Shown here: positions 1-64,000 of the stretch, piece after piece | Layout of the letters: every line of letters begins with the position of its first letter | How positions within the stretch are numbered: position 1 is the stretch's first letter | Assembly: GCF_003025005.1 (NCBI RefSeq) | Contig: NZ_PVSS01000002.1 | Location: 204,091-268,090 of the forward strand | DNA: 64,000 nucleotides | Direction: 5' to 3' | DNA from: Brumimicrobium mesophilum | Lineage (GTDB): Bacteria; Bacteroidota; Bacteroidia; Flavobacteriales_D; Crocinitomicaceae | The notes under the pieces: generated by a model | Told to the model about the DNA's origin: nothing | The model's database searches: none | Seen by the model: only the letters and a program-made list of their open reading frames with translations | Made by a program: the position numbers and the translations under genes

Positions 1-858
1 ATTCCAAACAAACATTTGCCTCAGGTGAATCCTTTGCGAACTCAATTCTCTGCTTACTTTGCGTATAACTCTGTTCCCTCTGCGGTAAAATCAGTCAAAA
101 CTTCCCATTCAAAACAAAATCAAACTAATATTTACCGCAGGTGAATCCTTTGCGAACTCAATTCTCTGCGTATAACTCTGCGCCCTCTGCGGTTAAACAG
201 TTAAAACTACAATAACATAATTTTTTACCGCGAAGAACGCCAAGGTTTCGCTGAGGTTACACCTTTGGTGTTGAGGACACTGAGGATAAGCCTCTGCGGT
301 TAAGTTAAATCACAACATACCAAACCAATATTCAACGAACTTGAACTCTTTGTGAACTCAACTCTCTGCTTACTTTGCGAATAACTCTGCGCCCTCTGCG
401 GTTAAACAGTTAAAACTACAATAACATAATTTTTTTACCGCGAAGAACGCCAAGGTTTCGCTGAGGTTACACCTTTGGTGTTGAGGACACTGAGGATAAG
501 CCTCTGCGGTTAAGTTAAATCACAACATACCAAACCAATATTCAACGAAGTTGAATTCTTTGTGAACTCAACTCTCTGCTTACTTTGCGAATAACTCTGC
601 GCCCTCTGCGGTTAAACAGTTAAAACTACAATAACATATTTTTTACCGCGAAGAACGCCAAGGTTTCGCTGAGGTTACACCTTTGGTGTTGAGGACACTG
701 AGGATAAGCCTCTGCGGTTAAGTTAAATCACAACATACCAAACCAATATTCAACGAAGTTGAATTCTTGGTGAACTCAACTCTCTGCTTACTTTGCGAAT
801 AACTCTGCGCCCTCTGCGGTTAAAACTGAACTCAATTCTCTGTGAACTCTGCGGTAAA
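1..858. repeat. Array of ~208-210 bp direct repeats built from TGCG modules
   Basis: This gene-free stretch holds three nearly identical direct repeats, starting at 227, 437 and 645; the third is truncated near 825. Two shorter partial copies (from about 23 and 139, 116 bp apart) lie upstream. Each unit starts with ACCGCGAAGAACGCC and ends with CTCTGCGGTTAA, so its two ends are partly inverted relative to each other. Within the unit short words such as CTTTGCG, CTCTGCG and CTGAGG recur every 10-20 bases. The units directly abut each other, so this is not a CRISPR array. No open frame or RNA gene was recognised. The last partial module runs up to the stop codon of the repressor gene at 861. 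Confidence 0.9.
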
Positions 859-860
859 AA

Positions 861-1634
861 CTACTTCAAACTCTTCTTCAAAGCCTCCAACTCCACTCCC
901 AGCCCATTAAACATTTGAATAATACTACTCAATTTCAACTCATGTTCTTCATACTCCTGTGTATTGATACTACATGTAAATTTCCACAATTCTAAAACCT
1001 CCGAAACAGGTACTTCATAAGGTGGGTAGCTTGGGTTATCTGGCTTCAATAAAAAGGATTGCTTCTCTTCTACCAAATTCACCAATCGCTTATAAGTCAT
1101 TCCGTCATCTTTTGTGACTACAATATAGGACAACCCGCTTTTTGCTTCTTTGATATTCTCTACAAATTCTGCCACTACATAAGAACCATCTTTCATCGGT
1201 AACATGGAATCTCCTTTAATGGGAAAAGCCCTGTGTTTTCCTGTGGGTAAAAATGGCAACTTTATCTTCTCCAATTGCTCGATATATTCAGGATCGTCAT
1301 ACCCCAACAAATATCCTGCAGAGGCTTTTGAAGATATAACCTCAATCAGATTCTCGTTATCATTATCTACAGTAATCGGAAACAAAACCCTTTTATTTCC
1401 CACTTCGATGAATGAAACATCTTTCGCTTTTGTTAAATCATTTTTAATGATAATATCAATTGGAATTTTAAAATAAGCCGAAAAATCAATCAAAAACTCA
1501 ATGGTTGGCGAAGATCTGTTTTCTTCATAAGAACTTATTCTTGATCTTGTTACAGACAATTCCTCAGCCAAGACTTCTTGTGTTAACTTCTTTAAGCGCC
1601 TTAAATGTTTTATGTTTTTTGATAAATTATTCAT
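861..1634 (-). CDS. LexA-like repressor: XRE helix-turn-helix plus S24 self-cleavage domain
   Basis: The 257-residue protein has an N-terminal XRE/Cro helix-turn-helix (about residues 5-62) and a C-terminal S24 peptidase domain (about 95-225). The S24 hallmarks are present: an Ala-Gly scissile pair (A106-G107 in KASAGYL), the nucleophile S143 in GDSMLP, and the general base K182 in TYKRLV. LexA and phage CI-like repressors with this layout cleave themselves when activated RecA signals DNA damage. The gene is divergent from a Y-family polymerase gene and a DnaE gene, and a palindrome lies in the shared promoter region. I infer that it represses both directions and derepresses the polymerases after damage. 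It is not canonical LexA, whose DNA-binding domain is a winged helix. Confidence 0.9.
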   Translation of the reverse strand: MNNLSKNIKHLRRLKKLTQEVLAEELSVTRSRISSYEENRSSPTIEFLIDFSAYFKIPIDIIIKNDLTKAKDVSFIEVGNKRVLFPITVDNDNENLIEVISSKASAGYLLGYDDPEYIEQLEKIKLPFLPTGKHRAFPIKGDSMLPMKDGSYVVAEFVENIKEAKSGLSYIVVTKDDGMTYKRLVNLVEEKQSFLLKPDNPSYPPYEVPVSEVLELWKFTCSINTQEYEEHELKLSSIIQMFNGLGVELEALKKSLK

Positions 1635-1646
1635 AATGCTACAATA

Positions 1647-1682
1647 TTGAGCAACAAATGTATGAATTTGTAGCTAATTTTG
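1647..1682. promoter_or_regulatory. Divergent promoters with palindromic operator
   Basis: A near-perfect inverted repeat spans 1651-1674: GCAACAAAT, 6 nt, ATTTGTAGC (8 of 9 positions symmetric). A second, weaker GCTACAAT-like half lies at 1638-1645. Rightward, TTG (1647-1649) is followed after 25 nt by a -7 box TAATTTTG (1675-1682), so the palindrome fills the spacer. Leftward, TACATTTG (1662 to 1655) is a perfect TAnnTTTG box inside the palindrome. A repressor bound here should block both promoters. The rightward -7 box ends 4 nt before the polymerase ATG. Confidence 0.65.
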
Positions 1683-1686
1683 CACT

Positions 1687-2901
1687 ATGGAAAAGAATAT
1701 TTTACATCTTGATTTAGACACTTTCTTTGTTTCCTGCGAACGACTGATTGATAGTAGGTTACAAAAAAAACCACTATTGGTTGGCGGAACTGGAGACAGA
1801 GGTGTTGTGGCAGCTTGTAGTTATGAAACAAGAAGATTTGGTGTGCATTCTGGTATGTCAATGAAGATTGCTAGAAGGTTGTGCCCAGAAGCAATTATCA
1901 TTCGAGGAAACACCGGTACCTATTCTAAATACTCCAATATTGTTACAGATATCATTAAAGAAAGTGTTCCCATTTTTGAAAAAGCAAGTATCGATGAATT
2001 CTATGCAGACCTTTCTGGAATGGACACCTATTTTGGGAGCTATAAATATGCTTCTGAATTGCGTCAGCAAATTATCAAAGAAAGCGGATTACCAATTTCT
2101 TTTGGGATGTCTCAAAATAAAATTGTTTCTAAAGTAGCCACTGGCGAAGCAAAACCAAATAACCAATTATTGATCAACGCAGGTTTTGAAAAAGACTTCT
2201 TAGCGCCTTTATCTATCAAGAAAATACCTTCTGTTGGTTCAAAGACCTATACTATTTTAAGAAATCTTGGAGTAGATAAAGTAAGGGTAGTTCAAGAAAT
2301 GCCTTTAGAAATGATGATTAGTGTCTTAGGTAAAAATGGAAAAACGATTTGGAAACGAGCGAACGGAATTGACAACCCACCAATTATCGCCTTTCACGAA
2401 CGTAAATCTTTATCAACCGAAAGAACGTACAGTAAAGACACCATTGATATGGTAAAACTAAAAACAACCATTTTTGCAATGGCGGAAAACCTAGCCTATC
2501 AATTAAGAAAAGGGAATAAACTAGCAGGAACAATTAGTGTGAAAATTAGATATTCGGATTTCAACACCTACAACAAACAAATAAAGATACCTTATACAAG
2601 CGCAGACCATATTATCATTCCTAAGGTTTTAGAATTATTTAAAAATTTATATCAAAGAAGGTTACTCATTCGGTTGGTAGGTGTTAAGGTTTCTGACATT
2701 GTAAGTGGAAATTATCAAATCAACCTTTTTGATGATACAGAGCAAATGCTCAAACTGTACAACGCCATGGATACTGTTCGCGATAAATATGGAGAATTAA
2801 GCATTATGAGAGCTTCTTCTATGGGCGCAAAATCTATAGGAAGATTTAAAAATCCCTTTAATGGTGAACCACCTTTAGTTTTAGCCCACAGAAAACAGTA
2901 A
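1687..2901 (+). CDS. dinB: Y-family DNA polymerase (DinB/Pol IV type)
   Basis: The 404-residue protein is a Y-family translesion polymerase that copies past DNA lesions with low fidelity. The catalytic carboxylates are visible: D9 in HLDLDTFF, and D103-E104 in the SIDEF motif. The full palm, fingers and little-finger length is present. A clamp-binding pentapeptide QINLF lies at 344-348, fitting recruitment by the sliding clamp. The gene starts at the ATG 4 nt after the -7 box. It is followed 4 nt later by a DnaE-type polymerase gene, so the two are almost surely co-transcribed under the divergent repressor. The intact active site argues against an ImuB-like inactive paralogue. Confidence 0.93.
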   Translation: MEKNILHLDLDTFFVSCERLIDSRLQKKPLLVGGTGDRGVVAACSYETRRFGVHSGMSMKIARRLCPEAIIIRGNTGTYSKYSNIVTDIIKESVPIFEKASIDEFYADLSGMDTYFGSYKYASELRQQIIKESGLPISFGMSQNKIVSKVATGEAKPNNQLLINAGFEKDFLAPLSIKKIPSVGSKTYTILRNLGVDKVRVVQEMPLEMMISVLGKNGKTIWKRANGIDNPPIIAFHERKSLSTERTYSKDTIDMVKLKTTIFAMAENLAYQLRKGNKLAGTISVKIRYSDFNTYNKQIKIPYTSADHIIIPKVLELFKNLYQRRLLIRLVGVKVSDIVSGNYQINLFDDTEQMLKLYNAMDTVRDKYGELSIMRASSMGAKSIGRFKNPFNGEPPLVLAHRKQ

Positions 2902-2905
2902 GTGT

Positions 2906-5869
2906 ATGTATATCAATTGTCATACATATTACTCTTTGCGTTACGGAACATTTTCCGAAATTGAATTGCTGCAGCTTGCAATCGATAATGATATTGATTC
3001 TATTGCGCTGACAGACATTAATAATACGTCTGCTTGTATGAATTTCATACAGGAAGCAAAAAAGCTGAACATAAAACCCGTAATTGGCATCGATTTTAGA
3101 AACGGTAACAAGCAGCAATTTGTGGCACTTGCGAAAAGTAATGCTGGCTTTGAAAACATCAATCGTTATTTGTCCTCTTTTTTAGAATCTAAAACCGCTA
3201 TTCCAGAAAAACCAAAACAATTAGAAGACGTTCTTATTATTTATCCCTTCGAGAAAGTTTTAGAACTCAATCTCAACACTTTCTCAGAAAATGAATTTAT
3301 TGGTATTTCTATTGCTGAAATAAATAAACTTCGGTTTTCCTACGTGAGAAAATTTGAAGATAAACTCGTCATTCAGCAACAAGTTACGATTAGAGATAAA
3401 AAAGATTTCAATGCACACCGATTACTGAGAGCAATTGACAACAATACTTTATTGAGTAAACTCCCTACTTCCGAGGAATGTTTGCAAACCGATAAAATAC
3501 ATTCTAAATCAGAATTAAAGGAGTATTTTAAAGAATTTCCTTCTATTATTTCAAATACTGAATCACTACTCCAACAATGCAATGTCAGTTTTGGATTTAA
3601 TGATAAACGTGAAAATCAAAATAAAAACCTATACCTGAATAGTTTTGAAGAAGACTGTAAAATGTTGTTGGACTTGTGTGATGAAAAAATTCACGAACGC
3701 TATAAAAATCCGACTCAAAAAGTACTTGATCGTCTTCAGAAAGAATTGAAAGTCATCATTGATTTAAAATTTGTTTCTTTTTTCTTGATCAATTATGATA
3801 TCATTCAATATGCAAAAAGGAATAACTTCTTTCATGTGGGAAGAGGAAGTGGTGCAAATAGTATAGTTGCTTACATTATGGGAATTACAGATGTAGATCC
3901 TGTAGAACTCGATTTATATTTCGAAAGATTCATCAATCCTTTTAGGGCTTCCCCACCCGATTTTGATATTGATTTTTCATGGAAAGATAGAAATACCGTT
4001 ACCCAATATATTTTTGATCGCTTTGATCATGTGGCATTGATGGCAACTTACGTTACTTTCAAATATAGAGCTGTAGTTCGAGAATTGGGAAAAGTGTTTG
4101 GCTTACCGAAAGAAGAAATTGATAAATTAAGCAAAGGCACCGTAGAAGGTCAACTAGATGACGTTTCTAAACTTGTTTTAAAATACGGAAAGTTAATTGA
4201 AGGTTTCCCAAATTATGTGAGTGTGCATTCTGCCGGAGTTCTAATCTTAGACAAACCTGTTCATTATTATTCTGCCACAAGCCTCCCTCCAAAGGATTTT
4301 CCAACAGTTCAATTTGATATGAATATTGCTGATGATGTAGGTATTTTCAAATTTGACATTTTAGGTCAACGTGGATTAGCGAAAATCAAAGATGCTTTAG
4401 AAATAATTAAAGAAAACAATCCGAATGCGCCAGAAATTGACATCACAGATGTTGAGCGTTTCAAAAACGATGAGAAAATAAATAATCTTTTAAAAACGGG
4501 TGGAGCAATTGGAGCATATTATGTTGAATCTCCTGCCATGCGCGGATTAATGCAAAAACTAAAAACCGAAGATTACATTGGTTTGGTCGCTGCGAGTTCT
4601 ATCGTTAGGCCTGGTGTTTCAGGTTCTGGAATGAAAGATGAATTTATAAAAAGACATCGTTATCCTGAAAAAAGGAAAGAAGCCCATCCTATTTTATTAG
4701 AAATTATGCCTGAAACTTATGGCGTGATGGTGTATCAAGAAGACGTCATGAAAGTAGCCAGTAAATTCGCGGATTTAACTTTAAGTGAAGCAGATGTTCT
4801 CAGAAGAGGAATGAGTGGTAAATCACGCTCAGCTTCTGAATTTAAAGCTGTAGAGGATAAATTCATTGCTAATAGTAGAAAGAAAGGACATGAAGACAAG
4901 CTGATTTTTGAAATTTGGAATCAAATCAAAAGCTTTGCAGGATATGCATTTGCTAAAGGCCACTCGGCTTCTTATGCTGTGGAAAGCTACCAAAGTTTAT
5001 TCTTAAAATGTTATTATCCAATTGAATTTATGGTAGCTGTATTAAATAATGGTGGTGGTTTTTACTCCGCTGAACATTATATCCACGAAGCAAAAATGTG
5101 TGGTGCCAAAATTGAATTACCATGTATAAATACCAGTGAACATGTAAATAGAGTAATCGGTAAAACTATTTACTTAGGTTTTGGATATTTAAAAAGTCTA
5201 GAACAATTGGTTATTCAACGGATTTTAAATGAAAGACAAGTATTTGGAGAATTCAAATCTTTAGATGATTTCATGGATCGTATTACCATATCCATAGAGC
5301 AAATAACCATTTTAATTCGCATTAATGCTTTTCGATTTCTCTTAACACCAAAAACAGAACTACTCTGGAAAGCTACTTTTAGATTAAATGCAACGAAACA
5401 ACGTCAAGTTCAAGAGCAAGTACAATTATTTCGTGTGCAAAATCAAGATTTTACAATTCCAAAATTGAATTCACATTGGTTAGAGAATGTTTACGATGAA
5501 ATGGAGTTATTAGACTTCACCATTCACGATTACTTTTCTTTAGTAACAGAAGAATTTAAATCACATATAAAAGCCAGAGAGATGAACCTGCATGTAAATA
5601 AAAAAGTGCTTTTATATGGAAAATTAGTGACTACTCGTTTCAATAAAACATCACAAGGCAAAATCATGCGATTAAGCACTTTTATTGATCAAGAGGGTAA
5701 TTATTTTGACGCAGTTCATTTTACAGATGTAGTTCATCAATACCCAATTGTAGGGATGGGAATTTATGGTTGTTATGGTGAAATTACAGATCGTTTTGGT
5801 TTTTGCAGTATGAATGTAATTCAATCTAAAAAAATGAGCATTGCAGGTGATCCTCGATTAGGAAAATAA
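2906..5869 (+). CDS. DnaE-family DNA polymerase III alpha, probable error-prone (DnaE2/ImuC-like)
   Basis: The 987-residue C-family polymerase is shorter than replicative DnaE (about 1150 or more). It begins with a PHP domain (about 1-200) whose metal motifs look degenerate: N4-C5-H6 replaces HxH, and TDI at 36-38 replaces TDH, so PHP proofreading is probably lost. The polymerase catalytic aspartates are present in PPDFDIDF (D352, D354), with a third expected in KFDILG. A clamp-binding motif QVQLF lies at 838-842. The gene sits 4 nt after the Y-family polymerase gene. The pairing resembles the mutasome cassettes known from other phyla. A role in damage-induced mutagenesis is inferred from context, and the DnaE2 versus DnaE1 assignment needs a phylogeny. 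Confidence 0.87.
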   Translation: MYINCHTYYSLRYGTFSEIELLQLAIDNDIDSIALTDINNTSACMNFIQEAKKLNIKPVIGIDFRNGNKQQFVALAKSNAGFENINRYLSSFLESKTAIPEKPKQLEDVLIIYPFEKVLELNLNTFSENEFIGISIAEINKLRFSYVRKFEDKLVIQQQVTIRDKKDFNAHRLLRAIDNNTLLSKLPTSEECLQTDKIHSKSELKEYFKEFPSIISNTESLLQQCNVSFGFNDKRENQNKNLYLNSFEEDCKMLLDLCDEKIHERYKNPTQKVLDRLQKELKVIIDLKFVSFFLINYDIIQYAKRNNFFHVGRGSGANSIVAYIMGITDVDPVELDLYFERFINPFRASPPDFDIDFSWKDRNTVTQYIFDRFDHVALMATYVTFKYRAVVRELGKVFGLPKEEIDKLSKGTVEGQLDDVSKLVLKYGKLIEGFPNYVSVHSAGVLILDKPVHYYSATSLPPKDFPTVQFDMNIADDVGIFKFDILGQRGLAKIKDALEIIKENNPNAPEIDITDVERFKNDEKINNLLKTGGAIGAYYVESPAMRGLMQKLKTEDYIGLVAASSIVRPGVSGSGMKDEFIKRHRYPEKRKEAHPILLEIMPETYGVMVYQEDVMKVASKFADLTLSEADVLRRGMSGKSRSASEFKAVEDKFIANSRKKGHEDKLIFEIWNQIKSFAGYAFAKGHSASYAVESYQSLFLKCYYPIEFMVAVLNNGGGFYSAEHYIHEAKMCGAKIELPCINTSEHVNRVIGKTIYLGFGYLKSLEQLVIQRILNERQVFGEFKSLDDFMDRITISIEQITILIRINAFRFLLTPKTELLWKATFRLNATKQRQVQEQVQLFRVQNQDFTIPKLNSHWLENVYDEMELLDFTIHDYFSLVTEEFKSHIKAREMNLHVNKKVLLYGKLVTTRFNKTSQGKIMRLSTFIDQEGNYFDAVHFTDVVHQYPIVGMGIYGCYGEITDRFGFCSMNVIQSKKMSIAGDPRLGK

Positions 5870-5981
5870 AAATATAGACAACACAATCTTCAACCCTCTA
5901 AGAGACACTTTTACTGAAACTAAAAGTAAAACCTGAAATTGTAAAAAAACTTAAAAAATAGGTGTGACGCTAGAATATATG

Positions 5982-5989
5982 TATATTTG
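5982..5989 (+). promoter_or_regulatory. -7 box TATATTTG upstream of type IX-secreted protein
   Basis: TATATTTG is a perfect match to the Bacteroidota -7 consensus TAnnTTTG, ending 22 nt before the ATG at 6012. No TTTG was found at the expected -33 distance, so the call rests on the -7 box alone. Confidence 0.5.
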
Positions 5990-6011
5990 AGCAAATTAAA
6001 AAAATAATATT

Positions 6012-7283
6012 ATGAATAAAATTTACTTATCTGCATTGGCTTTATTAGCAAGTGCTGCAATTAGTGCTCAAATTTCAAATCCAAGTTTTGAAAACTGGAC
6101 AGCTGGAGAACCAGATAGTTGGGTTACAAACCAAGCTTTTTCTTCAAATGGAGATGTAACTGATGGATCTATGACTGTTGAACCATCAACAGAAATGACA
6201 AGTGGATCTACAAATGGATCAAGTCACATTAAATTGACTTCATTCAACATGGCAAACACAACAGACGCTACAAACTTTCCAAACGGAGATTACGGTGCGT
6301 ATGCAATCCAAACAGTAGCAACTTCAGATAAATTTGTTGATTTCACTTTTGATGTGATGTACGACGTGGCAATGAATGACACAGCAATCATCTTGGTTCA
6401 AGCATATAATGCAAATGGATCTTTGATAGGTCAAGGGTTCGAAACATTCGCCGGAATTCAAGCTAACTTCGCAACAAGCACCGTTACAATGCAATACCTT
6501 GCAGGAGCAGTTGCTGAATACGATATCTTTATCGCTAGTAGTGAAGGTGAAATTTTTACAACAGTAAATTCAACACTTACTCCTGGTTCTGTATTAGAAG
6601 TTGATAACATTACAACTGGAGCAGTAATTCCAGATGCACCAAATGTAACAAATGTGGCTGCAAATGACGTTTCTGATAATGGAAATGGTTCAGATTTAGA
6701 AGTTTCTTTCGACACTCCAGACGAAACAAACGTTGCTAGTTATTATGTTCTTGCAATGGAATCAAGTGTTACTCCTAACATGTTGAATAGTCCATTAGGA
6801 TTTTTACAAGGAAGTGGTGTTCAAATAGCTACAACTGGTGCATCTCAAACTTATAATTTCACAGCAGGAGGTGTTTACTTTAGATTAAATGCAGCAGGAA
6901 CTGCAGTTGAAAGCGCTCCAATCGAAGAGAATGTTGAAATGATAGTTTATGTTCTTGTTGAAGGTGCTACTGGATATTCTAGTGTATTTGGAGAGTCAAA
7001 TCCAATCATATTAACTTCTCCAGTTTCTGTAACTGATCAATATAAAGAAATTAGCATCTACCCTAACCCAGCAAACAATTTTGTAAACTTCAAAATTGAT
7101 GGTTTAGAGAATGGTACTGTTATCATTAACTCTGTTACAGGTCAACAAGTTGTAAATACAACTATTGCAAACGGAATGAAGAAAGTAGATGTAAGTCACC
7201 TAAACAATGGTGTATACATTTATACTGTACGTAATCAAAACAATGAAGTTGTTAAAACTAACAAACTAGTTGTTCGTAAATAA
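6012..7283 (+). CDS. Secreted protein with type IX (type A) sorting domain
   Basis: The 423-residue protein has a signal peptide (about 1-19, ending SAAISAQ) and a C-terminal type A sorting domain (about 345-423) with the typical ISIYPNPA start, a GVYIYTV segment and the basic end KLVVRK. These mark it for Sec export followed by type IX secretion to the cell surface or medium. The region 20-200 (ISNPSFENWTAGEPDSW) resembles the carbohydrate-binding-like jelly-roll modules common in such cargo. The middle part (about 205-335) looks like a fibronectin-type or similar beta domain. No catalytic residues were recognised, so the function is unknown. It stands alone, with its own promoter and a strong terminator. 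Confidence 0.88.
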   Translation: MNKIYLSALALLASAAISAQISNPSFENWTAGEPDSWVTNQAFSSNGDVTDGSMTVEPSTEMTSGSTNGSSHIKLTSFNMANTTDATNFPNGDYGAYAIQTVATSDKFVDFTFDVMYDVAMNDTAIILVQAYNANGSLIGQGFETFAGIQANFATSTVTMQYLAGAVAEYDIFIASSEGEIFTTVNSTLTPGSVLEVDNITTGAVIPDAPNVTNVAANDVSDNGNGSDLEVSFDTPDETNVASYYVLAMESSVTPNMLNSPLGFLQGSGVQIATTGASQTYNFTAGGVYFRLNAAGTAVESAPIEENVEMIVYVLVEGATGYSSVFGESNPIILTSPVSVTDQYKEISIYPNPANNFVNFKIDGLENGTVIINSVTGQQVVNTTIANGMKKVDVSHLNNGVYIYTVRNQNNEVVKTNKLVVRK

Positions 7284-7310
7284 TTGAAATTTACATTTCA
7301 TTTTAAAGGA

Positions 7311-7339
7311 GAGATCACCAATGGTGGTCTCTTTTTTTT
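7311..7339 (+). terminator. Intrinsic terminator
   Basis: A 9-bp stem, GAGATCACC with GGTGGTCTC (one G-U pair), has an AAT loop and is followed by a run of T. It lies 28 nt after the stop of the type IX-secreted protein gene. Confidence 0.9.
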
Positions 7340-7548
7340 GCCATATATTAAGCGACACAATTAATAACTACTTAAAATATACTATTATAATTGTTATAAA
7401 TGATCAAGTATAAAACTAAAACCTACTCGAAGATTAAATTAATCATAAGGTTATTATAACATTTTATTACACCGCGAAAGCCTGTGCTTTGAAATAATAA
7501 TACATTAAATCCACCTAAATGATTTTAATTTTTTTTGTGATTTTCAAC

Positions 7549-7579
7549 TTTGAATAGCATGTTTAATTACGTACCTTTA
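7549..7579 (+). promoter_or_regulatory. Promoter of the YtxH/holin-like operon
   Basis: TTTG (7549-7552), a 19-nt spacer and TACCTTTA (7572-7579, one mismatch to TAnnTTTG) give a well-spaced Bacteroidota promoter 32 nt before the ATG. Apart from this and the terminator at 7311, the 328-bp gap 7284-7611 shows nothing recognisable. Confidence 0.65.
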
Positions 7580-7611
7580 ATAAAACAGTATTAACAAAAA
7601 AATATATTATT

Positions 7612-7836
7612 ATGGACGAAAAATCAAAAATCATTGTAGCAGCATTAGCAGGAGCAGTTGTTGGAGCAGGAGTATCATTATTATTAGCACCGCAAAGTGG
7701 TAAAGATACACGCGACGTAATTGCTAAGAAATTTGGTGAAGCATCAGATGCAACGAGAGACGCATTATTAAGCGCTAAAGATGCAGTAGTAGAAAAAGGA
7801 GACGAACTGTTAAAGAAAGCGCATATCAAATCGTAA
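7612..7836 (+). CDS. YtxH domain protein
   Basis: The 74-residue protein has an N-terminal glycine/alanine-rich membrane helix (about 8-27, IVAALAGAVVGAGVSLLLA), then APQSGKDTRD and a charged amphipathic helix. This is the signature of the YtxH family, small membrane-anchored proteins often linked to general or envelope stress. The biochemical role of the family is not established. It is the first gene of a three-gene run with a holin-like membrane protein and an unknown protein, an arrangement I recall as common in Bacteroidota. The start is fixed by the ATG downstream of a good promoter. Confidence 0.88.
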   Translation: MDEKSKIIVAALAGAVVGAGVSLLLAPQSGKDTRDVIAKKFGEASDATRDALLSAKDAVVEKGDELLKKAHIKS

Positions 7837-7873
7837 GCATAGAATACAAGGCTTTCACTAACTACACAGAACT

Positions 7874-8215
7874 ATGAGGGAAAAGAACATAACCAAAGAA
7901 GGAATACAAGAAGTTAAAAACCTAGCTGAGTCATATTTTGAATTGGGAAGAATAAAGAGCGTACAAAAAACCTCTCAACTTCTATCAAGAGCAACTCATG
8001 GGTTACTTACTGTCATACTTATAATGATAGGAATGTCTTTTTTTGGTTTTGCTTTGGCAATATATTTAGGTGGAGTGCTTGATTCTTATTCTCTAGGTTT
8101 TTTAATAGTTGGTGCTATTCCGCTATTAACAATTCTACTCATGCGAATATTCTATAAAGGAACACTCGGATATTTACTTAATTTTTTCACACGTGCAATG
8201 ACAAGAAAGATATGA
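7874..8215 (+). CDS. Putative holin-superfamily membrane protein
   Basis: The 113-residue protein has a soluble N-terminal helix (about 1-35) and two hydrophobic helices (about 44-68 and 72-93), followed by a short basic tail. It resembles the phage_holin_3_6 superfamily (Actinobacteriophage holin-like), which despite its name is widespread in chromosomes beside YtxH genes. No phage genes are nearby, so a lysis role is unlikely. It follows the YtxH gene by 37 nt and overlaps the next gene by 4 nt (ATGA), so the three should be translated together. The family call rests on layout and context more than on specific motifs. Confidence 0.75.
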   Translation: MREKNITKEGIQEVKNLAESYFELGRIKSVQKTSQLLSRATHGLLTVILIMIGMSFFGFALAIYLGGVLDSYSLGFLIVGAIPLLTILLMRIFYKGTLGYLLNFFTRAMTRKI

Positions 8216-8610
8216 AGACAATTAACAGTTATAAGGATTTATTAGAGGAAGAAGAGCGAATCAAAAAAGAGATCGAAATCTCTAAAGGAATCATTGAAGT
8301 CTATGGTAAAGAATACATTAAACCTAAAAATCTTTTTGGATTTATAGAAAGTAAGGTAGAGAAAACCGTAGATCATCAATTTTCTGGTGAGTTCGAATTC
8401 AATAAATACCTTGTAGGGTTATCGTTAGACTATCTTTATGATAAAGCGGGACAGAAAATTATGGAAAATTCTCCTAAACAATCTTCTGGCATGGACTGGA
8501 AGTTGATTGGGAAATCTTTGATCGACAAACTATACATTAACAATAAGGTGGCCTTAACTGATGCAGTTTCAGGTCTTATTGACAAAGGATTAGAAAAAAT
8601 AAAAAAATAA
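8212..8610 (+). CDS. Conserved-type hypothetical protein of the YtxH operon
   Basis: The 132-residue soluble protein starts inside the end of the holin-like gene (ATGA overlap). It is rich in Lys, Glu and Ile and predicted to be mostly helical: a charged helix at 1-25, a central region around 45-85, and a C-terminal helix ending GLEKIKK. I recognise no domain or catalytic motif and see no signal peptide. Translational coupling to the holin-like gene suggests a partner protein that docks to the YtxH/holin-like membrane components, but this is inference from context alone. The operon ends at a strong terminator 22 nt later. Confidence 0.8.
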   Translation: MKTINSYKDLLEEEERIKKEIEISKGIIEVYGKEYIKPKNLFGFIESKVEKTVDHQFSGEFEFNKYLVGLSLDYLYDKAGQKIMENSPKQSSGMDWKLIGKSLIDKLYINNKVALTDAVSGLIDKGLEKIKK

Positions 8611-8631
8611 GGGTTTTCAATTTATTAATGA

Positions 8632-8669
8632 TACAAAAGCGGCGCAATTAAAATTGCGCCGCTTTTGTA
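8632..8669. terminator. Bidirectional terminator between convergent genes
   Basis: A perfect 18-bp inverted repeat (TACAAAAGCGGCGCAATT and its complement, 2 nt apart) has a GC-rich core flanked by A and T runs on both sides. It can therefore terminate both the YtxH operon and rimO. Confidence 0.93.
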
Positions 8670-8725
8670 TTTATATTATCTTAAATTTCTCATTGACTCA
8701 TGTAATCGTCAAATGGACTTAAATA

Positions 8726-10039
8726 TTAATCTGCTAATTTTCCATATAGATCGTAATGATCAGCTGATGTAATTAGAATTGGTGCAAAATCTCCAATTCT
8801 CACATAATTATCTTTGGCCTTAATCAAAACCTCATTATCAACCTCAGGAGAATCAAATTCTGTTCTACCAATAAAGTATTCTCCCTCTGCTTTATCAAAC
8901 AAAACCTTTCTTACTTGTCCCACATGTGTTTGATTCAAATCATAGCTAATTCCAGATTGTAATTCCATGATTTCATCAGCTCGTTGTTGTTTAATGGCAG
9001 CTGGGACATTGTCTTCGAAATTGAAAGCATGCGTGTTTTCCTCATGAGAGTAAGTAAAGATTCCTAAACGCTCAAACCTAGATTTTTCAACCCAATCGTA
9101 CATTTCTTGGAAATCAGCATCTGTTTCACCAGGATAACCTGAAATCAAAGTAGTTCTAATTGCAATTCCTGGTACTCTATCGCGAATATCAGATATAAGT
9201 CTTTCTGTCTTTTCTCTTGTAGTTCCTCTTCTCATGGCTTTCAACATATTCGTTGAACCATGTTGTAATGGCATATCTAAGTAATTACAAACATTACTTC
9301 TTTCTCTCATTACATCTAAGACATCCATTGGGAATCCAGTTGGAAAGGCATAATGCAATTTAATCCATTCAATTCCTTCAACATCCGCAAGTCGATCTAC
9401 AAGTTCAGCTAAGGCACGTTTTTTATATAAATCTAACCCATAATAAGTTAAATCCTGTGCAATCAACATCAACTCCTTTACTCCTTTTGCAGCTAATCCT
9501 TGTGCTTGTTTCATCAAGTCCTCAATTGGAGTAGATCTATGATTCCCTCTCATGATAGGAATAGCACAAAAAGAACATGGTCGATCACAACCTTCTGCTA
9601 TTTTAAAATAAGCATAATGAGATGGCGTTGTCAATAACCTTTCACCAACTAATTCATGTTTATAATCCGCTTTTAAAGTTTTTAGCATTCGTGGCAATTC
9701 ACGTGTACCAAAATAAGCATCAACTTCTGGAATTTCTTGTTCTAGCTCATCTTTATATCTTTGAGATAAACAACCTGTTACGTAAACTTTATCAACTTGA
9801 CCTTCCTTTTTTGCTTGAGCATAACGCAAAATAGTATCTATAGATTCTTGTTTTGCATTATCAATAAATCCACAAGTATTAATGATTACTATCTCAGAAT
9901 CATCCTGCTTTGCTTCATGCTCAACTTCAAATTTATTGGCTTTCAATTGTGCCATTAGCACTTCTGAATCATAAATATTCTTTGAACACCCTAAAGTGAC
10001 AACATTCACTTTGTTTTTCTTCAGCGTTTTTGTCTTCAT
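8726..10039 (-). CDS. rimO: Ribosomal protein S12 methylthiotransferase RimO
   Basis: The 437-residue radical-SAM enzyme adds a methylthio group to a conserved aspartate of ribosomal protein S12. The N-terminal UPF0004 domain has the three auxiliary cluster cysteines C18 (TLGCSKN), C56 (NTCGF) and C90 (VTGC). The radical-SAM domain has C151, C155 and C158 in EGCDRPCSFC. A TRAM domain ends the protein (about 370-437). LGCSKN with DSE distinguishes RimO from the tRNA enzyme MiaB (LGCQMN). It is a single-gene unit: a promoter abuts the start and the shared terminator lies downstream. Confidence 0.96.
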   Translation of the reverse strand: MKTKTLKKNKVNVVTLGCSKNIYDSEVLMAQLKANKFEVEHEAKQDDSEIVIINTCGFIDNAKQESIDTILRYAQAKKEGQVDKVYVTGCLSQRYKDELEQEIPEVDAYFGTRELPRMLKTLKADYKHELVGERLLTTPSHYAYFKIAEGCDRPCSFCAIPIMRGNHRSTPIEDLMKQAQGLAAKGVKELMLIAQDLTYYGLDLYKKRALAELVDRLADVEGIEWIKLHYAFPTGFPMDVLDVMRERSNVCNYLDMPLQHGSTNMLKAMRRGTTREKTERLISDIRDRVPGIAIRTTLISGYPGETDADFQEMYDWVEKSRFERLGIFTYSHEENTHAFNFEDNVPAAIKQQRADEIMELQSGISYDLNQTHVGQVRKVLFDKAEGEYFIGRTEFDSPEVDNEVLIKAKDNYVRIGDFAPILITSADHYDLYGKLAD

Positions 10040-10043
10040 GCCG

Positions 10044-10072
10044 CAAAGTTACAGCTTAAAAAAGATTTACAA
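10044..10072 (-). promoter_or_regulatory. rimO promoter abutting the start codon
   Basis: Read on the minus strand: TTG (10072-10070), an 18-nt spacer, a perfect -7 box TAACTTTG (10051-10044), then only 4 nt (CGGC) before the ATG at 10039. The expected transcription start falls at or beside the ATG, so the mRNA is probably leaderless. Confidence 0.75.
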
Positions 10073-10139
10073 GCAATCCGGTCTAAAAAGAATGTGAAAG
10101 TTAGGAATCTATTTATTATACTTTTCTAAATTGGATAAG

Positions 10140-10171
10140 TTGATAGTGATTCAAACAAATTTTTATCTTTG
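10140..10171 (+). promoter_or_regulatory. Promoter of the DUF1015-yggS operon
   Basis: TTG (10140-10142), a 21-nt spacer and a perfect -7 box TATCTTTG (10164-10171). The ATG is 39 nt further, giving a normal leader. Confidence 0.75.
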
Positions 10172-10210
10172 TTGTAATTGAAAGCAATCCAACTATGTAA
10201 TTCATAAACT

Positions 10211-11455
10211 ATGACAAAAATTAAAGCTTTTAAAGCTATCCGTCCTGTGCGTAGTAAAGCTCATTTAGTAGCTTCTCGTGCAGTGTCAACCTACAAACAT
10301 TCAATTCTTGAAGCCAAGTTAGAATCAAATCCATTTTCATTTATTCATATTATTCACCCAGAATTTTTTGAAAATGACAATACGAGAACTTTACCCAATA
10401 CTATAGAACGATTTTTAAAGGTTAAAGATAAGTATGAAGAGTTTTCTGCCAGAGGAATTCTACTTCAAGATGAAGATGAGGCATTTTATGTTTATAGACA
10501 ATCAACTCCAAATCACTCCTACCTCGGAGTTATTGGCGGGGCAAGTGTTCAAGAATATAAGGACAATAAAATAAAAAAACACGAAGCTACATTGGCATCT
10601 AGAGAAGCTATGTTTACAAATTACCTTGACATAGTAGGATTTAATGCAGAACCTGTGCTTTTAAGTCATAAGAAAAGCGATGAATTAGATTTAATTCTTA
10701 CGAAAATTGTAAAGAAACGTCCTGAATATGAATTTGCAACAACCGATGAATCAGTACATGAATTATGGATCACTACGCGTGAAGAAGTAAAGCAAATTCA
10801 AGATGCTTATGCGAATATAGAAACTTGTTACATCGCAGATGGTCATCATAGATCTGCATCATCAGTACGTTTACATGACTTGATAGCGGCCAAAGGAGAT
10901 TATAACAAAGATAAAAATTACAACTCCTTTTTGAGCTTTTTTATTGATGAAGAGAGATTAAATATTATGCCTTTCAATCGTTTATGTAGCACCTTAAATG
11001 GTCATTCGAAAAAGGAATTAATAAAGTTAGTTGAAAATCATTTTGAAGTGAAAGAATTAGAACGACCAAAAGCTCCAGAGCAACTTCATGATATTCACAT
11101 GTTCATTGATAGAAGTTGGTACAGATTAAGGTTAAGAACAGAAAAACACAGTAAATTAGATGCCGTAAGCAGCATTGATGCTGAAATTTTAACACGTTAC
11201 ATCTTATCTCCTGTTTTAGGAATTCATGATTTAACTACGGATGAAAATATTTCCTTTCAAAGCGGTGAAGATGGAATTTTAGCCTTAGAACATTCTGTTA
11301 ATTCTGGTGAAAATCAAGTGGGATTCTTATTGTACCCCGTTACAATGGAACAGCTAAAAGCAGTTGCTGACGAAAATGCAATTATGCCTCCTAAGTCTAC
11401 ATTTATTGAACCTAAAATGCGTAGTGGATTAACTATTTATAGAATTGACGAATGA
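10211..11455 (+). CDS. DUF1015 family protein
   Basis: The 414-residue protein matches the DUF1015 family (COG4198). The start (KIKAFKAIRPVRSKAHLVASRAV) is the family's usual opening on the generic pattern of 'F.A.RP....A..VA...YD'. Further family features are the YRQ segment near 95, the YIADGHHRSASS motif (about 207-218) and the IDAE segment near 320. DUF1015 proteins are widespread and soluble; I know of no proven activity, though the conserved His-rich ADGHHR loop suggests a catalytic or metal site. The gene overlaps yggS by 4 nt (ATGA), so the two are translationally coupled. This hints at a shared role in amino-acid or PLP metabolism, but that is only inference. Confidence 0.9.
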   Translation: MTKIKAFKAIRPVRSKAHLVASRAVSTYKHSILEAKLESNPFSFIHIIHPEFFENDNTRTLPNTIERFLKVKDKYEEFSARGILLQDEDEAFYVYRQSTPNHSYLGVIGGASVQEYKDNKIKKHEATLASREAMFTNYLDIVGFNAEPVLLSHKKSDELDLILTKIVKKRPEYEFATTDESVHELWITTREEVKQIQDAYANIETCYIADGHHRSASSVRLHDLIAAKGDYNKDKNYNSFLSFFIDEERLNIMPFNRLCSTLNGHSKKELIKLVENHFEVKELERPKAPEQLHDIHMFIDRSWYRLRLRTEKHSKLDAVSSIDAEILTRYILSPVLGIHDLTTDENISFQSGEDGILALEHSVNSGENQVGFLLYPVTMEQLKAVADENAIMPPKSTFIEPKMRSGLTIYRIDE

Positions 11456-12117
11456 TTGCAGTAAATTTATTAAAGGTTAAAGGCAGTATTCCTACGGATG
11501 TAACACTTGTTGCTGTTTCTAAAACCAAGCCTAATGAGGCAATTTTGGAAGCTTATCTAACTGGTCAACGTATATTTGGAGAAAATCGTGTTCAAGAATT
11601 AGTAGACAAACATGAAGAGCTTCCTAAGGATATAGAATGGCATTTTATTGGTCATTTACAAACCAAAAAAGTAAAATACATCGCTCCTTTCGTGTCTCTT
11701 ATACATGGAGTAGACAGCTTTAAACTTCTTTTAGAAATTAATAAACGTGCAAAAAATGAGGACAGAATAATTGATGTTTTAATCCAATTTCATATTGCAC
11801 AAGAAGAAAGTAAATTTGGTTTCGATTTCGAAGAAGCCAAAGAAATGTTCGAAAAGAAAGAATTTGCTGATCTTGAAAATGTTAATGTTCGTGGAGTTAT
11901 GGGAATGGCGACATTTACTGAAAATAAAGAAAAAGTTCAAGATGAATTCAGAACATTAAATAACTATTTCGAAGTTTTTAGAAGCCATTTCTTTAAATAT
12001 AATGAGGATTTCTCTATCATTTCCATGGGAATGAGCGGAGATTACGAAATCGCCATTGGTGAAGGAAGTAATATGGTAAGAATTGGAAGTACAATTTTTG
12101 GGGCAAGAAACACTTAA
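11452..12117 (+). CDS. YggS/PLPBP family PLP-binding protein
   Basis: The 221-residue protein is a single-domain TIM-barrel of the alanine-racemase fold. K24 in LVAVSKTKP is the residue that binds pyridoxal phosphate. Other family motifs are FGENRVQEL, WHFIGHLQTKK and the C-terminal SMGMSGDYEIAI...VRIGSTIFG. The family does not act as a racemase; it buffers pyridoxal phosphate, and its loss disturbs vitamin B6 and amino-acid balance. Its start overlaps the upstream DUF1015 gene by 4 nt. The length is typical for the family. Confidence 0.95.
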   Translation: MIAVNLLKVKGSIPTDVTLVAVSKTKPNEAILEAYLTGQRIFGENRVQELVDKHEELPKDIEWHFIGHLQTKKVKYIAPFVSLIHGVDSFKLLLEINKRAKNEDRIIDVLIQFHIAQEESKFGFDFEEAKEMFEKKEFADLENVNVRGVMGMATFTENKEKVQDEFRTLNNYFEVFRSHFFKYNEDFSIISMGMSGDYEIAIGEGSNMVRIGSTIFGARNT

Positions 12118-12161
12118 GTTCAATAGAAAAAGAAATAATCAATCAATTAATAGATTCCAAT

Positions 12162-12764
12162 ATGAAAACCATAACATTAGCTCTTCTACTATTCTTGCCT
12201 ACAATGGTTGCATTTACCCAAGTCAATTATATAGAATCGATTCAAACCGAAAGAGATAAATTTGAAAATAAATTATTAGCTACAGATTCAATTTTAAATT
12301 CAGAAGAACAGGAAAAAATAAATCAATTGAATCATTTCAAAATAGATTCAAGTTGGGTTTTAACTGCAGAATTCGAAAAGAAAAAAGGTAGAAAATTTGA
12401 AATGCCTACTACCACAAGTAGGACTCCAAAATATCAACGTTTAGGATATCTTCATTTTAATCACTCCGGGAAAAAATTCAAATTAGCCGTATATAAAAAC
12501 CTTGGATTGAAAGGTTCGGATTACAAAAACTATGTATTTGTTCCATTTAAAGATGCCAATGCCCCAGAATTAACCTATGGCGGAGGAAGATATTTGGATA
12601 TCGAAATGTCTATCAAAAGCAAAGAAGTAAGAGTGGATTTTAACAAAGCGTATAACCCTTACTGCGTATATTCCTATCGCTACTCTTGCCCAATAACTCC
12701 AGAAGAAAATCACATAGATGTGAAGGTGAATGCTGGCATCATGAATCCTGATAAAAAATTGTAG
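12162..12764 (+). CDS. DUF1684 family exported protein
   Basis: The 200-residue protein has a signal peptide (about 1-20, LLLFLPTMVAFTQ) followed by a DUF1684 domain. The family's landmarks are present: the ERDKFE opening, a central beta region around KFKLAVYKN, then YVFVPFKDA, TYGGGRYLDIE and the C-terminal DFNKAYNPYC with YSCPITPEEN. The conserved Asn-Pro-Tyr-Cys and Cys-Pro pair suggest a structural or redox site. The family function is unknown. It follows yggS by 44 nt, without a visible terminator, so it may be read from the same transcript. Confidence 0.9.
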   Translation: MKTITLALLLFLPTMVAFTQVNYIESIQTERDKFENKLLATDSILNSEEQEKINQLNHFKIDSSWVLTAEFEKKKGRKFEMPTTTSRTPKYQRLGYLHFNHSGKKFKLAVYKNLGLKGSDYKNYVFVPFKDANAPELTYGGGRYLDIEMSIKSKEVRVDFNKAYNPYCVYSYRYSCPITPEENHIDVKVNAGIMNPDKKL

Positions 12765-12797
12765 ACTTGCCAAATTGGATAAACCTACTACATTTTT

Positions 12798-13499
12798 TTA
12801 TTCACATTCTAATTTGTAATCCCAATCAAAATCTTTAAAAGTGATTCTTGATTCGAACCAAATTGTTTTTGCGTTTACTTCGACAGTATCGCTTTGCACA
12901 AACTGTATTTGCTGAACTGCTTTTGTTAGCATTAAATCGCTTCTAGAGAAATCAACTCTTCCTGTTGATTTCAATGCTTTTACAATATCTTGCTGTTCAG
13001 TTGAAGCCAGCCCTCTGGATTTACATTGAGTATAATTTGATTTATCAATAAAAACCAAAGCTGAATCTTTAGGTAAACGCACCATTGTTCCCCACCCCTC
13101 TAACTGCTCATATCTTTTCGGTTTTTCATTCTTATCTAAAACATGAGCGATTGTGATATAACTATCTTCGTACAGTGAGAATTGTAATCGTCTATCTATC
13201 GAGTCATTTTCTTCAACAATATAAACCTTAGGAAACTTATCTTTTAAACTATTTGAAAAATCAACATCTGCCTCTACTAAAAATTTATAAATGCTTTCTT
13301 TATTCAATCCTAATGCATCGAACGATTTAATCTGATTTTCTGGAAACACAATAATCTTATCTTGAATGGAATTTTTAACTCTATTGGTTGGAGTCCAAGA
13401 ACACCCTCTGTCTCTGAATAAAATACTTACGAAAATAGTTCCAATAAGAAAACCAATTAAATAATACCTAAGTCTTTTCCAAATTCCTTTCATAATCAC
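12798..13499 (-). CDS. Membrane-anchored protein of unknown function
   Basis: The 233-residue protein has a basic N-terminus, one membrane helix (about 10-27, YLIGFLIGTIFVSILF), then RDRGCSW and a soluble domain that should face the periplasm. I do not recognise the family. The domain mixes helices and strands, has a second cysteine near 160 (TQCKSRG) and contains no evident catalytic triad or metal motif. Two starts are possible, the first ATG (13499) or the one two codons later (13493). The -7 box at 13520-13513 fits either. It is convergent with the DUF1684 gene and appears to be a single-gene unit. Confidence 0.78.
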   Translation of the reverse strand: MIMKGIWKRLRYYLIGFLIGTIFVSILFRDRGCSWTPTNRVKNSIQDKIIVFPENQIKSFDALGLNKESIYKFLVEADVDFSNSLKDKFPKVYIVEENDSIDRRLQFSLYEDSYITIAHVLDKNEKPKRYEQLEGWGTMVRLPKDSALVFIDKSNYTQCKSRGLASTEQQDIVKALKSTGRVDFSRSDLMLTKAVQQIQFVQSDTVEVNAKTIWFESRITFKDFDWDYKLECE

Positions 13500-13512
13500 A
13501 ATTATTAGAATG

Positions 13513-13546
13513 CAAAAATAGGAGGAATATTAATAAGTTCTTCAAA
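13513..13546 (-). promoter_or_regulatory. Promoter of the membrane-anchored unknown gene
   Basis: Minus strand: TTTG (13546-13543), a 22-nt spacer and a perfect -7 box TATTTTTG (13520-13513), 13 nt before the first ATG. Confidence 0.65.
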
Positions 13547-13592
13547 AGCCTAATAAGATTCTGAATTATCTTTAACTTTTAGAATAAATAAA

Positions 13593-13808
13593 TTGGACGC
13601 CTATCATCTTCTCATTCCTATGATTATTTCAGCTGATAAATTCGAGAACAGATATGCAGGTAGACCAAGAAAAAAAGCATTTTTCCTGTGCTCATTCTAT
13701 TTAAAAAAGAAATTGGACACAGGCAAGTATTTTGAATTCATGTCATCCTTAGAAGTGCAAAAGCTAATCGATTACATTCCCATCAACAAAAGCTCAATTT
13801 CTTTGTAA
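13593..13808 (+). CDS. Doubtful small ORF
   Basis: The open frame encodes up to 71 residues from a TTG; the first ATG is at 13620, giving 62 residues. It is rich in Lys and Phe and includes GRPRKKAFFL. There is no recognisable domain, and its 3' end overlaps the convergent ald gene by 37 nt. An imperfect -7 box (TAACTTTT, 13573-13580) lies in front. It could be a short real gene, a remnant of a longer one, or chance. Confidence 0.25.
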   Translation: MDAYHLLIPMIISADKFENRYAGRPRKKAFFLCSFYLKKKLDTGKYFEFMSSLEVQKLIDYIPINKSSISL

Positions 13809-14992
13809 TTAAGATCAAACACCTTACCCAATACTTCACTAGTTAAAGTACCTTTGTACATATACACACCACTTCTAAAACCATGATCTCTTTTAATTAA
13901 TTCTTTATCACCTCCTTTGTCACCCATTTTAATTAAAACAGGAGCAAAAATATTCGAAATAGCGAAAGAGGCCGTTCTAGAAACACGTGAAGCAATGTTA
14001 GGCACACAATAATGTGTTACACCATATTTGTCAAATGTTGGCATTTCATGATTTGTTAACTCAGAAGTTTCAAAACATCCTCCTTGATCTATACTTACAT
14101 CAATAATTATGGAACCTGATTTCATATTGCTTACCATATCGGCAGAAACGATGCAAGGAGTTTTTCCAAATGGTGACCTTACGGCACCTATTACTACATC
14201 AGCTCTCATTAAGGCCTTATTCAAAACTTTTGGTTGAATAATAGATGTGAATATTCTATGTCCTATAGCTGTTTGAAGTCGTCTAAGTTTTCCTAATGAA
14301 TTATCAAATACTTTCACAGAACACCCTAATCCTAAGGCAGAACGAGCAGCAAATTCCCCTACTGTTCCTGCGCCTAAAATAACCACTTCCGTCGGTTGAA
14401 CACCAGCAATTCCTCCTAGCATTACACCTTTTCCATTTTTAAATGCATTAAGTAACTCTGCAGCAATATGAATTGATGTATTACCTGCAATTTCTCCCAT
14501 CGCTCTAACCACAGGAAAATGCCCTTCATCATCGCGCATATAATCCCAAGCGATAGCAGTAATTTTCTTTTGCATCATTTTTTGCAAAATCTGTTTAGGT
14601 TGTAGATTAATTTGAAGCGCAGAGATTAAAGTTTGACCTGTTCCCATCATATCCACCTCTTCCTCTATTGGAGGTGAAACCTTAAAAACAATATCGCATT
14701 GAAAAACCTCTTTTCGATCGTAAACAATTTCGGCTCCAGCTTCAGAATAAGCCCTATCAGAGAAATTAGCATTTTCACCAGCTTTCGTTTCAACTCTAAT
14801 ATCATGACCATTGGCCACCAATAAAGAAACAGCTTCGGGAACAAGCGCTACCCGTCTTTCTTGATAAGAATACTCTCTTGGAATCCCAATTTTCAAATTA
14901 CCTTTTTTACGGGCAATTTCTAACATTTCCTCTTGAGGAAGAAGTCTACCCTCCTTCATTAGGCTTTTAATTATCTCTGGATCTGTCTTCAT
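13772..14992 (-). CDS. ald: Alanine dehydrogenase
   Basis: The 406-residue protein belongs to the alanine dehydrogenase/PNT N-terminal superfamily. This enzyme interconverts L-alanine and pyruvate plus ammonia using NAD. The N-terminal catalytic domain has GIPREYSYQERRVAL with the substrate-binding Arg, and K in DIVFKVSPP. The NAD-binding domain has the dinucleotide motif VVILGAGTVGEFAA (about 209-222). The length exceeds the roughly 370 of the Bacillus enzyme because of an N-terminal extension of about 30 residues (up to KKGNLKIGI), which I recall as usual in Bacteroidota. The gene overlaps the end of tsaE by 4 nt, so it is translated with it. Confidence 0.92.
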   Translation of the reverse strand: MKTDPEIIKSLMKEGRLLPQEEMLEIARKKGNLKIGIPREYSYQERRVALVPEAVSLLVANGHDIRVETKAGENANFSDRAYSEAGAEIVYDRKEVFQCDIVFKVSPPIEEEVDMMGTGQTLISALQINLQPKQILQKMMQKKITAIAWDYMRDDEGHFPVVRAMGEIAGNTSIHIAAELLNAFKNGKGVMLGGIAGVQPTEVVILGAGTVGEFAARSALGLGCSVKVFDNSLGKLRRLQTAIGHRIFTSIIQPKVLNKALMRADVVIGAVRSPFGKTPCIVSADMVSNMKSGSIIIDVSIDQGGCFETSELTNHEMPTFDKYGVTHYCVPNIASRVSRTASFAISNIFAPVLIKMGDKGGDKELIKRDHGFRSGVYMYKGTLTSEVLGKVFDLNYKEIELLLMGM

Positions 14993-15405
14993 ATATCTAC
15001 TTCAATCTCACGACCGTCTTGATCATTCTTAGTAATATTAACCCATACGCAATCTTCAGGTAAAAGGTTCTCAATATTTTCTGCCCACTCAATCAAAATA
15101 ATGTTATCGTCATAAATATATTCCTCAATTCCTATATCATAGGCTTCATTTTCATCTTCAATTCTATACAAATCAAAATGATAAATTGTACCGAAATAAG
15201 GACTTTCATATTCGTTAACATAACCATAAGTAGGGGAACTAACTTGATCAACAATTCCCATTGCCTTAGCAAGATAAGAAATAAATGTGGTTTTTCCGGC
15301 ACCCATTTCACCTTTAAAGGCAAAGCAATTATATTCCTGCATTAAATCAATAAATTCTTTACTGATATTAATTAAATCTTCTTCGGTTCTTGCAACAAAC
15401 TTCAT
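14989..15405 (-). CDS. tsaE: tRNA t6A biosynthesis ATPase TsaE
   Basis: The 138-residue P-loop protein has Walker A GEMGAGKTT (32-40), the family motif SSPTYGYVNEY and FDLYRIEDENEAYDIGIEEY, and a C-terminal LIEWAENIE. TsaE works with TsaB and TsaD to make the universal t6A modification at position 37 of ANN-decoding tRNAs. Its length is typical. The stop overlaps the ald start by 4 nt. The strong terminator after porX lies upstream, so tsaE-ald is its own transcription unit, although no clear -7 box was found in front. Confidence 0.95.
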   Translation of the reverse strand: MKFVARTEEDLINISKEFIDLMQEYNCFAFKGEMGAGKTTFISYLAKAMGIVDQVSSPTYGYVNEYESPYFGTIYHFDLYRIEDENEAYDIGIEEYIYDDNIILIEWAENIENLLPEDCVWVNITKNDQDGREIEVDI

Positions 15406-15457
15406 ATTTGAGGATTTTAACCAATTAACATTGCTGTAGTCAATTGATATTTTGATT

Positions 15458-15498
15458 AAAAAAGAATACGAAGATACTAAATTAGCAGCTTCGTATTC
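15458..15498 (-). terminator. Terminator of porX
   Basis: Minus strand: a perfect 10-bp stem (GAATACGAAG, 15-nt loop, CTTCGTATTC) followed by a run of six T, starting 13 nt after the porX stop. Confidence 0.85.
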
Positions 15499-15510
15499 AA
15501 ATTCTAAATC

Positions 15511-17055
15511 CTATTTTTTTCCTCTCATCTCAACATATGGAATCAAAATCTCCTCTAAAGAAATTCCACCATGTTGGAAAGTTTCCGAGTAATATTTAGA
15601 GTAATGGTTATAGTTGTTTGGATAGACAAAGAAATCATTATTGCGACTAAAAACGTAGAGGTCTGAAATATTGTCCTTCGGTAGATATGCTTCATCAGGA
15701 TTTTTTACTTCAAATACTTCTTTATCCTTATAATTCAAATTCTTTCCAATTTTATATCTCAAATTGGTATTTGTTTCTTTAGGACCAACAACTTTTATAG
15801 CATTATTCACTTTCACGGTACCATGATCAGTAGTTAAAATAACTTTTGCACCCGTTTTAGCGATCTCTTTCATTATATCTTGCAAAGGTGAATGTTCAAA
15901 CCAACTCGAAGTTAATGAGCGATATGCAGCTTCATCATCAGCTAATTCACGTATCACCTTCATATCCGTACGAGCATGAGAAAGCATATCCACGAAATTG
16001 TACACAATCACATTTAAATCGTTATTTTTTAATTGATTAAGGTTTTCATATAATTTCTTACCAGCCTCTAAATTTGTGATTTTTCTATATCCAACTTTAG
16101 CTTCAATTCCAAGACGTTTCAATTGTTTTTTCAACAGATCTTCCTCATGAACATTTTTACCTCCTTCTTCCTCTTCTCCTACCCATAGATTAGGATATTT
16201 CTTTTTTATTTCACTCGGCATTAAACCAGCAAAAAGTGCATTTCTCGCATATTGAGTGGCTGTAGGTAAAATCGAATAAACAATTTCTTCCTTATCAAAA
16301 GAAAAATATTTACTTAATGCAGGACGAAGCATTTGATATTGATCATAACGTAAATTATCAACCACCAGCAAATAAACTGGTTCTTTCATGTGCGGAGCTA
16401 TCCTATCCTTAAATAAAGTATGTAGCATTTGAGGCCCCTCTTCAACCCCATTCAACCAATCCAAATAATTTTCTTCAATAAATTTAGAAAATGAGGAATT
16501 GGCCTCTTTCAATTGCATATCAAAAACCTCCTGCATTCCTTGATCCTCCATTTTGGAGAATTCTAAATCCCAATTGACCAATTTTTTATACATGCTACTC
16601 CACTCCTGCGCATCTAAACGATCACTTAAGTCCATTCCAATTTGCCTAAATTCTCTTTGGTAATTGGTATTTAATTTTTCAGAGACCAATTTACTTTGAT
16701 CAAGATTCTTTTTTAAACTCAAAAGAATTTGATTTGGGTTTACAGGTTTAATTAAATAATCGGCAATTTTTCCACCTATGGCCTCCTCCATAATGCTTTC
16801 TTCCTCACTTTTGGTAATCATCACCACAGGAACCATTGGTCTGAGCTCTTTTATTTTCGCCAAAGCGTCTAAACCAGAAATTCCCGGCATATTTTCATCT
16901 AAAAAAACGATATCATAAGCCGTTTCTTCGCATTTTTCAATTGCTTCCCCTCCACTGCGAACGGGTTCTACCTCGTACCCTTTCTGTGTTAAGAATATAA
17001 TATGTGGCTTTAATAAGTCGATTTCGTCATCTGCCCAAAGAATTTTCACTTGCAT
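15511..17055 (-). CDS. porX: PorX: response regulator with PglZ domain
   Basis: The 514-residue protein has an N-terminal receiver domain (1-120; phosphoacceptor D53 in IVFLDENMPG, K82 in MITKSEE), a helical linker (about 125-200), and a C-terminal PglZ domain of the alkaline phosphatase superfamily (about 215-514). The PglZ domain has VVDNLRYDQYQ near 231 and TTDHGTVKV with metal-binding Asp-His. PorX is the response regulator that, with PorY, controls the type IX secretion system, and its PglZ domain is a zinc-dependent phosphodiesterase. The three sorting-domain cargo proteins in this window fit. It is a single gene, divergent from the HD phosphohydrolase. Confidence 0.95.
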   Translation of the reverse strand: MQVKILWADDEIDLLKPHIIFLTQKGYEVEPVRSGGEAIEKCEETAYDIVFLDENMPGISGLDALAKIKELRPMVPVVMITKSEEESIMEEAIGGKIADYLIKPVNPNQILLSLKKNLDQSKLVSEKLNTNYQREFRQIGMDLSDRLDAQEWSSMYKKLVNWDLEFSKMEDQGMQEVFDMQLKEANSSFSKFIEENYLDWLNGVEEGPQMLHTLFKDRIAPHMKEPVYLLVVDNLRYDQYQMLRPALSKYFSFDKEEIVYSILPTATQYARNALFAGLMPSEIKKKYPNLWVGEEEEGGKNVHEEDLLKKQLKRLGIEAKVGYRKITNLEAGKKLYENLNQLKNNDLNVIVYNFVDMLSHARTDMKVIRELADDEAAYRSLTSSWFEHSPLQDIMKEIAKTGAKVILTTDHGTVKVNNAIKVVGPKETNTNLRYKIGKNLNYKDKEVFEVKNPDEAYLPKDNISDLYVFSRNNDFFVYPNNYNHYSKYYSETFQHGGISLEEILIPYVEMRGKK

Positions 17056-17101
17056 TGTCTGATTATTTTTAAATTTACATGATATTCATAAAAGTAAAGA
17101 T

Positions 17102-18355
17102 TTGCGTCCAAACCTCAACATAAATAACAAGAAGAAAATTATAAACGACCCTGTGTATGGTTTTATTTCCTTACCCAAGGATATAATTTTCGATTTAATT
17201 GAACATCCATTTTACCAAAGACTAAGAAGGATAAAGCAATTAGGAATGTCACACCTCGTATATCCAGGGGCTTTGCACACTCGTTTTCACCATGCAATTG
17301 GAGCCACACACCTAATGACAAAGGCTATTCAAGCACTGCGGTATAAAGGGATTGAAATTACTGAAGAAGAAGAAACAGCCGTTTTAATCGCCATTTTGTT
17401 GCATGATATTGGTCATGGACCTTTCAGTCACACTTTAGAAAGAGACATTGTGAAAGGAGTTAGTCATGAGGAAATTTCTTTACTTTTTATGCAACGTTTG
17501 TCTAAAGAATTTGGAGGAAAACTTGATTTAGCGATTGAAATTTTTGAAGATAAATATTCCAAGTCGTTTTTACATCAATTGGTTTCCAGCCAATTGGATA
17601 TGGACAGAATGGATTATTTGAATAGAGACAGTTTTTACACAGGTGTTTCGGAAGGCGTGATCGGAAGTGATAGAATAATTGCCATGCTTGATGTTGTAGA
17701 TAATCAACTAGTTGTGGAACAAAAAGGCGTTTATTCAATCGAGAAATTTTTGGTTGCACGTCGTTTAATGTATTGGCAAGTATATATGCACAAAACAGTG
17801 GTGTCATCAGAGGTGATGCTAACCTATTTATTAAGACGGGCTAAAACACTAGTTAAATCGGGAAAAGATTTATTTGCTAGTCCACCTTTCAAAATATTTT
17901 TAGAAAGAGATATTGAATTAACTGATTTTGAAAATGACGATAACCTTTTAAATCAATTTGCTTTACTTGATGATTTCGACATCATGGGGGCCGTTAAAGT
18001 TTGGCAATTTAATGATGATAAAGTATTGTCACTGTTAGCAAAACAACTTATTAATAGAAAATTATTCAAGATTGAAATTTCATCTACACCTTTTTCAGAA
18101 GAGAGGATTCAATATGAAATCGATTTAGTTAAAGACCATTTTAAATTAAATCAAGAGGAGGCCGAAAATTTTATTAAAACCGACATTTTAAGAAACAATG
18201 CTTATAATGAGCAAAGAGAAAACATAAATCTTTTAATGAAAGACGGTAGTGTTAAAGATATAAGTCAAGCAGCAGATAATTTAAACATTCACGCTTTATC
18301 AGAACCTGTAGAAAAGTACTTTTTATGTTACCCAGCTCCAAATTTACACTTATAA
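17102..18355 (+). CDS. HD-superfamily phosphohydrolase
   Basis: The 417-residue protein is an HD hydrolase of the dGTPase-like group. The metal ligands are seen in TRFHHAIGATHL, the HD doublet in LLHDIGHGPFSH, and the distal Asp in SSQLDMDRMDYLNRD. The C-terminal third is helical and variable. Such proteins hydrolyse nucleotides, but the exact substrate is not predictable. The only plausible start is a TTG (17102): the in-frame stop lies at 17060 and no ATG or GTG occurs between. TAAATTTA (17070-17077), one mismatch from the -7 consensus, lies 24 nt upstream. It precedes lpxD by 68 nt, a linkage I recall from other Bacteroidota. Confidence 0.88.
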   Translation: MRPNLNINNKKKIINDPVYGFISLPKDIIFDLIEHPFYQRLRRIKQLGMSHLVYPGALHTRFHHAIGATHLMTKAIQALRYKGIEITEEEETAVLIAILLHDIGHGPFSHTLERDIVKGVSHEEISLLFMQRLSKEFGGKLDLAIEIFEDKYSKSFLHQLVSSQLDMDRMDYLNRDSFYTGVSEGVIGSDRIIAMLDVVDNQLVVEQKGVYSIEKFLVARRLMYWQVYMHKTVVSSEVMLTYLLRRAKTLVKSGKDLFASPPFKIFLERDIELTDFENDDNLLNQFALLDDFDIMGAVKVWQFNDDKVLSLLAKQLINRKLFKIEISSTPFSEERIQYEIDLVKDHFKLNQEEAENFIKTDILRNNAYNEQRENINLLMKDGSVKDISQAADNLNIHALSEPVEKYFLCYPAPNLHL

Positions 18356-18392
18356 ATGTTGAATTGTGAATAAATAAAGCTAATCTAAGGGG

Positions 18393-18419
18393 TTTGAACA
18401 AACTCTTTTTATATTTTTG
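18393..18419 (+). promoter_or_regulatory. lpxD promoter abutting the start codon
   Basis: TTTG (18393-18396), a short 15-nt spacer and a perfect -7 box TATTTTTG (18412-18419) that ends 4 nt before the ATG at 18424. The intervening AGGA could also be a weak Shine-Dalgarno, usable only on a read-through transcript from the HD gene. Confidence 0.55.
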
Positions 18420-18423
18420 AGGA

Positions 18424-19452
18424 ATGGAATTTTCAGCAGAACAAATTGCAGGCATTTTAGAAGGAGAGGTTCATGGAAATGAACAAGTTACCGTTTCAGG
18501 ACTCTCCAAAATTGAAGAAGGTCAGCCAAACACACTTACTTTTCTATCAAATATGAAGTATGAACCTCATATTTATGAAACTAAGGCTTCGATAGCCATT
18601 GTTGCCAAAACTTTTATTCCAACAAAATCAATTCCTTCTACTCTTACTTTAGTAAAAGTTGAGGATCCATATAGTTGTTTTGCTAAACTTTTGGAAGTGT
18701 ACAATCAGATGCATCAAAAAGCACCTCAGATTGAAAGAAATGCATTTATTGCAGATTCAGCAAAGATTGGTGAAGAAGTTTACATTGGTGCAAATGCCTA
18801 TATTGGTGAAAATGCTGTAATTGGAAACAATGTTAAAATCTATCCTAATTCATTTATTGGAGACAATGTTAAAGTAGGAGACGGAACAACTATTCATCCA
18901 AATGTTTCAATTTATCATGAATGTGTGATTGGAAAATCATGTTTAATTCATGCAGGCGCAGTGATAGGATCGGATGGATTTGGATTTGCACCTAATGAAA
19001 AGGGTGAGTTTCAAAAAGTTCCACAAATTGGAAATGTAATTTTAGAAGACCATGTTGATGTTGGTGCAAATGCAACCATTGACAGGGCCACATTAGGATC
19101 TACAGTTTTACGCAGAGGTGTAAAAATTGATAATTTAGTTCAAATTGCACATAATGTTGAGATTGGAATTAATTCTGCGATGGCAGCTCAGGCTGGAGTA
19201 GCTGGTTCTACTAAAATTGGTAAAAGTGTTCTTGTAGGTGGTCAAGTAGGAATAAGTGGACACATCAAAATTTCAGATTACACACAAATTGTTGCCCAAT
19301 CAGGAGTACCGGGAAGTGTCAAAAAACCAAATACCACTTTAATGGGATCTCCTGCAATTCCAATGGACGATTATAAAAAATCATTTGTTGGATTTAGAAG
19401 ATTGCCTTCTATATTGAAACGTTTACAAGAAATTGAAGAAAAACTTAAATAA
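18424..19452 (+). CDS. lpxD: UDP-3-O-acylglucosamine N-acyltransferase LpxD
   Basis: The 342-residue enzyme catalyses the third step of lipid A synthesis, adding a 3-hydroxyacyl chain to the amine of UDP-3-O-acyl-glucosamine. It has the N-terminal uridine-binding domain (about 1-100, ending near YSCFAKLLE), then a left-handed beta helix of hexapeptide repeats (about 105-300; [20 protein letters not shown]), and a C-terminal helical tail. The catalytic His is expected in [10 protein letters not shown]. The gene leads the lpxD-lpxC/fabZ-lpxA run, with a 29-nt gap to the next gene. Confidence 0.97.
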
Positions 19453-19481
19453 AATTCATCTGAATCAGATAATAAAAAACT

Positions 19482-20894
19482 ATGGTTGAGAATCAAAGAA
19501 CATTAAAAAGTGAAGTAAAACTTATCGGTATAGGGTTGCATACTGGTGAAAAAGTTACATTAGAATTATGTCCAGCACCAGATAATCATGGATACAAATT
19601 CCAGAGGATTGATTTGGAAGGAGAGCCAACTATTGATGCAGATGCAGATTTAGTCGTTTCTACGGAAAGAGGTACAACATTAGAGCAAAATGGTGCTAAA
19701 GTTTATACAACTGAACATGTTTTAGCTGCATTATATGGAATGCAAGTTGATAATGCTTTAATAAAAATCTCTGGTCCTGAAATTCCAATTATGGATGGTA
19801 GTTCGTACCCTTTTGTTCAAGCCATAGAGTCAGTAGGATATGAAGAACAAAAATCTGTTAGAGAATATCTGGAGTTAGACGAGGTTATTCCATGGGAGGA
19901 CACTGAAAAAGGAATTGAATTTTTAGCAGTTCCTGATAGCGTGTATCGTTTAACTGTTATGGTAGATTATAAATCTCCAGTTTTAGGTACTCAACATGCT
20001 ACTATTTATAAAATTGAAGAATTTAAAGAAGAAATTTCTACCTGTAAAACATTTGTTTTTCTTAAAGAACTAGAATATTTAGCTACAAATGGTTTAATAA
20101 AAGGTGGAGACATCGACAATGCTATAATTTTAGTTGAACGTGAAGATGTAAAACAAGAGGAACTTGACCGATTAGCAAAAATATTAGGGAAAGAAGGATT
20201 AGAAGTTAAATATAAGGGAATTGGAACGCTGAATAACTATCAGATGAAATTTCAAAATGAACCTGCTCGTCACAAATTATTAGACATTGTAGGAGATTTA
20301 GCTTTGGTTGGAAAACCTATTAAAGCGCATATTTTAGCAGCACGACCTGGACATTCAGGAAACACGCGTTTTGCAAAAGTTTTAAAGGATCAAATTAAGA
20401 AGCAAAAAAATGCACCACGCAAATTTGATTTAAGTAAAGCACCTTTGTATGACATCAATGACATTGAGAAAATGTTACCTCACCGTTATCCATTTTTGTT
20501 GGTAGACAAAGTGATGGAGATTTCTGAGGATACAATCGTTGGTGTAAAAAACATCACAATGAATGAGCCTCAATTTACTGGACATTTCCCTGGGAATCCA
20601 ATTTTCCCTGGAGTTCTGCAAGTTGAAGCAATGGCACAATGTGGTGGAATATTTGCATTAAGCAAAGTAGATGAGCCACACCTCTACTCCACTTACTTTA
20701 TGAAAATTGACAATGTTAAGTTCAAACAAAAAGTGATACCTGGAGATACTATCGTTTTTGAACTGAAATTATTATCTCCAATGCGCCGTGGTTTAGTAAA
20801 TATGGGCGGAAAAGGTTATATTAACGGTGTTTTGGCGGTAGAAGCAGAAATGTTGGCACAAGTAATTAAAGACAAAGTAGAACATGATAAGTAA
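19482..20894 (+). CDS. lpxC: LpxC-FabZ bifunctional fusion
   Basis: The 470-residue fusion joins two enzymes. The N-terminal part (about 1-310) is LpxC, the zinc UDP-3-O-acyl-GlcNAc deacetylase that commits flux to lipid A; zinc and catalytic motifs include TTEHVLAALYG and the late His of RPGHSGNTRFAK. The C-terminal part (about 325-470) is FabZ, the 3-hydroxyacyl-ACP dehydratase, with MLPHRYPFLLVDKV and GHFPGNPIFPGVLQVEAMAQ. This fusion is characteristic of Bacteroidota and couples lipid A and fatty acid synthesis, which compete for the same 3-hydroxyacyl-ACP. Its end overlaps lpxA by 11 nt. Confidence 0.97.
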   Translation: MVENQRTLKSEVKLIGIGLHTGEKVTLELCPAPDNHGYKFQRIDLEGEPTIDADADLVVSTERGTTLEQNGAKVYTTEHVLAALYGMQVDNALIKISGPEIPIMDGSSYPFVQAIESVGYEEQKSVREYLELDEVIPWEDTEKGIEFLAVPDSVYRLTVMVDYKSPVLGTQHATIYKIEEFKEEISTCKTFVFLKELEYLATNGLIKGGDIDNAIILVEREDVKQEELDRLAKILGKEGLEVKYKGIGTLNNYQMKFQNEPARHKLLDIVGDLALVGKPIKAHILAARPGHSGNTRFAKVLKDQIKKQKNAPRKFDLSKAPLYDINDIEKMLPHRYPFLLVDKVMEISEDTIVGVKNITMNEPQFTGHFPGNPIFPGVLQVEAMAQCGGIFALSKVDEPHLYSTYFMKIDNVKFKQKVIPGDTIVFELKLLSPMRRGLVNMGGKGYINGVLAVEAEMLAQVIKDKVEHDK

Positions 20895-21660
20895 TCTAGC
20901 ATCTGTTTCTTCTGAAGCTCAGATTGGATCTGATGTTACAATTGAAGCTTTTACATCCATTTATGATGATGTTGTCATTGGTGATGGTACTCACATTGGA
21001 CCTAATGTCACGATTTTTCCAGGAACACGAATTGGAAATAATTGTAAAATTTATCCAGGAGCCGTTATTGGTGCAATTCCTCAAGACCTGAAGTTTGATG
21101 GAGAATATACAACCGTTGAAATTGGAAACAATACTACTATTCGTGAATGTGTAACTATACACAGAGGTACGACAGATAAAATGAAGACATCTGTAGGAGA
21201 CAATTGTCTTTTAATGGGCTATGTTCATGTCGCACATGATTGTACTTTAGGTAACAATGTAATTCTTGCCAATTATGTTGGATTATCAGGACATGTAACC
21301 ATAGATGATTATGCTATCATTGAAGGAAAAGCAGCAGCTCAACAGTTTGTTCACATTGGAGCACACTCTTTTATTGGAGGAGCAAGTTTAATTAGAAAAG
21401 ATGTACCTCCGTTTGTTCGTGCAGCGCGTGAACCTTTAAGCTATGCTGGAATTAATGCAGTTGGACTACGACGCAGAAACTTTTCAGACCAAGATGTAAA
21501 AACGATTGAAGATATATATAGAATTCTATTCGTTCAAAACAACAATGTAACGAACGGATTGGCAAGTTTAGCGGCTGAAATGCCGGATCATCCTTTAAGA
21601 ACTCAAGTTATAGAGTTTGTAAAAAGTAGTGAAAAAGGAATAATTCGTGGATTAATGTAA
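20884..21660 (+). CDS. lpxA: UDP-GlcNAc acyltransferase LpxA
   Basis: The 258-residue enzyme performs the first step of lipid A synthesis, transferring 3-hydroxyacyl from ACP to UDP-GlcNAc. Hexapeptide repeats form a left-handed beta helix through about residue 190, followed by the C-terminal helical domain (from about 195). The catalytic His lies in YVHVAHDCTLG. Signature segments include AIPQDLKFDGE, TIHRGT and GINAVGLRRR. It starts inside the end of lpxC-fabZ (11-nt overlap), so coupling is tight. Confidence 0.97.
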   Translation: MISNLASVSSEAQIGSDVTIEAFTSIYDDVVIGDGTHIGPNVTIFPGTRIGNNCKIYPGAVIGAIPQDLKFDGEYTTVEIGNNTTIRECVTIHRGTTDKMKTSVGDNCLLMGYVHVAHDCTLGNNVILANYVGLSGHVTIDDYAIIEGKAAAQQFVHIGAHSFIGGASLIRKDVPPFVRAAREPLSYAGINAVGLRRRNFSDQDVKTIEDIYRILFVQNNNVTNGLASLAAEMPDHPLRTQVIEFVKSSEKGIIRGLM

Positions 21661-21707
21661 TCCATTTTTTACTCATTCACTTTCATAAATTAAAATTTCA
21701 AAATAAA

Positions 21708-23138
21708 TTGGTAAAACGCGGTCAAACCATAGAACTAACCATCGAAGATTTAGCCTTTGGTGGTAAAGGAATAGCTCGTCTTAAAGATGAAAATGGTTCC
21801 TTTGTTCTTTTCGTCCAAAATTCATTTCCCGGTCAAAAAGTACTTGCAAGAGTAACTAAAAAAAGAAAGAAACATGCCGAATGCAGTTTACTGAAAGTTT
21901 TAGAAAGATCTCCTCAAGAAGTAACATCTGAATATCAAGAAATTAGTGGTGCACCATATATCCATGTTCCACCTTCAATTCAGGAGGACCACAAAGAAAA
22001 AGTAACTCTAGAAGTATACCGTAGGTTAGCTAACCTTCAAAATATCGATGAATTATTTGATGAGTTTATTCCTTCTCCTGAGCATTATCACTATAGAAAT
22101 AAAATGGAATATTCTTTTTCTTGTATTGAACACGATATTCATACAGACGAAGAAATTGATGATGCTTTTGCATTAGGGTTTAAACACCGTGGAACATGGT
22201 GGAAAGTTGAAAGTCTAGATAAGGCATCAGGATTGTTTGACGAGCAATGGGAAAACTTCTTAAAAGAATTTAGAGAATTTCTATTCAACACAGGATTACC
22301 GGCTTGGCATCCACCGAGAAAAGATGGTTTTTTCAGACATATAGTTGTGAGAAAATCTTTCTATGAAGACAAATTATTAATAAATCTTGTCACTTCTTCT
22401 GAAGGCCTTGAGAACTTTGACTTACAAGCAGTTGCTAATTATCTTCAAGAAAAAATGGGCGATAGAATTGCCGGTTTTCAACATACAATTAATGACAATG
22501 TTGCAGATAGAGCGAAGATTGAAAACGGAGATTGCAAATTAGCATTTGGAAAAGACCATGTTATAGAAGAACTCAATGGGTTGTTCTTTGAAATAAGCAT
22601 GGAAAGTTTTTTCCAAACAAACCCAAAAAGCGCAGAACGTTTATACAACAAAGCTTTGGACTATGTTTTTGAAGGTAATCGTTCTTTGAAAGGAAAAGTT
22701 GTAATGGATTTATTCTGTGGAACTGGAACTATTGGACAACTGCTCACTCAACGCACAGTAGATACTAAAATTGTTGGAGTTGATATAGTCGCAGAGGCTA
22801 TTTCTGATGCTAAAAGAAATGCTAAGAGGAACAATATTACTGGTGTTGAATTTTACGCTGCAGATGTCGGTAAGTTCTTAAAAGCTTATCCAGATTATGA
22901 AGGGAAAATAGATACCATTGTGTTAGACCCACCAAGAGCAGGTATTGCTCCAAAAACATTGCTCAAAGTAATTCAATTGGGTGCTGAAAGAATTGTATAT
23001 ATTTCATGTAATCCTGCAACTCAGGCAAGAGATATTAAAACATTGGAAGAGAATGGCTACAAGACGAAAAAAATCAGTTTAGTTGATCAATTCCCACACA
23101 CTAGTCATATTGAAGCTATTGGCCTTTTTGAAAGGTAA
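21708..23138 (+). CDS. rlmD: TrmA/RlmD-family RNA m5U methyltransferase without iron-sulfur cysteines
   Basis: The 476-residue enzyme has an N-terminal TRAM domain (about 1-62), a central domain, and a C-terminal SAM-dependent methyltransferase domain with MDLFCGTGTIGQLL, DPPRAG and the catalytic cysteine in IVYISCNPATQARD. It probably methylates a uracil C5 in 23S rRNA; tRNA is a possible alternative. The cysteine cluster (CxxxxxCGGC) that usually holds a 4Fe-4S centre is missing: the aligned stretch reads ISGAPYIHV (79-87). The start is a TTG (MVKRGQ). A tRNA-type target cannot be excluded, so the symbol is tentative. It follows lpxA by 47 nt and ends at a terminator. Confidence 0.85.
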   Translation: MVKRGQTIELTIEDLAFGGKGIARLKDENGSFVLFVQNSFPGQKVLARVTKKRKKHAECSLLKVLERSPQEVTSEYQEISGAPYIHVPPSIQEDHKEKVTLEVYRRLANLQNIDELFDEFIPSPEHYHYRNKMEYSFSCIEHDIHTDEEIDDAFALGFKHRGTWWKVESLDKASGLFDEQWENFLKEFREFLFNTGLPAWHPPRKDGFFRHIVVRKSFYEDKLLINLVTSSEGLENFDLQAVANYLQEKMGDRIAGFQHTINDNVADRAKIENGDCKLAFGKDHVIEELNGLFFEISMESFFQTNPKSAERLYNKALDYVFEGNRSLKGKVVMDLFCGTGTIGQLLTQRTVDTKIVGVDIVAEAISDAKRNAKRNNITGVEFYAADVGKFLKAYPDYEGKIDTIVLDPPRAGIAPKTLLKVIQLGAERIVYISCNPATQARDIKTLEENGYKTKKISLVDQFPHTSHIEAIGLFER

Positions 23139-23164
23139 CGAATAAATTAATAAAAAAAACCAGG

Positions 23165-23193
23165 TAAAAGCTACTCTTCTGGAGTAGCTTTTA
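23165..23193. terminator. Bidirectional terminator
   Basis: A perfect 12-bp stem (TAAAAGCTACTC, 5-nt loop, GAGTAGCTTTTA) lies between the convergent ends of the RNA methyltransferase and the patatin gene. A and T runs flank it. Confidence 0.85.
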
Positions 23194-24072
23194 CTATTTA
23201 TACATTTTCCAATCAGCTATAAGTCGGTCAAAAATTATTTTATTTTCTTTAATATAAGATTCTCCATCTACAATTAAAGATGCAATATTTTCAGGTAAAG
23301 CATTGTCCATCTGAGGATTCGCCTTAACAATATCAGGTTGAAACCTATAGTAAATTAAATTATCATTTAATTCTGATTTCTGTAAGAGCTTTTCATCAAC
23401 AGCATCAACATCTTTCTCAATAGAATCATACATAGCTCCTTTCAAATTTCCTGTTCCGAAACTTAACAATAAATAAACATCATCTGGAAAATAAGTTCTT
23501 GCCTGCTGATAAGCGATATGTGCAGGGTTTTTAGCAGCCATAATTCCATCAATCAATTCGTACTCATTAATTTTCACTGGATCAAAATACCCTGGTACAG
23601 CACTACATGCTGCAAGTGCCGTGCTTAAATCTACACCTGATAAAGATCTCCTATGACGACCAAAAACAAAAGGTAATTTGGATGTCTTGTCATAACTAAC
23701 AAAAGCGAATTTAGTATTTAAATCAGACAGCATAATCCCTTTAAACTTTCTTTTTAAAACTAATCTAAGACCTTCAGATCTTCGGTTTGATGGATTTGCT
23801 AAATTGAATAATTGAGGACCTCTGGCAACATATAGTCCCAGAAGGTCATTAATCGAATAAATGTTCTTTTTGTCTTTTGTAACAATTAATCCAGCAGAAA
23901 TTATTGCACCTGTTGAAGTCCCTGAAATTAAATCAATATTACTTGATAAATCATCACCAAGCCCATGCCGTTGAATCAGGGAATTGATATGGTTCAGTAT
24001 TAAAAGGGGTAAAACACCTCTTATCCCACCACCATCAATTGAAACTATAACTTTCAGTTTTCTTTTATTCAT
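23194..24072 (-). CDS. Patatin-like phospholipase
   Basis: The 292-residue protein has the patatin signature: the oxyanion loop DGGGIRGVLPL (13-23), the nucleophile S53 in GTSTG (51-55), and the catalytic Asp in the DG dyad of ELIDGIMAAKNPA. Patatins are lipid acyl hydrolases using a Ser-Asp dyad. There is no signal peptide, so it should be cytoplasmic. It resembles the CapV/CBASS-type patatins in architecture, but no cyclase gene is nearby, so a defence role is not supported. It stands 56 nt downstream of the M23 peptidase gene and may share its transcript. Confidence 0.92.
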   Translation of the reverse strand: MNKRKLKVIVSIDGGGIRGVLPLLILNHINSLIQRHGLGDDLSSNIDLISGTSTGAIISAGLIVTKDKKNIYSINDLLGLYVARGPQLFNLANPSNRRSEGLRLVLKRKFKGIMLSDLNTKFAFVSYDKTSKLPFVFGRHRRSLSGVDLSTALAACSAVPGYFDPVKINEYELIDGIMAAKNPAHIAYQQARTYFPDDVYLLLSFGTGNLKGAMYDSIEKDVDAVDEKLLQKSELNDNLIYYRFQPDIVKANPQMDNALPENIASLIVDGESYIKENKIIFDRLIADWKMYK

Positions 24073-24128
24073 TTGATTAAGATAAATAAAAGATATTATA
24101 AAACTAAGTTAATTACTGATTTTTCAAA

Positions 24129-25085
24129 CTATTTCACTCTTAGCCTACGACCAATTTTTAAAGTTGTAGTACTCCTGATGTTGTTCAACTTACACAACCT
24201 AGAAACAGTAGTATGATTTTTTCGTGCAATGTGACCTAAAGTATCTCCACCTTTTACGCGGTAATACACTGCATTAGAAGCGATTGCTGATGAAGCGACA
24301 GCGGTATGACTTGTTGTGGTAGCCAAAGGAGAATGGCTTGGTGCAGCTCCAGGTCTAAACAATCCATTATGTACAAATAAATTTTGGTCTCTAACTTTCT
24401 TTGTTTTGAAATCTATAACTTCTTCAGGATTCATAGGTGCATCATAAAAGCGCATTTCGAAATGCAGATGAGAACCATAAGAATTTCCAGTATTTCCTCC
24501 CAATCCAATTAAATCACCAGCTTTTACAAATTGATTAGGCACCACATTTAACTCAGAAAGATGAGCATAAAAAGTTTCCAAACCATTATAGTGACGAATG
24601 ATCACCAAATTTCCGAAACCCGATGAATTGTATTTAGAATATCTAACCTTTCCGTCGAAGGCTGCCACCACAGGGTCTCCTGTATTTAAATTAATATCTA
24701 TTCCATTGTGATATCGTCCTCTTCTATAGCCATACCTTGAAGTTACTTTACCATCAAAAGGCATTACGAACTCTGAATTTGTTGAATCTGTAACACACAA
24801 CCAAAGCGTATCTTTTAACAGTGATAAATCGTTTGTTCTATTTGATGAATAGCAAGACTCACTATCCCAAGGCCATTTATAATCAATTAATGAATCTTTT
24901 AAAAAGTATTCATGAACAAAATCATTTAAAACACCATCGAAAGCTAAATCTTCCAAGTACTCCCACGTGTGATTATCGTACATTAAAATTTTCCCATTTG
25001 GAGAATCAATTGTGTCCCTAACTGTCTGAGAAGACAAAGGTTTAACCATTGCAAAAAGAACAGTCACGAAAAAAAGATACTTCAT
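24129..25085 (-). CDS. M23 metallopeptidase with C-terminal LysM
   Basis: The 318-residue protein has a signal peptide (about 1-19, MVKPLSSQ end), an M23/LytM domain (about 105-215) with the zinc ligands in GRYHNGIDIN and HLHFEMRF and the catalytic His in FYAHLSEL, and a LysM domain at the C-terminus (about 273-317, YRVKGGDTLGHIARK). It probably cleaves peptidoglycan cross-bridges in the periplasm, with LysM binding the glycan. All M23 metal residues look intact, so it should be an active enzyme rather than an EnvC-type activator. A -7 box TAAATTTG (25144-25137) lies about 50 nt upstream. Confidence 0.93.
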   Translation of the reverse strand: MKYLFFVTVLFAMVKPLSSQTVRDTIDSPNGKILMYDNHTWEYLEDLAFDGVLNDFVHEYFLKDSLIDYKWPWDSESCYSSNRTNDLSLLKDTLWLCVTDSTNSEFVMPFDGKVTSRYGYRRGRYHNGIDINLNTGDPVVAAFDGKVRYSKYNSSGFGNLVIIRHYNGLETFYAHLSELNVVPNQFVKAGDLIGLGGNTGNSYGSHLHFEMRFYDAPMNPEEVIDFKTKKVRDQNLFVHNGLFRPGAAPSHSPLATTTSHTAVASSAIASNAVYYRVKGGDTLGHIARKNHTTVSRLCKLNNIRSTTTLKIGRRLRVK

Positions 25086-25237
25086 TAAATGCTTTATTTC
25101 TCAATTTTCAATAATTAAAAACTGAAATTAGTGAGACAAATTTAAAACATAAATTATTGGATTAATTAAACTAATGTTAAAGTTTTAAACAGTTTATTTA
25201 TGAAAACTAAATATTAACAATAAATTAAGTTTTGCTC

Positions 25238-25672
25238 TTAATTTAAAGAATACTCATCAATAGCATATTGTAATTTCATTTGTGTTCCATCTTGAGAACC
25301 AAAAAACGAATAGAGAATATCGCTTTTGCCATTCATCAAAATCCAATGAGGTGTCCCTTCACAATTAAAAAAATCGTAAAGCTTATGATGGTCCTCTTTA
25401 TAAATTTCAATTGGGCTATACTGCTCTGTAAAAATAGATAAAATCTCTTCTTGTGTAACGAGTTTCTTTCCAAAATTAGAATGAATTACGGATAAAGCAA
25501 TAAATGAATGTTGTTTAAGTAAATTGTATGCCAAAGGAATTGCCCTTCCCGTACAACCCAAACAATTTGAATTATAAAAGAGTATTAAGTTAAGTTTATC
25601 TGATTTTATCAAATCAGAAAGTATATGTTTGTTTCCACTTAAATTGGTTAATGAAATATTCGGAATTTTCAT
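25238..25672 (-). CDS. Thioredoxin-fold protein (TlpA/AhpC-TSA type)
   Basis: The 144-residue protein has a thioredoxin-like fold with the redox pair C37-x-x-C40 (NSNCLGCTGR) after the strand LILFYN, and the cis-proline loop EGTPHW. There is no signal peptide, so it would act in the cytoplasm as a disulfide reductase or peroxiredoxin-like protein. Its substrate is unknown. It lies 59 nt downstream of the DtxR-type regulator gene with no terminator between, so it is probably part of the same metal-responsive transcript. Confidence 0.85.
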   Translation of the reverse strand: MKIPNISLTNLSGNKHILSDLIKSDKLNLILFYNSNCLGCTGRAIPLAYNLLKQHSFIALSVIHSNFGKKLVTQEEILSIFTEQYSPIEIYKEDHHKLYDFFNCEGTPHWILMNGKSDILYSFFGSQDGTQMKLQYAIDEYSLN

Positions 25673-25731
25673 GTTGAATTTTTCAAATTATAAATTAAAT
25701 CATGGAGAAAACAAAAATCAATTAGAACATC

Positions 25732-26397
25732 CTATTTTACCTGAACAGTAATTTTGGAGGACGCTGCTGCAGAAAGACTTAACATTTTATCGTTAATGAG
25801 TACTTCTGTAGAATGATCGAATTCGAACCTATCTATTACCTTAACTGCTACTCCCAATTGAATACCATGTTTGTCTAAATATTTCAAAAAAGAAGCAGAA
25901 CTATCTGAAACCCCAATAATAATTGCCGGAACATTAACTTCCAAATCAATTAACTTAAACGACTCTTCTCGTTGTGCGAGCTTTCCATTTTGATCTGGAA
26001 TAGGGTCTCCATGTGGATCAAATTTCGGAAAATCTAAAAATTCATCCAACTTATTTGTCAACTTAACAGACTGAATATGTTCTAGTTGTTCTGCAATTTC
26101 ATGAACCTCTTCCCATCCAAAATTAAGTTTTTCTACTAAAAAGGTTTCCCAAAGTCTATGTTTTCTAATGGTTTTCAAAGCAGCTTCTTGACCAGTAATA
26201 GTCAATTCACATCCCTTATATTTTTCATATATTATCAAATCCTTCTCAGAAAGTCGACGCACCATATCAGTAACAGAACTGGCTTTTGTGTCCATCCTAT
26301 TCGCTAAATCATTCGTTCCAACAGGCTTATCCATTACTTTCTGAAGATAGTAAATGGCTTTTATATAATTTTCTTCGCTTTGAGTTAGCTCTTTCAT
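25732..26397 (-). CDS. DtxR/MntR-family metal-dependent repressor
   Basis: The 221-residue protein has an N-terminal winged helix (about 1-62, SEENYIKAIYYLQK and TKASSVTDMVRRLSEK), a metal-binding and dimerisation domain (about 65-140, with EEVHEIAEQLEH), and a C-terminal FeoA/SH3-like domain (about 148-221). Such regulators bind DNA when loaded with iron or manganese and repress uptake genes. The metal (Fe or Mn) cannot be decided here. A perfect palindrome resembling a DtxR box lies just upstream of its own promoter, indicating autoregulation. A thioredoxin-fold gene follows. Confidence 0.93.
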   Translation of the reverse strand: MKELTQSEENYIKAIYYLQKVMDKPVGTNDLANRMDTKASSVTDMVRRLSEKDLIIYEKYKGCELTITGQEAALKTIRKHRLWETFLVEKLNFGWEEVHEIAEQLEHIQSVKLTNKLDEFLDFPKFDPHGDPIPDQNGKLAQREESFKLIDLEVNVPAIIIGVSDSSASFLKYLDKHGIQLGVAVKVIDRFEFDHSTEVLINDKMLSLSAAASSKITVQVK

Positions 26398-26418
26398 TTG
26401 TCACAATTAATTCCACAA

Positions 26419-26449
26419 CAAATATAAATATGTATTTAGATTAATCTAA
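26419..26449 (-). promoter_or_regulatory. Promoter and DtxR-type operator
   Basis: The 14-bp perfect palindrome TTAGATTAATCTAA (26436-26449) closely resembles the DtxR/IdeR box (TTAGGTTAGCCTAA). It lies 9 nt upstream of a perfect minus-strand -7 box TATATTTG (26426-26419), covering the -33 region. The ATG is 21 nt further. Confidence 0.75.
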
Positions 26450-26505
26450 TCATTTATTAGCTAATCTTGAAAAGAACGATATTTTACTATCAACTGAGAT
26501 TAAAG

Positions 26506-26535
26506 AAAAAAAAAGACCGTTATAATAACGGTCTT
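26506..26535 (-). terminator. Terminator of the type B adhesin-like gene
   Basis: Minus strand: the stem AAGACCGTTAT pairs with ATAACGGTCTT (11 bp, practical loop about 5 nt) and is followed by a run of T. It starts 22 nt after the stop at 26558. Confidence 0.87.
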
Positions 26536-26557
26536 CAGTAGTTAGAATTATATCATC

Positions 26558-29248
26558 TTATTTCAAAATCAGGACATTTCCTTTAAATTCATATTTGTTA
26601 TCAGTTTCAAAATCGAAAGCTTTTATTGTCCATATATATGTCCCATCTTTTACAACTTTACCTCCATAAGTCCCATCCCATTCACCATTTGGGTTAAAAG
26701 ATTCAAATACTTTTTCTCCCCACCTATTGTAAACTTGAAGGTGAAAATTTTGAACATCTATACCTTGAATGTTTACTCTCCATGTGTCATTTGTTCCATC
26801 TCCATCCGGTGTAAATGTATTAGGTGAGAAAATTAAAACTTCATTTTCTATTCTCACTATCTTCGTTAAAGTATCAGTACAACCATAAACATTTTCCACA
26901 ACTAAAATCAATGGATAATTTTCAATTACATTTGGATATTCAAATGATGGATCTTGTAGCGAAGAAAACTCAGGTTTAGCTCCTTCTGCAAGCCAATTAT
27001 GAGAAACAATATCACTAGAAGTTTGACTATATGCCTTAACTTTTGGTTCGAATATAGAAGCAGGATTTGGAGTTACATAAAAGTCTGCCTCTGGATAAGG
27101 ATAACCTTCAATTAAACTAGGAAAGTCAGTTATATATCTACATCCTCTGGCAGTGACTACTTCCATTTGTATATCATAAACTCCTAAACCAAATTCATGA
27201 GTTGTAGGGTTTTCTCCTGCAATTGTATCCACCTCACCGTCACTATAAGTCCAAATTGTATAATTAATAGTTTCTGTAGTATTCGTGATGTTTTCAAAGA
27301 CAACCTCAACTGGGAAACATGCACCTGTTTTATCAGGTGATAAGTTTGGAATTACTTCAGCTGGATAGTCTACAGTTACGCATTCTACAGCCACTGGGGA
27401 TCCACAAACCTCACTTACCGTAACGCAATATTCCGTACTTGCCGAAGTAGGCGTTACATTAATTATACTGCCATTACCGACAACAACATTGTTTTCTGTC
27501 CATGTATAAATATAAGGACTACTTCCACCCGCTCCTTGTGCAAAAAGTTGAACAGGATCACCAATACATATAATGGTATCTTTCGACATATCCCCTACAC
27601 TTAAAGCAACTGGTTGTCCTAAAGTTACATCTTGAGTAACAATACAACCATTAGCATCTGTAACCGTAACTGTGGTAGTACCAACAAACAAATCATCGGC
27701 AATTTCTGTTGTAGAACTTGAACCAGTCCAACTATATGAGTAAGGTCCAGTTCCATCTGTAACAGCAATCTCTACTATTCCATCATTTCCACTATTGCAA
27801 GTAACATCAACTTGATTAACAACTTGAACAACCATGCCCGGAATTTCAGTTACAACAACGGTAACTGTGTTAGTACAACCAACACTAGATGTAATAACAC
27901 AATCATAAGTTCCAGCAGCTAATCCTGTTGCTGTACTTGTAGTTTGATTATTAGGGTCATTCCATTGATAAGTCACAGTCCCAATCACTGGAAGCATTTG
28001 TGCGGTAGCTGTTCCATCAGAACCTCCTGGACAAGAAACTGGAGTTGTATTTGTAGGATATGTTGCAGGTGTATCACCAACCACAACTGTTCCTGATGAT
28101 GTACATCCATTTCCATCAGTCATTTGAACAATGTATGTTCCTGCTGAAACATTATTTACAGTTTGCGTAGTTGCGTTCCCCAACCCAGGCCACAAGTAGG
28201 TATAAGGTGCGACTCCAGTATTTGGAGTTGCTGTTACACTTCCAACACCTGCAGAACACAAATCATCAACCGCGGTTGCAGAAACACTAGAAGTTAAGCC
28301 TGTAATAAAAGTAGTGTCAGAAATTGCACCCACTTGTGAGTTACAACTTGTTCCTTGAACCGTTAAAAAATAACCAACCGTTCCAGCCGCAGCACTCGGA
28401 ATATTTAAAGTACCGTTATTATATGGAAATGTTTGACCTAGTGTATTTTCCCATTCATAAGATGCATTACCAGACAAAATTAATTCGAAAGGAATAGTTG
28501 AATTGGTATAAGCCGTTGTATTCGTTGGACTTGTAGGTAGAAATATTTGTCCATCATTAACAGCTGTCCATTGTGAGTTGTTTCTCCCTGGAGTAAATGT
28601 TCCAATGTTTCCTAAGTTATTTTGAACACCTTGAATTGCAACTCCTCCATTCCAAGTGAAATTTATTGTTTTGTTAGAAATATGATATTCAACTGAGTTA
28701 CTCGTTTCATTTAATATTAGAGTCATATAATTACAATCTGTAGCACTAAACATTGGCACGTTAGCATATACTACATAGAATTTTCTATTAGGCGCAGTTC
28801 CTTCAGTCTTATAAAATATAGCACCTCCAGCACCTGGATTAATATCTGAATAAGCTATCATAGCGGAATTTTTGGCATCATTTAACCCAGTACTAGGCAA
28901 TTGACCAAAACCACTTGTTGAGTAAGTATTATATGCTCCTGCATTACTCAAATTAAATGAAACTAATCCATTAGATCCAATAACACATTGAGTATATGTA
29001 TTACCGTAAAAATCAAATGAAAATCCAATATTTACAGCTTGTGACCAAGAATCATCACTCAATGAAATTGCTGTGGTATTTTGCAACACAGTCATATTTC
29101 CTCCAGGAACACCTACTCCTGAACAGTTATCTATTTGAACATTTGTTCCTTGACAAACTGAAGCATCAGTACCAAGGCAAACTGTGGTCTGAGAATGCGC
29201 GAAAGAAGCGACAATCAACGTAAACCCTAATAATAATTTCTTTACCAT
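26558..29248 (-). CDS. Large secreted protein with SprB repeats and type B sorting domain
   Basis: The 896-residue protein has a signal peptide (1-19), a lectin-like or adhesin-type N-terminal region (about 45-260, MTVLQNTTAISLSDDSWS and VIGSNGLVSF), three SprB-type repeats (about 322-393, 394-467 and 470-545, each with an NGC or VGC near the end), further Ig/PKD-like domains (about 550-790), and a C-terminal gliding-motility-type sorting domain (about 808-896: FSPNTFTPDGDGTNDTW, YNRWGEKVFES, DGTYIWTIKAF). It should be exported by the type IX system and remain at the surface, as SprB-like adhesins do. No enzyme domain is seen. It is monocistronic with a strong terminator. Confidence 0.93.
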   Translation of the reverse strand: MVKKLLLGFTLIVASFAHSQTTVCLGTDASVCQGTNVQIDNCSGVGVPGGNMTVLQNTTAISLSDDSWSQAVNIGFSFDFYGNTYTQCVIGSNGLVSFNLSNAGAYNTYSTSGFGQLPSTGLNDAKNSAMIAYSDINPGAGGAIFYKTEGTAPNRKFYVVYANVPMFSATDCNYMTLILNETSNSVEYHISNKTINFTWNGGVAIQGVQNNLGNIGTFTPGRNNSQWTAVNDGQIFLPTSPTNTTAYTNSTIPFELILSGNASYEWENTLGQTFPYNNGTLNIPSAAAGTVGYFLTVQGTSCNSQVGAISDTTFITGLTSSVSATAVDDLCSAGVGSVTATPNTGVAPYTYLWPGLGNATTQTVNNVSAGTYIVQMTDGNGCTSSGTVVVGDTPATYPTNTTPVSCPGGSDGTATAQMLPVIGTVTYQWNDPNNQTTSTATGLAAGTYDCVITSSVGCTNTVTVVVTEIPGMVVQVVNQVDVTCNSGNDGIVEIAVTDGTGPYSYSWTGSSSTTEIADDLFVGTTTVTVTDANGCIVTQDVTLGQPVALSVGDMSKDTIICIGDPVQLFAQGAGGSSPYIYTWTENNVVVGNGSIINVTPTSASTEYCVTVSEVCGSPVAVECVTVDYPAEVIPNLSPDKTGACFPVEVVFENITNTTETINYTIWTYSDGEVDTIAGENPTTHEFGLGVYDIQMEVVTARGCRYITDFPSLIEGYPYPEADFYVTPNPASIFEPKVKAYSQTSSDIVSHNWLAEGAKPEFSSLQDPSFEYPNVIENYPLILVVENVYGCTDTLTKIVRIENEVLIFSPNTFTPDGDGTNDTWRVNIQGIDVQNFHLQVYNRWGEKVFESFNPNGEWDGTYGGKVVKDGTYIWTIKAFDFETDNKYEFKGNVLILK

Positions 29249-29321
29249 AATTTTGTGTGTTATTCCGTTAATATAACGTTAGTAAAAGTGCAAGGTTGTC
29301 TTTTCTTGAAAAATTCCATGA

Positions 29322-30221
29322 TTATTTTGTAATAAATGACAATATACTGTCAGAATAAACTTCTAACCCCATAAAAGTAGGAACATCACTATGATTAGCT
29401 CCAGGCACTTCATTTTTCTGCTTCCAGCTTTCACTATGGTTTTTATAAACCGTTCTCCCATGTGATTCTATGGATAAAAAATCATCATTTATACCATGTA
29501 ACCAATAAAAAGGTACCTCGCATTTCTTTATTTGCTCTGCATTTTCAATTTTAGTATTTACAAAATATGAAGCGGGCATATTTAAAATAGAGGCATCTTG
29601 AACCATTACAGAACTGCTTGCAAAAGGTGCTTCTAAAATCAATTTACTTGGACTCAAAACAAATGATTGATCACCAACTGATTTTGTTGCTGGAGCACTT
29701 CCTAGAGAATATCCATAAATTACTAAACGATCATCACTAAGTCCGTTGTTCTTCAACCACTTCATAGCTCCATTTGTAGATTCATACATATTTTGTTCTG
29801 TTGGCTCACCTTCTGAGAGTCCATACCCAGGATAGTCAAACATTAAAACACCAAATCTGCCTTGTTCTCCTAGATGGCTCAATAATTTTTGTCTGGGCCA
29901 ATAATGATCCATATGGTCTTTATTACCATGACAATATAAGATTACAGTATCTGAACTAATCTTATTTAAATCACCTACAAAAATGGCTGAAATATTTAAA
30001 TCTTCTCCTTCATCTTCTATTTGGTATTCAAAAAGGTGAATATCATTGTTAGGAACAAGATAATCTATTGGAATATCTAACGCTAACTCTCCTCCATAAC
30101 TATCCAATTTATATTCTATAATTGAATTATCATTATTAAAAAGAAAACTATCGAGTCTTTTTCTACACGCCGTCAAAACGAACAGCGATCCAATGACACA
30201 AAAGATTTGTAAATTTTTCAT
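29322..30221 (-). CDS. Lipoprotein alpha/beta hydrolase
   Basis: The 299-residue protein has a lipobox (VLTAC, Cys at residue 19), so it is a membrane-anchored lipoprotein. The alpha/beta-hydrolase domain shows the oxyanion strand VILYCHGNKDHM, the nucleophile elbow GYSLGSAP, and the late His in PGANHSDVPT. It resembles serine-aminopeptidase-type hydrolases (Hydrolase_4). The substrate is unknown. It follows the next lipoprotein gene by 4 nt, so both are from one transcript. Confidence 0.87.
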   Translation of the reverse strand: MKNLQIFCVIGSLFVLTACRKRLDSFLFNNDNSIIEYKLDSYGGELALDIPIDYLVPNNDIHLFEYQIEDEGEDLNISAIFVGDLNKISSDTVILYCHGNKDHMDHYWPRQKLLSHLGEQGRFGVLMFDYPGYGLSEGEPTEQNMYESTNGAMKWLKNNGLSDDRLVIYGYSLGSAPATKSVGDQSFVLSPSKLILEAPFASSSVMVQDASILNMPASYFVNTKIENAEQIKKCEVPFYWLHGINDDFLSIESHGRTVYKNHSESWKQKNEVPGANHSDVPTFMGLEVYSDSILSFITK

Positions 30222-30225
30222 TTGA

Positions 30226-30948
30226 TTAAAATTTTCTAATTAAACCTAAATAAACCCCTGTTGAACCCTTATCCCCCGTTAAACTAACGTAATCCAAAAC
30301 GATATTCTCATTTGAAGAGAATGGGGCAATCAACTTAACCTCAGTTTTTAAAGTCCATTTTTTCCAATTTAAATCATGTCCAATATTTAACATCGGCACA
30401 ACTATATCTTGTTGTTTTTCGCCATGTGCTTTTACACCTTCTAATTCATACCACGTTCCTACACCTACATAGAGTAAATTAGATCTTTTTCTACCATTTT
30501 TAGTCAACAGATCCTCCTGTTGTTCTCCCTTATAATTGTATTTAAAGTAATAGTGAGCATCCAGTTGCGGCCAGAATTTGAAATTTTTCTCATATACGTC
30601 AAAGGCAGTATTGAATCCTAACATTGCAGAAATACCATGTTTTTGTCTTTTACTTTTCCAAACCCCATAAGTGGCTCCTGCTCCTATTTGAGCTACTCCG
30701 AATATTGCAGCAGTTGTGTACCAACTTCCATGAAGAGTCAATTTATCAGACCACCCATGCCCATAAGTAATAGAAGAAAAAGGTATAGGCATACTAGCCA
30801 CATCTGGAATAGTAACCATTGGACCACCGACATCAATTGCAATTGCGTTCTCAAACTTTTTCAATGGTTCTACAAACTTCGCAGGTCCACAAGCACTAAT
30901 TCCAACGACAAGCACCATAATTAGGCAGATTATAAATGTTGATCTCAT
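30226..30948 (-). CDS. Lipoprotein of unknown function
   Basis: The 240-residue protein has a lipobox (VGISAC, Cys near residue 20) and a mature part rich in beta structure and aromatic residues (YGHGWSDKLTLHGSWYTT, FDVYEKNFKFWPQLDAHYYFKYNY). This pattern suggests an outer-membrane-associated beta-barrel-like or beta-sandwich fold, ending in an aromatic residue (IRKF). I recognise no family. It is the first gene of a two-gene unit with the alpha/beta-hydrolase lipoprotein, and its -7 box lies 4 nt before the ATG. Confidence 0.8.
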   Translation of the reverse strand: MRSTFIICLIMVLVVGISACGPAKFVEPLKKFENAIAIDVGGPMVTIPDVASMPIPFSSITYGHGWSDKLTLHGSWYTTAAIFGVAQIGAGATYGVWKSKRQKHGISAMLGFNTAFDVYEKNFKFWPQLDAHYYFKYNYKGEQQEDLLTKNGRKRSNLLYVGVGTWYELEGVKAHGEKQQDIVVPMLNIGHDLNWKKWTLKTEVKLIAPFSSNENIVLDYVSLTGDKGSTGVYLGLIRKF

Positions 30949-30952
30949 CTTT

Positions 30953-30960
30953 CAAAAATA
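30953..30960 (-). promoter_or_regulatory. -7 box abutting the lipoprotein start
   Basis: TATTTTTG (30960-30953, minus strand) perfectly matches TAnnTTTG and ends 4 nt before the ATG at 30948. No TTG was found at the proper -33 distance. Confidence 0.5.
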
Positions 30961-31088
30961 GGAAATTTAATTAAGATTAAGACCGTGGAGAATGTAATCT
31001 TTCTTTATACATTGGCTTTAATAGCCACATTTTAATGAGTTTATAATGATGTCTTGTCATTTCTAAACTTTTAAAGTCATATAAAAGA

Positions 31089-31096
31089 TAATTTTG
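31089..31096 (+). promoter_or_regulatory. -7 box for ACMSD-like gene
   Basis: TAATTTTG matches TAnnTTTG perfectly and ends 39 nt before the ATG at 31136. No TTG at a proper distance was seen. Confidence 0.45.
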
Positions 31097-31135
31097 GTAT
31101 TTTGTCGGATTGAAGAAACTATAAAAAGAAAATCT

Positions 31136-32143
31136 ATGTTGAAAATCGATATGCATACTCACATCATTCCTAAAACCCTTCCAAACTGGACAAAAAAGTT
31201 TGGATATGGTGATTTTATCTTTTTGGAGGAAAGAGATGATGGGAAAGCAGATATGATGCAAGGAGGTAAATATTTCCGCACCATAAAAGAAAATTGTTGG
31301 GAAGAAAATCTGCGTATAGAAGAATATAAAGACTTTAATACATCTGTCCAAGTAGTTTGTACCATTCCAGTTTTATTTTCTTATTGGTCAAAACCAAAAG
31401 ACGGACTTGAGGTTAGTCAATTTTTAAATGATCATATTATAGATTTAGTAGATCGATATCCAAAAAACTATATTGGATTGGGAACAATTCCTATGCAAGA
31501 TACAGAGTTATCAATTCAAGAATTGGAACGTATAAGCAAATTAGGAATGAAAGGAATTCAAATTGGATCAAACATAAATGGCCTTAATTTAAGTGAAGAA
31601 AGGTTTTTTCCAATTTTCGAAGCGTGTGAGCGCTTAGGTTTAGCTGTTATGATTCATCCTTGGGACATGATGGGATTTGATGATATGAGGAAATATTGGC
31701 TTCCATGGTTGGTAGGAATGCCAGCAGAAACGTCGCGTGCTGCATGTTCCTTAATTTTTAGTGGAACTTTGGAGAAATTACCAAATTTAAGAGTTTGCTT
31801 TTCCCATGCAGGAGGATCCTTCTTATCTACGATTGGAAGAGTTGAACATGGATTTAATTGTAGACCTGATTTAGTAGCTATAGATAATCCAATTAATCCT
31901 CGTGAATACATTGGTAAATTTTGGATCGATTGTATTACACATGACATTGATATGTTAAAATACCTTTTAAAAATGCAGGGAAGTAAAAAAATATGCTTAG
32001 GTTCAGACTATCCTTTTCCTTTGGGTGACCTCGAAATTGGTAAATTTATTGAGGACAGTGATTTATCACAACAAGTTAAGGAAGATATTTTCGCCAACTC
32101 CACTGTAGATTGGCTTAAATTAGATAAGAATAATTACATTTAA
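31136..32143 (+). CDS. ACMSD-like aminocarboxymuconate-semialdehyde decarboxylase
   Basis: The 335-residue amidohydrolase closely resembles 2-amino-3-carboxymuconate-6-semialdehyde decarboxylase. Expected residues fall at H7 and H9 (DMHTHI), H174 (MIHPWDM), H224 (FSHAGG) and D291 (GSDYPFPLG), nearly the numbering of human ACMSD. The segments KYFRTIKENCW and KYWLPWLVGMPAET also match. ACMSD diverts kynurenine-pathway carbon away from quinolinate. I chose the ATG at 31136, since the longer frame (from 31094) adds 14 residues not found in the family and the -7 box TAATTTTG (31089-31096) would leave them untranscribed. No other kynurenine-pathway gene is nearby. Confidence 0.9.
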   Translation: MLKIDMHTHIIPKTLPNWTKKFGYGDFIFLEERDDGKADMMQGGKYFRTIKENCWEENLRIEEYKDFNTSVQVVCTIPVLFSYWSKPKDGLEVSQFLNDHIIDLVDRYPKNYIGLGTIPMQDTELSIQELERISKLGMKGIQIGSNINGLNLSEERFFPIFEACERLGLAVMIHPWDMMGFDDMRKYWLPWLVGMPAETSRAACSLIFSGTLEKLPNLRVCFSHAGGSFLSTIGRVEHGFNCRPDLVAIDNPINPREYIGKFWIDCITHDIDMLKYLLKMQGSKKICLGSDYPFPLGDLEIGKFIEDSDLSQQVKEDIFANSTVDWLKLDKNNYI

Positions 32144-32158
32144 TATTAAAATAATAGA

Positions 32159-32929
32159 ATGAAAAAAATTACATTGATTTTAATGTCAAGCACTCTCCTA
32201 ATTCTAGGGTCGTGCGGCAATTCAAAAGAAAAAATGGATGACAAGGTTGAGCAATTAACTTCTGAAGTTATGCATCAAGATATGAGTAACGTAGATTTTT
32301 ACGCAAATGCCAAGGATGAATCTTGGAAATTATCAGTTAGTTATAATGGAAAAATTGTTTTTACAGATACCAAAAACAATATTGCTTTCATTTCAGAAGA
32401 TAACGAAAAGCAAGTTGCTCAAGGAGCAGATGTACTTAATATAAATGCTAAAAATGAGACGCATGTTATTCGTGTAAATGTTGATATCGCTGATTGTATG
32501 GCAACCGGTAAACAAGTGAACATCATGGTGAGAGAGATTAGCAAAAAAGAAGGATTTGACTATTCAGGATGTGGATTTTATCGTGGAAAGCCTCAACTTC
32601 ATGACATTTGGGCTCTAAAAGAATTAAACGGACAACCTATAACAGCGGATCAATTTCCAAGAGAAGCTCCACATTTTGAGTTCAATTTAACTACAAAACG
32701 CATGAGTGGATTTGCTGGATGTAATCAAGTAAATGGAAACATTTCTTTTGGCTATAATAAAATGATTATTGATAAACTATCCTCAACTAGAATGTATTGC
32801 GGTGAAACTTCAAAAATAGAAGAAGAGATTTTAACTATTTTAGAAAGTGAACCGGTTTATGATCATCATAACTTAAATCTCACAATCGAATCCAAGGCAG
32901 GTAGTCTTGTATTAAAAAAAGTTGATTAA
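32159..32929 (+). CDS. Lipoprotein with META domain
   Basis: The 256-residue lipoprotein has a lipobox (LILGSC, Cys at 19). The N-terminal half (about 40-145) resembles the COG3650-type domain of uncharacterised envelope proteins (VDFYANAKDESWKLSVSY). The C-terminal half (about 150-256) is a META/HslJ domain with ALKELNGQPIT, SGFAGCNQVNGN and MYCG. Family members are implicated in envelope stress and novobiocin tolerance (HslJ); the biochemical role is unknown. It starts 15 nt after the ACMSD-like gene and overlaps the next gene by 1 nt. Confidence 0.87.
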   Translation: MKKITLILMSSTLLILGSCGNSKEKMDDKVEQLTSEVMHQDMSNVDFYANAKDESWKLSVSYNGKIVFTDTKNNIAFISEDNEKQVAQGADVLNINAKNETHVIRVNVDIADCMATGKQVNIMVREISKKEGFDYSGCGFYRGKPQLHDIWALKELNGQPITADQFPREAPHFEFNLTTKRMSGFAGCNQVNGNISFGYNKMIIDKLSSTRMYCGETSKIEEEILTILESEPVYDHHNLNLTIESKAGSLVLKKVD

Positions 32930-33501
32930 TGGAAACAATAGATAAAACACCTGGTAAATTTGATGGAAAAGACTCAAATCTAGGCATGAAAGCAAATAAA
33001 GTTGAAGTTCAAAAAAAGCCATTTTGGAAGAAGCACTTTTTGAAGCTTTTTTTAGTATTGCTAATTATCGCAAGTCTCGTATGGGGTTTTATTAATAATA
33101 GATCCACCGTAAACACTTATGAAAAGCAGATTACTGAAATAAACACGACTCATGAAGAAGAATTACAATCTATAAAAGCAGAACACCTAAAACAATTGGT
33201 TAGCACTTTAGCTTTAGCGGTTCGAAGTGAAATGATTGCTGAAAACATGAACCAAGTAAATCAATATTTTGTTCAGTCTTTGAATAATGTAAAAGTTGAA
33301 AGATTGATTTTGGTTAACCAAAGCTCAGGAAAAGCAATATTAAGCACGAACAAAAAAGATGAAGGTACTATCTTTGGTATGAAAGAACTTGTTGGCGCCA
33401 AAAGTCCAATGACCAAAGTTTATGATGGTAAAACTTATGCTGCCACTCCGATTATGGGATTAAATATGCAATTAGGTGTGCTGATAATGCAAGTCGACTA
33501 G
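32929..33501 (+). CDS. Membrane-anchored coiled-coil protein, unknown
   Basis: The 190-residue protein has a soluble basic N-terminus (1-35), one membrane helix (about 38-56, FLKLFLVLLIIASLVWGF), and a short coiled coil (about 65-95). Its remaining periplasmic part (about 95-190) could be a PAS/Cache-like sensor-like domain (VERLILVNQSSGKAILST). No catalytic motif or output domain is visible. The start overlaps the stop of the META lipoprotein by 1 nt (TAATG), so the two are coupled and may interact in the envelope. A strong terminator follows. Confidence 0.8.
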   Translation: METIDKTPGKFDGKDSNLGMKANKVEVQKKPFWKKHFLKLFLVLLIIASLVWGFINNRSTVNTYEKQITEINTTHEEELQSIKAEHLKQLVSTLALAVRSEMIAENMNQVNQYFVQSLNNVKVERLILVNQSSGKAILSTNKKDEGTIFGMKELVGAKSPMTKVYDGKTYAATPIMGLNMQLGVLIMQVD

Positions 33502-33570
33502 GTTAAATTTTAAATAAGCTTCAATTTTGTTTAAAAATATTATTAATCATCAAATGACCTTTTAATATTA

Positions 33571-33600
33571 AACATCCTCTTTATGAGGATGTTTTTTTTT
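33571..33600 (+). terminator. Intrinsic terminator
   Basis: A perfect 9-bp stem (AACATCCTC, TTTAT loop, GAGGATGTT) followed by a long T run, 69 nt after the stop of the coiled-coil membrane protein gene. Confidence 0.92.
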
Positions 33601-33695
33601 AAAATTGCACTTTTTTTTGAAGTAATCAAGGAAAGTTAAACAAAATTATTAAAATTGGAATCATTCTTGCTTGACTATAACCAAACTTAGAAATT

Positions 33696-33869
33696 ATGTA
33701 TTTAAAAGAGAATAAAATACCGAAATGGAAGGTCAAGGAAGAGTTAATAAAAACTCAATCTTTTGATTCGTCATTGGCAGAATTAGGAACAAATGGTGAA
33801 TTTTTGAACGCCAAAAAAGTTTCAAAAAAATTAAATAAAGTAATTCCTGACTCTTGTACTGCAGAATAG
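33696..33869 (+). CDS. Small hypothetical protein (57 aa)
   Basis: An ATG-started open frame of 57 codons lies after the terminator and ends 4 nt before the convergent KdsC-like gene. The product is highly basic and mostly helical (MYLKENKIPKWKVKEELI, then KKVSKKLNK), ending in SCTAE. I recognise no family. Its ATG start, codon use like its neighbours and neat fit between gene ends favour a real small gene. There is no perfect -7 box in front, so the call is cautious. Confidence 0.45.
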   Translation: MYLKENKIPKWKVKEELIKTQSFDSSLAELGTNGEFLNAKKVSKKLNKVIPDSCTAE

Positions 33870-33873
33870 CTTT

Positions 33874-34551
33874 TTAATGACCCTGTAAAGGTTCATCCAA
33901 CAGATAATAGTCAATAAATTCACGGACGCAACCTCGACCTCCTTTACTATTCAAAACTAAATCTACTTGTGCCTTTACAATAGGAACTGCATCTGATGGC
34001 GCAGCAGAAAAACCAACACTTTTCATCACGCCCATATCATTGATGTCGTCGCCTATAATTCCAACTTCTGACAAATCAATTTTCAAATTTTCACACCACC
34101 CTTTAAGAATATCGATTTTTAGATCTCTTCCAACATAGAGGTGTTCAATTTTCAAAAGTTCTGCTCTTGCTTTCACCATTTCCAGCTTAAAACCAGAAGA
34201 AATAATTCCTACAGCAATACCTATTTTTTTCAAGGCCATAATTGCCATTCCGTCTTTGGCATTGTATTTCTTTATTTGATCTCCGTTTTCAGTAAAAAAC
34301 ATTCCAGCGTCAGTCATAACACCATCTACATCCAAAATAAGTAATTTGATTTGCTTTGCTTTTTTAAGATCGACAGTCATATTATAAGAAAGTAAATTGG
34401 TTAAATCTACTTCATTTCTGTAGCAAAAAAGTTCGAGGGAACCTAAAGTCAATTTCTCGACTTTAGACACCTCGTTTTCTTTTAAAAATTGTGCTAAACT
34501 GCTATTATTCTTAATTAAAACAGCCTCTAAATTTTTGGATAATAATTTCAT
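33874..34551 (-). CDS. KdsC-like HAD phosphatase with N-terminal HTH-like segment
   Basis: The 225-residue protein has a C-terminal KdsC-type HAD phosphatase domain (about 67-225): D74 and D76 in LDVDGVMTD, D100 in AKDGMA, S118/S119 in IISSG, GDDIND (167-172) and GGRGCVRE. KdsC removes phosphate from KDO-8-phosphate; usual length is about 170-190. The extra 60 residues (LSKNLEA, then LAQFL, KVEKLTLGSLELFCYR, VDLTNLL) resemble an XRE helix-turn-helix with a shortened recognition region; compare LSKNIKHL and PIDIII in the LexA-like protein at 861. It is the last gene of a coupled run after a DAHPS-like gene. The real substrate may be another 3-deoxy-ulosonate phosphate. Confidence 0.85.
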   Translation of the reverse strand: MKLLSKNLEAVLIKNNSSLAQFLKENEVSKVEKLTLGSLELFCYRNEVDLTNLLSYNMTVDLKKAKQIKLLILDVDGVMTDAGMFFTENGDQIKKYNAKDGMAIMALKKIGIAVGIISSGFKLEMVKARAELLKIEHLYVGRDLKIDILKGWCENLKIDLSEVGIIGDDINDMGVMKSVGFSAAPSDAVPIVKAQVDLVLNSKGGRGCVREFIDYYLLDEPLQGH

Positions 34552-35549
34552 TATACGATGTTATAACCTACACTATTTGCAACAGGTTCGATTGCTGATT
34601 TCAAAGATTTAAATTGGTCATGAGTGAGTTGTTGAGCAGCATCTGACTTTGCAACCGAAGGATTTGGATGAGCTTCAATAATTAACCCATCAACTCCCAT
34701 CGCAACACAAGCTTTCGCTAATCTTTCAACTCCATAACGGTAACCTAAAGCGTGACTTGGATCTAAAACAATTGGTAAATTTGTATATTCTTGCAAGTAT
34801 GCAACTCCACAAAGGTCAAGTGTAAATCTCGTATTTGTTTCGAATGTTCTGATTCCACGTTCACATAAAATAACTTGATCATTTCCTCCTGCAAGAATAA
34901 ATTCAGCCGCTTGAACAAACTCCTGAAGTGTGGAACCAAATCCACGTTTTAAAAGAACTGGTTTATTAATTTTGGCACAAGCTCGTAAAATCCCTTGATC
35001 ATACATAGCTTTTGCACCAATTTGAATGATATCACTGTGTTCGATAACTTCATCAATATGTGTTGCATCTCTCACCTCGGTAATCACACTTAAACCATGC
35101 TCTTCTCGCATTTGAGCAAGTAATTTCAATCCTTCAAGACCTAATCCTTGAAAACTATATGGAGAAGTCCTAGGTTTATAACATCCTCCACGTAAAGTTG
35201 TCAACCCCATAGACTTGATCATCTTTGCACTTTCTTGAATTTGCTCCAAAGATTCCACAGAACAAGGTCCACCTATAAGAATTGTGTTTTTTGAATTCCC
35301 TCCTATTGTCAAATCACCGATTTTTACCTCACGTGTTTCCTTTTGGAACTCACGAGATGACAATTGCATATCATTAGCAAAAACCCAGTCCTGATCAACT
35401 TTGTCCGTAATAGATGATGGCACTTCTTTCAATGAAGAAGATGTAATTAAATGTTCACTTCCTTTATAAGTGATGTGAAAAGCTTTGTGCTCCTCTGCTA
35501 ATTTTGCAGCATCTGCACTATTTACTGATGAATTTAATTTTAAAATCAT
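34551..35549 (-). CDS. DAHP-synthase family protein (type I beta), altered active-site motif
   Basis: The 332-residue protein has an N-terminal ferredoxin-like regulatory region (about 1-75) and a TIM barrel of the AroA(I-beta)/Thermotoga type. Metal ligands match: C96 in GGPCSVE, H266 in DPSHA, E292 in IEAHP and D303. The PEP/sugar motif KPRTSPYSFQG (125-135) is the DAHPS form, not the KDO8P-synthase form. The usual GARN motif reads GAKAM (178-182), with Lys in place of the PEP-phosphate-binding Arg. It overlaps the upstream Rpe-CBS gene by 4 nt and the KdsC-like gene by 1 nt. It may make DAHP for aromatics or a different 3-deoxy-ulosonate phosphate. Confidence 0.87.
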   Translation of the reverse strand: MILKLNSSVNSADAAKLAEEHKAFHITYKGSEHLITSSSLKEVPSSITDKVDQDWVFANDMQLSSREFQKETREVKIGDLTIGGNSKNTILIGGPCSVESLEQIQESAKMIKSMGLTTLRGGCYKPRTSPYSFQGLGLEGLKLLAQMREEHGLSVITEVRDATHIDEVIEHSDIIQIGAKAMYDQGILRACAKINKPVLLKRGFGSTLQEFVQAAEFILAGGNDQVILCERGIRTFETNTRFTLDLCGVAYLQEYTNLPIVLDPSHALGYRYGVERLAKACVAMGVDGLIIEAHPNPSVAKSDAAQQLTHDQFKSLKSAIEPVANSVGYNIV

Positions 35550-36547
35550 ATTTCTCCTTTAATTAAGTTAACAAAGGTAACAATTCCCTCTGCTTTTTTA
35601 TTCTTGTTGATTACTGGCAAATACATTACCGGAAAACTCTTTTCTCGTACTAAATGTAGCATTTCATCCACGTTTGCTTCTGAATCGATTGTGATTGGAT
35701 TACTGTTGACCATTTCTTTAACATGTAATCCAGGAATATTTTCAAAGTTATCAATCAAAGCTTTCCTCACATCTGCATTTGAAATAATCCCTTCGAAATT
35801 TTCATTTTTCTCAACCAAAGTAAATCCTTGCTTTCCATTGTCGATAGCCTCAAGAACTTCTTTAAAAGTCATTGTTTCAAAATCAACAACTGGGCATTCT
35901 TCTATTGGAATCATGAAATCTTTAATCATGAATCTAGATTGAATAGCACGTTTTGTTAAATCCATCAACGCGTGACCAACACTTGCACCTTTAAACAAAA
36001 AACTTCCAGAAACAGAAGAATGAACTCCCATATTTCTCAGAATGAATGAAACTTCTCCATTTACTCCACCATCAACATGGACGTTTTTATTGGGATACTT
36101 CTTTTTGAATGCTCTTATTTTTCTAAAATTTTCAGGATCAAAAACACCTCCACTTTGTCCAGGAATTGTTGCCATGAATAGTACAAAATCAAAAGAGCTA
36201 TAATCATCGAAGGCAGCCACAGGAGTTGGTGTAATTAAGGCTAAACCTTTTTCACCCTTGATATCTTCAGGAATTTCCAGTTTTTCTGACAATTGTTCAA
36301 ATTGAAAAGTCACATACTCCACAGGTTGTTTTCTTAACAAATCGAAGTATTTTTCTGGGCTTTCAGTAATGATGTGCAAATCAATCGGCATATCACACCA
36401 AGTTCTAATTTTCGCAATGTCATCAAAAACACTCACATCATCATTACAATCTACATGTAACAAATCAACTTGATGTGCTTCAAGGTCCAGAATAGTTTCT
36501 TTAAGCGTACGATTTTTATCAGAGTAAATAGATCCTGAAATTTTCAT
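35546..36547 (-). CDS. Rpe-like pentose-phosphate epimerase fused to a CBS pair
   Basis: The 333-residue protein has an N-terminal ribulose-5-phosphate 3-epimerase-type barrel (about 1-205) with all expected metal ligands: H31 and D33 (LLHVDCND), H58 (IDLHII) and D159 (VDGGVN). FMATIPGQSGG matches the Rpe loop. Two CBS domains follow (about 208-333), which usually bind adenine nucleotides. The expected reaction is Ru5P to Xu5P, with the CBS pair as a regulator. Isomerase-CBS layout recalls KdsD of the KDO pathway, which uses a SIS fold instead. It lies 4 nt after a lipoprotein gene and overlaps the DAHPS-like gene by 4 nt. Confidence 0.85.
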   Translation of the reverse strand: MKISGSIYSDKNRTLKETILDLEAHQVDLLHVDCNDDVSVFDDIAKIRTWCDMPIDLHIITESPEKYFDLLRKQPVEYVTFQFEQLSEKLEIPEDIKGEKGLALITPTPVAAFDDYSSFDFVLFMATIPGQSGGVFDPENFRKIRAFKKKYPNKNVHVDGGVNGEVSFILRNMGVHSSVSGSFLFKGASVGHALMDLTKRAIQSRFMIKDFMIPIEECPVVDFETMTFKEVLEAIDNGKQGFTLVEKNENFEGIISNADVRKALIDNFENIPGLHVKEMVNSNPITIDSEANVDEMLHLVREKSFPVMYLPVINKNKKAEGIVTFVNLIKGEI

Positions 36548-36551
36548 ATAA

Positions 36552-36932
36552 TTATCTTTTTATTATTGGTCGAAAGGTATTGTCAGTAATCAAAATATTC
36601 ACTTCTTCAATAAAAACTTCCTTCTTAAGGTCCCTTTCTAAATCTTGTAATAATGCTTCCTCTTGAATGGTGAATGCATCTTTGTGGTACAATTCACGTT
36701 CGATAAGTTTAACTGTTATAGCATTATCTTCCCTTTCCAATTGAATAACTTGCTTTTTATCACCGATAAAGCCATTGTTTTTCCAATATCGCGCAAAGCT
36801 TATTGCTTTATCTTTATTAACCCCTTCAAGAAAATAAACACTTAAGTTTCCATTATCAATTCGATCTCCCATGGAGATTCCGCAAGCTTGAAAAAGAAAG
36901 ACAACCAAGAATATAACAATCCAATTTCTCAT
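36552..36932 (-). CDS. Small lipoprotein, unknown
   Basis: The product (126 residues from the ATG at 36932) has a lipobox (FLFQAC, Cys about 17) and a short mature domain with alternating charged and hydrophobic stretches (DKAISFARYWKNNGF, KEVFIEEVNILITDN). I recognise no family. A TTG three codons upstream extends the frame, but the -7 box TATTTTTG (36946-36939) lies 6 nt before the ATG, so the ATG is preferred. It precedes the Rpe-CBS gene by 4 nt and is first in that operon. Confidence 0.8.
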   Translation of the reverse strand: MRNWIVIFLVVFLFQACGISMGDRIDNGNLSVYFLEGVNKDKAISFARYWKNNGFIGDKKQVIQLEREDNAITVKLIERELYHKDAFTIQEEALLQDLERDLKKEVFIEEVNILITDNTFRPIIKR

Positions 36933-36938
36933 GATGTT

Positions 36939-36946
36939 CAAAAATA
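36939..36946 (-). promoter_or_regulatory. -7 box just before the operon's first ATG
   Basis: TATTTTTG (minus strand) is a perfect TAnnTTTG box ending 6 nt before the ATG of the lipoprotein at 36932. It leads the lipoprotein / Rpe-CBS / DAHPS-like / KdsC-like run. No clear -33 TTG is visible. Confidence 0.5.
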
Positions 36947-37155
36947 TAAAGATAATCTTAAAGGAATCCCTTTTGTGAAGGAAAAAGAAGGGAAAAATGC
37001 GAAATAGTTAGGACTATTTAAATTATAGAAATCCTCAAACAACCTCTCTTTACAAAAGAAATTAACCAAGGTTCTCAACACTAGCATTAATTTCTTCGAA
37101 AAGCTAATTGAAGTATTTAAAATCTGCTAAATTTACAGAAAAGAAGGAAAGTAAA

Positions 37156-37980
37156 ATGAAGCTAATAAATAAGACATACATTGGCGCTAATGGCCGTGAA
37201 TCTCTAATTGATTTTCAAGAACCAGATAGTTTAAACTATAAAAATATTGTTTTGTTTATTCATGGTTACAAAGGATACAAAGATTGGGGAGCTTGGAATT
37301 TAGTGCAAAAGTATTTCGTTTCAAACGGGATGGGTTTTTGCAAGTTTAATATGTCCCACAACGGAGGAACTGTAGAAAATGGCATTGATTTTCCAGATTT
37401 AGAAGCTTTTTCGTTAAACAGGTATTCTTATGAAGTTGAAGACCTTGAGCATGTGTTGGATTGGTTGGCAACAAAAGTAGATCTTAAGAAAAGAAATATT
37501 CACCTTATTGGTCATAGCCGTGGAGGAGGAATTGCTATTTTATCTGCTAAAGATCCTCGTGTAAAATCCGTTACCACTTGGGCGAGTATCTCTTCAATTG
37601 AAAATAGATTTCCCCAAGGTGATAAGATGAAAGCCTGGAAAGAAAAAGGATTTTATACGGTCAAAAACTCACGTACGCAGCAAGACATGCCTCACAAATA
37701 TGTCATGTATGAAGATTTCTTAGAACACAAAGAGCAACTTGACATTGAGTTTAGTGCAAAAAATATTAATATCCCTACTTTACATATTCATGGTGATGCT
37801 GATGAAGCTGTTTCCTTATCGGAATCGGAGGATTTAGAATTATGGACGGGTGGGAAAATGATCATAATTAATAGCGCAAACCACACATTTAAAACTTGCC
37901 AGCCATATATTAATGAGGAGATGCCCAATAAACTGCATGAAGCTTGTATTTTAAGTCTTCAGTTTATAGAAGCTCAATAA
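37156..37980 (+). CDS. Alpha/beta hydrolase
   Basis: The 274-residue cytoplasmic hydrolase shows the strand and oxyanion region VLFIHGYKGYKDWG, the nucleophile elbow GHSRGGG, the acidic residue in HGDADEAV and the late His in NSANHTFK. It belongs to the dienelactone hydrolase/serine aminopeptidase S33-like group; the substrate is unknown. I chose the ATG at 37156 instead of a TTG at 37108, because the near-consensus -7 box TAAATTTA (37128-37135) lies inside the longer frame and the upstream residues look unlike the family. A small membrane protein gene follows after 28 nt. Confidence 0.87.
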   Translation: MKLINKTYIGANGRESLIDFQEPDSLNYKNIVLFIHGYKGYKDWGAWNLVQKYFVSNGMGFCKFNMSHNGGTVENGIDFPDLEAFSLNRYSYEVEDLEHVLDWLATKVDLKKRNIHLIGHSRGGGIAILSAKDPRVKSVTTWASISSIENRFPQGDKMKAWKEKGFYTVKNSRTQQDMPHKYVMYEDFLEHKEQLDIEFSAKNINIPTLHIHGDADEAVSLSESEDLELWTGGKMIIINSANHTFKTCQPYINEEMPNKLHEACILSLQFIEAQ

Positions 37981-38008
37981 CAAAAATAAGAAAGATTAAT
38001 ATTTGAAT

Positions 38009-38221
38009 ATGCTAGAATCATTAAGGAAATCAGTTAGAAAAATGTCTTTAGGAGTTAAATTCATTGTCAGAATTATATATCCTGTATTAATTTATTTGAT
38101 GTTCTTTTTTGTTTTTCATCTTAGTTTCAAAATTGAATTACAAACTGTACAAGTAGTTTTTATTTTATTATGGCTATTGATTGAATGGCAGATTTTCTTT
38201 AAGAAACCTATAGAAAAATAG
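38009..38221 (+). CDS. Small two-helix membrane protein
   Basis: The 70-residue product (from the ATG at 38009; a TTG at 38003 adds two) has a basic amphipathic start (LRKSVRKMSLGVK), then two membrane helices (about 17-38 and 46-62) and a short basic tail. I recognise no family. A one-mismatch -7 box (AATATTTG) lies 3 nt before the ATG. It may instead be read from the hydrolase transcript. Confidence 0.6.
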   Translation: MLESLRKSVRKMSLGVKFIVRIIYPVLIYLMFFFVFHLSFKIELQTVQVVFILLWLLIEWQIFFKKPIEK

Positions 38222-38239
38222 AAACCTGTTCTCCTTGGT

Positions 38240-40567
38240 TTATTTAACCACAGTGTAAACTTCTCTATCAACATGAATCAAATAAATTCCGGAGGAAAGG
38301 AAATAACTATTGATCTTAGCTGAATTCTCATTAAAACCAACTTGAATTTTCATTCTCTTTCCGTCAATTGAATACATTTCAATCGAGGTAGAATTATTTA
38401 CACCTTCAATTGTTATCTGATCTTGAAAAGGATTCGGATATACTTTTACGTTTTGGGAAACAGTGCTTTCTTCAATGTTATTTAGCGCACTGCCATCAGT
38501 AATATAGAAGTTATCAAATGCTGCGTTTGTAATATTATTTGTTGCTTCATAATTAGAAGTTTGAATAAAAATCTGCATTGTAGATGTAATGGTAATATAG
38601 TCTGAAAGTTTTCTAAAAATAGGAATCCAAGTAGCAATAGTGGGGAAATCATAACCTTGTAAATCCAATACCACGAAATCCGTTCCATTTGAAATTGATA
38701 CTTGTAATGTGTCATTATATGGCTCAAATCCATAGTAATTAAAAAACCATCTTTCATAGTTCAAATATGGCTCTGTGTACGAAGTCAAATCAAAAACGGG
38801 TGAAATCAAGATCACCTCTCCATCGGTTATACTTTCATCAATAGTATTTCCTGTAATAAAACAAGATTCTCCACAATCATTTTGGGAATCGCTCAAAGGG
38901 GAAACACTGAACCCAGGACTTGCAACAAAAAATGGAACACCTCTTTCCCAATCTCCAGAAGCAGCCGTAGATGCTTCAGACCAGCCAAAATCGAATGAAA
39001 AGTCATCCATATATCCTTCCTCTAAAATCAAGGTTAACTCATTATCTACTGGTGAAAAAATAAAATCTTCACAATCAGTTATTTTACCCCAAGTTCCTGC
39101 AATTACATTGAAAGTATCGGCGTAACTAACACTTTGTATCGCTTCACCTAACCCATTGGTTTGCAAATCAAAAATCTCACCTTCATGAGATATTTTAACA
39201 TCTGCTCCTAAAATTGGATTGTTGCTTTCATCCAAAACGGTAATTGTAATATCATACTGTGGCAAAGGAACCATTTGAATATCTTGAGTAACAACCATTC
39301 CAGTGGTTAAAGTTAAAGAGACCTCTTGAGTAACGAACCCATACTTTTCATATTTTACAGTATAAACTCCTGGTAAACCCTTTCCGGTTTTGTAATTACC
39401 ATTCACTTTTGACAATTCAACTTGAACATCTCCTAAAATCGTTACTTCCACTCCTTGTATTGGATTTGAGTTTACAGCATTTGTAATTAAACCTTCAATT
39501 CTTGCAGCATAGTCATAATCGGAACCTAGAATAAAAAGTCCATTTTCTATGTCTGTTGCTAAAATAATTCCTGAGGCAAAATAAGGAAATGCACCCCAGT
39601 TTCCAATTGTAAAATCGGCTGTACCTGGATATGTATCATATCGTGCTACTTCCACCATGTTGCTAGGGTCTGATATATCATGAACTGTAAGTCCATCAGC
39701 ATAATATGATGTGATGAGAAAATCACCTTTAACATGAACATTGTGAGGCACTACTCCACTTCCTGGACTCGACTGAATTCGATCCACTTCAACAATATTA
39801 CTTGGATCCGAAACATCATAGGCCGTCAAGAAAGCTCTAGTAACCTCATCAGTTGTAAAAACAAAGTTCTCATTGTCAGTAGGCCAAATGTTATGAGCAA
39901 AACTTGATGGAGTAGTTTGAGTTCCCAAAATTACTGGATTTGCTTTATCTGATACATCAACAATTGTAAAAAAGCCATCATTAATATGCGCGGCATACAG
40001 AATATCATTGACTACAAATCCATCGTGCACGTACCAATTGTCATAAACTCCAACTTCAATTGGCGCCATAGGGTTGGTAAATAAATCTAGAATTATAGTT
40101 CCTCCATTTCCTCTGTTACTTCCAAAAATATAGCCATATCCATTCTCATCGATGTATAAATTATGCGCTGAAGACCAAAAATTTGGTAAACCGAAGTAAT
40201 TGGTGGTATTCGTTATAGGATTTGCAGGAAGAGGTGACAAATCGATAATTAACAAACCATCATCAGCCTCTGTAGTAACATATGCAAAATCACCATTGGT
40301 TTTAATATCTCTCCAAACACTTGTTGACCCAGCGTGCCAATAAACCTCAACTGGATTTAATGGATCAGAAATATCAACAACACTTACACCTTTTTCGGCT
40401 CCAACTAAAGCATATTCGTTACCAAATTCATCGGTATAACCCCAAACATCATTTAATTCAGTGTTATGCAATGAAGCATAATCAACATGAGATAGAGAGT
40501 CTAAATTGAAATTTTGCGCCCAATTTGAGAAGGAAATAAAGAATGTTAAAACAATGAGGAATCTCAT
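38240..40567 (-). CDS. Choice-of-anchor B family protein with type IX sorting domain
   Basis: The 775-residue secreted protein has a signal peptide (1-17), an N-terminal beta-propeller-like region of LVIVD-type repeats (about 45-355: SVVDISDPLNPVEV, TIVDVSDKANPVI, YDVSDPSNIVEV, HDISDPSNMVEV), a carboxypeptidase regulatory-like domain (about 365-445), a second beta domain, and a type A sorting domain (about 703-775, VKVYPNPFQDQITI with GIYLIHV). It is cargo for the type IX system. The repeats match the choice-of-anchor B family, whose role is unknown. It is transcribed alone. Confidence 0.92.
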   Translation of the reverse strand: MRFLIVLTFFISFSNWAQNFNLDSLSHVDYASLHNTELNDVWGYTDEFGNEYALVGAEKGVSVVDISDPLNPVEVYWHAGSTSVWRDIKTNGDFAYVTTEADDGLLIIDLSPLPANPITNTTNYFGLPNFWSSAHNLYIDENGYGYIFGSNRGNGGTIILDLFTNPMAPIEVGVYDNWYVHDGFVVNDILYAAHINDGFFTIVDVSDKANPVILGTQTTPSSFAHNIWPTDNENFVFTTDEVTRAFLTAYDVSDPSNIVEVDRIQSSPGSGVVPHNVHVKGDFLITSYYADGLTVHDISDPSNMVEVARYDTYPGTADFTIGNWGAFPYFASGIILATDIENGLFILGSDYDYAARIEGLITNAVNSNPIQGVEVTILGDVQVELSKVNGNYKTGKGLPGVYTVKYEKYGFVTQEVSLTLTTGMVVTQDIQMVPLPQYDITITVLDESNNPILGADVKISHEGEIFDLQTNGLGEAIQSVSYADTFNVIAGTWGKITDCEDFIFSPVDNELTLILEEGYMDDFSFDFGWSEASTAASGDWERGVPFFVASPGFSVSPLSDSQNDCGESCFITGNTIDESITDGEVILISPVFDLTSYTEPYLNYERWFFNYYGFEPYNDTLQVSISNGTDFVVLDLQGYDFPTIATWIPIFRKLSDYITITSTMQIFIQTSNYEATNNITNAAFDNFYITDGSALNNIEESTVSQNVKVYPNPFQDQITIEGVNNSTSIEMYSIDGKRMKIQVGFNENSAKINSYFLSSGIYLIHVDREVYTVVK

Positions 40568-40650
40568 AGGAAATCTATTTTTTAAGGAAAAATATACTGT
40601 ACATCAATAAAGTAGTTCCAATAATACCTTATTTTTTCCACAGTATGAAT

Positions 40651-41415
40651 TTAGTTCAATTTTTTAAAATCATTGAACTCTTTGAAGGATAAATCAGGGT
40701 ATTTATCTTTAAGTATACCAAATGCTGTTTTACCTGTATTCTTTTTTGGTTTAGGATAAATTATTTCAATAGAATAATTTGGTAAAGCATTAAAAATCAA
40801 CTCTAATTCATAGCGCTTTTTATTCAAACTCGTTTCACTTAAATCAAAATCAATTCCCTTGATTATTTTCATCTTCTTTTTGTTGGCCAAATCGATTTTA
40901 AAACTAAGTAAAGAAGAAGGTATAAGTTCTGAGATTAAAATATCTCTATCCCAGGTTTTGAACCTACTGGACTGATAAAATGCTTTCCACTTTAAATGAA
41001 AAACAGGTCTTTTCTTTGGTAATATATTTATTGATTCACCGAAAAACGATTGCGCTAAAGCACTAAAAAACTGAGTATCCAACCATTCATTTATCGTTGT
41101 TGGCTGACTATAAACGATTGCATTTTTAGAATGCTTAGCAAGCACCTCCATTTGCTCAACAGAAAACACAGGATCAAAGAGTAAAAGTCCAGCTCCATCA
41201 TTTCTGTGCATACCAACTTTTTCGAACAGAAATTTCAAGTGTCTTCTCACAGATAAAAATGTATTAGGATGTAATACTTTCTTCAACAAATCCAACCTGG
41301 CATTCGAAATATACATGAAAGGTCCTTCACCACCACCTGCCAAAAGTCCAATGCTTACCATTTCATCGGTGAGTGAGTTAGTTTTATAATAAATGACTGA
41401 ATAATAAGATTCCAT
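40651..41415 (-). CDS. Hypothetical protein, DUF3037-like start
   Basis: The 254-residue soluble protein opens with MESYYSVIYYKTN and MVSIGLLAGGG, a layout similar to DUF3037 proteins (YS...Y.PD....VNVG). The rest is rich in Lys and Phe and carries no catalytic motif I can identify. It sits 1 nt after an equally unknown gene at 41417, and both follow pcm. DUF3037 genes are often paired with HipA-like kinase genes, but the neighbour here does not look like HipA. The pair likely forms a complex or pathway; function unknown. Confidence 0.75.
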   Translation of the reverse strand: MESYYSVIYYKTNSLTDEMVSIGLLAGGGEGPFMYISNARLDLLKKVLHPNTFLSVRRHLKFLFEKVGMHRNDGAGLLLFDPVFSVEQMEVLAKHSKNAIVYSQPTTINEWLDTQFFSALAQSFFGESINILPKKRPVFHLKWKAFYQSSRFKTWDRDILISELIPSSLLSFKIDLANKKKMKIIKGIDFDLSETSLNKKRYELELIFNALPNYSIEIIYPKPKKNTGKTAFGILKDKYPDLSFKEFNDFKKLN

Positions 41416-41416
41416 T

Positions 41417-42121
41417 CTAAAGTTTCAATAGATAATTATCTGCTTCTGCTTTTGCAAAAGTCTTAAAATCTTGATCAAAGCATTGTTTTAACTCATTCCA
41501 ATATTTGTTTCTAATTGAAGGAAATAAGCTCACTTGATACTTTAAATCTTTGTATAAATTATCGTGATGCAAAATTAAAAAATCATCAATAACTTGTTCC
41601 ATTTCCATTGAAATATAACCAAAAAGCTTCCTAAACTCGATTTTAGTAATTCCTAATTTATTAAAATCTGTTGGTTGAAATTGAATACCTTCTTTTTTAG
41701 ACAAATTTGGATAGGCATCAATAACAAATCTGTCTTTCTTCCCAGGAATCATTAATTTTTTAGTTGATGCAAAAACTGGGAAAAATAGATTTACTAAATA
41801 CATTTTAAACAATGATTGGGGATTTAATAAATGATTAAACTTTCGTTTAGAAGTCCACAAACTATCCATCCAATCATCAACTGTCAGTATTCCTTCAGGT
41901 TCTTCGGCAAGTAAATATTTAACTTCTTTTAATTTGAACATTCCTGCTTCCAACATTTCAATCTTAAAATGCTTATGGATTAGCGAATATATCGTTTGAG
42001 CAAGAATAAAATCTTGCGTTAAAGGTTGAACAAAAACAAATTTCTCAAGTTCAGGAGTTAAAAGAACAGATGGAGCTGATTTTATACTATTAGAAATTGT
42101 TAGAGGCCTTAATTCCCTCAT
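41417..42121 (-). CDS. Hypothetical protein, paired with 40651 gene
   Basis: The 234-residue soluble protein (MRELRPLTISNSIK) is rich in Leu, Phe and Lys and appears mostly helical. I recognise no domain. It shows no P-loop, no HipA DRNxxN motif, no metal-binding cluster and no signal peptide. Its ATG overlaps the pcm stop by 1 nt (TAATG on the minus strand) and its stop lies 1 nt before the DUF3037-like gene, so the three genes are almost certainly translated together. The tight partnership with the DUF3037-like gene is the only clue to its job. Confidence 0.75.
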   Translation of the reverse strand: MRELRPLTISNSIKSAPSVLLTPELEKFVFVQPLTQDFILAQTIYSLIHKHFKIEMLEAGMFKLKEVKYLLAEEPEGILTVDDWMDSLWTSKRKFNHLLNPQSLFKMYLVNLFFPVFASTKKLMIPGKKDRFVIDAYPNLSKKEGIQFQPTDFNKLGITKIEFRKLFGYISMEMEQVIDDFLILHHDNLYKDLKYQVSLFPSIRNKYWNELKQCFDQDFKTFAKAEADNYLLKL

Positions 42122-42765
42122 TATTTAGCAGTTTTCTCCAACATAGGGACAAAACTAAAATCGCCATAAGTTTCAGTTTCAAAGTCTCCATTCTCCAATT
42201 TAATTAACCTTGTCATGATTTGCATTTTCCCTTCCCCTACTGGAATAACAAGTTTCCCTCCTACTTTTAATTGTTCTTTTAAATCTTGAGGAATAAATGG
42301 AGCCCCACAAGTTACTAAAATGGAATCATATGGAGCGTATGATGCTTTTCCCTTAAAACCATCTCCAAAAAATAAATTTGGAGTGTAGCCTAGGTTAAAT
42401 ATTTTAGGTTTTGCGTTAATAAAAAGTTCTTTTTGTCTTTCAATTGAGACAACTCTCACACCTATTTCACATAGAATTGAAGTTTGAAAACCACTACCGG
42501 TTCCAATTTCTAAAACTTTATGCCCGCGCTGAAGTTCCAATAAACTAGTTTGAAAAGCTACAGTAAAAGGATGGCTAATTGTTTGTTCAGCGCCAATTCT
42601 GAAAGCTTGGTTTGTATAGGCTTGATTCATAAATGATGAATCCAGAAAAAAGTGTCTGGGCACTTTATCAAAAGCATCTAAAACTGCTTTATCAGTTATC
42701 CCTTTTTCTTTCAACTCATCAATGAGCTGCCTTCTCAATCCTTTATGTCTATAACTGTCAATCAT
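42121..42765 (-). CDS. pcm: Protein-L-isoaspartate O-methyltransferase
   Basis: The 214-residue enzyme methylates L-isoaspartyl residues so that damaged proteins can be repaired. It has the SAM motif VLEIGTGSGFQTSIL, the preceding segment AEQTISHPFTVAFQ, and ILVTCGAPFIP near the C-terminus. The start is the ATG at 42765 (MIDSYRHKGLRRQL). A longer frame from 42810 adds 15 residues absent from the family, and the -7 box TATTTTTG (42778-42771) lies 5 nt before the chosen ATG, inside the longer frame. Two unknown genes follow in the same operon. Confidence 0.94.
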   Translation of the reverse strand: MIDSYRHKGLRRQLIDELKEKGITDKAVLDAFDKVPRHFFLDSSFMNQAYTNQAFRIGAEQTISHPFTVAFQTSLLELQRGHKVLEIGTGSGFQTSILCEIGVRVVSIERQKELFINAKPKIFNLGYTPNLFFGDGFKGKASYAPYDSILVTCGAPFIPQDLKEQLKVGGKLVIPVGEGKMQIMTRLIKLENGDFETETYGDFSFVPMLEKTAK

Positions 42766-42770
42766 CGGAA

Positions 42771-42778
42771 CAAAAATA
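42771..42778 (-). promoter_or_regulatory. -7 box abutting pcm start
   Basis: TATTTTTG (minus strand) perfectly matches TAnnTTTG and ends 5 nt before the ATG at 42765. No well-spaced -33 TTG is visible. Confidence 0.5.
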
Positions 42779-43057
42779 CTGAAACAATTAACATTTATTT
42801 GAATGCACAAGATTTCTTTTCCGTAGCGAGATGTTAATTACTCAATTGGTTCTCCGTTTAATTAGCCAAACTTATATTTCCGATTTTAAACTGCTAGTGA
42901 CTGGGTCACATTAGAGCAAAAATAATAATTCTACGTTGCAATTTAAAGGATAAGCCTATTAGTAAATTGAAAAAATTAAGCGACTTTCAATTTCTATCAT
43001 TAAATATATAATTGCTATTGGATTATATATTTAACAAAGCTTAAACACCTTAACAAT

Positions 43058-44623
43058 TTGATATATCATTCATTAAAACTTTATTTAATTGATTTAGATT
43101 TCTATTTTTGTCAAAAAAACTTATTGGCCGCATTAATCATCATATTATATACCCTTGCCTTTTTATTTCTGTGTTATTGGATCAATAAAAAGTTTATTAA
43201 AGTCGTTCCAAATTACACACTTACTATTCTATTTTCATTGAAAATAGCTTATGCGTTATTCTTTCTTTATGTATATACCTATCATTATGGAGGTGGAGAG
43301 TTAACAGCAGATGCAGGTGCGTTTTTCAAAGAAAGTATCGTTTTACATAATGTCTTTTATGAATCACCTTACGATTTCTTCCAATTCTTTTTTGGACTAA
43401 ATGAAAATCCTGAATTCATTGATAAATATTTATCAAGCACAACACATTGGAACGGAGGTAAAACTCTATTGTTCAACGACTCTAGAAATGTAATTAGAAC
43501 GAATGCATTATTACTTTTTATAACAGGAGGCCAAGTTATAGTTCACTTTATCATTTTTAGTTTTGCTTCATTTATAGGCGGTGTTGATCTTTTTCAATGG
43601 CTTAAAAAGAAATCTAATATCCCTCCTCCCATTTTATTATCCATGCTCACTTTAGCACCTAGCTTAGCATTTTGGAGCAGCAGTCTCATTAAAGAACCAC
43701 TCATGATTCTTGGACTTTTTTTGTTGATCAGAGGAGTTTTTGATACGATTTCTATTCCAAGAAGAACTTGGCGAATTCTTGTTGGTTTTATTTTAACATT
43801 AGGTTTTAAGCCTTATGTTTTGATTTGTTTTGTTATAGTCTTAATTTTCTATCTCTCATTCAGCAAATTATTCAAGCGTCAATGGTTGACTCTTTTAACA
43901 TTTAGCATTTTTGGAATTAGTGTATTATTATCCACAGGGTATTCAGATAAAATTGCATACATTATTGCTAATCAACAAGAAGATTTTATCAATTTAAGGG
44001 ATGGTGGATTATACTTGCAAGGAGACGATGAACATTATTACTATATATATTATGCGAATAGAGATCATTTTAAACTTGAAAATGGAAATGCTGTTCTATT
44101 AGAGCCTGTTGGTGCGCATTATTTAAAAAAGAATGAAAATTTTGAGCGTTTTCCAATGAAATTAGAAGAAGTTGGAAGAACCTACAAAATACATCTACAC
44201 CTTCATGAAACAAGCAGTAAAGTTGAGGTGACCCCAATAAGAGATAATTTTTGGCAAATGCTTTTGAATATTCCTGAATCCTTTATTAATTCATTTTTTC
44301 AACCTATTCCTAATAAACAAAGTACATGGTTACAATATCCTGCTTTTTTTGAAAATATTCTCTTTGCGATACTTGCAGTTCTAACTTTCATCCTTTTTCC
44401 GAGAAAACTAAATCAGAGTGATAAAAGAATAGTGAGTACTTTATTACTTTTTGCAGCATTCATAGCTATGATTGTTGGTTGGACCACTCCGGTTTCAGGT
44501 GCAATAGTTAGATATATAATCCCAGCCTACATTGCTATTCTTGCTGTTTTAGCCATTAAGCTAGATTATAAGAAAATGATGTTGATATTCTCTAAAAAAG
44601 GCAGAAAGAAAACTAAAGTGTAA
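43058..44623 (+). CDS. Polytopic membrane protein, possibly polysaccharide-related
   Basis: The 521-residue protein has about ten membrane helices, in clusters at 24-45, 52-75, 150-175, 190-250, 258-295 and 440-510. A large soluble loop (about 300-425) sits between the two C-terminal clusters. The helices after residue 185, with LAPSLAFWSSSLIKEPL, resemble polymerase or glycosyltransferase-C-type envelope proteins (EpsG/Wzy-like), but I cannot assign a family. The start is a TTG at 43058, and other starts are possible. TATATTTA (near 43025) is a one-mismatch -7 box upstream. The 3' end overlaps the convergent kinase gene by 11 nt. Confidence 0.78.
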   Translation: MIYHSLKLYLIDLDFYFCQKNLLAALIIILYTLAFLFLCYWINKKFIKVVPNYTLTILFSLKIAYALFFLYVYTYHYGGGELTADAGAFFKESIVLHNVFYESPYDFFQFFFGLNENPEFIDKYLSSTTHWNGGKTLLFNDSRNVIRTNALLLFITGGQVIVHFIIFSFASFIGGVDLFQWLKKKSNIPPPILLSMLTLAPSLAFWSSSLIKEPLMILGLFLLIRGVFDTISIPRRTWRILVGFILTLGFKPYVLICFVIVLIFYLSFSKLFKRQWLTLLTFSIFGISVLLSTGYSDKIAYIIANQQEDFINLRDGGLYLQGDDEHYYYIYYANRDHFKLENGNAVLLEPVGAHYLKKNENFERFPMKLEEVGRTYKIHLHLHETSSKVEVTPIRDNFWQMLLNIPESFINSFFQPIPNKQSTWLQYPAFFENILFAILAVLTFILFPRKLNQSDKRIVSTLLLFAAFIAMIVGWTTPVSGAIVRYIIPAYIAILAVLAIKLDYKKMMLIFSKKGRKKTKV

Positions 44624-46058
44624 CTTTAAACTCTGTTCCTTTTCCTTCTGACGAATTAACTACTACTTTACCTTTGTGCATATTAATTATATTCAAAGTT
44701 GCCGTCATTCCTAGGCCTAAACCATTTTTACGGTTTGTAAAATAGGGATCAAAAAGACTATTTTGGGTTTCTTCGTCCATACCTTTTCCATTATCGCGAA
44801 TATAAACTACAGGAGAACCATCCTCTTCTGTTAAAATAATCATGATTTCTGGCCGGGGGGTTTCATCCATAGCTTCAATAGAATTTATAATGATATTTAC
44901 AAAAGCAATTTTTAATTTCTCAGGGTCCCAATCCCCTTCAATTTCTTTATCACAAAAAGCTTTAATCAAATTTACATTTAGCAGTTCTACACGATCTTGA
45001 CAAAAGTCAATTGCAGAATTGATCACAACTTTTAAGTTAGCAGGAACTATTTCTAGCTCAGGTGGTCTTGCTGATTTTAATAAATCATCAATTAAATCAG
45101 CAATTCTAACGGTATTTCTTTCAATCATTTGCTCTAAAAGCTTCGCATCTTCATTTTCACTTTTCGCGTCTGATAAAGCAGATAATTCACCCACAGCCAA
45201 TCTAATATTGGTTAGCGGATTTCTTACTTCATGAGCAATCATTCGTGCCATTCTAGTGGATAAATTGATTTTCTCTGCCTTTTTTAGTTCGGCTTCTTGC
45301 TCCATGATTTTTGTCAAGTCACTTATGGCTACATGAAATGTATTTCCATCGATATTAGCCTCTTTTGGAAGATGAGCAATAGAGAGAATTGATACAATAT
45401 CATTATTATTATTCAACAAAGTAGTTTTAAAACTTTTCACATAACCATTGACATCTAATTGCTGAGTTAAGGCTTTAAAATCAAAATCATATTTAAAAAG
45501 TTCTTCAAATTCTTTACCTTTCAATTGCTGCAGAGGTGTATTTTCATTATGAAAAACATCCAAGAATGCTGCGTTATATTCGGTAATTTTCATGTCATTA
45601 TCTAAAACCAAGAAAGGCTCTAAACTCAACTCAAATAAACTCCTGTACTTTTTTTCTTGCGCCCTAATAAACCTTTGTTGATTGTATCTTTCCAAAGCGT
45701 AACGCATTGCACGTTCGATAGTATCGACACGTACTTCTTTTTTTACCAAGAAGTCAGACGCTCCTTTAGCCATTGCCTTTTCATCAACAGAGTAATCGCT
45801 AGAACCGGTCAATAATATCATTGGCTTAAGTACATCCCTAGATCGAATTCTTTCAATAATTTCAATTCCTTCTCCTTTACCCAAAAAGTGATCAATTAAA
45901 TAAATATCATGCTCATCATTAAGAATTTCTTGTTCGGCAAAGTCATAATCATTACACCAATAAACGTCGTATTGTTCAGTTTGAATCTTTGACAAATAAT
46001 GGCTCATGATTACATAATCATCTTCATCATCGTCGATTATAAGTACTTTGACACTCAT
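44613..46058 (-). CDS. Receiver-PAS-histidine kinase hybrid
   Basis: The 481-residue soluble protein has an N-terminal receiver domain (1-120; phosphoacceptor D56 in IYLIDHFLG), a PAS domain (about 140-255), a HisKA dimerisation domain with the phospho-His in MIAHEVRNPLTN (about 275-285), and a HATPase domain (N box IINSIEAMDE, GLGLGM near the end). A receiver in front of the kinase suggests that it takes phosphate from, or is tuned by, another kinase; the neighbour at 46063 is the natural candidate. That gene ends only 4 nt upstream. No DNA-binding domain is present. Confidence 0.93.
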   Translation of the reverse strand: MSVKVLIIDDDEDDYVIMSHYLSKIQTEQYDVYWCNDYDFAEQEILNDEHDIYLIDHFLGKGEGIEIIERIRSRDVLKPMILLTGSSDYSVDEKAMAKGASDFLVKKEVRVDTIERAMRYALERYNQQRFIRAQEKKYRSLFELSLEPFLVLDNDMKITEYNAAFLDVFHNENTPLQQLKGKEFEELFKYDFDFKALTQQLDVNGYVKSFKTTLLNNNNDIVSILSIAHLPKEANIDGNTFHVAISDLTKIMEQEAELKKAEKINLSTRMARMIAHEVRNPLTNIRLAVGELSALSDAKSENEDAKLLEQMIERNTVRIADLIDDLLKSARPPELEIVPANLKVVINSAIDFCQDRVELLNVNLIKAFCDKEIEGDWDPEKLKIAFVNIIINSIEAMDETPRPEIMIILTEEDGSPVVYIRDNGKGMDEETQNSLFDPYFTNRKNGLGLGMTATLNIINMHKGKVVVNSSEGKGTEFKVTL

Positions 46059-46062
46059 TTTT

Positions 46063-47466
46063 CTATTTTATAGGTAAGTAAATAGTAAAAGTTGAACCTT
46101 GCCCATCAATTGCATTGGCAATAATAGTTCCCTTGTGGTTTTCAGTAATCTTTTTACAAATTGACAAGCCAATACCAGTACCTTCATATGCAGATCGACC
46201 ATGTAACCTTTGAAAAATAGCGAAAATTTTATCTGCATATTTATCATCGAATCCAATTCCATTGTCACTTATCGAGATCTTCCAAAACTCATTGAATTTA
46301 AAACTATTGAGTTCCTCCAAATCAATATTTGATGAGCTCACAATTTCACTTTTTATATCTACAACGGGTGATAAATTGGGTTGCTTAAATTTAATCGCAT
46401 TGCTAATAAGGTTCTGAAATAACTGTCTCATTTGAATTTCATCTGCATAAATTTCGTCCGGTAAATCATGAATATTAATAACAGCTGAATTTTCCTGAAT
46501 ACGAAACTCTAAGTCACTGATAACATCTTTTAATACAATATTAAGGTTGATCTTGTTTTTAATATCATATTGCTTAGATATCCGTGAATAAGATAATAAA
46601 TCCTCAATTAACTCTTGCATTCTTGTGGAAGCAGCTTGCATTCTATTAACATGCGCAACAATTGTATTGTGGTCTACATTCTCATTGGCTAACTCAATTT
46701 CAATTAGATCACCGAAAGTTTTAATTTTTCGTAATGGTTCATTGAGGTCATGAGATGCAACATAAGCAAAGTTCTCCAGGTTTTCATTCATAGAACTCAA
46801 TTCTATATTTATTTGATTAATTTCCCTTAAATAGCGTTCACTTTTTTGAATTTCCTTTCTCATCTTAAAGAAACTTATGAATACAATCAAAAACATAATT
46901 ACACCAAAAAAAGACAACACAATCAAAGCATTACGATTGGCTATTTTGGCTGCCAATTGATTGCTTTCACGCATTTCACTATTTACGCTTCTTATCTTCT
47001 TTAAAGTATTTAGAATCTCCAAAGTTGTCTCATTTCCAAAAGACATTTCTTGAATTTGTTTAGATGTAGACATGGAATCATGCAACATCATATTATCCAA
47101 AGTTGAAATCCTTTGAGAGATTAATCGATTTAGCTTTTTAGTTTCTGCACTGGCTATATGATGCGCATAACAGTGATCCTTTAATTGTGTTACATATTCA
47201 AGTAGTCGAACTTTCTTGTGAACATAAATGGCTTCACTTTCTCGGGATTTTGTAATAACGTAACTATAAGCGGAGGTTTCTAATTGTGTTATTTGCTGAA
47301 TTACGGCATTTGTCCTTTCAACCGTCATTCCAAAACTCTCGGCCTGTTTTCCAGATTCTCCTGCCCGATTCAGAAAAAATAAAGATGTAATGAAATAACC
47401 AACTATTAACGTCAGTGACAACATTAGAAAATAATTAAAATAACTTAAATTTCTATCCTTTAGCAT
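46063..47466 (-). CDS. Membrane histidine kinase with CHASE3-like sensor
   Basis: The 467-residue kinase has TM1 (about 10-30) and TM2 (about 180-200) flanking a helical periplasmic sensor of about 150 residues (CHASE3- or four-helix-bundle-like). A coiled coil and a HisKA domain follow, with the phospho-His in VASHDLNEPLRK, then a HATPase domain (NLISNAIKFK, DNGIGF, GTGIGLSICK). It lacks a response regulator of its own and lies 4 nt upstream of a receiver-PAS-kinase gene. The pair probably forms a phosphorelay module. No clear -7 box was found in front. Confidence 0.92.
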   Translation of the reverse strand: MLKDRNLSYFNYFLMLSLTLIVGYFITSLFFLNRAGESGKQAESFGMTVERTNAVIQQITQLETSAYSYVITKSRESEAIYVHKKVRLLEYVTQLKDHCYAHHIASAETKKLNRLISQRISTLDNMMLHDSMSTSKQIQEMSFGNETTLEILNTLKKIRSVNSEMRESNQLAAKIANRNALIVLSFFGVIMFLIVFISFFKMRKEIQKSERYLREINQINIELSSMNENLENFAYVASHDLNEPLRKIKTFGDLIEIELANENVDHNTIVAHVNRMQAASTRMQELIEDLLSYSRISKQYDIKNKINLNIVLKDVISDLEFRIQENSAVINIHDLPDEIYADEIQMRQLFQNLISNAIKFKQPNLSPVVDIKSEIVSSSNIDLEELNSFKFNEFWKISISDNGIGFDDKYADKIFAIFQRLHGRSAYEGTGIGLSICKKITENHKGTIIANAIDGQGSTFTIYLPIK

Positions 47467-47853
47467 TCTTCAATCAAACCATAGATACTTAACCTAACTC
47501 AAAGACTAAATAACTAACAATAAATACAATACAACTCAATCCATTATCTTATTCAAAATAGGAAAAACAATTCCGCCCTTGAAGGAATAATAATTGGTCA
47601 TTCAATTTTTTAAAAGTAACAATTTCACCTATTAATTAATAACATCTAACACACAATTTTTGTTCTAAATTCAACCGTAAACCCTTATTATTTGAGTAAC
47701 TTTTACAAATTTTAGTTTAATAGCTACTCACGAATGCCTTGCCGCTCAAAAAATCAATTAGTACTTAGAAAATTATTTATTTCACCATAAAAGTTCAACA
47801 TTATTTTCTAAATTTAGTTCGACAGATTAACCCAAGAATTAAATTTTAGACTT
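47467..47853. other. 387-bp gap between divergent genes
   Basis: This intergenic stretch separates the membrane kinase gene from the M1 peptidase gene. It is very AT-rich. A near-consensus -7 box TAAATTTA (47809-47816) lies before the peptidase ATG. I see no perfect TAnnTTTG box, no sigma-54 GG-N10-GC element, no hairpin and no ORF. Confidence 0.5.
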
Positions 47854-50841
47854 ATGAAATGGTTATTATTTTTAGGAACCCTTACTTTCAACATCTTACT
47901 CACATATTCACAAGACTATTGGCAACAAAAAGTCAACTTTGAGATAAATGTTGAACTCGATGATAAGAACCATTTTCTAAACGGAGTAGAAATTTTCGAA
48001 TATTTTAATAATTCTCCCGATACATTAAATTTTATTTACATTCATGTTTGGCCGAATGCTTATAAAAATGGAAAAACTGCACTTGCGAAACAACTTTATA
48101 TAGACGGCGACAAAAAATTGAAGTATGGAAATGACAGTATCAAAGGATATATAGATTCTTTAGATTTTAGAAGTAACGGAAACCAACTGTCTTGGGAATA
48201 TGATAAAGAGCACATCGATATCATTAAATTATTCCTCCCTTCACCACTTACACCAAAAGAATCTATTCGAATTTCCACACCATTTAGGGTTAAAATTCCA
48301 AGTGGGAGCATTTCTAGATTAGGACATATTGGTCAATCTTATCAAATTACCCAATGGTATCCTAAACCGGCTGTTTATGATAAAGATGGTTGGCATCAAA
48401 TGCCATATTTAACTCAAGGTGAATTTTATTCAGAGTTTGGCGATTATAGCGTTGCAATCACCTTACCTGAAAACTATGTAGTTGGTGCGACAGGTGATTT
48501 ACAAACGCAAAAAGAACTAGATTTTTTAGAGGAAAAGGTTAAGCTAACGGAGGAAAAAATCAAAGATTTAATGCCAGCTCGAAAATCTAAACAACGTACT
48601 CCATTTCCACCATCATCAAAAAAAATGAAAACAATCCGTTACGCTCAAAGTAATGTTCATGATTTCGCATGGTTTTCTGACAAAAGATACGATGTTTTAA
48701 AAGGAGAAGTTGAACTCCCAAATAGTGGAAGAAAAGTTACCACTTGGTCGATGTTCGTTCCTGAGAATATAAATGTTTGGAAAAATTCGATTGAATACAT
48801 TAACGATGGTGCATATTACTATTCAAAATGGAATGGTGATTATCCATACAATCAAATTACAGCCGTTGATGGCACAATTAGCGCTGGGGGTGGAATGGAA
48901 TATCCGAATGTCACTGTTATTGGAAATACAAGTGATACAATCTCACTTGAAGTCGTGATTGTTCACGAAGTAGGACACAATTGGTTTTACGGAATTTTAG
49001 GATCGAATGAACGTGATCATGGATGGATGGATGAAGGCTTAAATACCATGAACGAAGTACGGTACATGATGACCAAATACCCAGAGAACAAACATTTGGC
49101 TGATATGATAGGGAATGGTGCTTTCAATTTTCATGGTTTAGATTATCAGGATAACAATGATGTTTTTACAAGGACAGTTTCAAGTTTAGGAATTGACCAA
49201 CCAATAGATACAAAATCTGAGGAATTTAAAGGACTGAATTATGGAGTTACAATGTATTATAAAACTGGAATAGTATTCAACTATCTTCGTTATTACCTTG
49301 GTGATGAACAATTTGATAAAGTAATGAAAACGTATTATGCACGCTATGAATTTAAACATCCTCAGCCCGAAGATGTTCAGGAGGTTTTTGAAGAGATAAC
49401 AAAAGAAAATTTGGATTGGTTTTTTGATGGACTAATTAGAACTTCAGACAATGTTGATTTTAGATTAGGACATATAAGTGCAAAACAAGGAGAAACTAAC
49501 ATAAAAATTAGAAATATAGGGAGTATAAAAGCGCCTATTCCGGTTTCTGCAATGATTGGTGATAGTATATTAAAAACGAAATGGATATTAGCGAATGAGA
49601 AAAAAGCAAAAGTAACTTTCGATGAGGAACATGAAAAAATAATGATAGATCCCTTAAGAAAGATTCCAGAATCAAACAGGCAAAATAACCTTTGGCGAAA
49701 AGACGGATTAATCAATAAATGGGAGCCCTTGAAATTAAACTTCCTAACTAGTTACAACAGGGCCGAAGAAACTAATATGAATCTTATGCCTGCAATGGCT
49801 TGGAATACAAACGATAAATTTATGATTGGTTTAGCATTTCATAATTTCTCATTAGCACCTAATCCTTTTAAGTATTTTATTGCCCCAATGTACTCTTTTG
49901 GCAGAAGAAATGTTTCAGGAATTGGGGAATTGAGCTATACTTTCTATCCTAAAAAGGCAAAATTAACAACCCTAGGATTGTCATTAAAGTCATTTAAAGA
50001 TGAATCCTTTTTCGATAGAAATAATTCATACTATGCCATTGCATCACCTTATCTCAGATTTGATTTTACGAATGAATCTAAAAGACAAACTTTTCAGCAC
50101 ACTTTATTATTTCAAGGTATGTTGAAAAACACAAGAAGAGGAAATATAGATGAAATAGAAACTGGTGGTTTTGCAAATTGGAAGACCACTTATAAGATGT
50201 TGGATCATAAGTTGAAAACTAACTTACGATCTGATTTAATAATAAATAATAACGGTGGCGATCAAGTAGGTAGAATTTTCGGTTCTGCCGAATACACATA
50301 TAAATACATAAAGCAAAAATGGGAGAGCAATGTAAGTATACGCGTTTTTGCGGGCTATAATTATTTATTTGATGTAAATAACCTTCAAAACCTTAGCAAA
50401 TATGGAATTCCGCTTTCTGGAAATTCTGGAATTCAAGATGTATTTGTTGAAGATTATTACTTGAATAGAAGTGGTAGTGTTTTCAATTCATACCACACTC
50501 AACGCGCTGAAAACAGAGGTGGATTTCTATCAGCAAGTAGTTTTGGCTACGGTACTTCGTGGATGACAACTTCTAGTATTTATATTGATCTTCCTATTCC
50601 AATCAAAGGATTTGGAGTGTTTGGAGATATTGGTTCATTTGAACAAAACGGAATATTCCAAAGTGCTTACAATGTAGGTGTAGGATTTAGAGTAGGTGAT
50701 ATTTTCGGTATATATTACCCAATAATGGAGTCACAAAACATAAAAAATGGATATGCAGGGAATAAATTCTTTGATAAATTGAGATTGACCTTAAAATTGA
50801 ACCCTGTGAATACTGGATTTATTAAAAACTTGATCAAATAA
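47854..50841 (+). CDS. M1-family metallopeptidase
   Basis: The 995-residue protein has a signal peptide (1-19), an N-terminal beta domain (about 25-210), and a gluzincin catalytic domain with H371-E-V-G-H375 and E394 (zinc ligands H371, H375, E394; catalytic E372). The exopeptidase-type loop reads GGGMEY (345-350) in place of GAMEN. The last 350 residues contain beta-rich, aromatic segments that look barrel-like and end in KLNPVNTGFIKNLIK. It is probably an exported aminopeptidase-like enzyme. The final part is unusual for M1 and may anchor it to the outer membrane. Confidence 0.9.
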   Translation: MKWLLFLGTLTFNILLTYSQDYWQQKVNFEINVELDDKNHFLNGVEIFEYFNNSPDTLNFIYIHVWPNAYKNGKTALAKQLYIDGDKKLKYGNDSIKGYIDSLDFRSNGNQLSWEYDKEHIDIIKLFLPSPLTPKESIRISTPFRVKIPSGSISRLGHIGQSYQITQWYPKPAVYDKDGWHQMPYLTQGEFYSEFGDYSVAITLPENYVVGATGDLQTQKELDFLEEKVKLTEEKIKDLMPARKSKQRTPFPPSSKKMKTIRYAQSNVHDFAWFSDKRYDVLKGEVELPNSGRKVTTWSMFVPENINVWKNSIEYINDGAYYYSKWNGDYPYNQITAVDGTISAGGGMEYPNVTVIGNTSDTISLEVVIVHEVGHNWFYGILGSNERDHGWMDEGLNTMNEVRYMMTKYPENKHLADMIGNGAFNFHGLDYQDNNDVFTRTVSSLGIDQPIDTKSEEFKGLNYGVTMYYKTGIVFNYLRYYLGDEQFDKVMKTYYARYEFKHPQPEDVQEVFEEITKENLDWFFDGLIRTSDNVDFRLGHISAKQGETNIKIRNIGSIKAPIPVSAMIGDSILKTKWILANEKKAKVTFDEEHEKIMIDPLRKIPESNRQNNLWRKDGLINKWEPLKLNFLTSYNRAEETNMNLMPAMAWNTNDKFMIGLAFHNFSLAPNPFKYFIAPMYSFGRRNVSGIGELSYTFYPKKAKLTTLGLSLKSFKDESFFDRNNSYYAIASPYLRFDFTNESKRQTFQHTLLFQGMLKNTRRGNIDEIETGGFANWKTTYKMLDHKLKTNLRSDLIINNNGGDQVGRIFGSAEYTYKYIKQKWESNVSIRVFAGYNYLFDVNNLQNLSKYGIPLSGNSGIQDVFVEDYYLNRSGSVFNSYHTQRAENRGGFLSASSFGYGTSWMTTSSIYIDLPIPIKGFGVFGDIGSFEQNGIFQSAYNVGVGFRVGDIFGIYYPIMESQNIKNGYAGNKFFDKLRLTLKLNPVNTGFIKNLIK

Positions 50842-50865
50842 ATGAATGTTCATTTATCTGTCAAG
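50829..50865. terminator. Stem-loop over two convergent stop codons
   Basis: ATAAATGAA (50838-50846) and TTCATTTAT (50849-50857) form a perfect 9-bp stem. An outer CTTGA/TCAAG pair (50829-50833, 50861-50865) extends it. It overlaps both stop codons of the convergent genes. There is no T run, so a terminator role is tentative. Confidence 0.35.
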
Positions 50866-52284
50866 TAAGTCATAAATATTCAATTTATTATAGAGCGTTT
50901 TCCTATCGATACCTAAAATATCTGCAGCTTTTGTTTTGTTGTTACTCGCTAATGATAAAGCTTCGATGATAGCTTGTGTCTCAGCCTCAGCGGTAACGTC
51001 TTTTAAAATTAAAGACTTTGGTTTTGATGAATTAGAATTTTCCTTCTGATTATTATGTTTAAACCATTCTTGCGGATTCAAAATATCATTAGGTAAATCA
51101 TTCTTTTCAATCATGTCATTATCAGACATTAACACGGCTAATTTTATTATGTTTTTTAGCTCACGAATGTTTCCTGGCCATGAATAAGAATTAAAAATAT
51201 TCCATACCTCATCATCAAGACCCTTAACGGTTTTTGAAAGTTCTAAATTAGCCTTGTGTAGAAAAAACGCTACAAAATCTGTCAATTCCGCTTTATTTTC
51301 TCTTAATGGCTTAAGTTCAATTTGAAACTCATTAATTCTATAGTAAATATCTTCTCTAAAAGTACCTTTACTCATTGCTATTCTAAGGTCCTCATTTGTC
51401 GCAACTATGATCCTCACATCAATAGGTAAATCCTTCTCTCCTCCTACTTTTCGAATTACTCTTTCTTGTAAAACTCGTAAAAGTTTCACTTGATTTTCAT
51501 AAGACAAGTTCCCTATCTCATCCAGAAATAATGTTCCTTGATTGGCCAATTCAAAACTCCCTTTTTTATCAGAAGTTGCACCTGTGAAAGCACCTTTTAA
51601 ATGTCCAAATAATTCTGACGCTGCTAATTCTTGAGTTAGCGCTCCACAATCTACAGGAATAAAAGGTCGACTGCTTCTATCCGAATTTTCGTGAATTCTA
51701 CGCGCCACTACTTCCTTTCCTGTCCCACTTTCGCCTAATATAACAACAGTCATATTTGTAGGCGCAACAAGTGAAATTAATCGCTGAATTTTAGTTGCAC
51801 AAGTACTTGCCGGAATTAAGAATTCATCTTTCTTACCCTTGTCGGTGGTATGGATTTGTTGGTCATTGGACTTTTGATTGGATTGCGTAGACTTAGTTAA
51901 TTTGGCTGACTCTACTTTTAACTTGTCAAGGGCATCATGCACTAAAAGCAATATTTCTTCAGGAAAAATGGGTTTAGTTACATACTCAAAAGCTCCCAAA
52001 CGTATCACTTTTACGGCTTGATTTACATCTGAATAACCCGTTATCACAATTATAGGAAGATGAGTGTTGATGCTTTTAATGGCTTCAATCATTTCAAGAC
52101 CATCTTTATCTGGGAGTCTAAAATCCGTTAAGACGAGGTCAATCTTTTCATTTTTTATTATCTGAAGTCCTTCTAAACCTTTGAATGCAATTTTAACATT
52201 AAAATCATTTCGTTCGAAGAAACGCTTGAGTAAGTTGCAAATATCAACATCATCATCAATAATAAGAATCGTCTTTTTATTCAT
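50854..52284 (-). CDS. NtrC-type sigma-54-dependent response regulator
   Basis: The 476-residue regulator has a receiver domain (1-120; phosphoacceptor D54 in LVLTDFRLPD), a sigma-54 activator AAA+ domain (about 165-395; Walker A GESGTGKE, the sigma-54 loop GAFTGA, Walker B GTLFLDEIG), and a Fis-type helix-turn-helix (about 430-470, TKAADILGIDRKTLYNKL). It activates sigma-54 promoters on phosphorylation. No cognate kinase gene is adjacent; the kinases at 44613 and 46063 lie only a few kb away and could serve it. The gene starts right after the stop of a lone receiver gene, with no gap. Confidence 0.95.
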   Translation of the reverse strand: MNKKTILIIDDDVDICNLLKRFFERNDFNVKIAFKGLEGLQIIKNEKIDLVLTDFRLPDKDGLEMIEAIKSINTHLPIIVITGYSDVNQAVKVIRLGAFEYVTKPIFPEEILLLVHDALDKLKVESAKLTKSTQSNQKSNDQQIHTTDKGKKDEFLIPASTCATKIQRLISLVAPTNMTVVILGESGTGKEVVARRIHENSDRSSRPFIPVDCGALTQELAASELFGHLKGAFTGATSDKKGSFELANQGTLFLDEIGNLSYENQVKLLRVLQERVIRKVGGEKDLPIDVRIIVATNEDLRIAMSKGTFREDIYYRINEFQIELKPLRENKAELTDFVAFFLHKANLELSKTVKGLDDEVWNIFNSYSWPGNIRELKNIIKLAVLMSDNDMIEKNDLPNDILNPQEWFKHNNQKENSNSSKPKSLILKDVTAEAETQAIIEALSLASNNKTKAADILGIDRKTLYNKLNIYDLLDR

Positions 52285-52656
52285 TTACCCTAAATTATGC
52301 ATCATATTAAGGTGTTGTATAAAAGCATCTTTTTCAAAAGGTTTGGCTAATAAACCCACTGCACCAAGCTCGGTAGCTTTACGTTTTTCCATACAATGAC
52401 TGAAAGCTGTGATTACCAAAATTTTTACAGATGAATTTATCTTTTTTAATGCTGGAATCAGATCAAAACCATCCCCATCTTGCAAACATAAATCCAGTAA
52501 AACATAATCAGGAGTATGATTTTTCAGCACTTCTTGAACAGTTTTTACAGAGTTTGCTTCAACAATTTCAAATTCGAAATGTCTATTAACGATAGATTTA
52601 TATAATGCCTTTATATCACATTCATCGTCAATAATAAGTAAAACCGGTCGTTTCAT
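52285..52656 (-). CDS. Single-domain response regulator
   Basis: The 123-residue protein is a stand-alone receiver: acidic pair in IIDDECDI (9-12), phosphoacceptor D55 in YVLLDLCLQDGDG, Thr/Ser in VITAFS, and Lys in LLAKPFEKDA. It has no output domain, so it works as a phosphate carrier or by protein contact. It abuts the NtrC-type regulator gene (stop and start adjacent), suggesting a phosphorelay or competition for one kinase. Confidence 0.93.
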   Translation of the reverse strand: MKRPVLLIIDDECDIKALYKSIVNRHFEFEIVEANSVKTVQEVLKNHTPDYVLLDLCLQDGDGFDLIPALKKINSSVKILVITAFSHCMEKRKATELGAVGLLAKPFEKDAFIQHLNMMHNLG

Positions 52657-52785
52657 CAGAAAAATTTAATGCTTTAATAAGAAACAATACAACACATACT
52701 TAGTTCAAAAATAACATAAAATAAAGTAGAATGAGACAAAACGATAATAATTGTAGAAAAAAGTCTACAACAATAAATAGGATTT

Positions 52786-53202
52786 TTAGTTGAAGAATTG
52801 AAAATTCAGTTGCTTTACTTCGAAGTGTTTTTTAACCAATGGCGAAATTTGATCTGTTACATGTGGAGATCGATAAACGTTGAGTTTATTAATTCCACTA
52901 AAATCTAAATAGGGATTTGTAATTTTTGGAATTCCATCAATAACTTTAACTATTAGTTTATGATGGTTTGTAAAGCATATTTTAATCCAATTGTTAACCT
53001 TTTTTATTACTTTATCTATTCTGATTTTTTTCAAATCATGAATCATTGGTTGAGACCCCAAAGGATATGCCTTCAATTGAATAATGATAAATATGGGAGC
53101 AGTCGATTTACTGAACATACTCAATCGCCATTGAAATTCAGGCTTGAGTTCATCTTCTAATATGTATAATAAGTTTGCTTCCACTCCGGCAAAACTCAAC
53201 AA
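52786..53202 (-). CDS. Doubtful hypothetical ORF
   Basis: The open frame encodes 138 residues only from a TTG; the first ATG lies at about residue 29, leaving about 110. The product is basic and aromatic in parts and has no domain I recognise. There is no perfect promoter in front, and the gap to the next gene on either side is 129 and 177 nt. It may be a real small gene or a chance frame. Confidence 0.35.
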   Translation of the reverse strand: MLSFAGVEANLLYILEDELKPEFQWRLSMFSKSTAPIFIIIQLKAYPLGSQPMIHDLKKIRIDKVIKKVNNWIKICFTNHHKLIVKVIDGIPKITNPYLDFSGINKLNVYRSPHVTDQISPLVKKHFEVKQLNFQFFN

Positions 53203-53379
53203 AAAATTAAGTCCTCAAAATGATTTCAGTGGGTAAATAAAATGATTTATGTCAGTATTGTTAAAATTAAATCAGTTTTAAGGATAATCCATTAAGTTCG
53301 TACTTTATATTAGATAAACAACATGATCAAGATTAGAAAAGTTAAGGTCTAAATCCCCCAAAATTAAACAAATTTCATC

Positions 53380-54189
53380 TTACTTATTTTTAAAATTTAA
53401 AACCGCTTTTCGCACTGAACCATGCTGTAATAATAGAATTTTGGCTTCCTCGAATTCAATTTCACATTGTTCTGCTACCATTTTAGCACCGCGAATTACG
53501 AGTTTTGCATTACTTAATTGCATATCCACCATTTTATTTCCTTGAACCCTTCCCAAACCAATCATCAAGCTCGTAGAAATCATATTCAAAATTAGTTTTT
53601 GAGCCGTTCCAGATTTCAATCTTGTACTTCCAGTAACGAATTCTGGACCAACGATTGCCACTAGAGAATGCTGTGCAGTATTACTCAATGGACTATCAGG
53701 ATTACATGTAATTCCAGCAGTTAAATTTCCAGCTTCATTCGCTTTTTCTAGTGCACCTAATACATAAGGTGTTGTTCCAGAAGCGGCAATTCCTACAACT
53801 ATGTCATTCTTTTGAATATTGTGTTTTTGAAGCTCCGCCCATCCTAATTCTGTATTGTCTTCGGCGTTTTCAACCGCGATTCTTATTGCAGCATCTCCTC
53901 CAGCAATTAATCCTACAACTAATCCCTGTTCCACTCCAAATGTAGGAGGACATTCAGAAGCGTCTAAAATTCCTAGTCTTCCACTTGTTCCTGCCCCAAG
54001 ATAAAACAAACGACCTCCCCTTTTCATGCGAATCAAAGCTGCTTCTACAAAGGACGTAATTTGAGGTAATATTGCTTCTACAGCCAACGGAACTAATTGA
54101 TCCTCCTTATTCATTGCAGTTAACTGTTCTAAAACAGTTAATTCTTCAAGCTTATCGTAGTTGCTAGATTTTTCAGTTATTTTATTCAC
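53380..54189 (-). CDS. murQ: N-acetylmuramic acid 6-phosphate etherase
   Basis: The 269-residue enzyme has a SIS domain and splits MurNAc-6-phosphate into GlcNAc-6-phosphate and D-lactate, recycling peptidoglycan. The signature is GAGTSGRLGILDASECPPTFG-like (seen at about 66-86), with GIAASGTTPYVLGAL and TGSTRLKSGTAQK further on. It starts with GTG (54189). No partner recycling genes (anmK, amgK) are in the window. A small DUF6150-like gene lies 43 nt upstream. Confidence 0.95.
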   Translation of the reverse strand: MNKITEKSSNYDKLEELTVLEQLTAMNKEDQLVPLAVEAILPQITSFVEAALIRMKRGGRLFYLGAGTSGRLGILDASECPPTFGVEQGLVVGLIAGGDAAIRIAVENAEDNTELGWAELQKHNIQKNDIVVGIAASGTTPYVLGALEKANEAGNLTAGITCNPDSPLSNTAQHSLVAIVGPEFVTGSTRLKSGTAQKLILNMISTSLMIGLGRVQGNKMVDMQLSNAKLVIRGAKMVAEQCEIEFEEAKILLLQHGSVRKAVLNFKNK

Positions 54190-54232
54190 TAGAAATATTT
54201 TAAAATTTGATTTGATAAATAATAATTGGTTG

Positions 54233-54571
54233 CTATTCTAAGAATTGCTTTTTTGTCGATGTTATCCAACCAGCCTCACTTTCAAAATCAACAAAATAGA
54301 TTTTTATATCGGCTTTGCTTTCTAAATCAACGAAGAAAATACTTTTATCCGATTGACTTTTGAAATTAACAAAAAACCATTTCCCATCATTCTCGCCTAA
54401 TTCACTTTCGAAATCTACGGCATAAACCAATAAGTCGGCCGCACTTTTAGAATCAACAACCATTGCTGTTAGGTCTGCTGCGCTTTTAAAGTCCGATTTA
54501 TGGATTTTTTGAGCGTTAGAAGCAAAGGAAAATAACAATATGAAAAACGAAATGAAGTATTTTGAGCTCAT
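54233..54571 (-). CDS. Small secreted repeat protein (DUF6150-like)
   Basis: The 112-residue protein has a signal peptide (1-20, FSFASNAQ) followed by about five short tandem repeats of roughly 18 residues built around SAADLLVYAVDFES, with variants such as SKADIKIYFVDFESEAG. The alternating Ala/Asp and hydrophobic strand pattern resembles the DUF6150 family, of unknown function. A short beta-solenoid or stacked strand fold is plausible. It probably acts outside the cytoplasm. It is 43 nt upstream of murQ and may be co-transcribed with it. Confidence 0.75.
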   Translation of the reverse strand: MSSKYFISFFILLFSFASNAQKIHKSDFKSAADLTAMVVDSKSAADLLVYAVDFESELGENDGKWFFVNFKSQSDKSIFFVDLESKADIKIYFVDFESEAGWITSTKKQFLE

Positions 54572-54663
54572 AAATTTATATCTTAGGCCTACTAAATTAA
54601 GAAAAAATTATCTATAAAGCATTTTCAACTCTTTAATAGTAAGAGACCATACAAATATAAAAA

Positions 54664-55353
54664 ATGAATATTTTAATTATAGAAGATGACCCTATACTAA
54701 ACGCAAACATTAAAGATGCTTTATTATTAGAAAAACATAAAGTTGAAACTGCGTTTGATGGTCAAATAGGGTTGAAAATTTTAAAAAAGAATAATTTTGA
54801 CTGTGTAATTCTTGACATAAATCTACCATTTATTAATGGTTTGGAAGTGTGTAAATTATTTCGTGAATTTAATAAACATACTCCAATTATACTGCTTACA
54901 GCTTTTGGTGAAATTGAAGATAAGGTCGAAGGTTACTCCAAGGGTGCAGATGACTACTTAACAAAACCATTCTTTATGAAGGAATTAATCTTAAGAGTTG
55001 ATTCTTTAATCCGTAGAGGTGGAAATTCTAATCAGAATATTCAAAATGAGACTTTGTTTGCCGATGATATAGTTCTACATAGAAAACCAATGAAGGTGCT
55101 TAGAAATAATCAAGAAGTCATCCTAACACAAAGGGAATATCAAATTTTACTTTTGTTAATGGAAAAAAAGGAGGAAATAGTTTCAAAAAAGGAGATGCTC
55201 GAAAAAATCTGGAATACAAATTACGATATAAACACCAATACTATAGAGGTTTACATTAATTTTCTAAGAAATAAAATTGATAAACCATTTGGTAAAAAAA
55301 CCATTAAAACAAAGGTTGGTTATGGTTATTATCTAGAAGTAAATGAAGATTAA
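54664..55353 (+). CDS. OmpR-family response regulator (metal efflux)
   Basis: The 229-residue regulator has a receiver domain (1-118; D51 in CVILDINLPF, K in YLTKPFF) and an OmpR/PhoB winged-helix domain (about 130-228, TQREYQILLLLMEKKEEIVSKKEMLEKIW and VGYGYYLEV). It overlaps the sensor kinase gene by 11 nt and precedes a metal efflux operon, so I infer a CzcR/CusR-like role. The 11-bp direct repeats at 56719-56751 are its likely binding site. No promoter box was found in front of it. Confidence 0.93.
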   Translation: MNILIIEDDPILNANIKDALLLEKHKVETAFDGQIGLKILKKNNFDCVILDINLPFINGLEVCKLFREFNKHTPIILLTAFGEIEDKVEGYSKGADDYLTKPFFMKELILRVDSLIRRGGNSNQNIQNETLFADDIVLHRKPMKVLRNNQEVILTQREYQILLLLMEKKEEIVSKKEMLEKIWNTNYDINTNTIEVYINFLRNKIDKPFGKKTIKTKVGYGYYLEVNED

Positions 55354-56710
55354 ACATAAAATTCTTGCTAATATTTCAGCGATTGTAGTGCCAATTATTG
55401 CAGTCGCCTTTGCATTTATTTATATACTTTTTTCAGAAAATAGGGAGGAAGAATTTCAACAGCAACAGAACTCTAAAATTAAATCTTCAATTAAATTAAT
55501 TGAACAATTTAAATATAAATCTGCGGAAATTTCTTACCTATTAGATGAACAAGACATCAATGATTTTTATGATGAAAAGCTTCTTGTTTTTGATAAAAAT
55601 AAAATCGAGATTTTTTCAAGTTTAGATGATTTAGAAATTTTAAAAGTTAATTCAGTTTTAGACAATTTAACTCATGAGAACCCATGGATAGAAACGAAAG
55701 AAGGAGAATATGATTTAATTGGGGTCTACATTGAACGAAATGGTATTGTGTATTATGCGATTAGCAAGGCATTTGATGAATATGGTTATACGAAATTACA
55801 ATTTCTACGAAATATTCTGATTTCGGTATTTATTCTAATCACCTTAGCCATCATTTTTGTATCAATTTATATTGCAAGAACAATTTCAAATCCAATTTCT
55901 AGTTTAGAATCAAAAATTTCAAATTATGAGTTAGATAAGATCAATAATCTACCTATATCACTTCACTCTAACACTATCGAGATCAACTCTTTGACGACAC
56001 GATTTAATGAATTACTAATTCACACAAATGAGGTTTTTAAATTTCAGAAACATACAATCAATCATATCTCACATCAGTTAAAAACACCTATCACAATATT
56101 GGTTTCTGAATTAGAAAGAATTCAAAATCAGTCAAATGAAGTTGAAATTCAACAAAAAATCAACCTACAAAAGATAAAAGCTCAATCTTTAGGAAACATA
56201 ATAAATGTTCTTTTAGAAATTTCAAAGATTGATTCAGGTCAAACCATTGAGAACAAAAAATTAAGAGTTGATGAATTACTTTATGATTGCATTAATGAGT
56301 TAAATATAATTTATCCAGATTTCATTTTTTACGTTAATTATTCTCAAATGAATATCGAAGAAAACACATTAATGGTGGAAATGAATTCCATTCTTTTGAA
56401 ACAAGCATTTTCAAATTTACTTTCCAATGCGATCTCCTACTCCAATAATAATCATGCTGAAATTTTTATTGAAATAAATTCTGATAAACAATTAATAATT
56501 CGATTTACAAATTGTGGAGATCCAATTACTGAAGAAGAAGAAAAAATGATTTTTAAACCCTTTTTTAGAGGTCAGAATAGTATCAATAAATCTGGCCAAG
56601 GATTGGGGTTAATACTAACAAAGAGGATTATCGAAATCCACAATGCATCCATTTACTATTCTAGAAAAGGAAATCTCAATAATTTTGAAATCAAATTCCC
56701 TTTAAGCTAA
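55343..56710 (+). CDS. Sensor histidine kinase (metal efflux)
   Basis: The 455-residue kinase has TM1 (about 8-30), a short periplasmic sensor (about 31-148), TM2 (about 150-172) and a HAMP-like linker (SNPISSLESKI). The HisKA domain has its phospho-His in INHISHQLKTPI, and the HATPase domain has NLLSNAISYS and GQGLGLILTKR. It overlaps the response regulator gene by 11 nt. It probably senses a periplasmic metal, like CzcS or CusS, but no metal-binding residues could be picked out. Confidence 0.93.
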   Translation: MKIKHKILANISAIVVPIIAVAFAFIYILFSENREEEFQQQQNSKIKSSIKLIEQFKYKSAEISYLLDEQDINDFYDEKLLVFDKNKIEIFSSLDDLEILKVNSVLDNLTHENPWIETKEGEYDLIGVYIERNGIVYYAISKAFDEYGYTKLQFLRNILISVFILITLAIIFVSIYIARTISNPISSLESKISNYELDKINNLPISLHSNTIEINSLTTRFNELLIHTNEVFKFQKHTINHISHQLKTPITILVSELERIQNQSNEVEIQQKINLQKIKAQSLGNIINVLLEISKIDSGQTIENKKLRVDELLYDCINELNIIYPDFIFYVNYSQMNIEENTLMVEMNSILLKQAFSNLLSNAISYSNNNHAEIFIEINSDKQLIIRFTNCGDPITEEEEKMIFKPFFRGQNSINKSGQGLGLILTKRIIEIHNASIYYSRKGNLNNFEIKFPLS

Positions 56711-56757
56711 ATTTAATTCATTTTAAGTTTATTTTAAGTTCGTTCTAATGATGTTTG
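56708..56757 (+). promoter_or_regulatory. 11-bp direct repeats and promoter of the efflux operon
   Basis: CATTTTAAGTT (56719-56729), TATTTTAAGTT (56730-56740) and CGTTCTAATGA (56741-56751, diverged) repeat with 11-bp period, and TAAATTTAATT (56708-56718) may be a fourth. Such tandem 11-bp repeats are typical binding sites of OmpR-family regulators. A one-mismatch -7 box GATGTTTG (56750-56757) follows, 23 nt before the tolC-like ATG. Confidence 0.65.
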
Positions 56758-56780
56758 CCATGTTCAAAAATGGTAAATAA

Positions 56781-58076
56781 ATGATTCGAAAATTAATTAA
56801 AGTATCTCTTCTTTTTAGTGTAGCTTTTTATGCTAAAAATAGTTTTTCTCAAGACACGCTCAATTTAAATAAGGCTGAAGCTGAGACAGTCTTCCTAAAA
56901 AACAATCTTGTTCTTCTGGCAGAAAACCTGTCTATCTCCAAAGCAGAGGCCAGAATAATTCAAGCAAAAGTATGGCCTAATCCTACTTTTACTATTGATC
57001 AAATAAATTTGTGGAGACCAACCAATCCCACCGCAGAGCCAATTCCGCCAATTTTTGGAAATTATAATAATCAACAAGTTGGTATTTCAATAGAACAGTT
57101 AATATTAACAGCTGGTAAACGAAAAAAACTTATCGCTTTAGAAAAAGTTGGTCGAGATCAATCCAAGCATTACTTTGAAGAAGTGCTTCGAGGATTAAAA
57201 ATAGAGTTTAGAACTTTATTAAATGAACTCAGCTATTATCAAAGTCAAAATGAAATATACCAAAGTCAATTAGAGTCAATCAATCAACTAGTTACATCTT
57301 ATAAAAACCAAGTTGAATCAGGATTTCTAAATAAAGGTGAATACATCAGATTAAAAGCTGTGTCACTCGATTTAGTTAATCATCTCAATGAAATTGAAAG
57401 TAGTTTGAACGAGGTTGAATTAGATTTAAAAAACCTGATGAATCTACCATCTACCTCTCAATTTACACTTGCAGAAAATAGGGATGAATCAACACAACTG
57501 AACCAACTAATAAACCTTGAATTTTCATCATTGGTGGATACAGCCTACACGCATAGACCCGAGTTTCATATTTCCAAACTACGGCAAGAATACACCCAAA
57601 AGCATTTAGCTGTTGAACGCGCTGAAAAAGTACCAAATCTCACATTAATTGGAAGTTATGATCGCGGAGGAAGTATCTATACCGACTTCATAGGTTTTGG
57701 AGTTGCTTTGGATATCCCTGTTTTTAATCGCAATAAAGGAAATATTAGAATAGCTGAATTAAACATAGAAGAAGCTAAATTCAATCAAGACCTAGTTTCT
57801 TCTGTAATTGAAAAAGAGGTGAGTTCTGCATTGTTTAATTATAGAAAATCGTTGAATTTAAATCAACAAATTGAGGAAGGCTACGAGAATGAGTTAGACG
57901 AAACTATAACGTCTTACACCGCTAACTTTAAAAATCTAAACATAGACTTAATCCAGTATCTAGATTTTTTCGATGCATATCTAGAAAATAAAAACATTAT
58001 TCTTCAAGCCACTTTAGAATTAAAAAACAGAGCTGAGGAATTGAATTATGCTGTTGGAAAAGACATCATTAAATAA
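56781..58076 (+). CDS. czcC: TolC-family outer membrane factor (CzcC-like)
   Basis: The 431-residue protein has a signal peptide (about 1-23, ending NSFSQD) and the long coiled-coil repeats of the TolC/OEP family (about 90-220 and 320-425), forming an outer-membrane channel. It opens a three-gene run with a membrane-fusion protein and an RND pump. The gene order channel, adaptor, pump is that of CzcCBA. The mapping to CzcC rather than CusC comes from the pump. Confidence 0.9.
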   Translation: MIRKLIKVSLLFSVAFYAKNSFSQDTLNLNKAEAETVFLKNNLVLLAENLSISKAEARIIQAKVWPNPTFTIDQINLWRPTNPTAEPIPPIFGNYNNQQVGISIEQLILTAGKRKKLIALEKVGRDQSKHYFEEVLRGLKIEFRTLLNELSYYQSQNEIYQSQLESINQLVTSYKNQVESGFLNKGEYIRLKAVSLDLVNHLNEIESSLNEVELDLKNLMNLPSTSQFTLAENRDESTQLNQLINLEFSSLVDTAYTHRPEFHISKLRQEYTQKHLAVERAEKVPNLTLIGSYDRGGSIYTDFIGFGVALDIPVFNRNKGNIRIAELNIEEAKFNQDLVSSVIEKEVSSALFNYRKSLNLNQQIEEGYENELDETITSYTANFKNLNIDLIQYLDFFDAYLENKNIILQATLELKNRAEELNYAVGKDIIK

Positions 58077-58111
58077 CCGAAACAAAAAAGTTTTACATAA
58101 ATATAAAAATC

Positions 58112-59236
58112 ATGATTATTTGGAATAAAAACATCCCATTAATATTAAGTAGCACGCTGGTAATATCCTTATTAATATCCTGCTCAGAAAATACAGATCA
58201 AACCCAAATTGACAAAATTAACAAAGACAAGTCCTTCTGTTTAGATGAAAATTTCGAAATAGAAACCGTAAGTCCAATTCAAGAAATGATGATGAACGAG
58301 ATTCCAATGACCGGAGTTGTTGAAACCGTTCCAGATAAGGTTATTCATTTTAGTAATTTGGTGAATGGGATCATAGTTGGAACTAATTTTTCACTTGGAG
58401 ACTTTGTTCAAAAAGGTCAGGTTTTAGCAAGAGTAAAAAGCACTGAACTTTCCGAATGGAAATCTCAACAAAAAATATTGACTTCACAATTAACAGTTGC
58501 AAAACAAGATTACAAATCAATTCTATCGATGCATAATGATGGAATTGCATCCTTAAAACAACTGAATCAAGCTGAAAGCACTGTCATTTCATTGGAATCT
58601 GAATTGGAAGGGATAGGTTCAAATTTAGAACTTTACAATGCCAGTACAGAAAATGGTGTGTTTTTAATAAAGGCACCTGGTTCTGGCTATATCACTGAAA
58701 AAAACATTACATCAGGAAGTCATGTTTCGGCCTATGATGAATCATTATTTACTATTTCTGATTTAAGTGAAATTTGGGTCCAAATCAGTGTTTATTCTTC
58801 CAACATTCAAAACATAAGTCAAGGTATGGAAGTAAATATTCGTTCACTTTCCTATCCAGACACAGTTTTCTCGGGAAAAATAGATGCAATTCCTTACGTC
58901 ATTGACAATGATTCAAGAGTTTTAAAAGCCCGTGTTTCAATTGAAAATAAAGACATGTTATTAAAACCAGGAATGTTTGTTGACGTAATCGCAAGACAAA
59001 AAACGGGGCTAAATGTAATGTCCATTCCTACAGATGCATTGATTTTTGATGATAATAATAACTACGTTGTGGTTTACAAGGATGATTGTAACCTCCTAAA
59101 AACACCTGTTAATTTCATCAGTCAGAGCAATGAAAAATGTTATATCGAGGATAATTTAAATCCTGAAGATAAACTTATAGTAAAGAATAATTTACTCTTA
59201 TTCGAACAAATTAAGAACTTTCAAAAACAAGATTAA
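58112..59236 (+). CDS. czcB: Efflux RND periplasmic adaptor (CzcB-like)
   Basis: The 374-residue protein is a lipoprotein (LLISC lipobox, Cys about 24). It has the lipoyl-like halves (about 90-112 and 185-205, GVFLIKAPGSGYI), a hairpin between them, and the beta-barrel domain (VWVQISVYSSNIQNI onward) of membrane-fusion proteins. It links the RND pump in the inner membrane to the TolC-type channel. Its end overlaps the pump gene by 1 nt. No clear metal-binding His or Met cluster was noted. Confidence 0.9.
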   Translation: MIIWNKNIPLILSSTLVISLLISCSENTDQTQIDKINKDKSFCLDENFEIETVSPIQEMMMNEIPMTGVVETVPDKVIHFSNLVNGIIVGTNFSLGDFVQKGQVLARVKSTELSEWKSQQKILTSQLTVAKQDYKSILSMHNDGIASLKQLNQAESTVISLESELEGIGSNLELYNASTENGVFLIKAPGSGYITEKNITSGSHVSAYDESLFTISDLSEIWVQISVYSSNIQNISQGMEVNIRSLSYPDTVFSGKIDAIPYVIDNDSRVLKARVSIENKDMLLKPGMFVDVIARQKTGLNVMSIPTDALIFDDNNNYVVVYKDDCNLLKTPVNFISQSNEKCYIEDNLNPEDKLIVKNNLLLFEQIKNFQKQD

Positions 59237-62200
59237 TGAATAAGTTGATACAAAATATAATAGGTTTTTCCCTGAAGAATTCATTCATCGTTATTTTCCT
59301 TACAGGAGTTTTAATTGTGGCGGGAATAATAAGTTTGATCAATACCCCGATTGAGGCTTTCCCGGATGTAACTAATACACGAACGAGAATAATTACACAA
59401 TGGCCAGGTCGAAGTGCTGAAGAAGTAGAGAAATTTGTAACACTTCCTTTAATGAAGGAAATGAATACAATTCCGAAAAAAGCTGAAGTTCGTTCAATTT
59501 CATTGTTTGGACTATCTGTGGTTACGGTATTGTTTGAAGACGAAGTCGAAGATTTTTTTGCACAACAATACACTTCAAATCGCTTACAAGGAATTGGACT
59601 TCCCGAAGGAGCTGAAGCAGAAATCGAACCTCCTTTTGGTGCAACAGGTGAAATTTTCAGGTATATTATTGAAAGTGATCGCCCGATTAAAGAACAGTCT
59701 GCAATCCAAGATTGGTTAATAGAAAGAGAGATAGTCTCTGTTCCTGGAATTGCAAATGTTGTAAGTTTTGGTGGTGAAGAAAAAATTTATGAGATTAAGA
59801 TTAATCCCCAAGAACTCGAGAGTTATGGTTTATCACCTTTAGAAGTTCATGAAGCAGTAGCCAAAACAAATATTAATGTTGGTGGTGATGTTATAGAACG
59901 CGGTTCGCAAGCTTATGTCGTACGTGGGATAGGATTACTAGAAAAAATTGAGGACATTGAAAACATCATTATTGAAGTTAGGGATAACGCTCCAATCTTA
60001 GTAAAACACGTGGCTGAGGTAAATATTTCATCCAAGCCTAGATTAGGACAAGTTGGTTTCCAAGACCAAGACGATGTGGTTCAAGGAATTGTTGTGATGC
60101 TACGTGGTGAAAATCCAGGAGATGTTATTAGTAGTTTAAAAGCCAAAATTGAAGAACTCAACAATACTATTTTGCCAGATGATGTAAAAATTGTTCCTTT
60201 TATTGACAGAACTGACTTGGTAAATACAACCGTAACTACAGTAAGTAAAAATATTGTTGAAGGTATACTTTTGGTTTCATTTATTGTGTTTATTTTCCTG
60301 TTCAATTGGAGAACCACAGTAATTGTGGCTTCAGTTATCCCATTATCTTTTCTTTTTGCAATAATCATGTTGAGAATTCAAGGTTTACCCGCTAATTTAA
60401 TTTCTATGGGAGCAATTGATTTTGGTTTACTGCTCGAGGGAACCTTGGTCATTGTAGAAACCGTTTTCGTAGGAATGGCCACACAAGCAGAGAAACTAGG
60501 AATGAAACGTTTCAATAAAGTCAGCAAATCTGGAATGATTAAAAAGAGCGCTGGAAGCGTAGCTTCTTATATCGTCTTCGCTCAAATTATATTGATTGTT
60601 GCACTGCTCCCAATTTTCTCCTTCCAAAAAGTTGAAGGAAAAATGTTCTCTCCCCTAGCCTTTACTCTCGGTTATGCGCTTATCGGTTCTTTACTTTTAA
60701 GCATAACATTCGTTCCTGTCATGTTAAAAGCTTTACTTAAAAAGAATGTAAAAGAAAAAGAAAATTTTGTGTCCAGAGGATTCCAAAAATACATGAACAA
60801 AATGTTTCTTTGGAGTAGCCGAAATAAAAAAATAACTATTTCTGCATTTATAGGACTTCTGGTACTTTGTTCTACAGCATTTATGAATTATGGAACTGAG
60901 TTTATACCTAGTTTAAATGAAGGAGCACTTTATGTAAGAGCAACTTTACCAAACAATATTAACCTAGAAGAATCGGTGAAGCTTTCCAAGAAAATGAAAG
61001 CTGAAATTAGAAGCTTTGAAGAAGTTGAGTTTGTTCTTACACAAACAGGAAGACCAAATGATGGCTCTGATCCTACAGGTTTTTTCAATAATGAATTTCA
61101 CATTCAATTGCATCCCGAAAAAGAATGGAGTCGAGATGTTTCAAAGGAACAGCTATTGAATGAAATGAGAAAAAAGCTAAACATTTTCCCTGGAGTTGTC
61201 TTCGGTTTTAGCCAACCCATTCAAGATAATGTTGAAGAATATGTTGCAGGAGTAAAAAGTTCTTTAGTCATAAAAATATTTGGAGATGATCTTTTCCAAC
61301 TTGAAGAATACGCAGATGAAGTTGCGAAAAACATAAATAATGTAGAAGGAATTACTGACATTAATGTATATCGAAATATTGGACTTCCTGAACTAAGAAT
61401 TCAACTCCTTGATCATAAAATTGCGAGGTATGGAGTTGACATTCAACATGCTCAAGCAGTCATTGAAATGGCTATTGGAGGAGCAGAAGCAACAAAGTTT
61501 TATGAAGATGAGCGTGTTTTCGATGTTCGTTTGCGCTTCCAAAAAGAGTTTAGGGATGACGCAAATAAAATTGGAGATATTCTAATTTCATCATCAAGCG
61601 GAAGAAAAATTCCTTTAAAAGAGATTGCAACAATAGAATACTTAACTGGTCCAGCATTCATTTATCGTGAAGGAGGAGGTCGATTTATTGCCATTGGATT
61701 CAGTATTGAAGGTAGAGATTTAGGATCTACGATTGAAGAAGCTAAAGGACTAGTTGAAGCAAATGTAAATCTTCCAAAAAAGAACAAAATGGTTTGGTCT
61801 GGTGAGTTTGAAAGTAAAGAACGCGCTACAAAACAATTAGCGATGATTGTTCCAGCTGTTTTAGTTTTAATTTTATTCCTCTTGTATTTCAATTTTGGAA
61901 GTACAAAAGATACGCTTATCGCAGCAAGTACAATTCCTTTTGCATTTATTGGTGGATTTGCTTCGCTTTGGATTACAGGAACAACATTCGGAATATCTGC
62001 TGGAATTGGATTTATTATTCTCTTTGGAGTAAATACAATTAATAGTATAATTTTAATTGCCGTAATGAAAGAAAACTTACGCTTTATGAATTTAAAAGAT
62101 GCCATATCCCGGGGTGTTTACAGTAGAATTCGACCTATTGTTATGATTGCTTTGATGGGATCTATGGGATTATTACCCGCTGCACTTTCAACAAGTATGG

Positions 62201-62352
62201 GATCCGAAATTCAAAAACCTTTGGCCATAATGATTGTTGGAGGACTAATGATTTGTATGGTGCTTTCATTAACCGTGTTACCGCAAATCTTTTATTGGGC
62301 TTACAGGAAGTCAAGTAACCTTCCTCAAACTAAACAAAAAACTATTGAATAA
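59236..62352 (+). CDS. czcA: Heavy-metal efflux RND pump (CzcA-like)
   Basis: The 1038-residue RND transporter is of the heavy-metal-efflux type. Twelve membrane helices are expected (TM1 at 13-33, TM2-TM6 at about 335-510, TM7-TM12 from about 535 on). TM4 carries DFGLLLEGTLVIVE with D395, E401 and E408, spaced as CzcA's D402, D408 and E415; the middle residue is Glu in place of Asp. The DFG form points to divalent cations (Co, Zn, Cd or Ni) over the Cu/Ag group. It ends the efflux operon, followed by a structured terminator. Confidence 0.93.
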   Translation: MNKLIQNIIGFSLKNSFIVIFLTGVLIVAGIISLINTPIEAFPDVTNTRTRIITQWPGRSAEEVEKFVTLPLMKEMNTIPKKAEVRSISLFGLSVVTVLFEDEVEDFFAQQYTSNRLQGIGLPEGAEAEIEPPFGATGEIFRYIIESDRPIKEQSAIQDWLIEREIVSVPGIANVVSFGGEEKIYEIKINPQELESYGLSPLEVHEAVAKTNINVGGDVIERGSQAYVVRGIGLLEKIEDIENIIIEVRDNAPILVKHVAEVNISSKPRLGQVGFQDQDDVVQGIVVMLRGENPGDVISSLKAKIEELNNTILPDDVKIVPFIDRTDLVNTTVTTVSKNIVEGILLVSFIVFIFLFNWRTTVIVASVIPLSFLFAIIMLRIQGLPANLISMGAIDFGLLLEGTLVIVETVFVGMATQAEKLGMKRFNKVSKSGMIKKSAGSVASYIVFAQIILIVALLPIFSFQKVEGKMFSPLAFTLGYALIGSLLLSITFVPVMLKALLKKNVKEKENFVSRGFQKYMNKMFLWSSRNKKITISAFIGLLVLCSTAFMNYGTEFIPSLNEGALYVRATLPNNINLEESVKLSKKMKAEIRSFEEVEFVLTQTGRPNDGSDPTGFFNNEFHIQLHPEKEWSRDVSKEQLLNEMRKKLNIFPGVVFGFSQPIQDNVEEYVAGVKSSLVIKIFGDDLFQLEEYADEVAKNINNVEGITDINVYRNIGLPELRIQLLDHKIARYGVDIQHAQAVIEMAIGGAEATKFYEDERVFDVRLRFQKEFRDDANKIGDILISSSSGRKIPLKEIATIEYLTGPAFIYREGGGRFIAIGFSIEGRDLGSTIEEAKGLVEANVNLPKKNKMVWSGEFESKERATKQLAMIVPAVLVLILFLLYFNFGSTKDTLIAASTIPFAFIGGFASLWITGTTFGISAGIGFIILFGVNTINSIILIAVMKENLRFMNLKDAISRGVYSRIRPIVMIALMGSMGLLPAALSTSMGSEIQKPLAIMIVGGLMICMVLSLTVLPQIFYWAYRKSSNLPQTKQKTIE

Positions 62353-62380
62353 TTCAATAACAATTAATAATTAATCAGAA

Positions 62381-62450
62381 GTGGTTCTGTTACTTTGTTT
62401 CAAAGGTCGAGTTGATTTTAAAACAAAGCTTCAGAACCATTTTTAATTTT
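62381..62450 (+). terminator. Structured terminator after the efflux operon
   Basis: Two stacked helices, TGGTTCTG/CAGAACCA (62382-62389, 62432-62439) and CTTTGTTT/AAACAAAG (62393-62400, 62421-62428), have small internal loops and a 20-nt apical loop. A T-rich tail follows. Confidence 0.7.
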
Positions 62451-62485
62451 CACCCTTAAACCTTTTGATTTTAAGTAAACATTCA

Positions 62486-62516
62486 TTTGTGATTAGCTTT
62501 TTTAAGTCTATTTTTG
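62486..62516 (+). promoter_or_regulatory. SulP gene promoter
   Basis: TTTG (62486-62489), a 19-nt spacer and a perfect -7 box TATTTTTG (62509-62516). The ATG at 62537 is 20 nt further. Confidence 0.8.
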
Positions 62517-62536
62517 CACCCCATAAAAATAGAACG

Positions 62537-64000
62537 ATGAATAAATTTATTCGAAAATTTACAACGAATCCCAAAAACGATGTTTTAAGTGGAATTACTG
62601 TGTCTTTAGCAATGATTCCAGAAGTTGTAGCTTTTGCTTTTGTTGCACAAATCGATCCGTTAATGGCGCTTTCTGGAGCCTTTATTGTTGGTTTGATTGC
62701 TGCTATTTTTGGAGGAAGACCTGGACTTATTTCTGGTGCAGCGGGTGCAGTTGCAGTTATTTTCGTTACAATGATTGCTGATGGACATGCAAAAGGAATG
62801 TTGTTCGATCAACCTATAGAAAATATGGGATTCTTTTACCTCATGGCCTGTGTGATTTTAATGGGTGTGATTCAAATTTTTGCTGGTGTTTTTAAACTCG
62901 GTCGATTTGTACGATTAATTCCGCATCCAGTAATGATGGGATTTGTAAACGGTTTAGCAATCGTGATTTTCTGGGCTCAGGTAAAAATGTTTTCTCACAA
63001 AGAAATGGTCATTGGAGAAAATGGTGTAAAAGAATACGTGAGCACTTTTATGTTCGGAACAGAGTTGTACATAATGATTGCTTTAGTTCTTCTTACTATG
63101 GGGATTATCTGGCTATTGCCTAAAATCACAAAGAAAATTCCAGCGGCTTTAACAGCAATTTTAGTTACAACATTATTGGCAATTGGAATAGATTTAGACG
63201 TTTCAACTGTGGGCTCTTACATTATTGAAGGTGGTGGAACTGGCTTAAAAGGTGAATTACCTACTCCAAACATGGAGTTATGGCAAAATCTACCGCTTAA
63301 TTTAGATACCTTAAAATTCATTTTACCTTATGCATTCCTAGCTGCATCAGTTGGATTAATTGAATCTTTAATGACCATGAATTTGGTTGATGAAATGACT
63401 GATACCAGAGGAAATGGAGACAAAGAATGTATCGCTCAAGGAACTGGAAATATCATGTCAGGACTTTTCGGAGGTACTGGAGGTTGTGGAATGATTGGTC
63501 AAACCGTAATTAACCTCAACGCTGGTGGCCGTGGACGTTTATCTGGAATCATGATGGCACTCACTTTATTAACTTTCATTCTATTTACAGATAAATTAAT
63601 TGAACAAGTTCCAATCGCAGCGCTTGTTGGGGTAATGTTTATGATGGTAATTCAAACATTTGCTTGGTCTAGTTTCCGAATTTTAAAGAAAATCCCAAAA
63701 TCGGACGCCGTAGTTTTAATTATCGTTTCTGCAGTTACTGTAATTTTTGATTTAGCCATCGCAGTATTCGTTGGTGTAATCATTTCTGCCTTATCATTTG
63801 CTTGGCAGAACGCAGTGCGTATTCGTGCTAGAAAACGTGTAAAAGAAGATGGAACGAAAGTGTATGAAATTTGGGGGCCACTATTCTTCGGTTCTATTCA
63901 AGCCTTCAATGAGAAATTTGACCCTAAAAACGACCCAGAAAAGATAGAAATCGATTTTGTTGAATCACGTGTAAGTGACCATTCTGCGTTGGAAGCCATT
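62537..64000 (+). CDS. SulP-family anion transporter, 3' truncated by window end
   Basis: The gene starts at the ATG (MNKFIRKF) 20 nt after a good promoter and runs off the window, giving 488 codons here. The N-terminal SulP core has the GITVSLAMIPEVVAFAF opening and GAAGAVAVI, followed by further membrane helices to about residue 425. A STAS domain begins about residue 440 (KVYEIWGPLFFGSIQAFNEK) and is cut. SulP proteins carry sulfate, bicarbonate or other anions; BicA-type bicarbonate uptake is one option, but the substrate is not predictable. The rest of the STAS domain, and any partner gene, lie beyond the window. Confidence 0.93.
   Translation, partial: MNKFIRKFTTNPKNDVLSGITVSLAMIPEVVAFAFVAQIDPLMALSGAFIVGLIAAIFGGRPGLISGAAGAVAVIFVTMIADGHAKGMLFDQPIENMGFFYLMACVILMGVIQIFAGVFKLGRFVRLIPHPVMMGFVNGLAIVIFWAQVKMFSHKEMVIGENGVKEYVSTFMFGTELYIMIALVLLTMGIIWLLPKITKKIPAALTAILVTTLLAIGIDLDVSTVGSYIIEGGGTGLKGELPTPNMELWQNLPLNLDTLKFILPYAFLAASVGLIESLMTMNLVDEMTDTRGNGDKECIAQGTGNIMSGLFGGTGGCGMIGQTVINLNAGGRGRLSGIMMALTLLTFILFTDKLIEQVPIAALVGVMFMMVIQTFAWSSFRILKKIPKSDAVVLIIVSAVTVIFDLAIAVFVGVIISALSFAWQNAVRIRARKRVKEDGTKVYEIWGPLFFGSIQAFNEKFDPKNDPEKIEIDFVESRVSDHSALEAI

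Follow-up and report, generated by a model that had tools for sequence, protein, structure and literature searches.

The Rpe-CBS operon

Three overlapping genes lie on the minus strand of the window, by which I mean the whole stretch of 64,000 nucleotides that was analysed, taken from the genome of Brumimicrobium mesophilum (G000). The ORFs, at 35546-36547 (333 aa), 34551-35549 (332 aa) and 33874-34551 (225 aa), share 4 nt at the first junction (35546-35549) and 1 nt at the second (34551). ORFs, overlaps and domain matches agree with the original prediction of a coupled run of Rpe-CBS, DAHPS-like and KdsC-like genes, called here the triad. The features of the locus are:

36552-36941, minus strand: small predicted lipoprotein, candidate fourth operon gene (homologues beside Rpe-CBS)
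35948-36547, minus strand: Rpe-type (beta/alpha)8 barrel of Rpe-CBS, residues 1-200 (PF00834, 80.4 bits)
35549-35929, minus strand: CBS pair of Rpe-CBS, residues 207-333 (Foldseek and family profile search)
34551-35549, minus strand: type-Ib DAHPS-like 3-deoxyulosonate-phosphate synthase with KPRTS motif (TIGR01361, alignment, tree)
33874-34551, minus strand: KdsC/YrbI-type HAD phosphatase with an N-terminal extension of about 64 residues (34360-34551) (TIGR01670, tree)

The first protein joins a Ribul_P_3_epim domain to two CBS stretches. An AF2 model of the barrel (pLDDT 90.7) has Rpe structures as its best 36 PDB matches. The metal and acid/base positions of E. coli Rpe (S/H/D/H/M/D/G/S) are invariant in 21 aligned sequences, and Rpe-CBS retains the catalytic Ser, His, Asp, His and Asp. 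It thus has the barrel and catalytic residues of ribulose-phosphate 3-epimerase and D-allulose 6-phosphate 3-epimerase but differs from them by a shorter beta2-alpha2 loop and the added CBS pair. It misses the cut-off of the Rpe equivalog TIGR01163 (70.7 vs 212.6 bits), and G000 encodes a plain Rpe in a separate gene.

The solved structure nearest to the CBS pair, by Foldseek and family profile, is the arabinose 5-phosphate isomerase 4o9k. A single-sequence search with one relative ranks other CBS proteins first, and within NCBIfam the pair of the window protein matches CbpB better than KpsF (9.6e-9 vs 2.1e-6). Descent of the pair from KdsD is no more than a possibility, a tree of 33 CBS pairs having long branches and no resolved order. 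What KdsD (KpsF/GutQ) and Rpe-CBS have in common is a sugar-phosphate enzyme with a C-terminal CBS pair at the first step; the catalytic domain is SIS in the one but an Rpe barrel in the other, and the match of the KdsD model TIGR00393 to Rpe-CBS is confined to the CBS part.

The second protein scores 231.2 bits against PF00793 DAHP_synth_1, passes the cut-off of TIGR01361 (328.9 vs 267.75) and reaches 121.7 bits against the KdsA model TIGR01362, whose cut-off is 314. KdsA shares its superfamily, its class (PEP aldol-type synthase) and its pathway slot, but most of those compared have KANRS, whereas the alignment gives the triad synthase KPRTS and no long L7 loop. With type-Ib DAHP synthase (TIGR01361) it shares the family model cut-off and KPRTS; it differs in having no aromatic operon around it and in its place in the tree, where nine type-Ib DAHPS from aromatic operons form one clade that excludes the triad synthases (support 99/98). 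The latter have FQG for FRG and GAK(A/S)MYD for GARNxQN.

The third protein exceeds the cut-off of TIGR01670 KdsC/YrbI over residues 68-217 (148.6 vs 106.95 bits) and falls under that of the KdsC equivalog PRK09484 (136.6 vs 208). Synthesis of a KDN-type sugar was rejected from both sides: the NeuB Pfam score of the synthase (30.3, cut-off 22.1) is far under that for DAHP_synth_1, and the phosphatase falls under the KDN-9-phosphatase cut-off (147 vs 180).

Conservation of the triad, a check proposed with the original prediction, was found in a survey of 160 genomes of the host order, 51 of which have a full-length Rpe-CBS. In 50/51 the synthase gene is found in the same orientation no more than 1 kb away, and in 49/51 the KdsC-like gene no more than 2.6 kb away, so the arrangement is not due to chance. 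The exceptions are a genome in which Rpe-CBS is 11 kb off (G139) and one in which the genes are split over contigs (G082). The 4-nt overlap of Rpe-CBS and synthase is also present in the fetched loci, save four (L009, L023, L029 and L077). Among 31 further genomes of the family, four (G160, G166, G175 and G176) have the synthase-KdsC pair without a nearby Rpe-CBS; the first gene is therefore not always adjacent. No report of an Rpe-CBS/synthase/KdsC operon is among the literature matches listed.

KDO genes absent and kept

KDO is the sugar between lipid A and the remainder of the outer-membrane lipopolysaccharide. It counts as an almost universal inner-core component in Gram-negative bacteria, and the route by which it is made is regarded as fixed and as a drug target. 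The original prediction saw in the triad a parallel to that pathway, and the likeness in logic holds: a CBS-linked sugar-phosphate enzyme, a PEP aldol-type synthase and a phosphatase copy KdsD-KdsA-KdsC. The idea that the triad runs beside KDO synthesis is not supported. Neither KdsD nor KdsA was found in G000. KdsD (SIS) at E<=1e-30 is found in 0/51 genomes with Rpe-CBS vs 93/109 others of the order, and KdsA over the TIGR01362 cut-off in 0/51 vs 101/109. A Fisher test on this co-absence treats genomes as independent; the genomes are related, and its p overstates their independence.

An assembly gap is ruled out as the cause, for single-contig genomes show the same pattern. A second search for an SIS isomerase at E<=0.01 in 11 triad genomes, including the single-contig genomes G100, G106, G109 and G130, found CBS parts, short SIS matches within other proteins, and nothing else. 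Among the 31 further family genomes, one (G185) has a canonical KdsA over the cut-off. Another family draft, of 340 contigs (G177), has the synthase and, at the edge of a contig, a fragment resembling canonical KdsA (41% to E. coli across 114 residues), which is possibly contamination.

The later steps of the pathway are mostly kept. KdsB exceeds its cut-off in 48/51 Rpe-CBS genomes, WaaA-type PF04413 is found in 58/60 genomes of the host family, and G000 has both. The search for KdsB gave no match in G055, one match under the cut-off in G147 and none in G021, a 260-contig draft that has the triad and whose triad synthase is its sole DAHPS-type enzyme. Since KdsD and KdsA are absent and KdsB and WaaA mostly kept, it is apparently the KDO slot that the triad supplies. 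In a family so equipped, KDO is made by a second route or is missing from the inner core.

KdsB itself bears a mark of the exchange. A first comparison of 27 rows, which excluded E. coli, has one column that fully splits the two classes: column 142, near the sugar-binding FSR motif. Sixty newly fetched KdsB sequences fell as predicted (triad 34/34, others 26/26). Altogether it is Ile in 49/49 triad sequences, those of 48/51 Rpe-CBS genomes plus G145 (classed as triad, its Rpe-CBS expected beyond a contig edge), and Val in 38/38 others, drawn from 109 genomes. On the KdsB tree, four switches of module coincide with four changes at residue 142. If four changes are taken as given and all 261 columns are considered, the chance of a four-for-four coincidence is about 1e-4; a sign test on the four pairs gives p 0.125. 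Residue 142 is one candidate for a specificity residue.

Other modules occur in the order. A fusion of an FSA/transaldolase-type barrel to a CBS pair is found in 9/160 genomes, none of which has SIS or Rpe-CBS and 8/9 of which have KdsA. The suggested rule is that the CBS pair recurs and the catalytic barrel before it varies (SIS, Rpe, FSA/transaldolase). Two modules may even divide a genus: in g13, G149 has the triad, and G151 and G185 have KdsD-KdsA instead, G151 retaining triad-clade KdsC and family KdsB alongside.

A proposed stand-in for KdsD and KdsA

I propose that the triad operon stands in for KdsD and KdsA, and for KdsC with them, and I consider this likely. In almost an entire bacterial family, from marine and fresh waters, the usual KDO-making enzymes seem to have given way to others, whose sugar may differ slightly from KDO, and the triad very probably supplies KdsB. 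The grounds are gene content, mutual exclusion, kept catalytic residues, the retention of KdsB and WaaA, and the KdsB residue; from these I infer the reactions and regulation. Rpe-CBS would catalyse the first and regulated step, yielding an aldose phosphate; its CBS pair, like that of KdsD, would probably sense the CMP-sugar formed at the end of the pathway. The DAHPS-like enzyme would join the aldose phosphate to PEP, giving a 3-deoxy-2-ulosonate phosphate from which the KdsC-like phosphatase would free the 3-deoxy-2-ulosonate. KdsB would convert this to the CMP-sugar, and WaaA would then transfer the sugar to lipid A.

Which sugar would that be? I favour a KDO analogue over KDO itself, with a confidence that stops a little short of even. 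Residue 142 following the swap speaks for the non-KDO 3-deoxy sugar acid of the original prediction, the particular sugar being a candidate; for its other suggestion, that the run feeds and drains DAHP, no support was found. The likeliest analogue would be 3-deoxy-D-lyxo-heptulosonate, which would have the ring configuration of KDO minus one carbon. Erythrose 4-phosphate is ribulose 5-phosphate minus C1. An Rpe-like epimerisation at C2 could turn it into threose 4-phosphate, to which PEP would next be added. The complete version, in which the seven-carbon 3-deoxy-D-lyxo-heptulosonic acid replaces KDO in the lipopolysaccharide of nearly all the family by way of an Rpe-derived C2 epimerase, a repurposed DAHP synthase, KdsD-like CBS feedback and one adapted KdsB pocket residue, is speculative and rather improbable. 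A KDO analogue in a bacterial group has a counterpart in Shewanella, where Kdo8N (8-amino-KDO) takes the place of KDO, with a specialised KdsB. There the change is at C8 of KDO, whereas in triad genomes the first two synthetic enzymes differ.

The same replacement might instead yield ordinary KDO, a serious contender though somewhat improbable: the Rpe barrel would turn ribulose 5-phosphate into arabinose 5-phosphate, or obtain the latter from ribose 5-phosphate by epimerisation at C2, and the second enzyme of the triad would be a KDO 8-phosphate synthase. Some type-Ib DAHPS (Pyrococcus) do take arabinose 5-phosphate. The presence of both modules within g13, with triad-clade KdsC and family KdsB retained beside KdsD and KdsA in G151, fits a common product, as do the five f4 genomes that combine KdsC of the triad group (by the tree) with KdsD and KdsA, and the 40 KdsB columns invariant across the classes and E. 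coli. FSA-type barrels, the other CBS-linked stand-in, yield arabinose 5-phosphate in engineered E. coli, according to passages of PMC9947464. If the product were KDO, however, it would be odd that KdsB residue 142 tracks the swap, that the synthase has the DAHPS-type KPRTS without the long L7 loop, and that KdsA accompanies Rpe-CBS in 0/51 genomes yet FSA-CBS in 8/9.

That the triad belongs to a sugar pathway of its own, supplying capsule or exopolysaccharide, in lineages that happen to have lost KdsD and KdsA, is very improbable. A point against the replacement is that synthase relatives without Rpe-CBS do occur in genomes with KdsD and KdsA (G010, G028, G022, G035, G063 and G054), so that the synthase group and the replacement do not go strictly together. 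In genomes with the full set of KDO genes, some synthases are paired with KdsC and some stand next to KDO genes. But in most of the family the retained KdsB and WaaA would then be without a known substrate source, and a domain scan of five neighbour genes found no glycan gene.

An ordinary aromatic DAHPS sharing an operon with a stray Rpe and phosphatase would account for the TIGR01361 score, the KPRTS motif and G021 with no second DAHPS-type match, but it is ruled out as near as may be by the second match in 10/11 triad genomes tested (in G000 a DAHPS fused to chorismate mutase, G000:C89), by the aromatic-operon clade and the differing conserved sites, and by the co-occurrence of the triad with the absence of KdsD and KdsA. 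On this point the original prediction is supported: besides its aromatic DAHPS, G000 has a second KdsC-type match.

The lipid A-core sugar of triad bacteria is now a question that an assay of three purified enzymes can answer.

A minor observation concerns the lipoprotein gene at 36552-36941, which lies 4 nt upstream of Rpe-CBS and has no match in Pfam or NCBIfam. It is retained in several genera, and a homologue ends beside Rpe-CBS or overlaps it in 18/66 loci (G000 counted, the loci partly redundant), making it possibly the fourth gene of the operon.

The three-gene run and its occurrence

I propose with good confidence that the triad of B. mesophilum (G000) replaces the steps that supply KDO, canonically KdsD and KdsA followed by KdsC, and that it constitutes a new variant form of 3-deoxy-ulosonate supply. 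The original prediction of an overlapping run stands: the run is real, conserved and out of the ordinary, its genes overlapping by 4 nt and 1 nt.

Features of the operon in the window
33874-36547 (within), minus strand: Rpe-CBS, an Rpe barrel plus CBS pair by domain profiles
33874-36547 (within), minus strand: type-Ib DAHPS-like synthase, by family profiles
33874-36547 (within), minus strand: KdsC/YrbI-type phosphatase, by family profiles
34360-34551, minus strand: N-terminal extension of the phosphatase, about 64 residues
36552-36941, minus strand: small lipoprotein gene 4 nt upstream of the triad, without Pfam or NCBIfam match

In 18 of 66 loci, a partly redundant set that includes the G000 locus, a relative of the lipoprotein ends beside Rpe-CBS. 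The lipoprotein is retained in that position in several genera and is a possible connection of the operon to the outer membrane. The phosphatase extension, which looks helix-turn-helix-like by eye, also occurs in genomes of family f4 that have KdsA and is absent from G014 and G096. The nearest named Rpe-CBS loci, 86-91% identical, are from Brumimicrobium.

Full-length Rpe-CBS is found in 51 of the 160 genomes of the order: 45 of 47 in Crocinitomicaceae (f1) and six elsewhere (G014, G040, G096 and G102 of family f3, G021 of f10, G032 of f8). The two f1 genomes without it are G145, whose synthase and KdsC sit at a contig edge, and G151, which gives no full-length match. A phylum-wide sample gave 2 of 326 genomes at E<=1e-45, both f1. 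The synthase lies within 1 kb of Rpe-CBS on the same strand in 50 of the 51 genomes, and a KdsC gene within 2.6 kb in 49. Thirty-one further f1 genomes were sampled, of which 30 yielded a locus; judged within those loci, Rpe-CBS is visible in 23. The other seven comprise G185, with KdsD-KdsA in its place, G177 and G188, whose loci are those of another gene, and G160 (L223), G166 (L222), G175 (L220) and G176 (L221), with synthase and KdsC and no Rpe-CBS within the stretch covered. In G139 Rpe-CBS is 11 kb from the rest, so the operon is split in some genera. Crocinitomicaceae-type Rpe-CBS also turns up in public MAGs whose record titles name Planktophila, Chryseobacterium gleum, Chitinophaga pinensis or Thalassovita (L036, L040-L042, L050); these look like wrong titles or mixed bins.

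Canonical genes absent and retained

SIS-type KdsD (TIGR00393, E<=1e-30) occurs in 93 of the 160 genomes and canonical KdsA in 101 (95 above the family-model cut-off, 6 partial). The original prediction asked whether standard kdsD and kdsA lie elsewhere in the genome; neither is found in any of the 51 Rpe-CBS genomes. When 11 triad genomes (four single-contig) were searched for SIS at a looser threshold, nothing came up beyond CBS parts and some short SIS matches; the latter lie in proteins of different length and are, judging by that length, putative GlmS and GmhA. Among the 31 further f1 genomes, KdsA exceeds the cut-off solely in G185, where KdsD adjoins it. One draft of the family, G177, has a contig-edge fragment resembling canonical KdsA (L197 = G177:C196:4-360) alongside a triad-type synthase, either contamination or a real exception.

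The later steps are mostly retained. KdsB is above cut-off in 48 of the 51 genomes, under it in G147, and without a match in G055 and G021; WaaA-type PF04413 is found in 58 of 60 f1 genomes. Nor does the genome lack a second KdsC-type match or an aromatic DAHPS, the other concern of that prediction: G000 has a separate plain Rpe gene and a separate aromatic DAHPS-chorismate mutase. Of 11 triad genomes checked for it, 10 show a second DAHPS-type match (G021 does not), and a second KdsC-type match is present in 45 of 47 f1 genomes, the triad KdsC being the sole one in G100 and G118. The genome lacking both KdsB and the second DAHPS-type match, G021 (L081), is a 260-contig draft, and therefore represents an assembly gap or a real exception.

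Exchange of modules

Genus g13 offers a natural exchange experiment: G149 has the triad, while G151 (L075, L076) and G185 (L195, L225) have KdsD-KdsA. G151, the only f1 genome among the 93 with SIS-type KdsD, carries, on a different contig from its KdsD-KdsA, a triad-clade KdsC, closest in the tree to that of G149 (support 94/94) and followed by genes of 406 and 463 aa, the same lengths as in G149; its KdsB is of f1 type. The long KdsC of the triad group also occurs in f4 genomes with KdsD and KdsA (G003, G015, G023, G030, G041), and in G051, without a KdsD match. The two modules can thus be interchanged upstream of the same downstream enzymes.

There is a third class. In G004 (family f5) KdsA is followed by a TAL_FSA barrel protein of 337 aa that includes a CBS part (FSA-CBS; L114:2215-3228, also L127-L134) and then a KdsC-like gene. 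FSA-CBS is present in 9 of the 160 genomes (two partial), none with SIS KdsD or Rpe-CBS and 8 with KdsA. The classes do not overlap (93 SIS KdsD, 51 Rpe-CBS, 9 FSA-CBS), and seven genomes belong to none (G051, G081, G114, G120, G138, G141, G145). PMC9947464 describes the use of FsaA as an arabinose 5-phosphate aldolase in engineered E. coli, so FSA-CBS is plausibly the arabinose 5-phosphate source for KdsA. In both the Rpe-CBS and the FSA-CBS class a CBS-linked barrel seems to occupy the slot of KdsD.

KDO or an analogue

The product of the triad may be KDO itself, in keeping with module exchange within g13, a KdsC common to both modules, and KdsB motifs that are unchanged. It may instead be a KDO analogue: a KdsB residue changes with the module, the synthase carries a DAHPS-type motif, and KdsA accompanies FSA-CBS but none is seen with Rpe-CBS. 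The simplest analogue compatible with an Rpe reaction and a tetrose-type synthase would be 3-deoxy-D-lyxo-heptulosonate, by textbook stereochemistry.

Compared with E. coli Rpe, all 21 aligned Rpe-CBS proteins keep S9, H34, D36, H68, M139, D177, G199 and S200; the beta2-alpha2 loop is shorter and PGQSGG or PGESGG replaces PGFGGQ. The top structural matches of the AF2 model (pLDDT 90.7) are Rpe. Structure and profile searches match the CBS pair best to 4o9k, from a putative arabinose 5-phosphate isomerase. Speaking against that link, a single relative's pair searched alone ranks other CBS proteins first, NCBIfam scores CbpB above KpsF, and the tree of CBS pairs does not settle its descent.

The synthase has KPRTS in place of the KANRS of most KdsA compared, and the long L7 loop of those enzymes is missing from it; PMC6650799 ties this loop to arabinose 5-phosphate binding, with an inconsistent account of which KdsA class needs it more. 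Triad synthases and their relatives without Rpe-CBS fall outside the aromatic-operon type-Ib DAHPS clade and are distinct at conserved sites. Those relatives, in genomes with KdsD and KdsA (L066 and L067 in G010 and G028; L087-L089 in G035, G022 and G063; L094 in G054), are paired with KdsC in f10, lie in a KdsD-KdsA-synthase run in f3 (with KdsB in G035 and G022), and stand alone in G054.

One KdsB column fully separated triad from non-triad genomes in a 27-sequence alignment. Sixty newly fetched sequences served as a test, giving Ile in 34/34 triad and Val in 26/26 other genomes; pooled, 49/49 (48 of the 51 genomes with Rpe-CBS, and G145) and 38/38 (29 SIS-class and 9 FSA-class, part of the 109 non-Rpe-CBS genomes). 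Val is the residue in G151, in E. coli, and in the six sampled genomes that combine a related synthase with KdsA (G010, G028, G022, G035, G063 and G054). The KdsB tree shows four switches of module, and the residue changes at those four places; if four changes fell randomly on branches, the chance of coincidence is 4.3e-7 per column and 1.1e-4 over 261 columns. A sign test on four pairs can reach p = 0.125 at best. In the AF2 model of G000 KdsB, residue 141 immediately precedes strand 142-145; the strand paired with the latter, 150-155, leads into FSR, which PMC7717453 calls the substrate-binding motif. The residue may touch the sugar.
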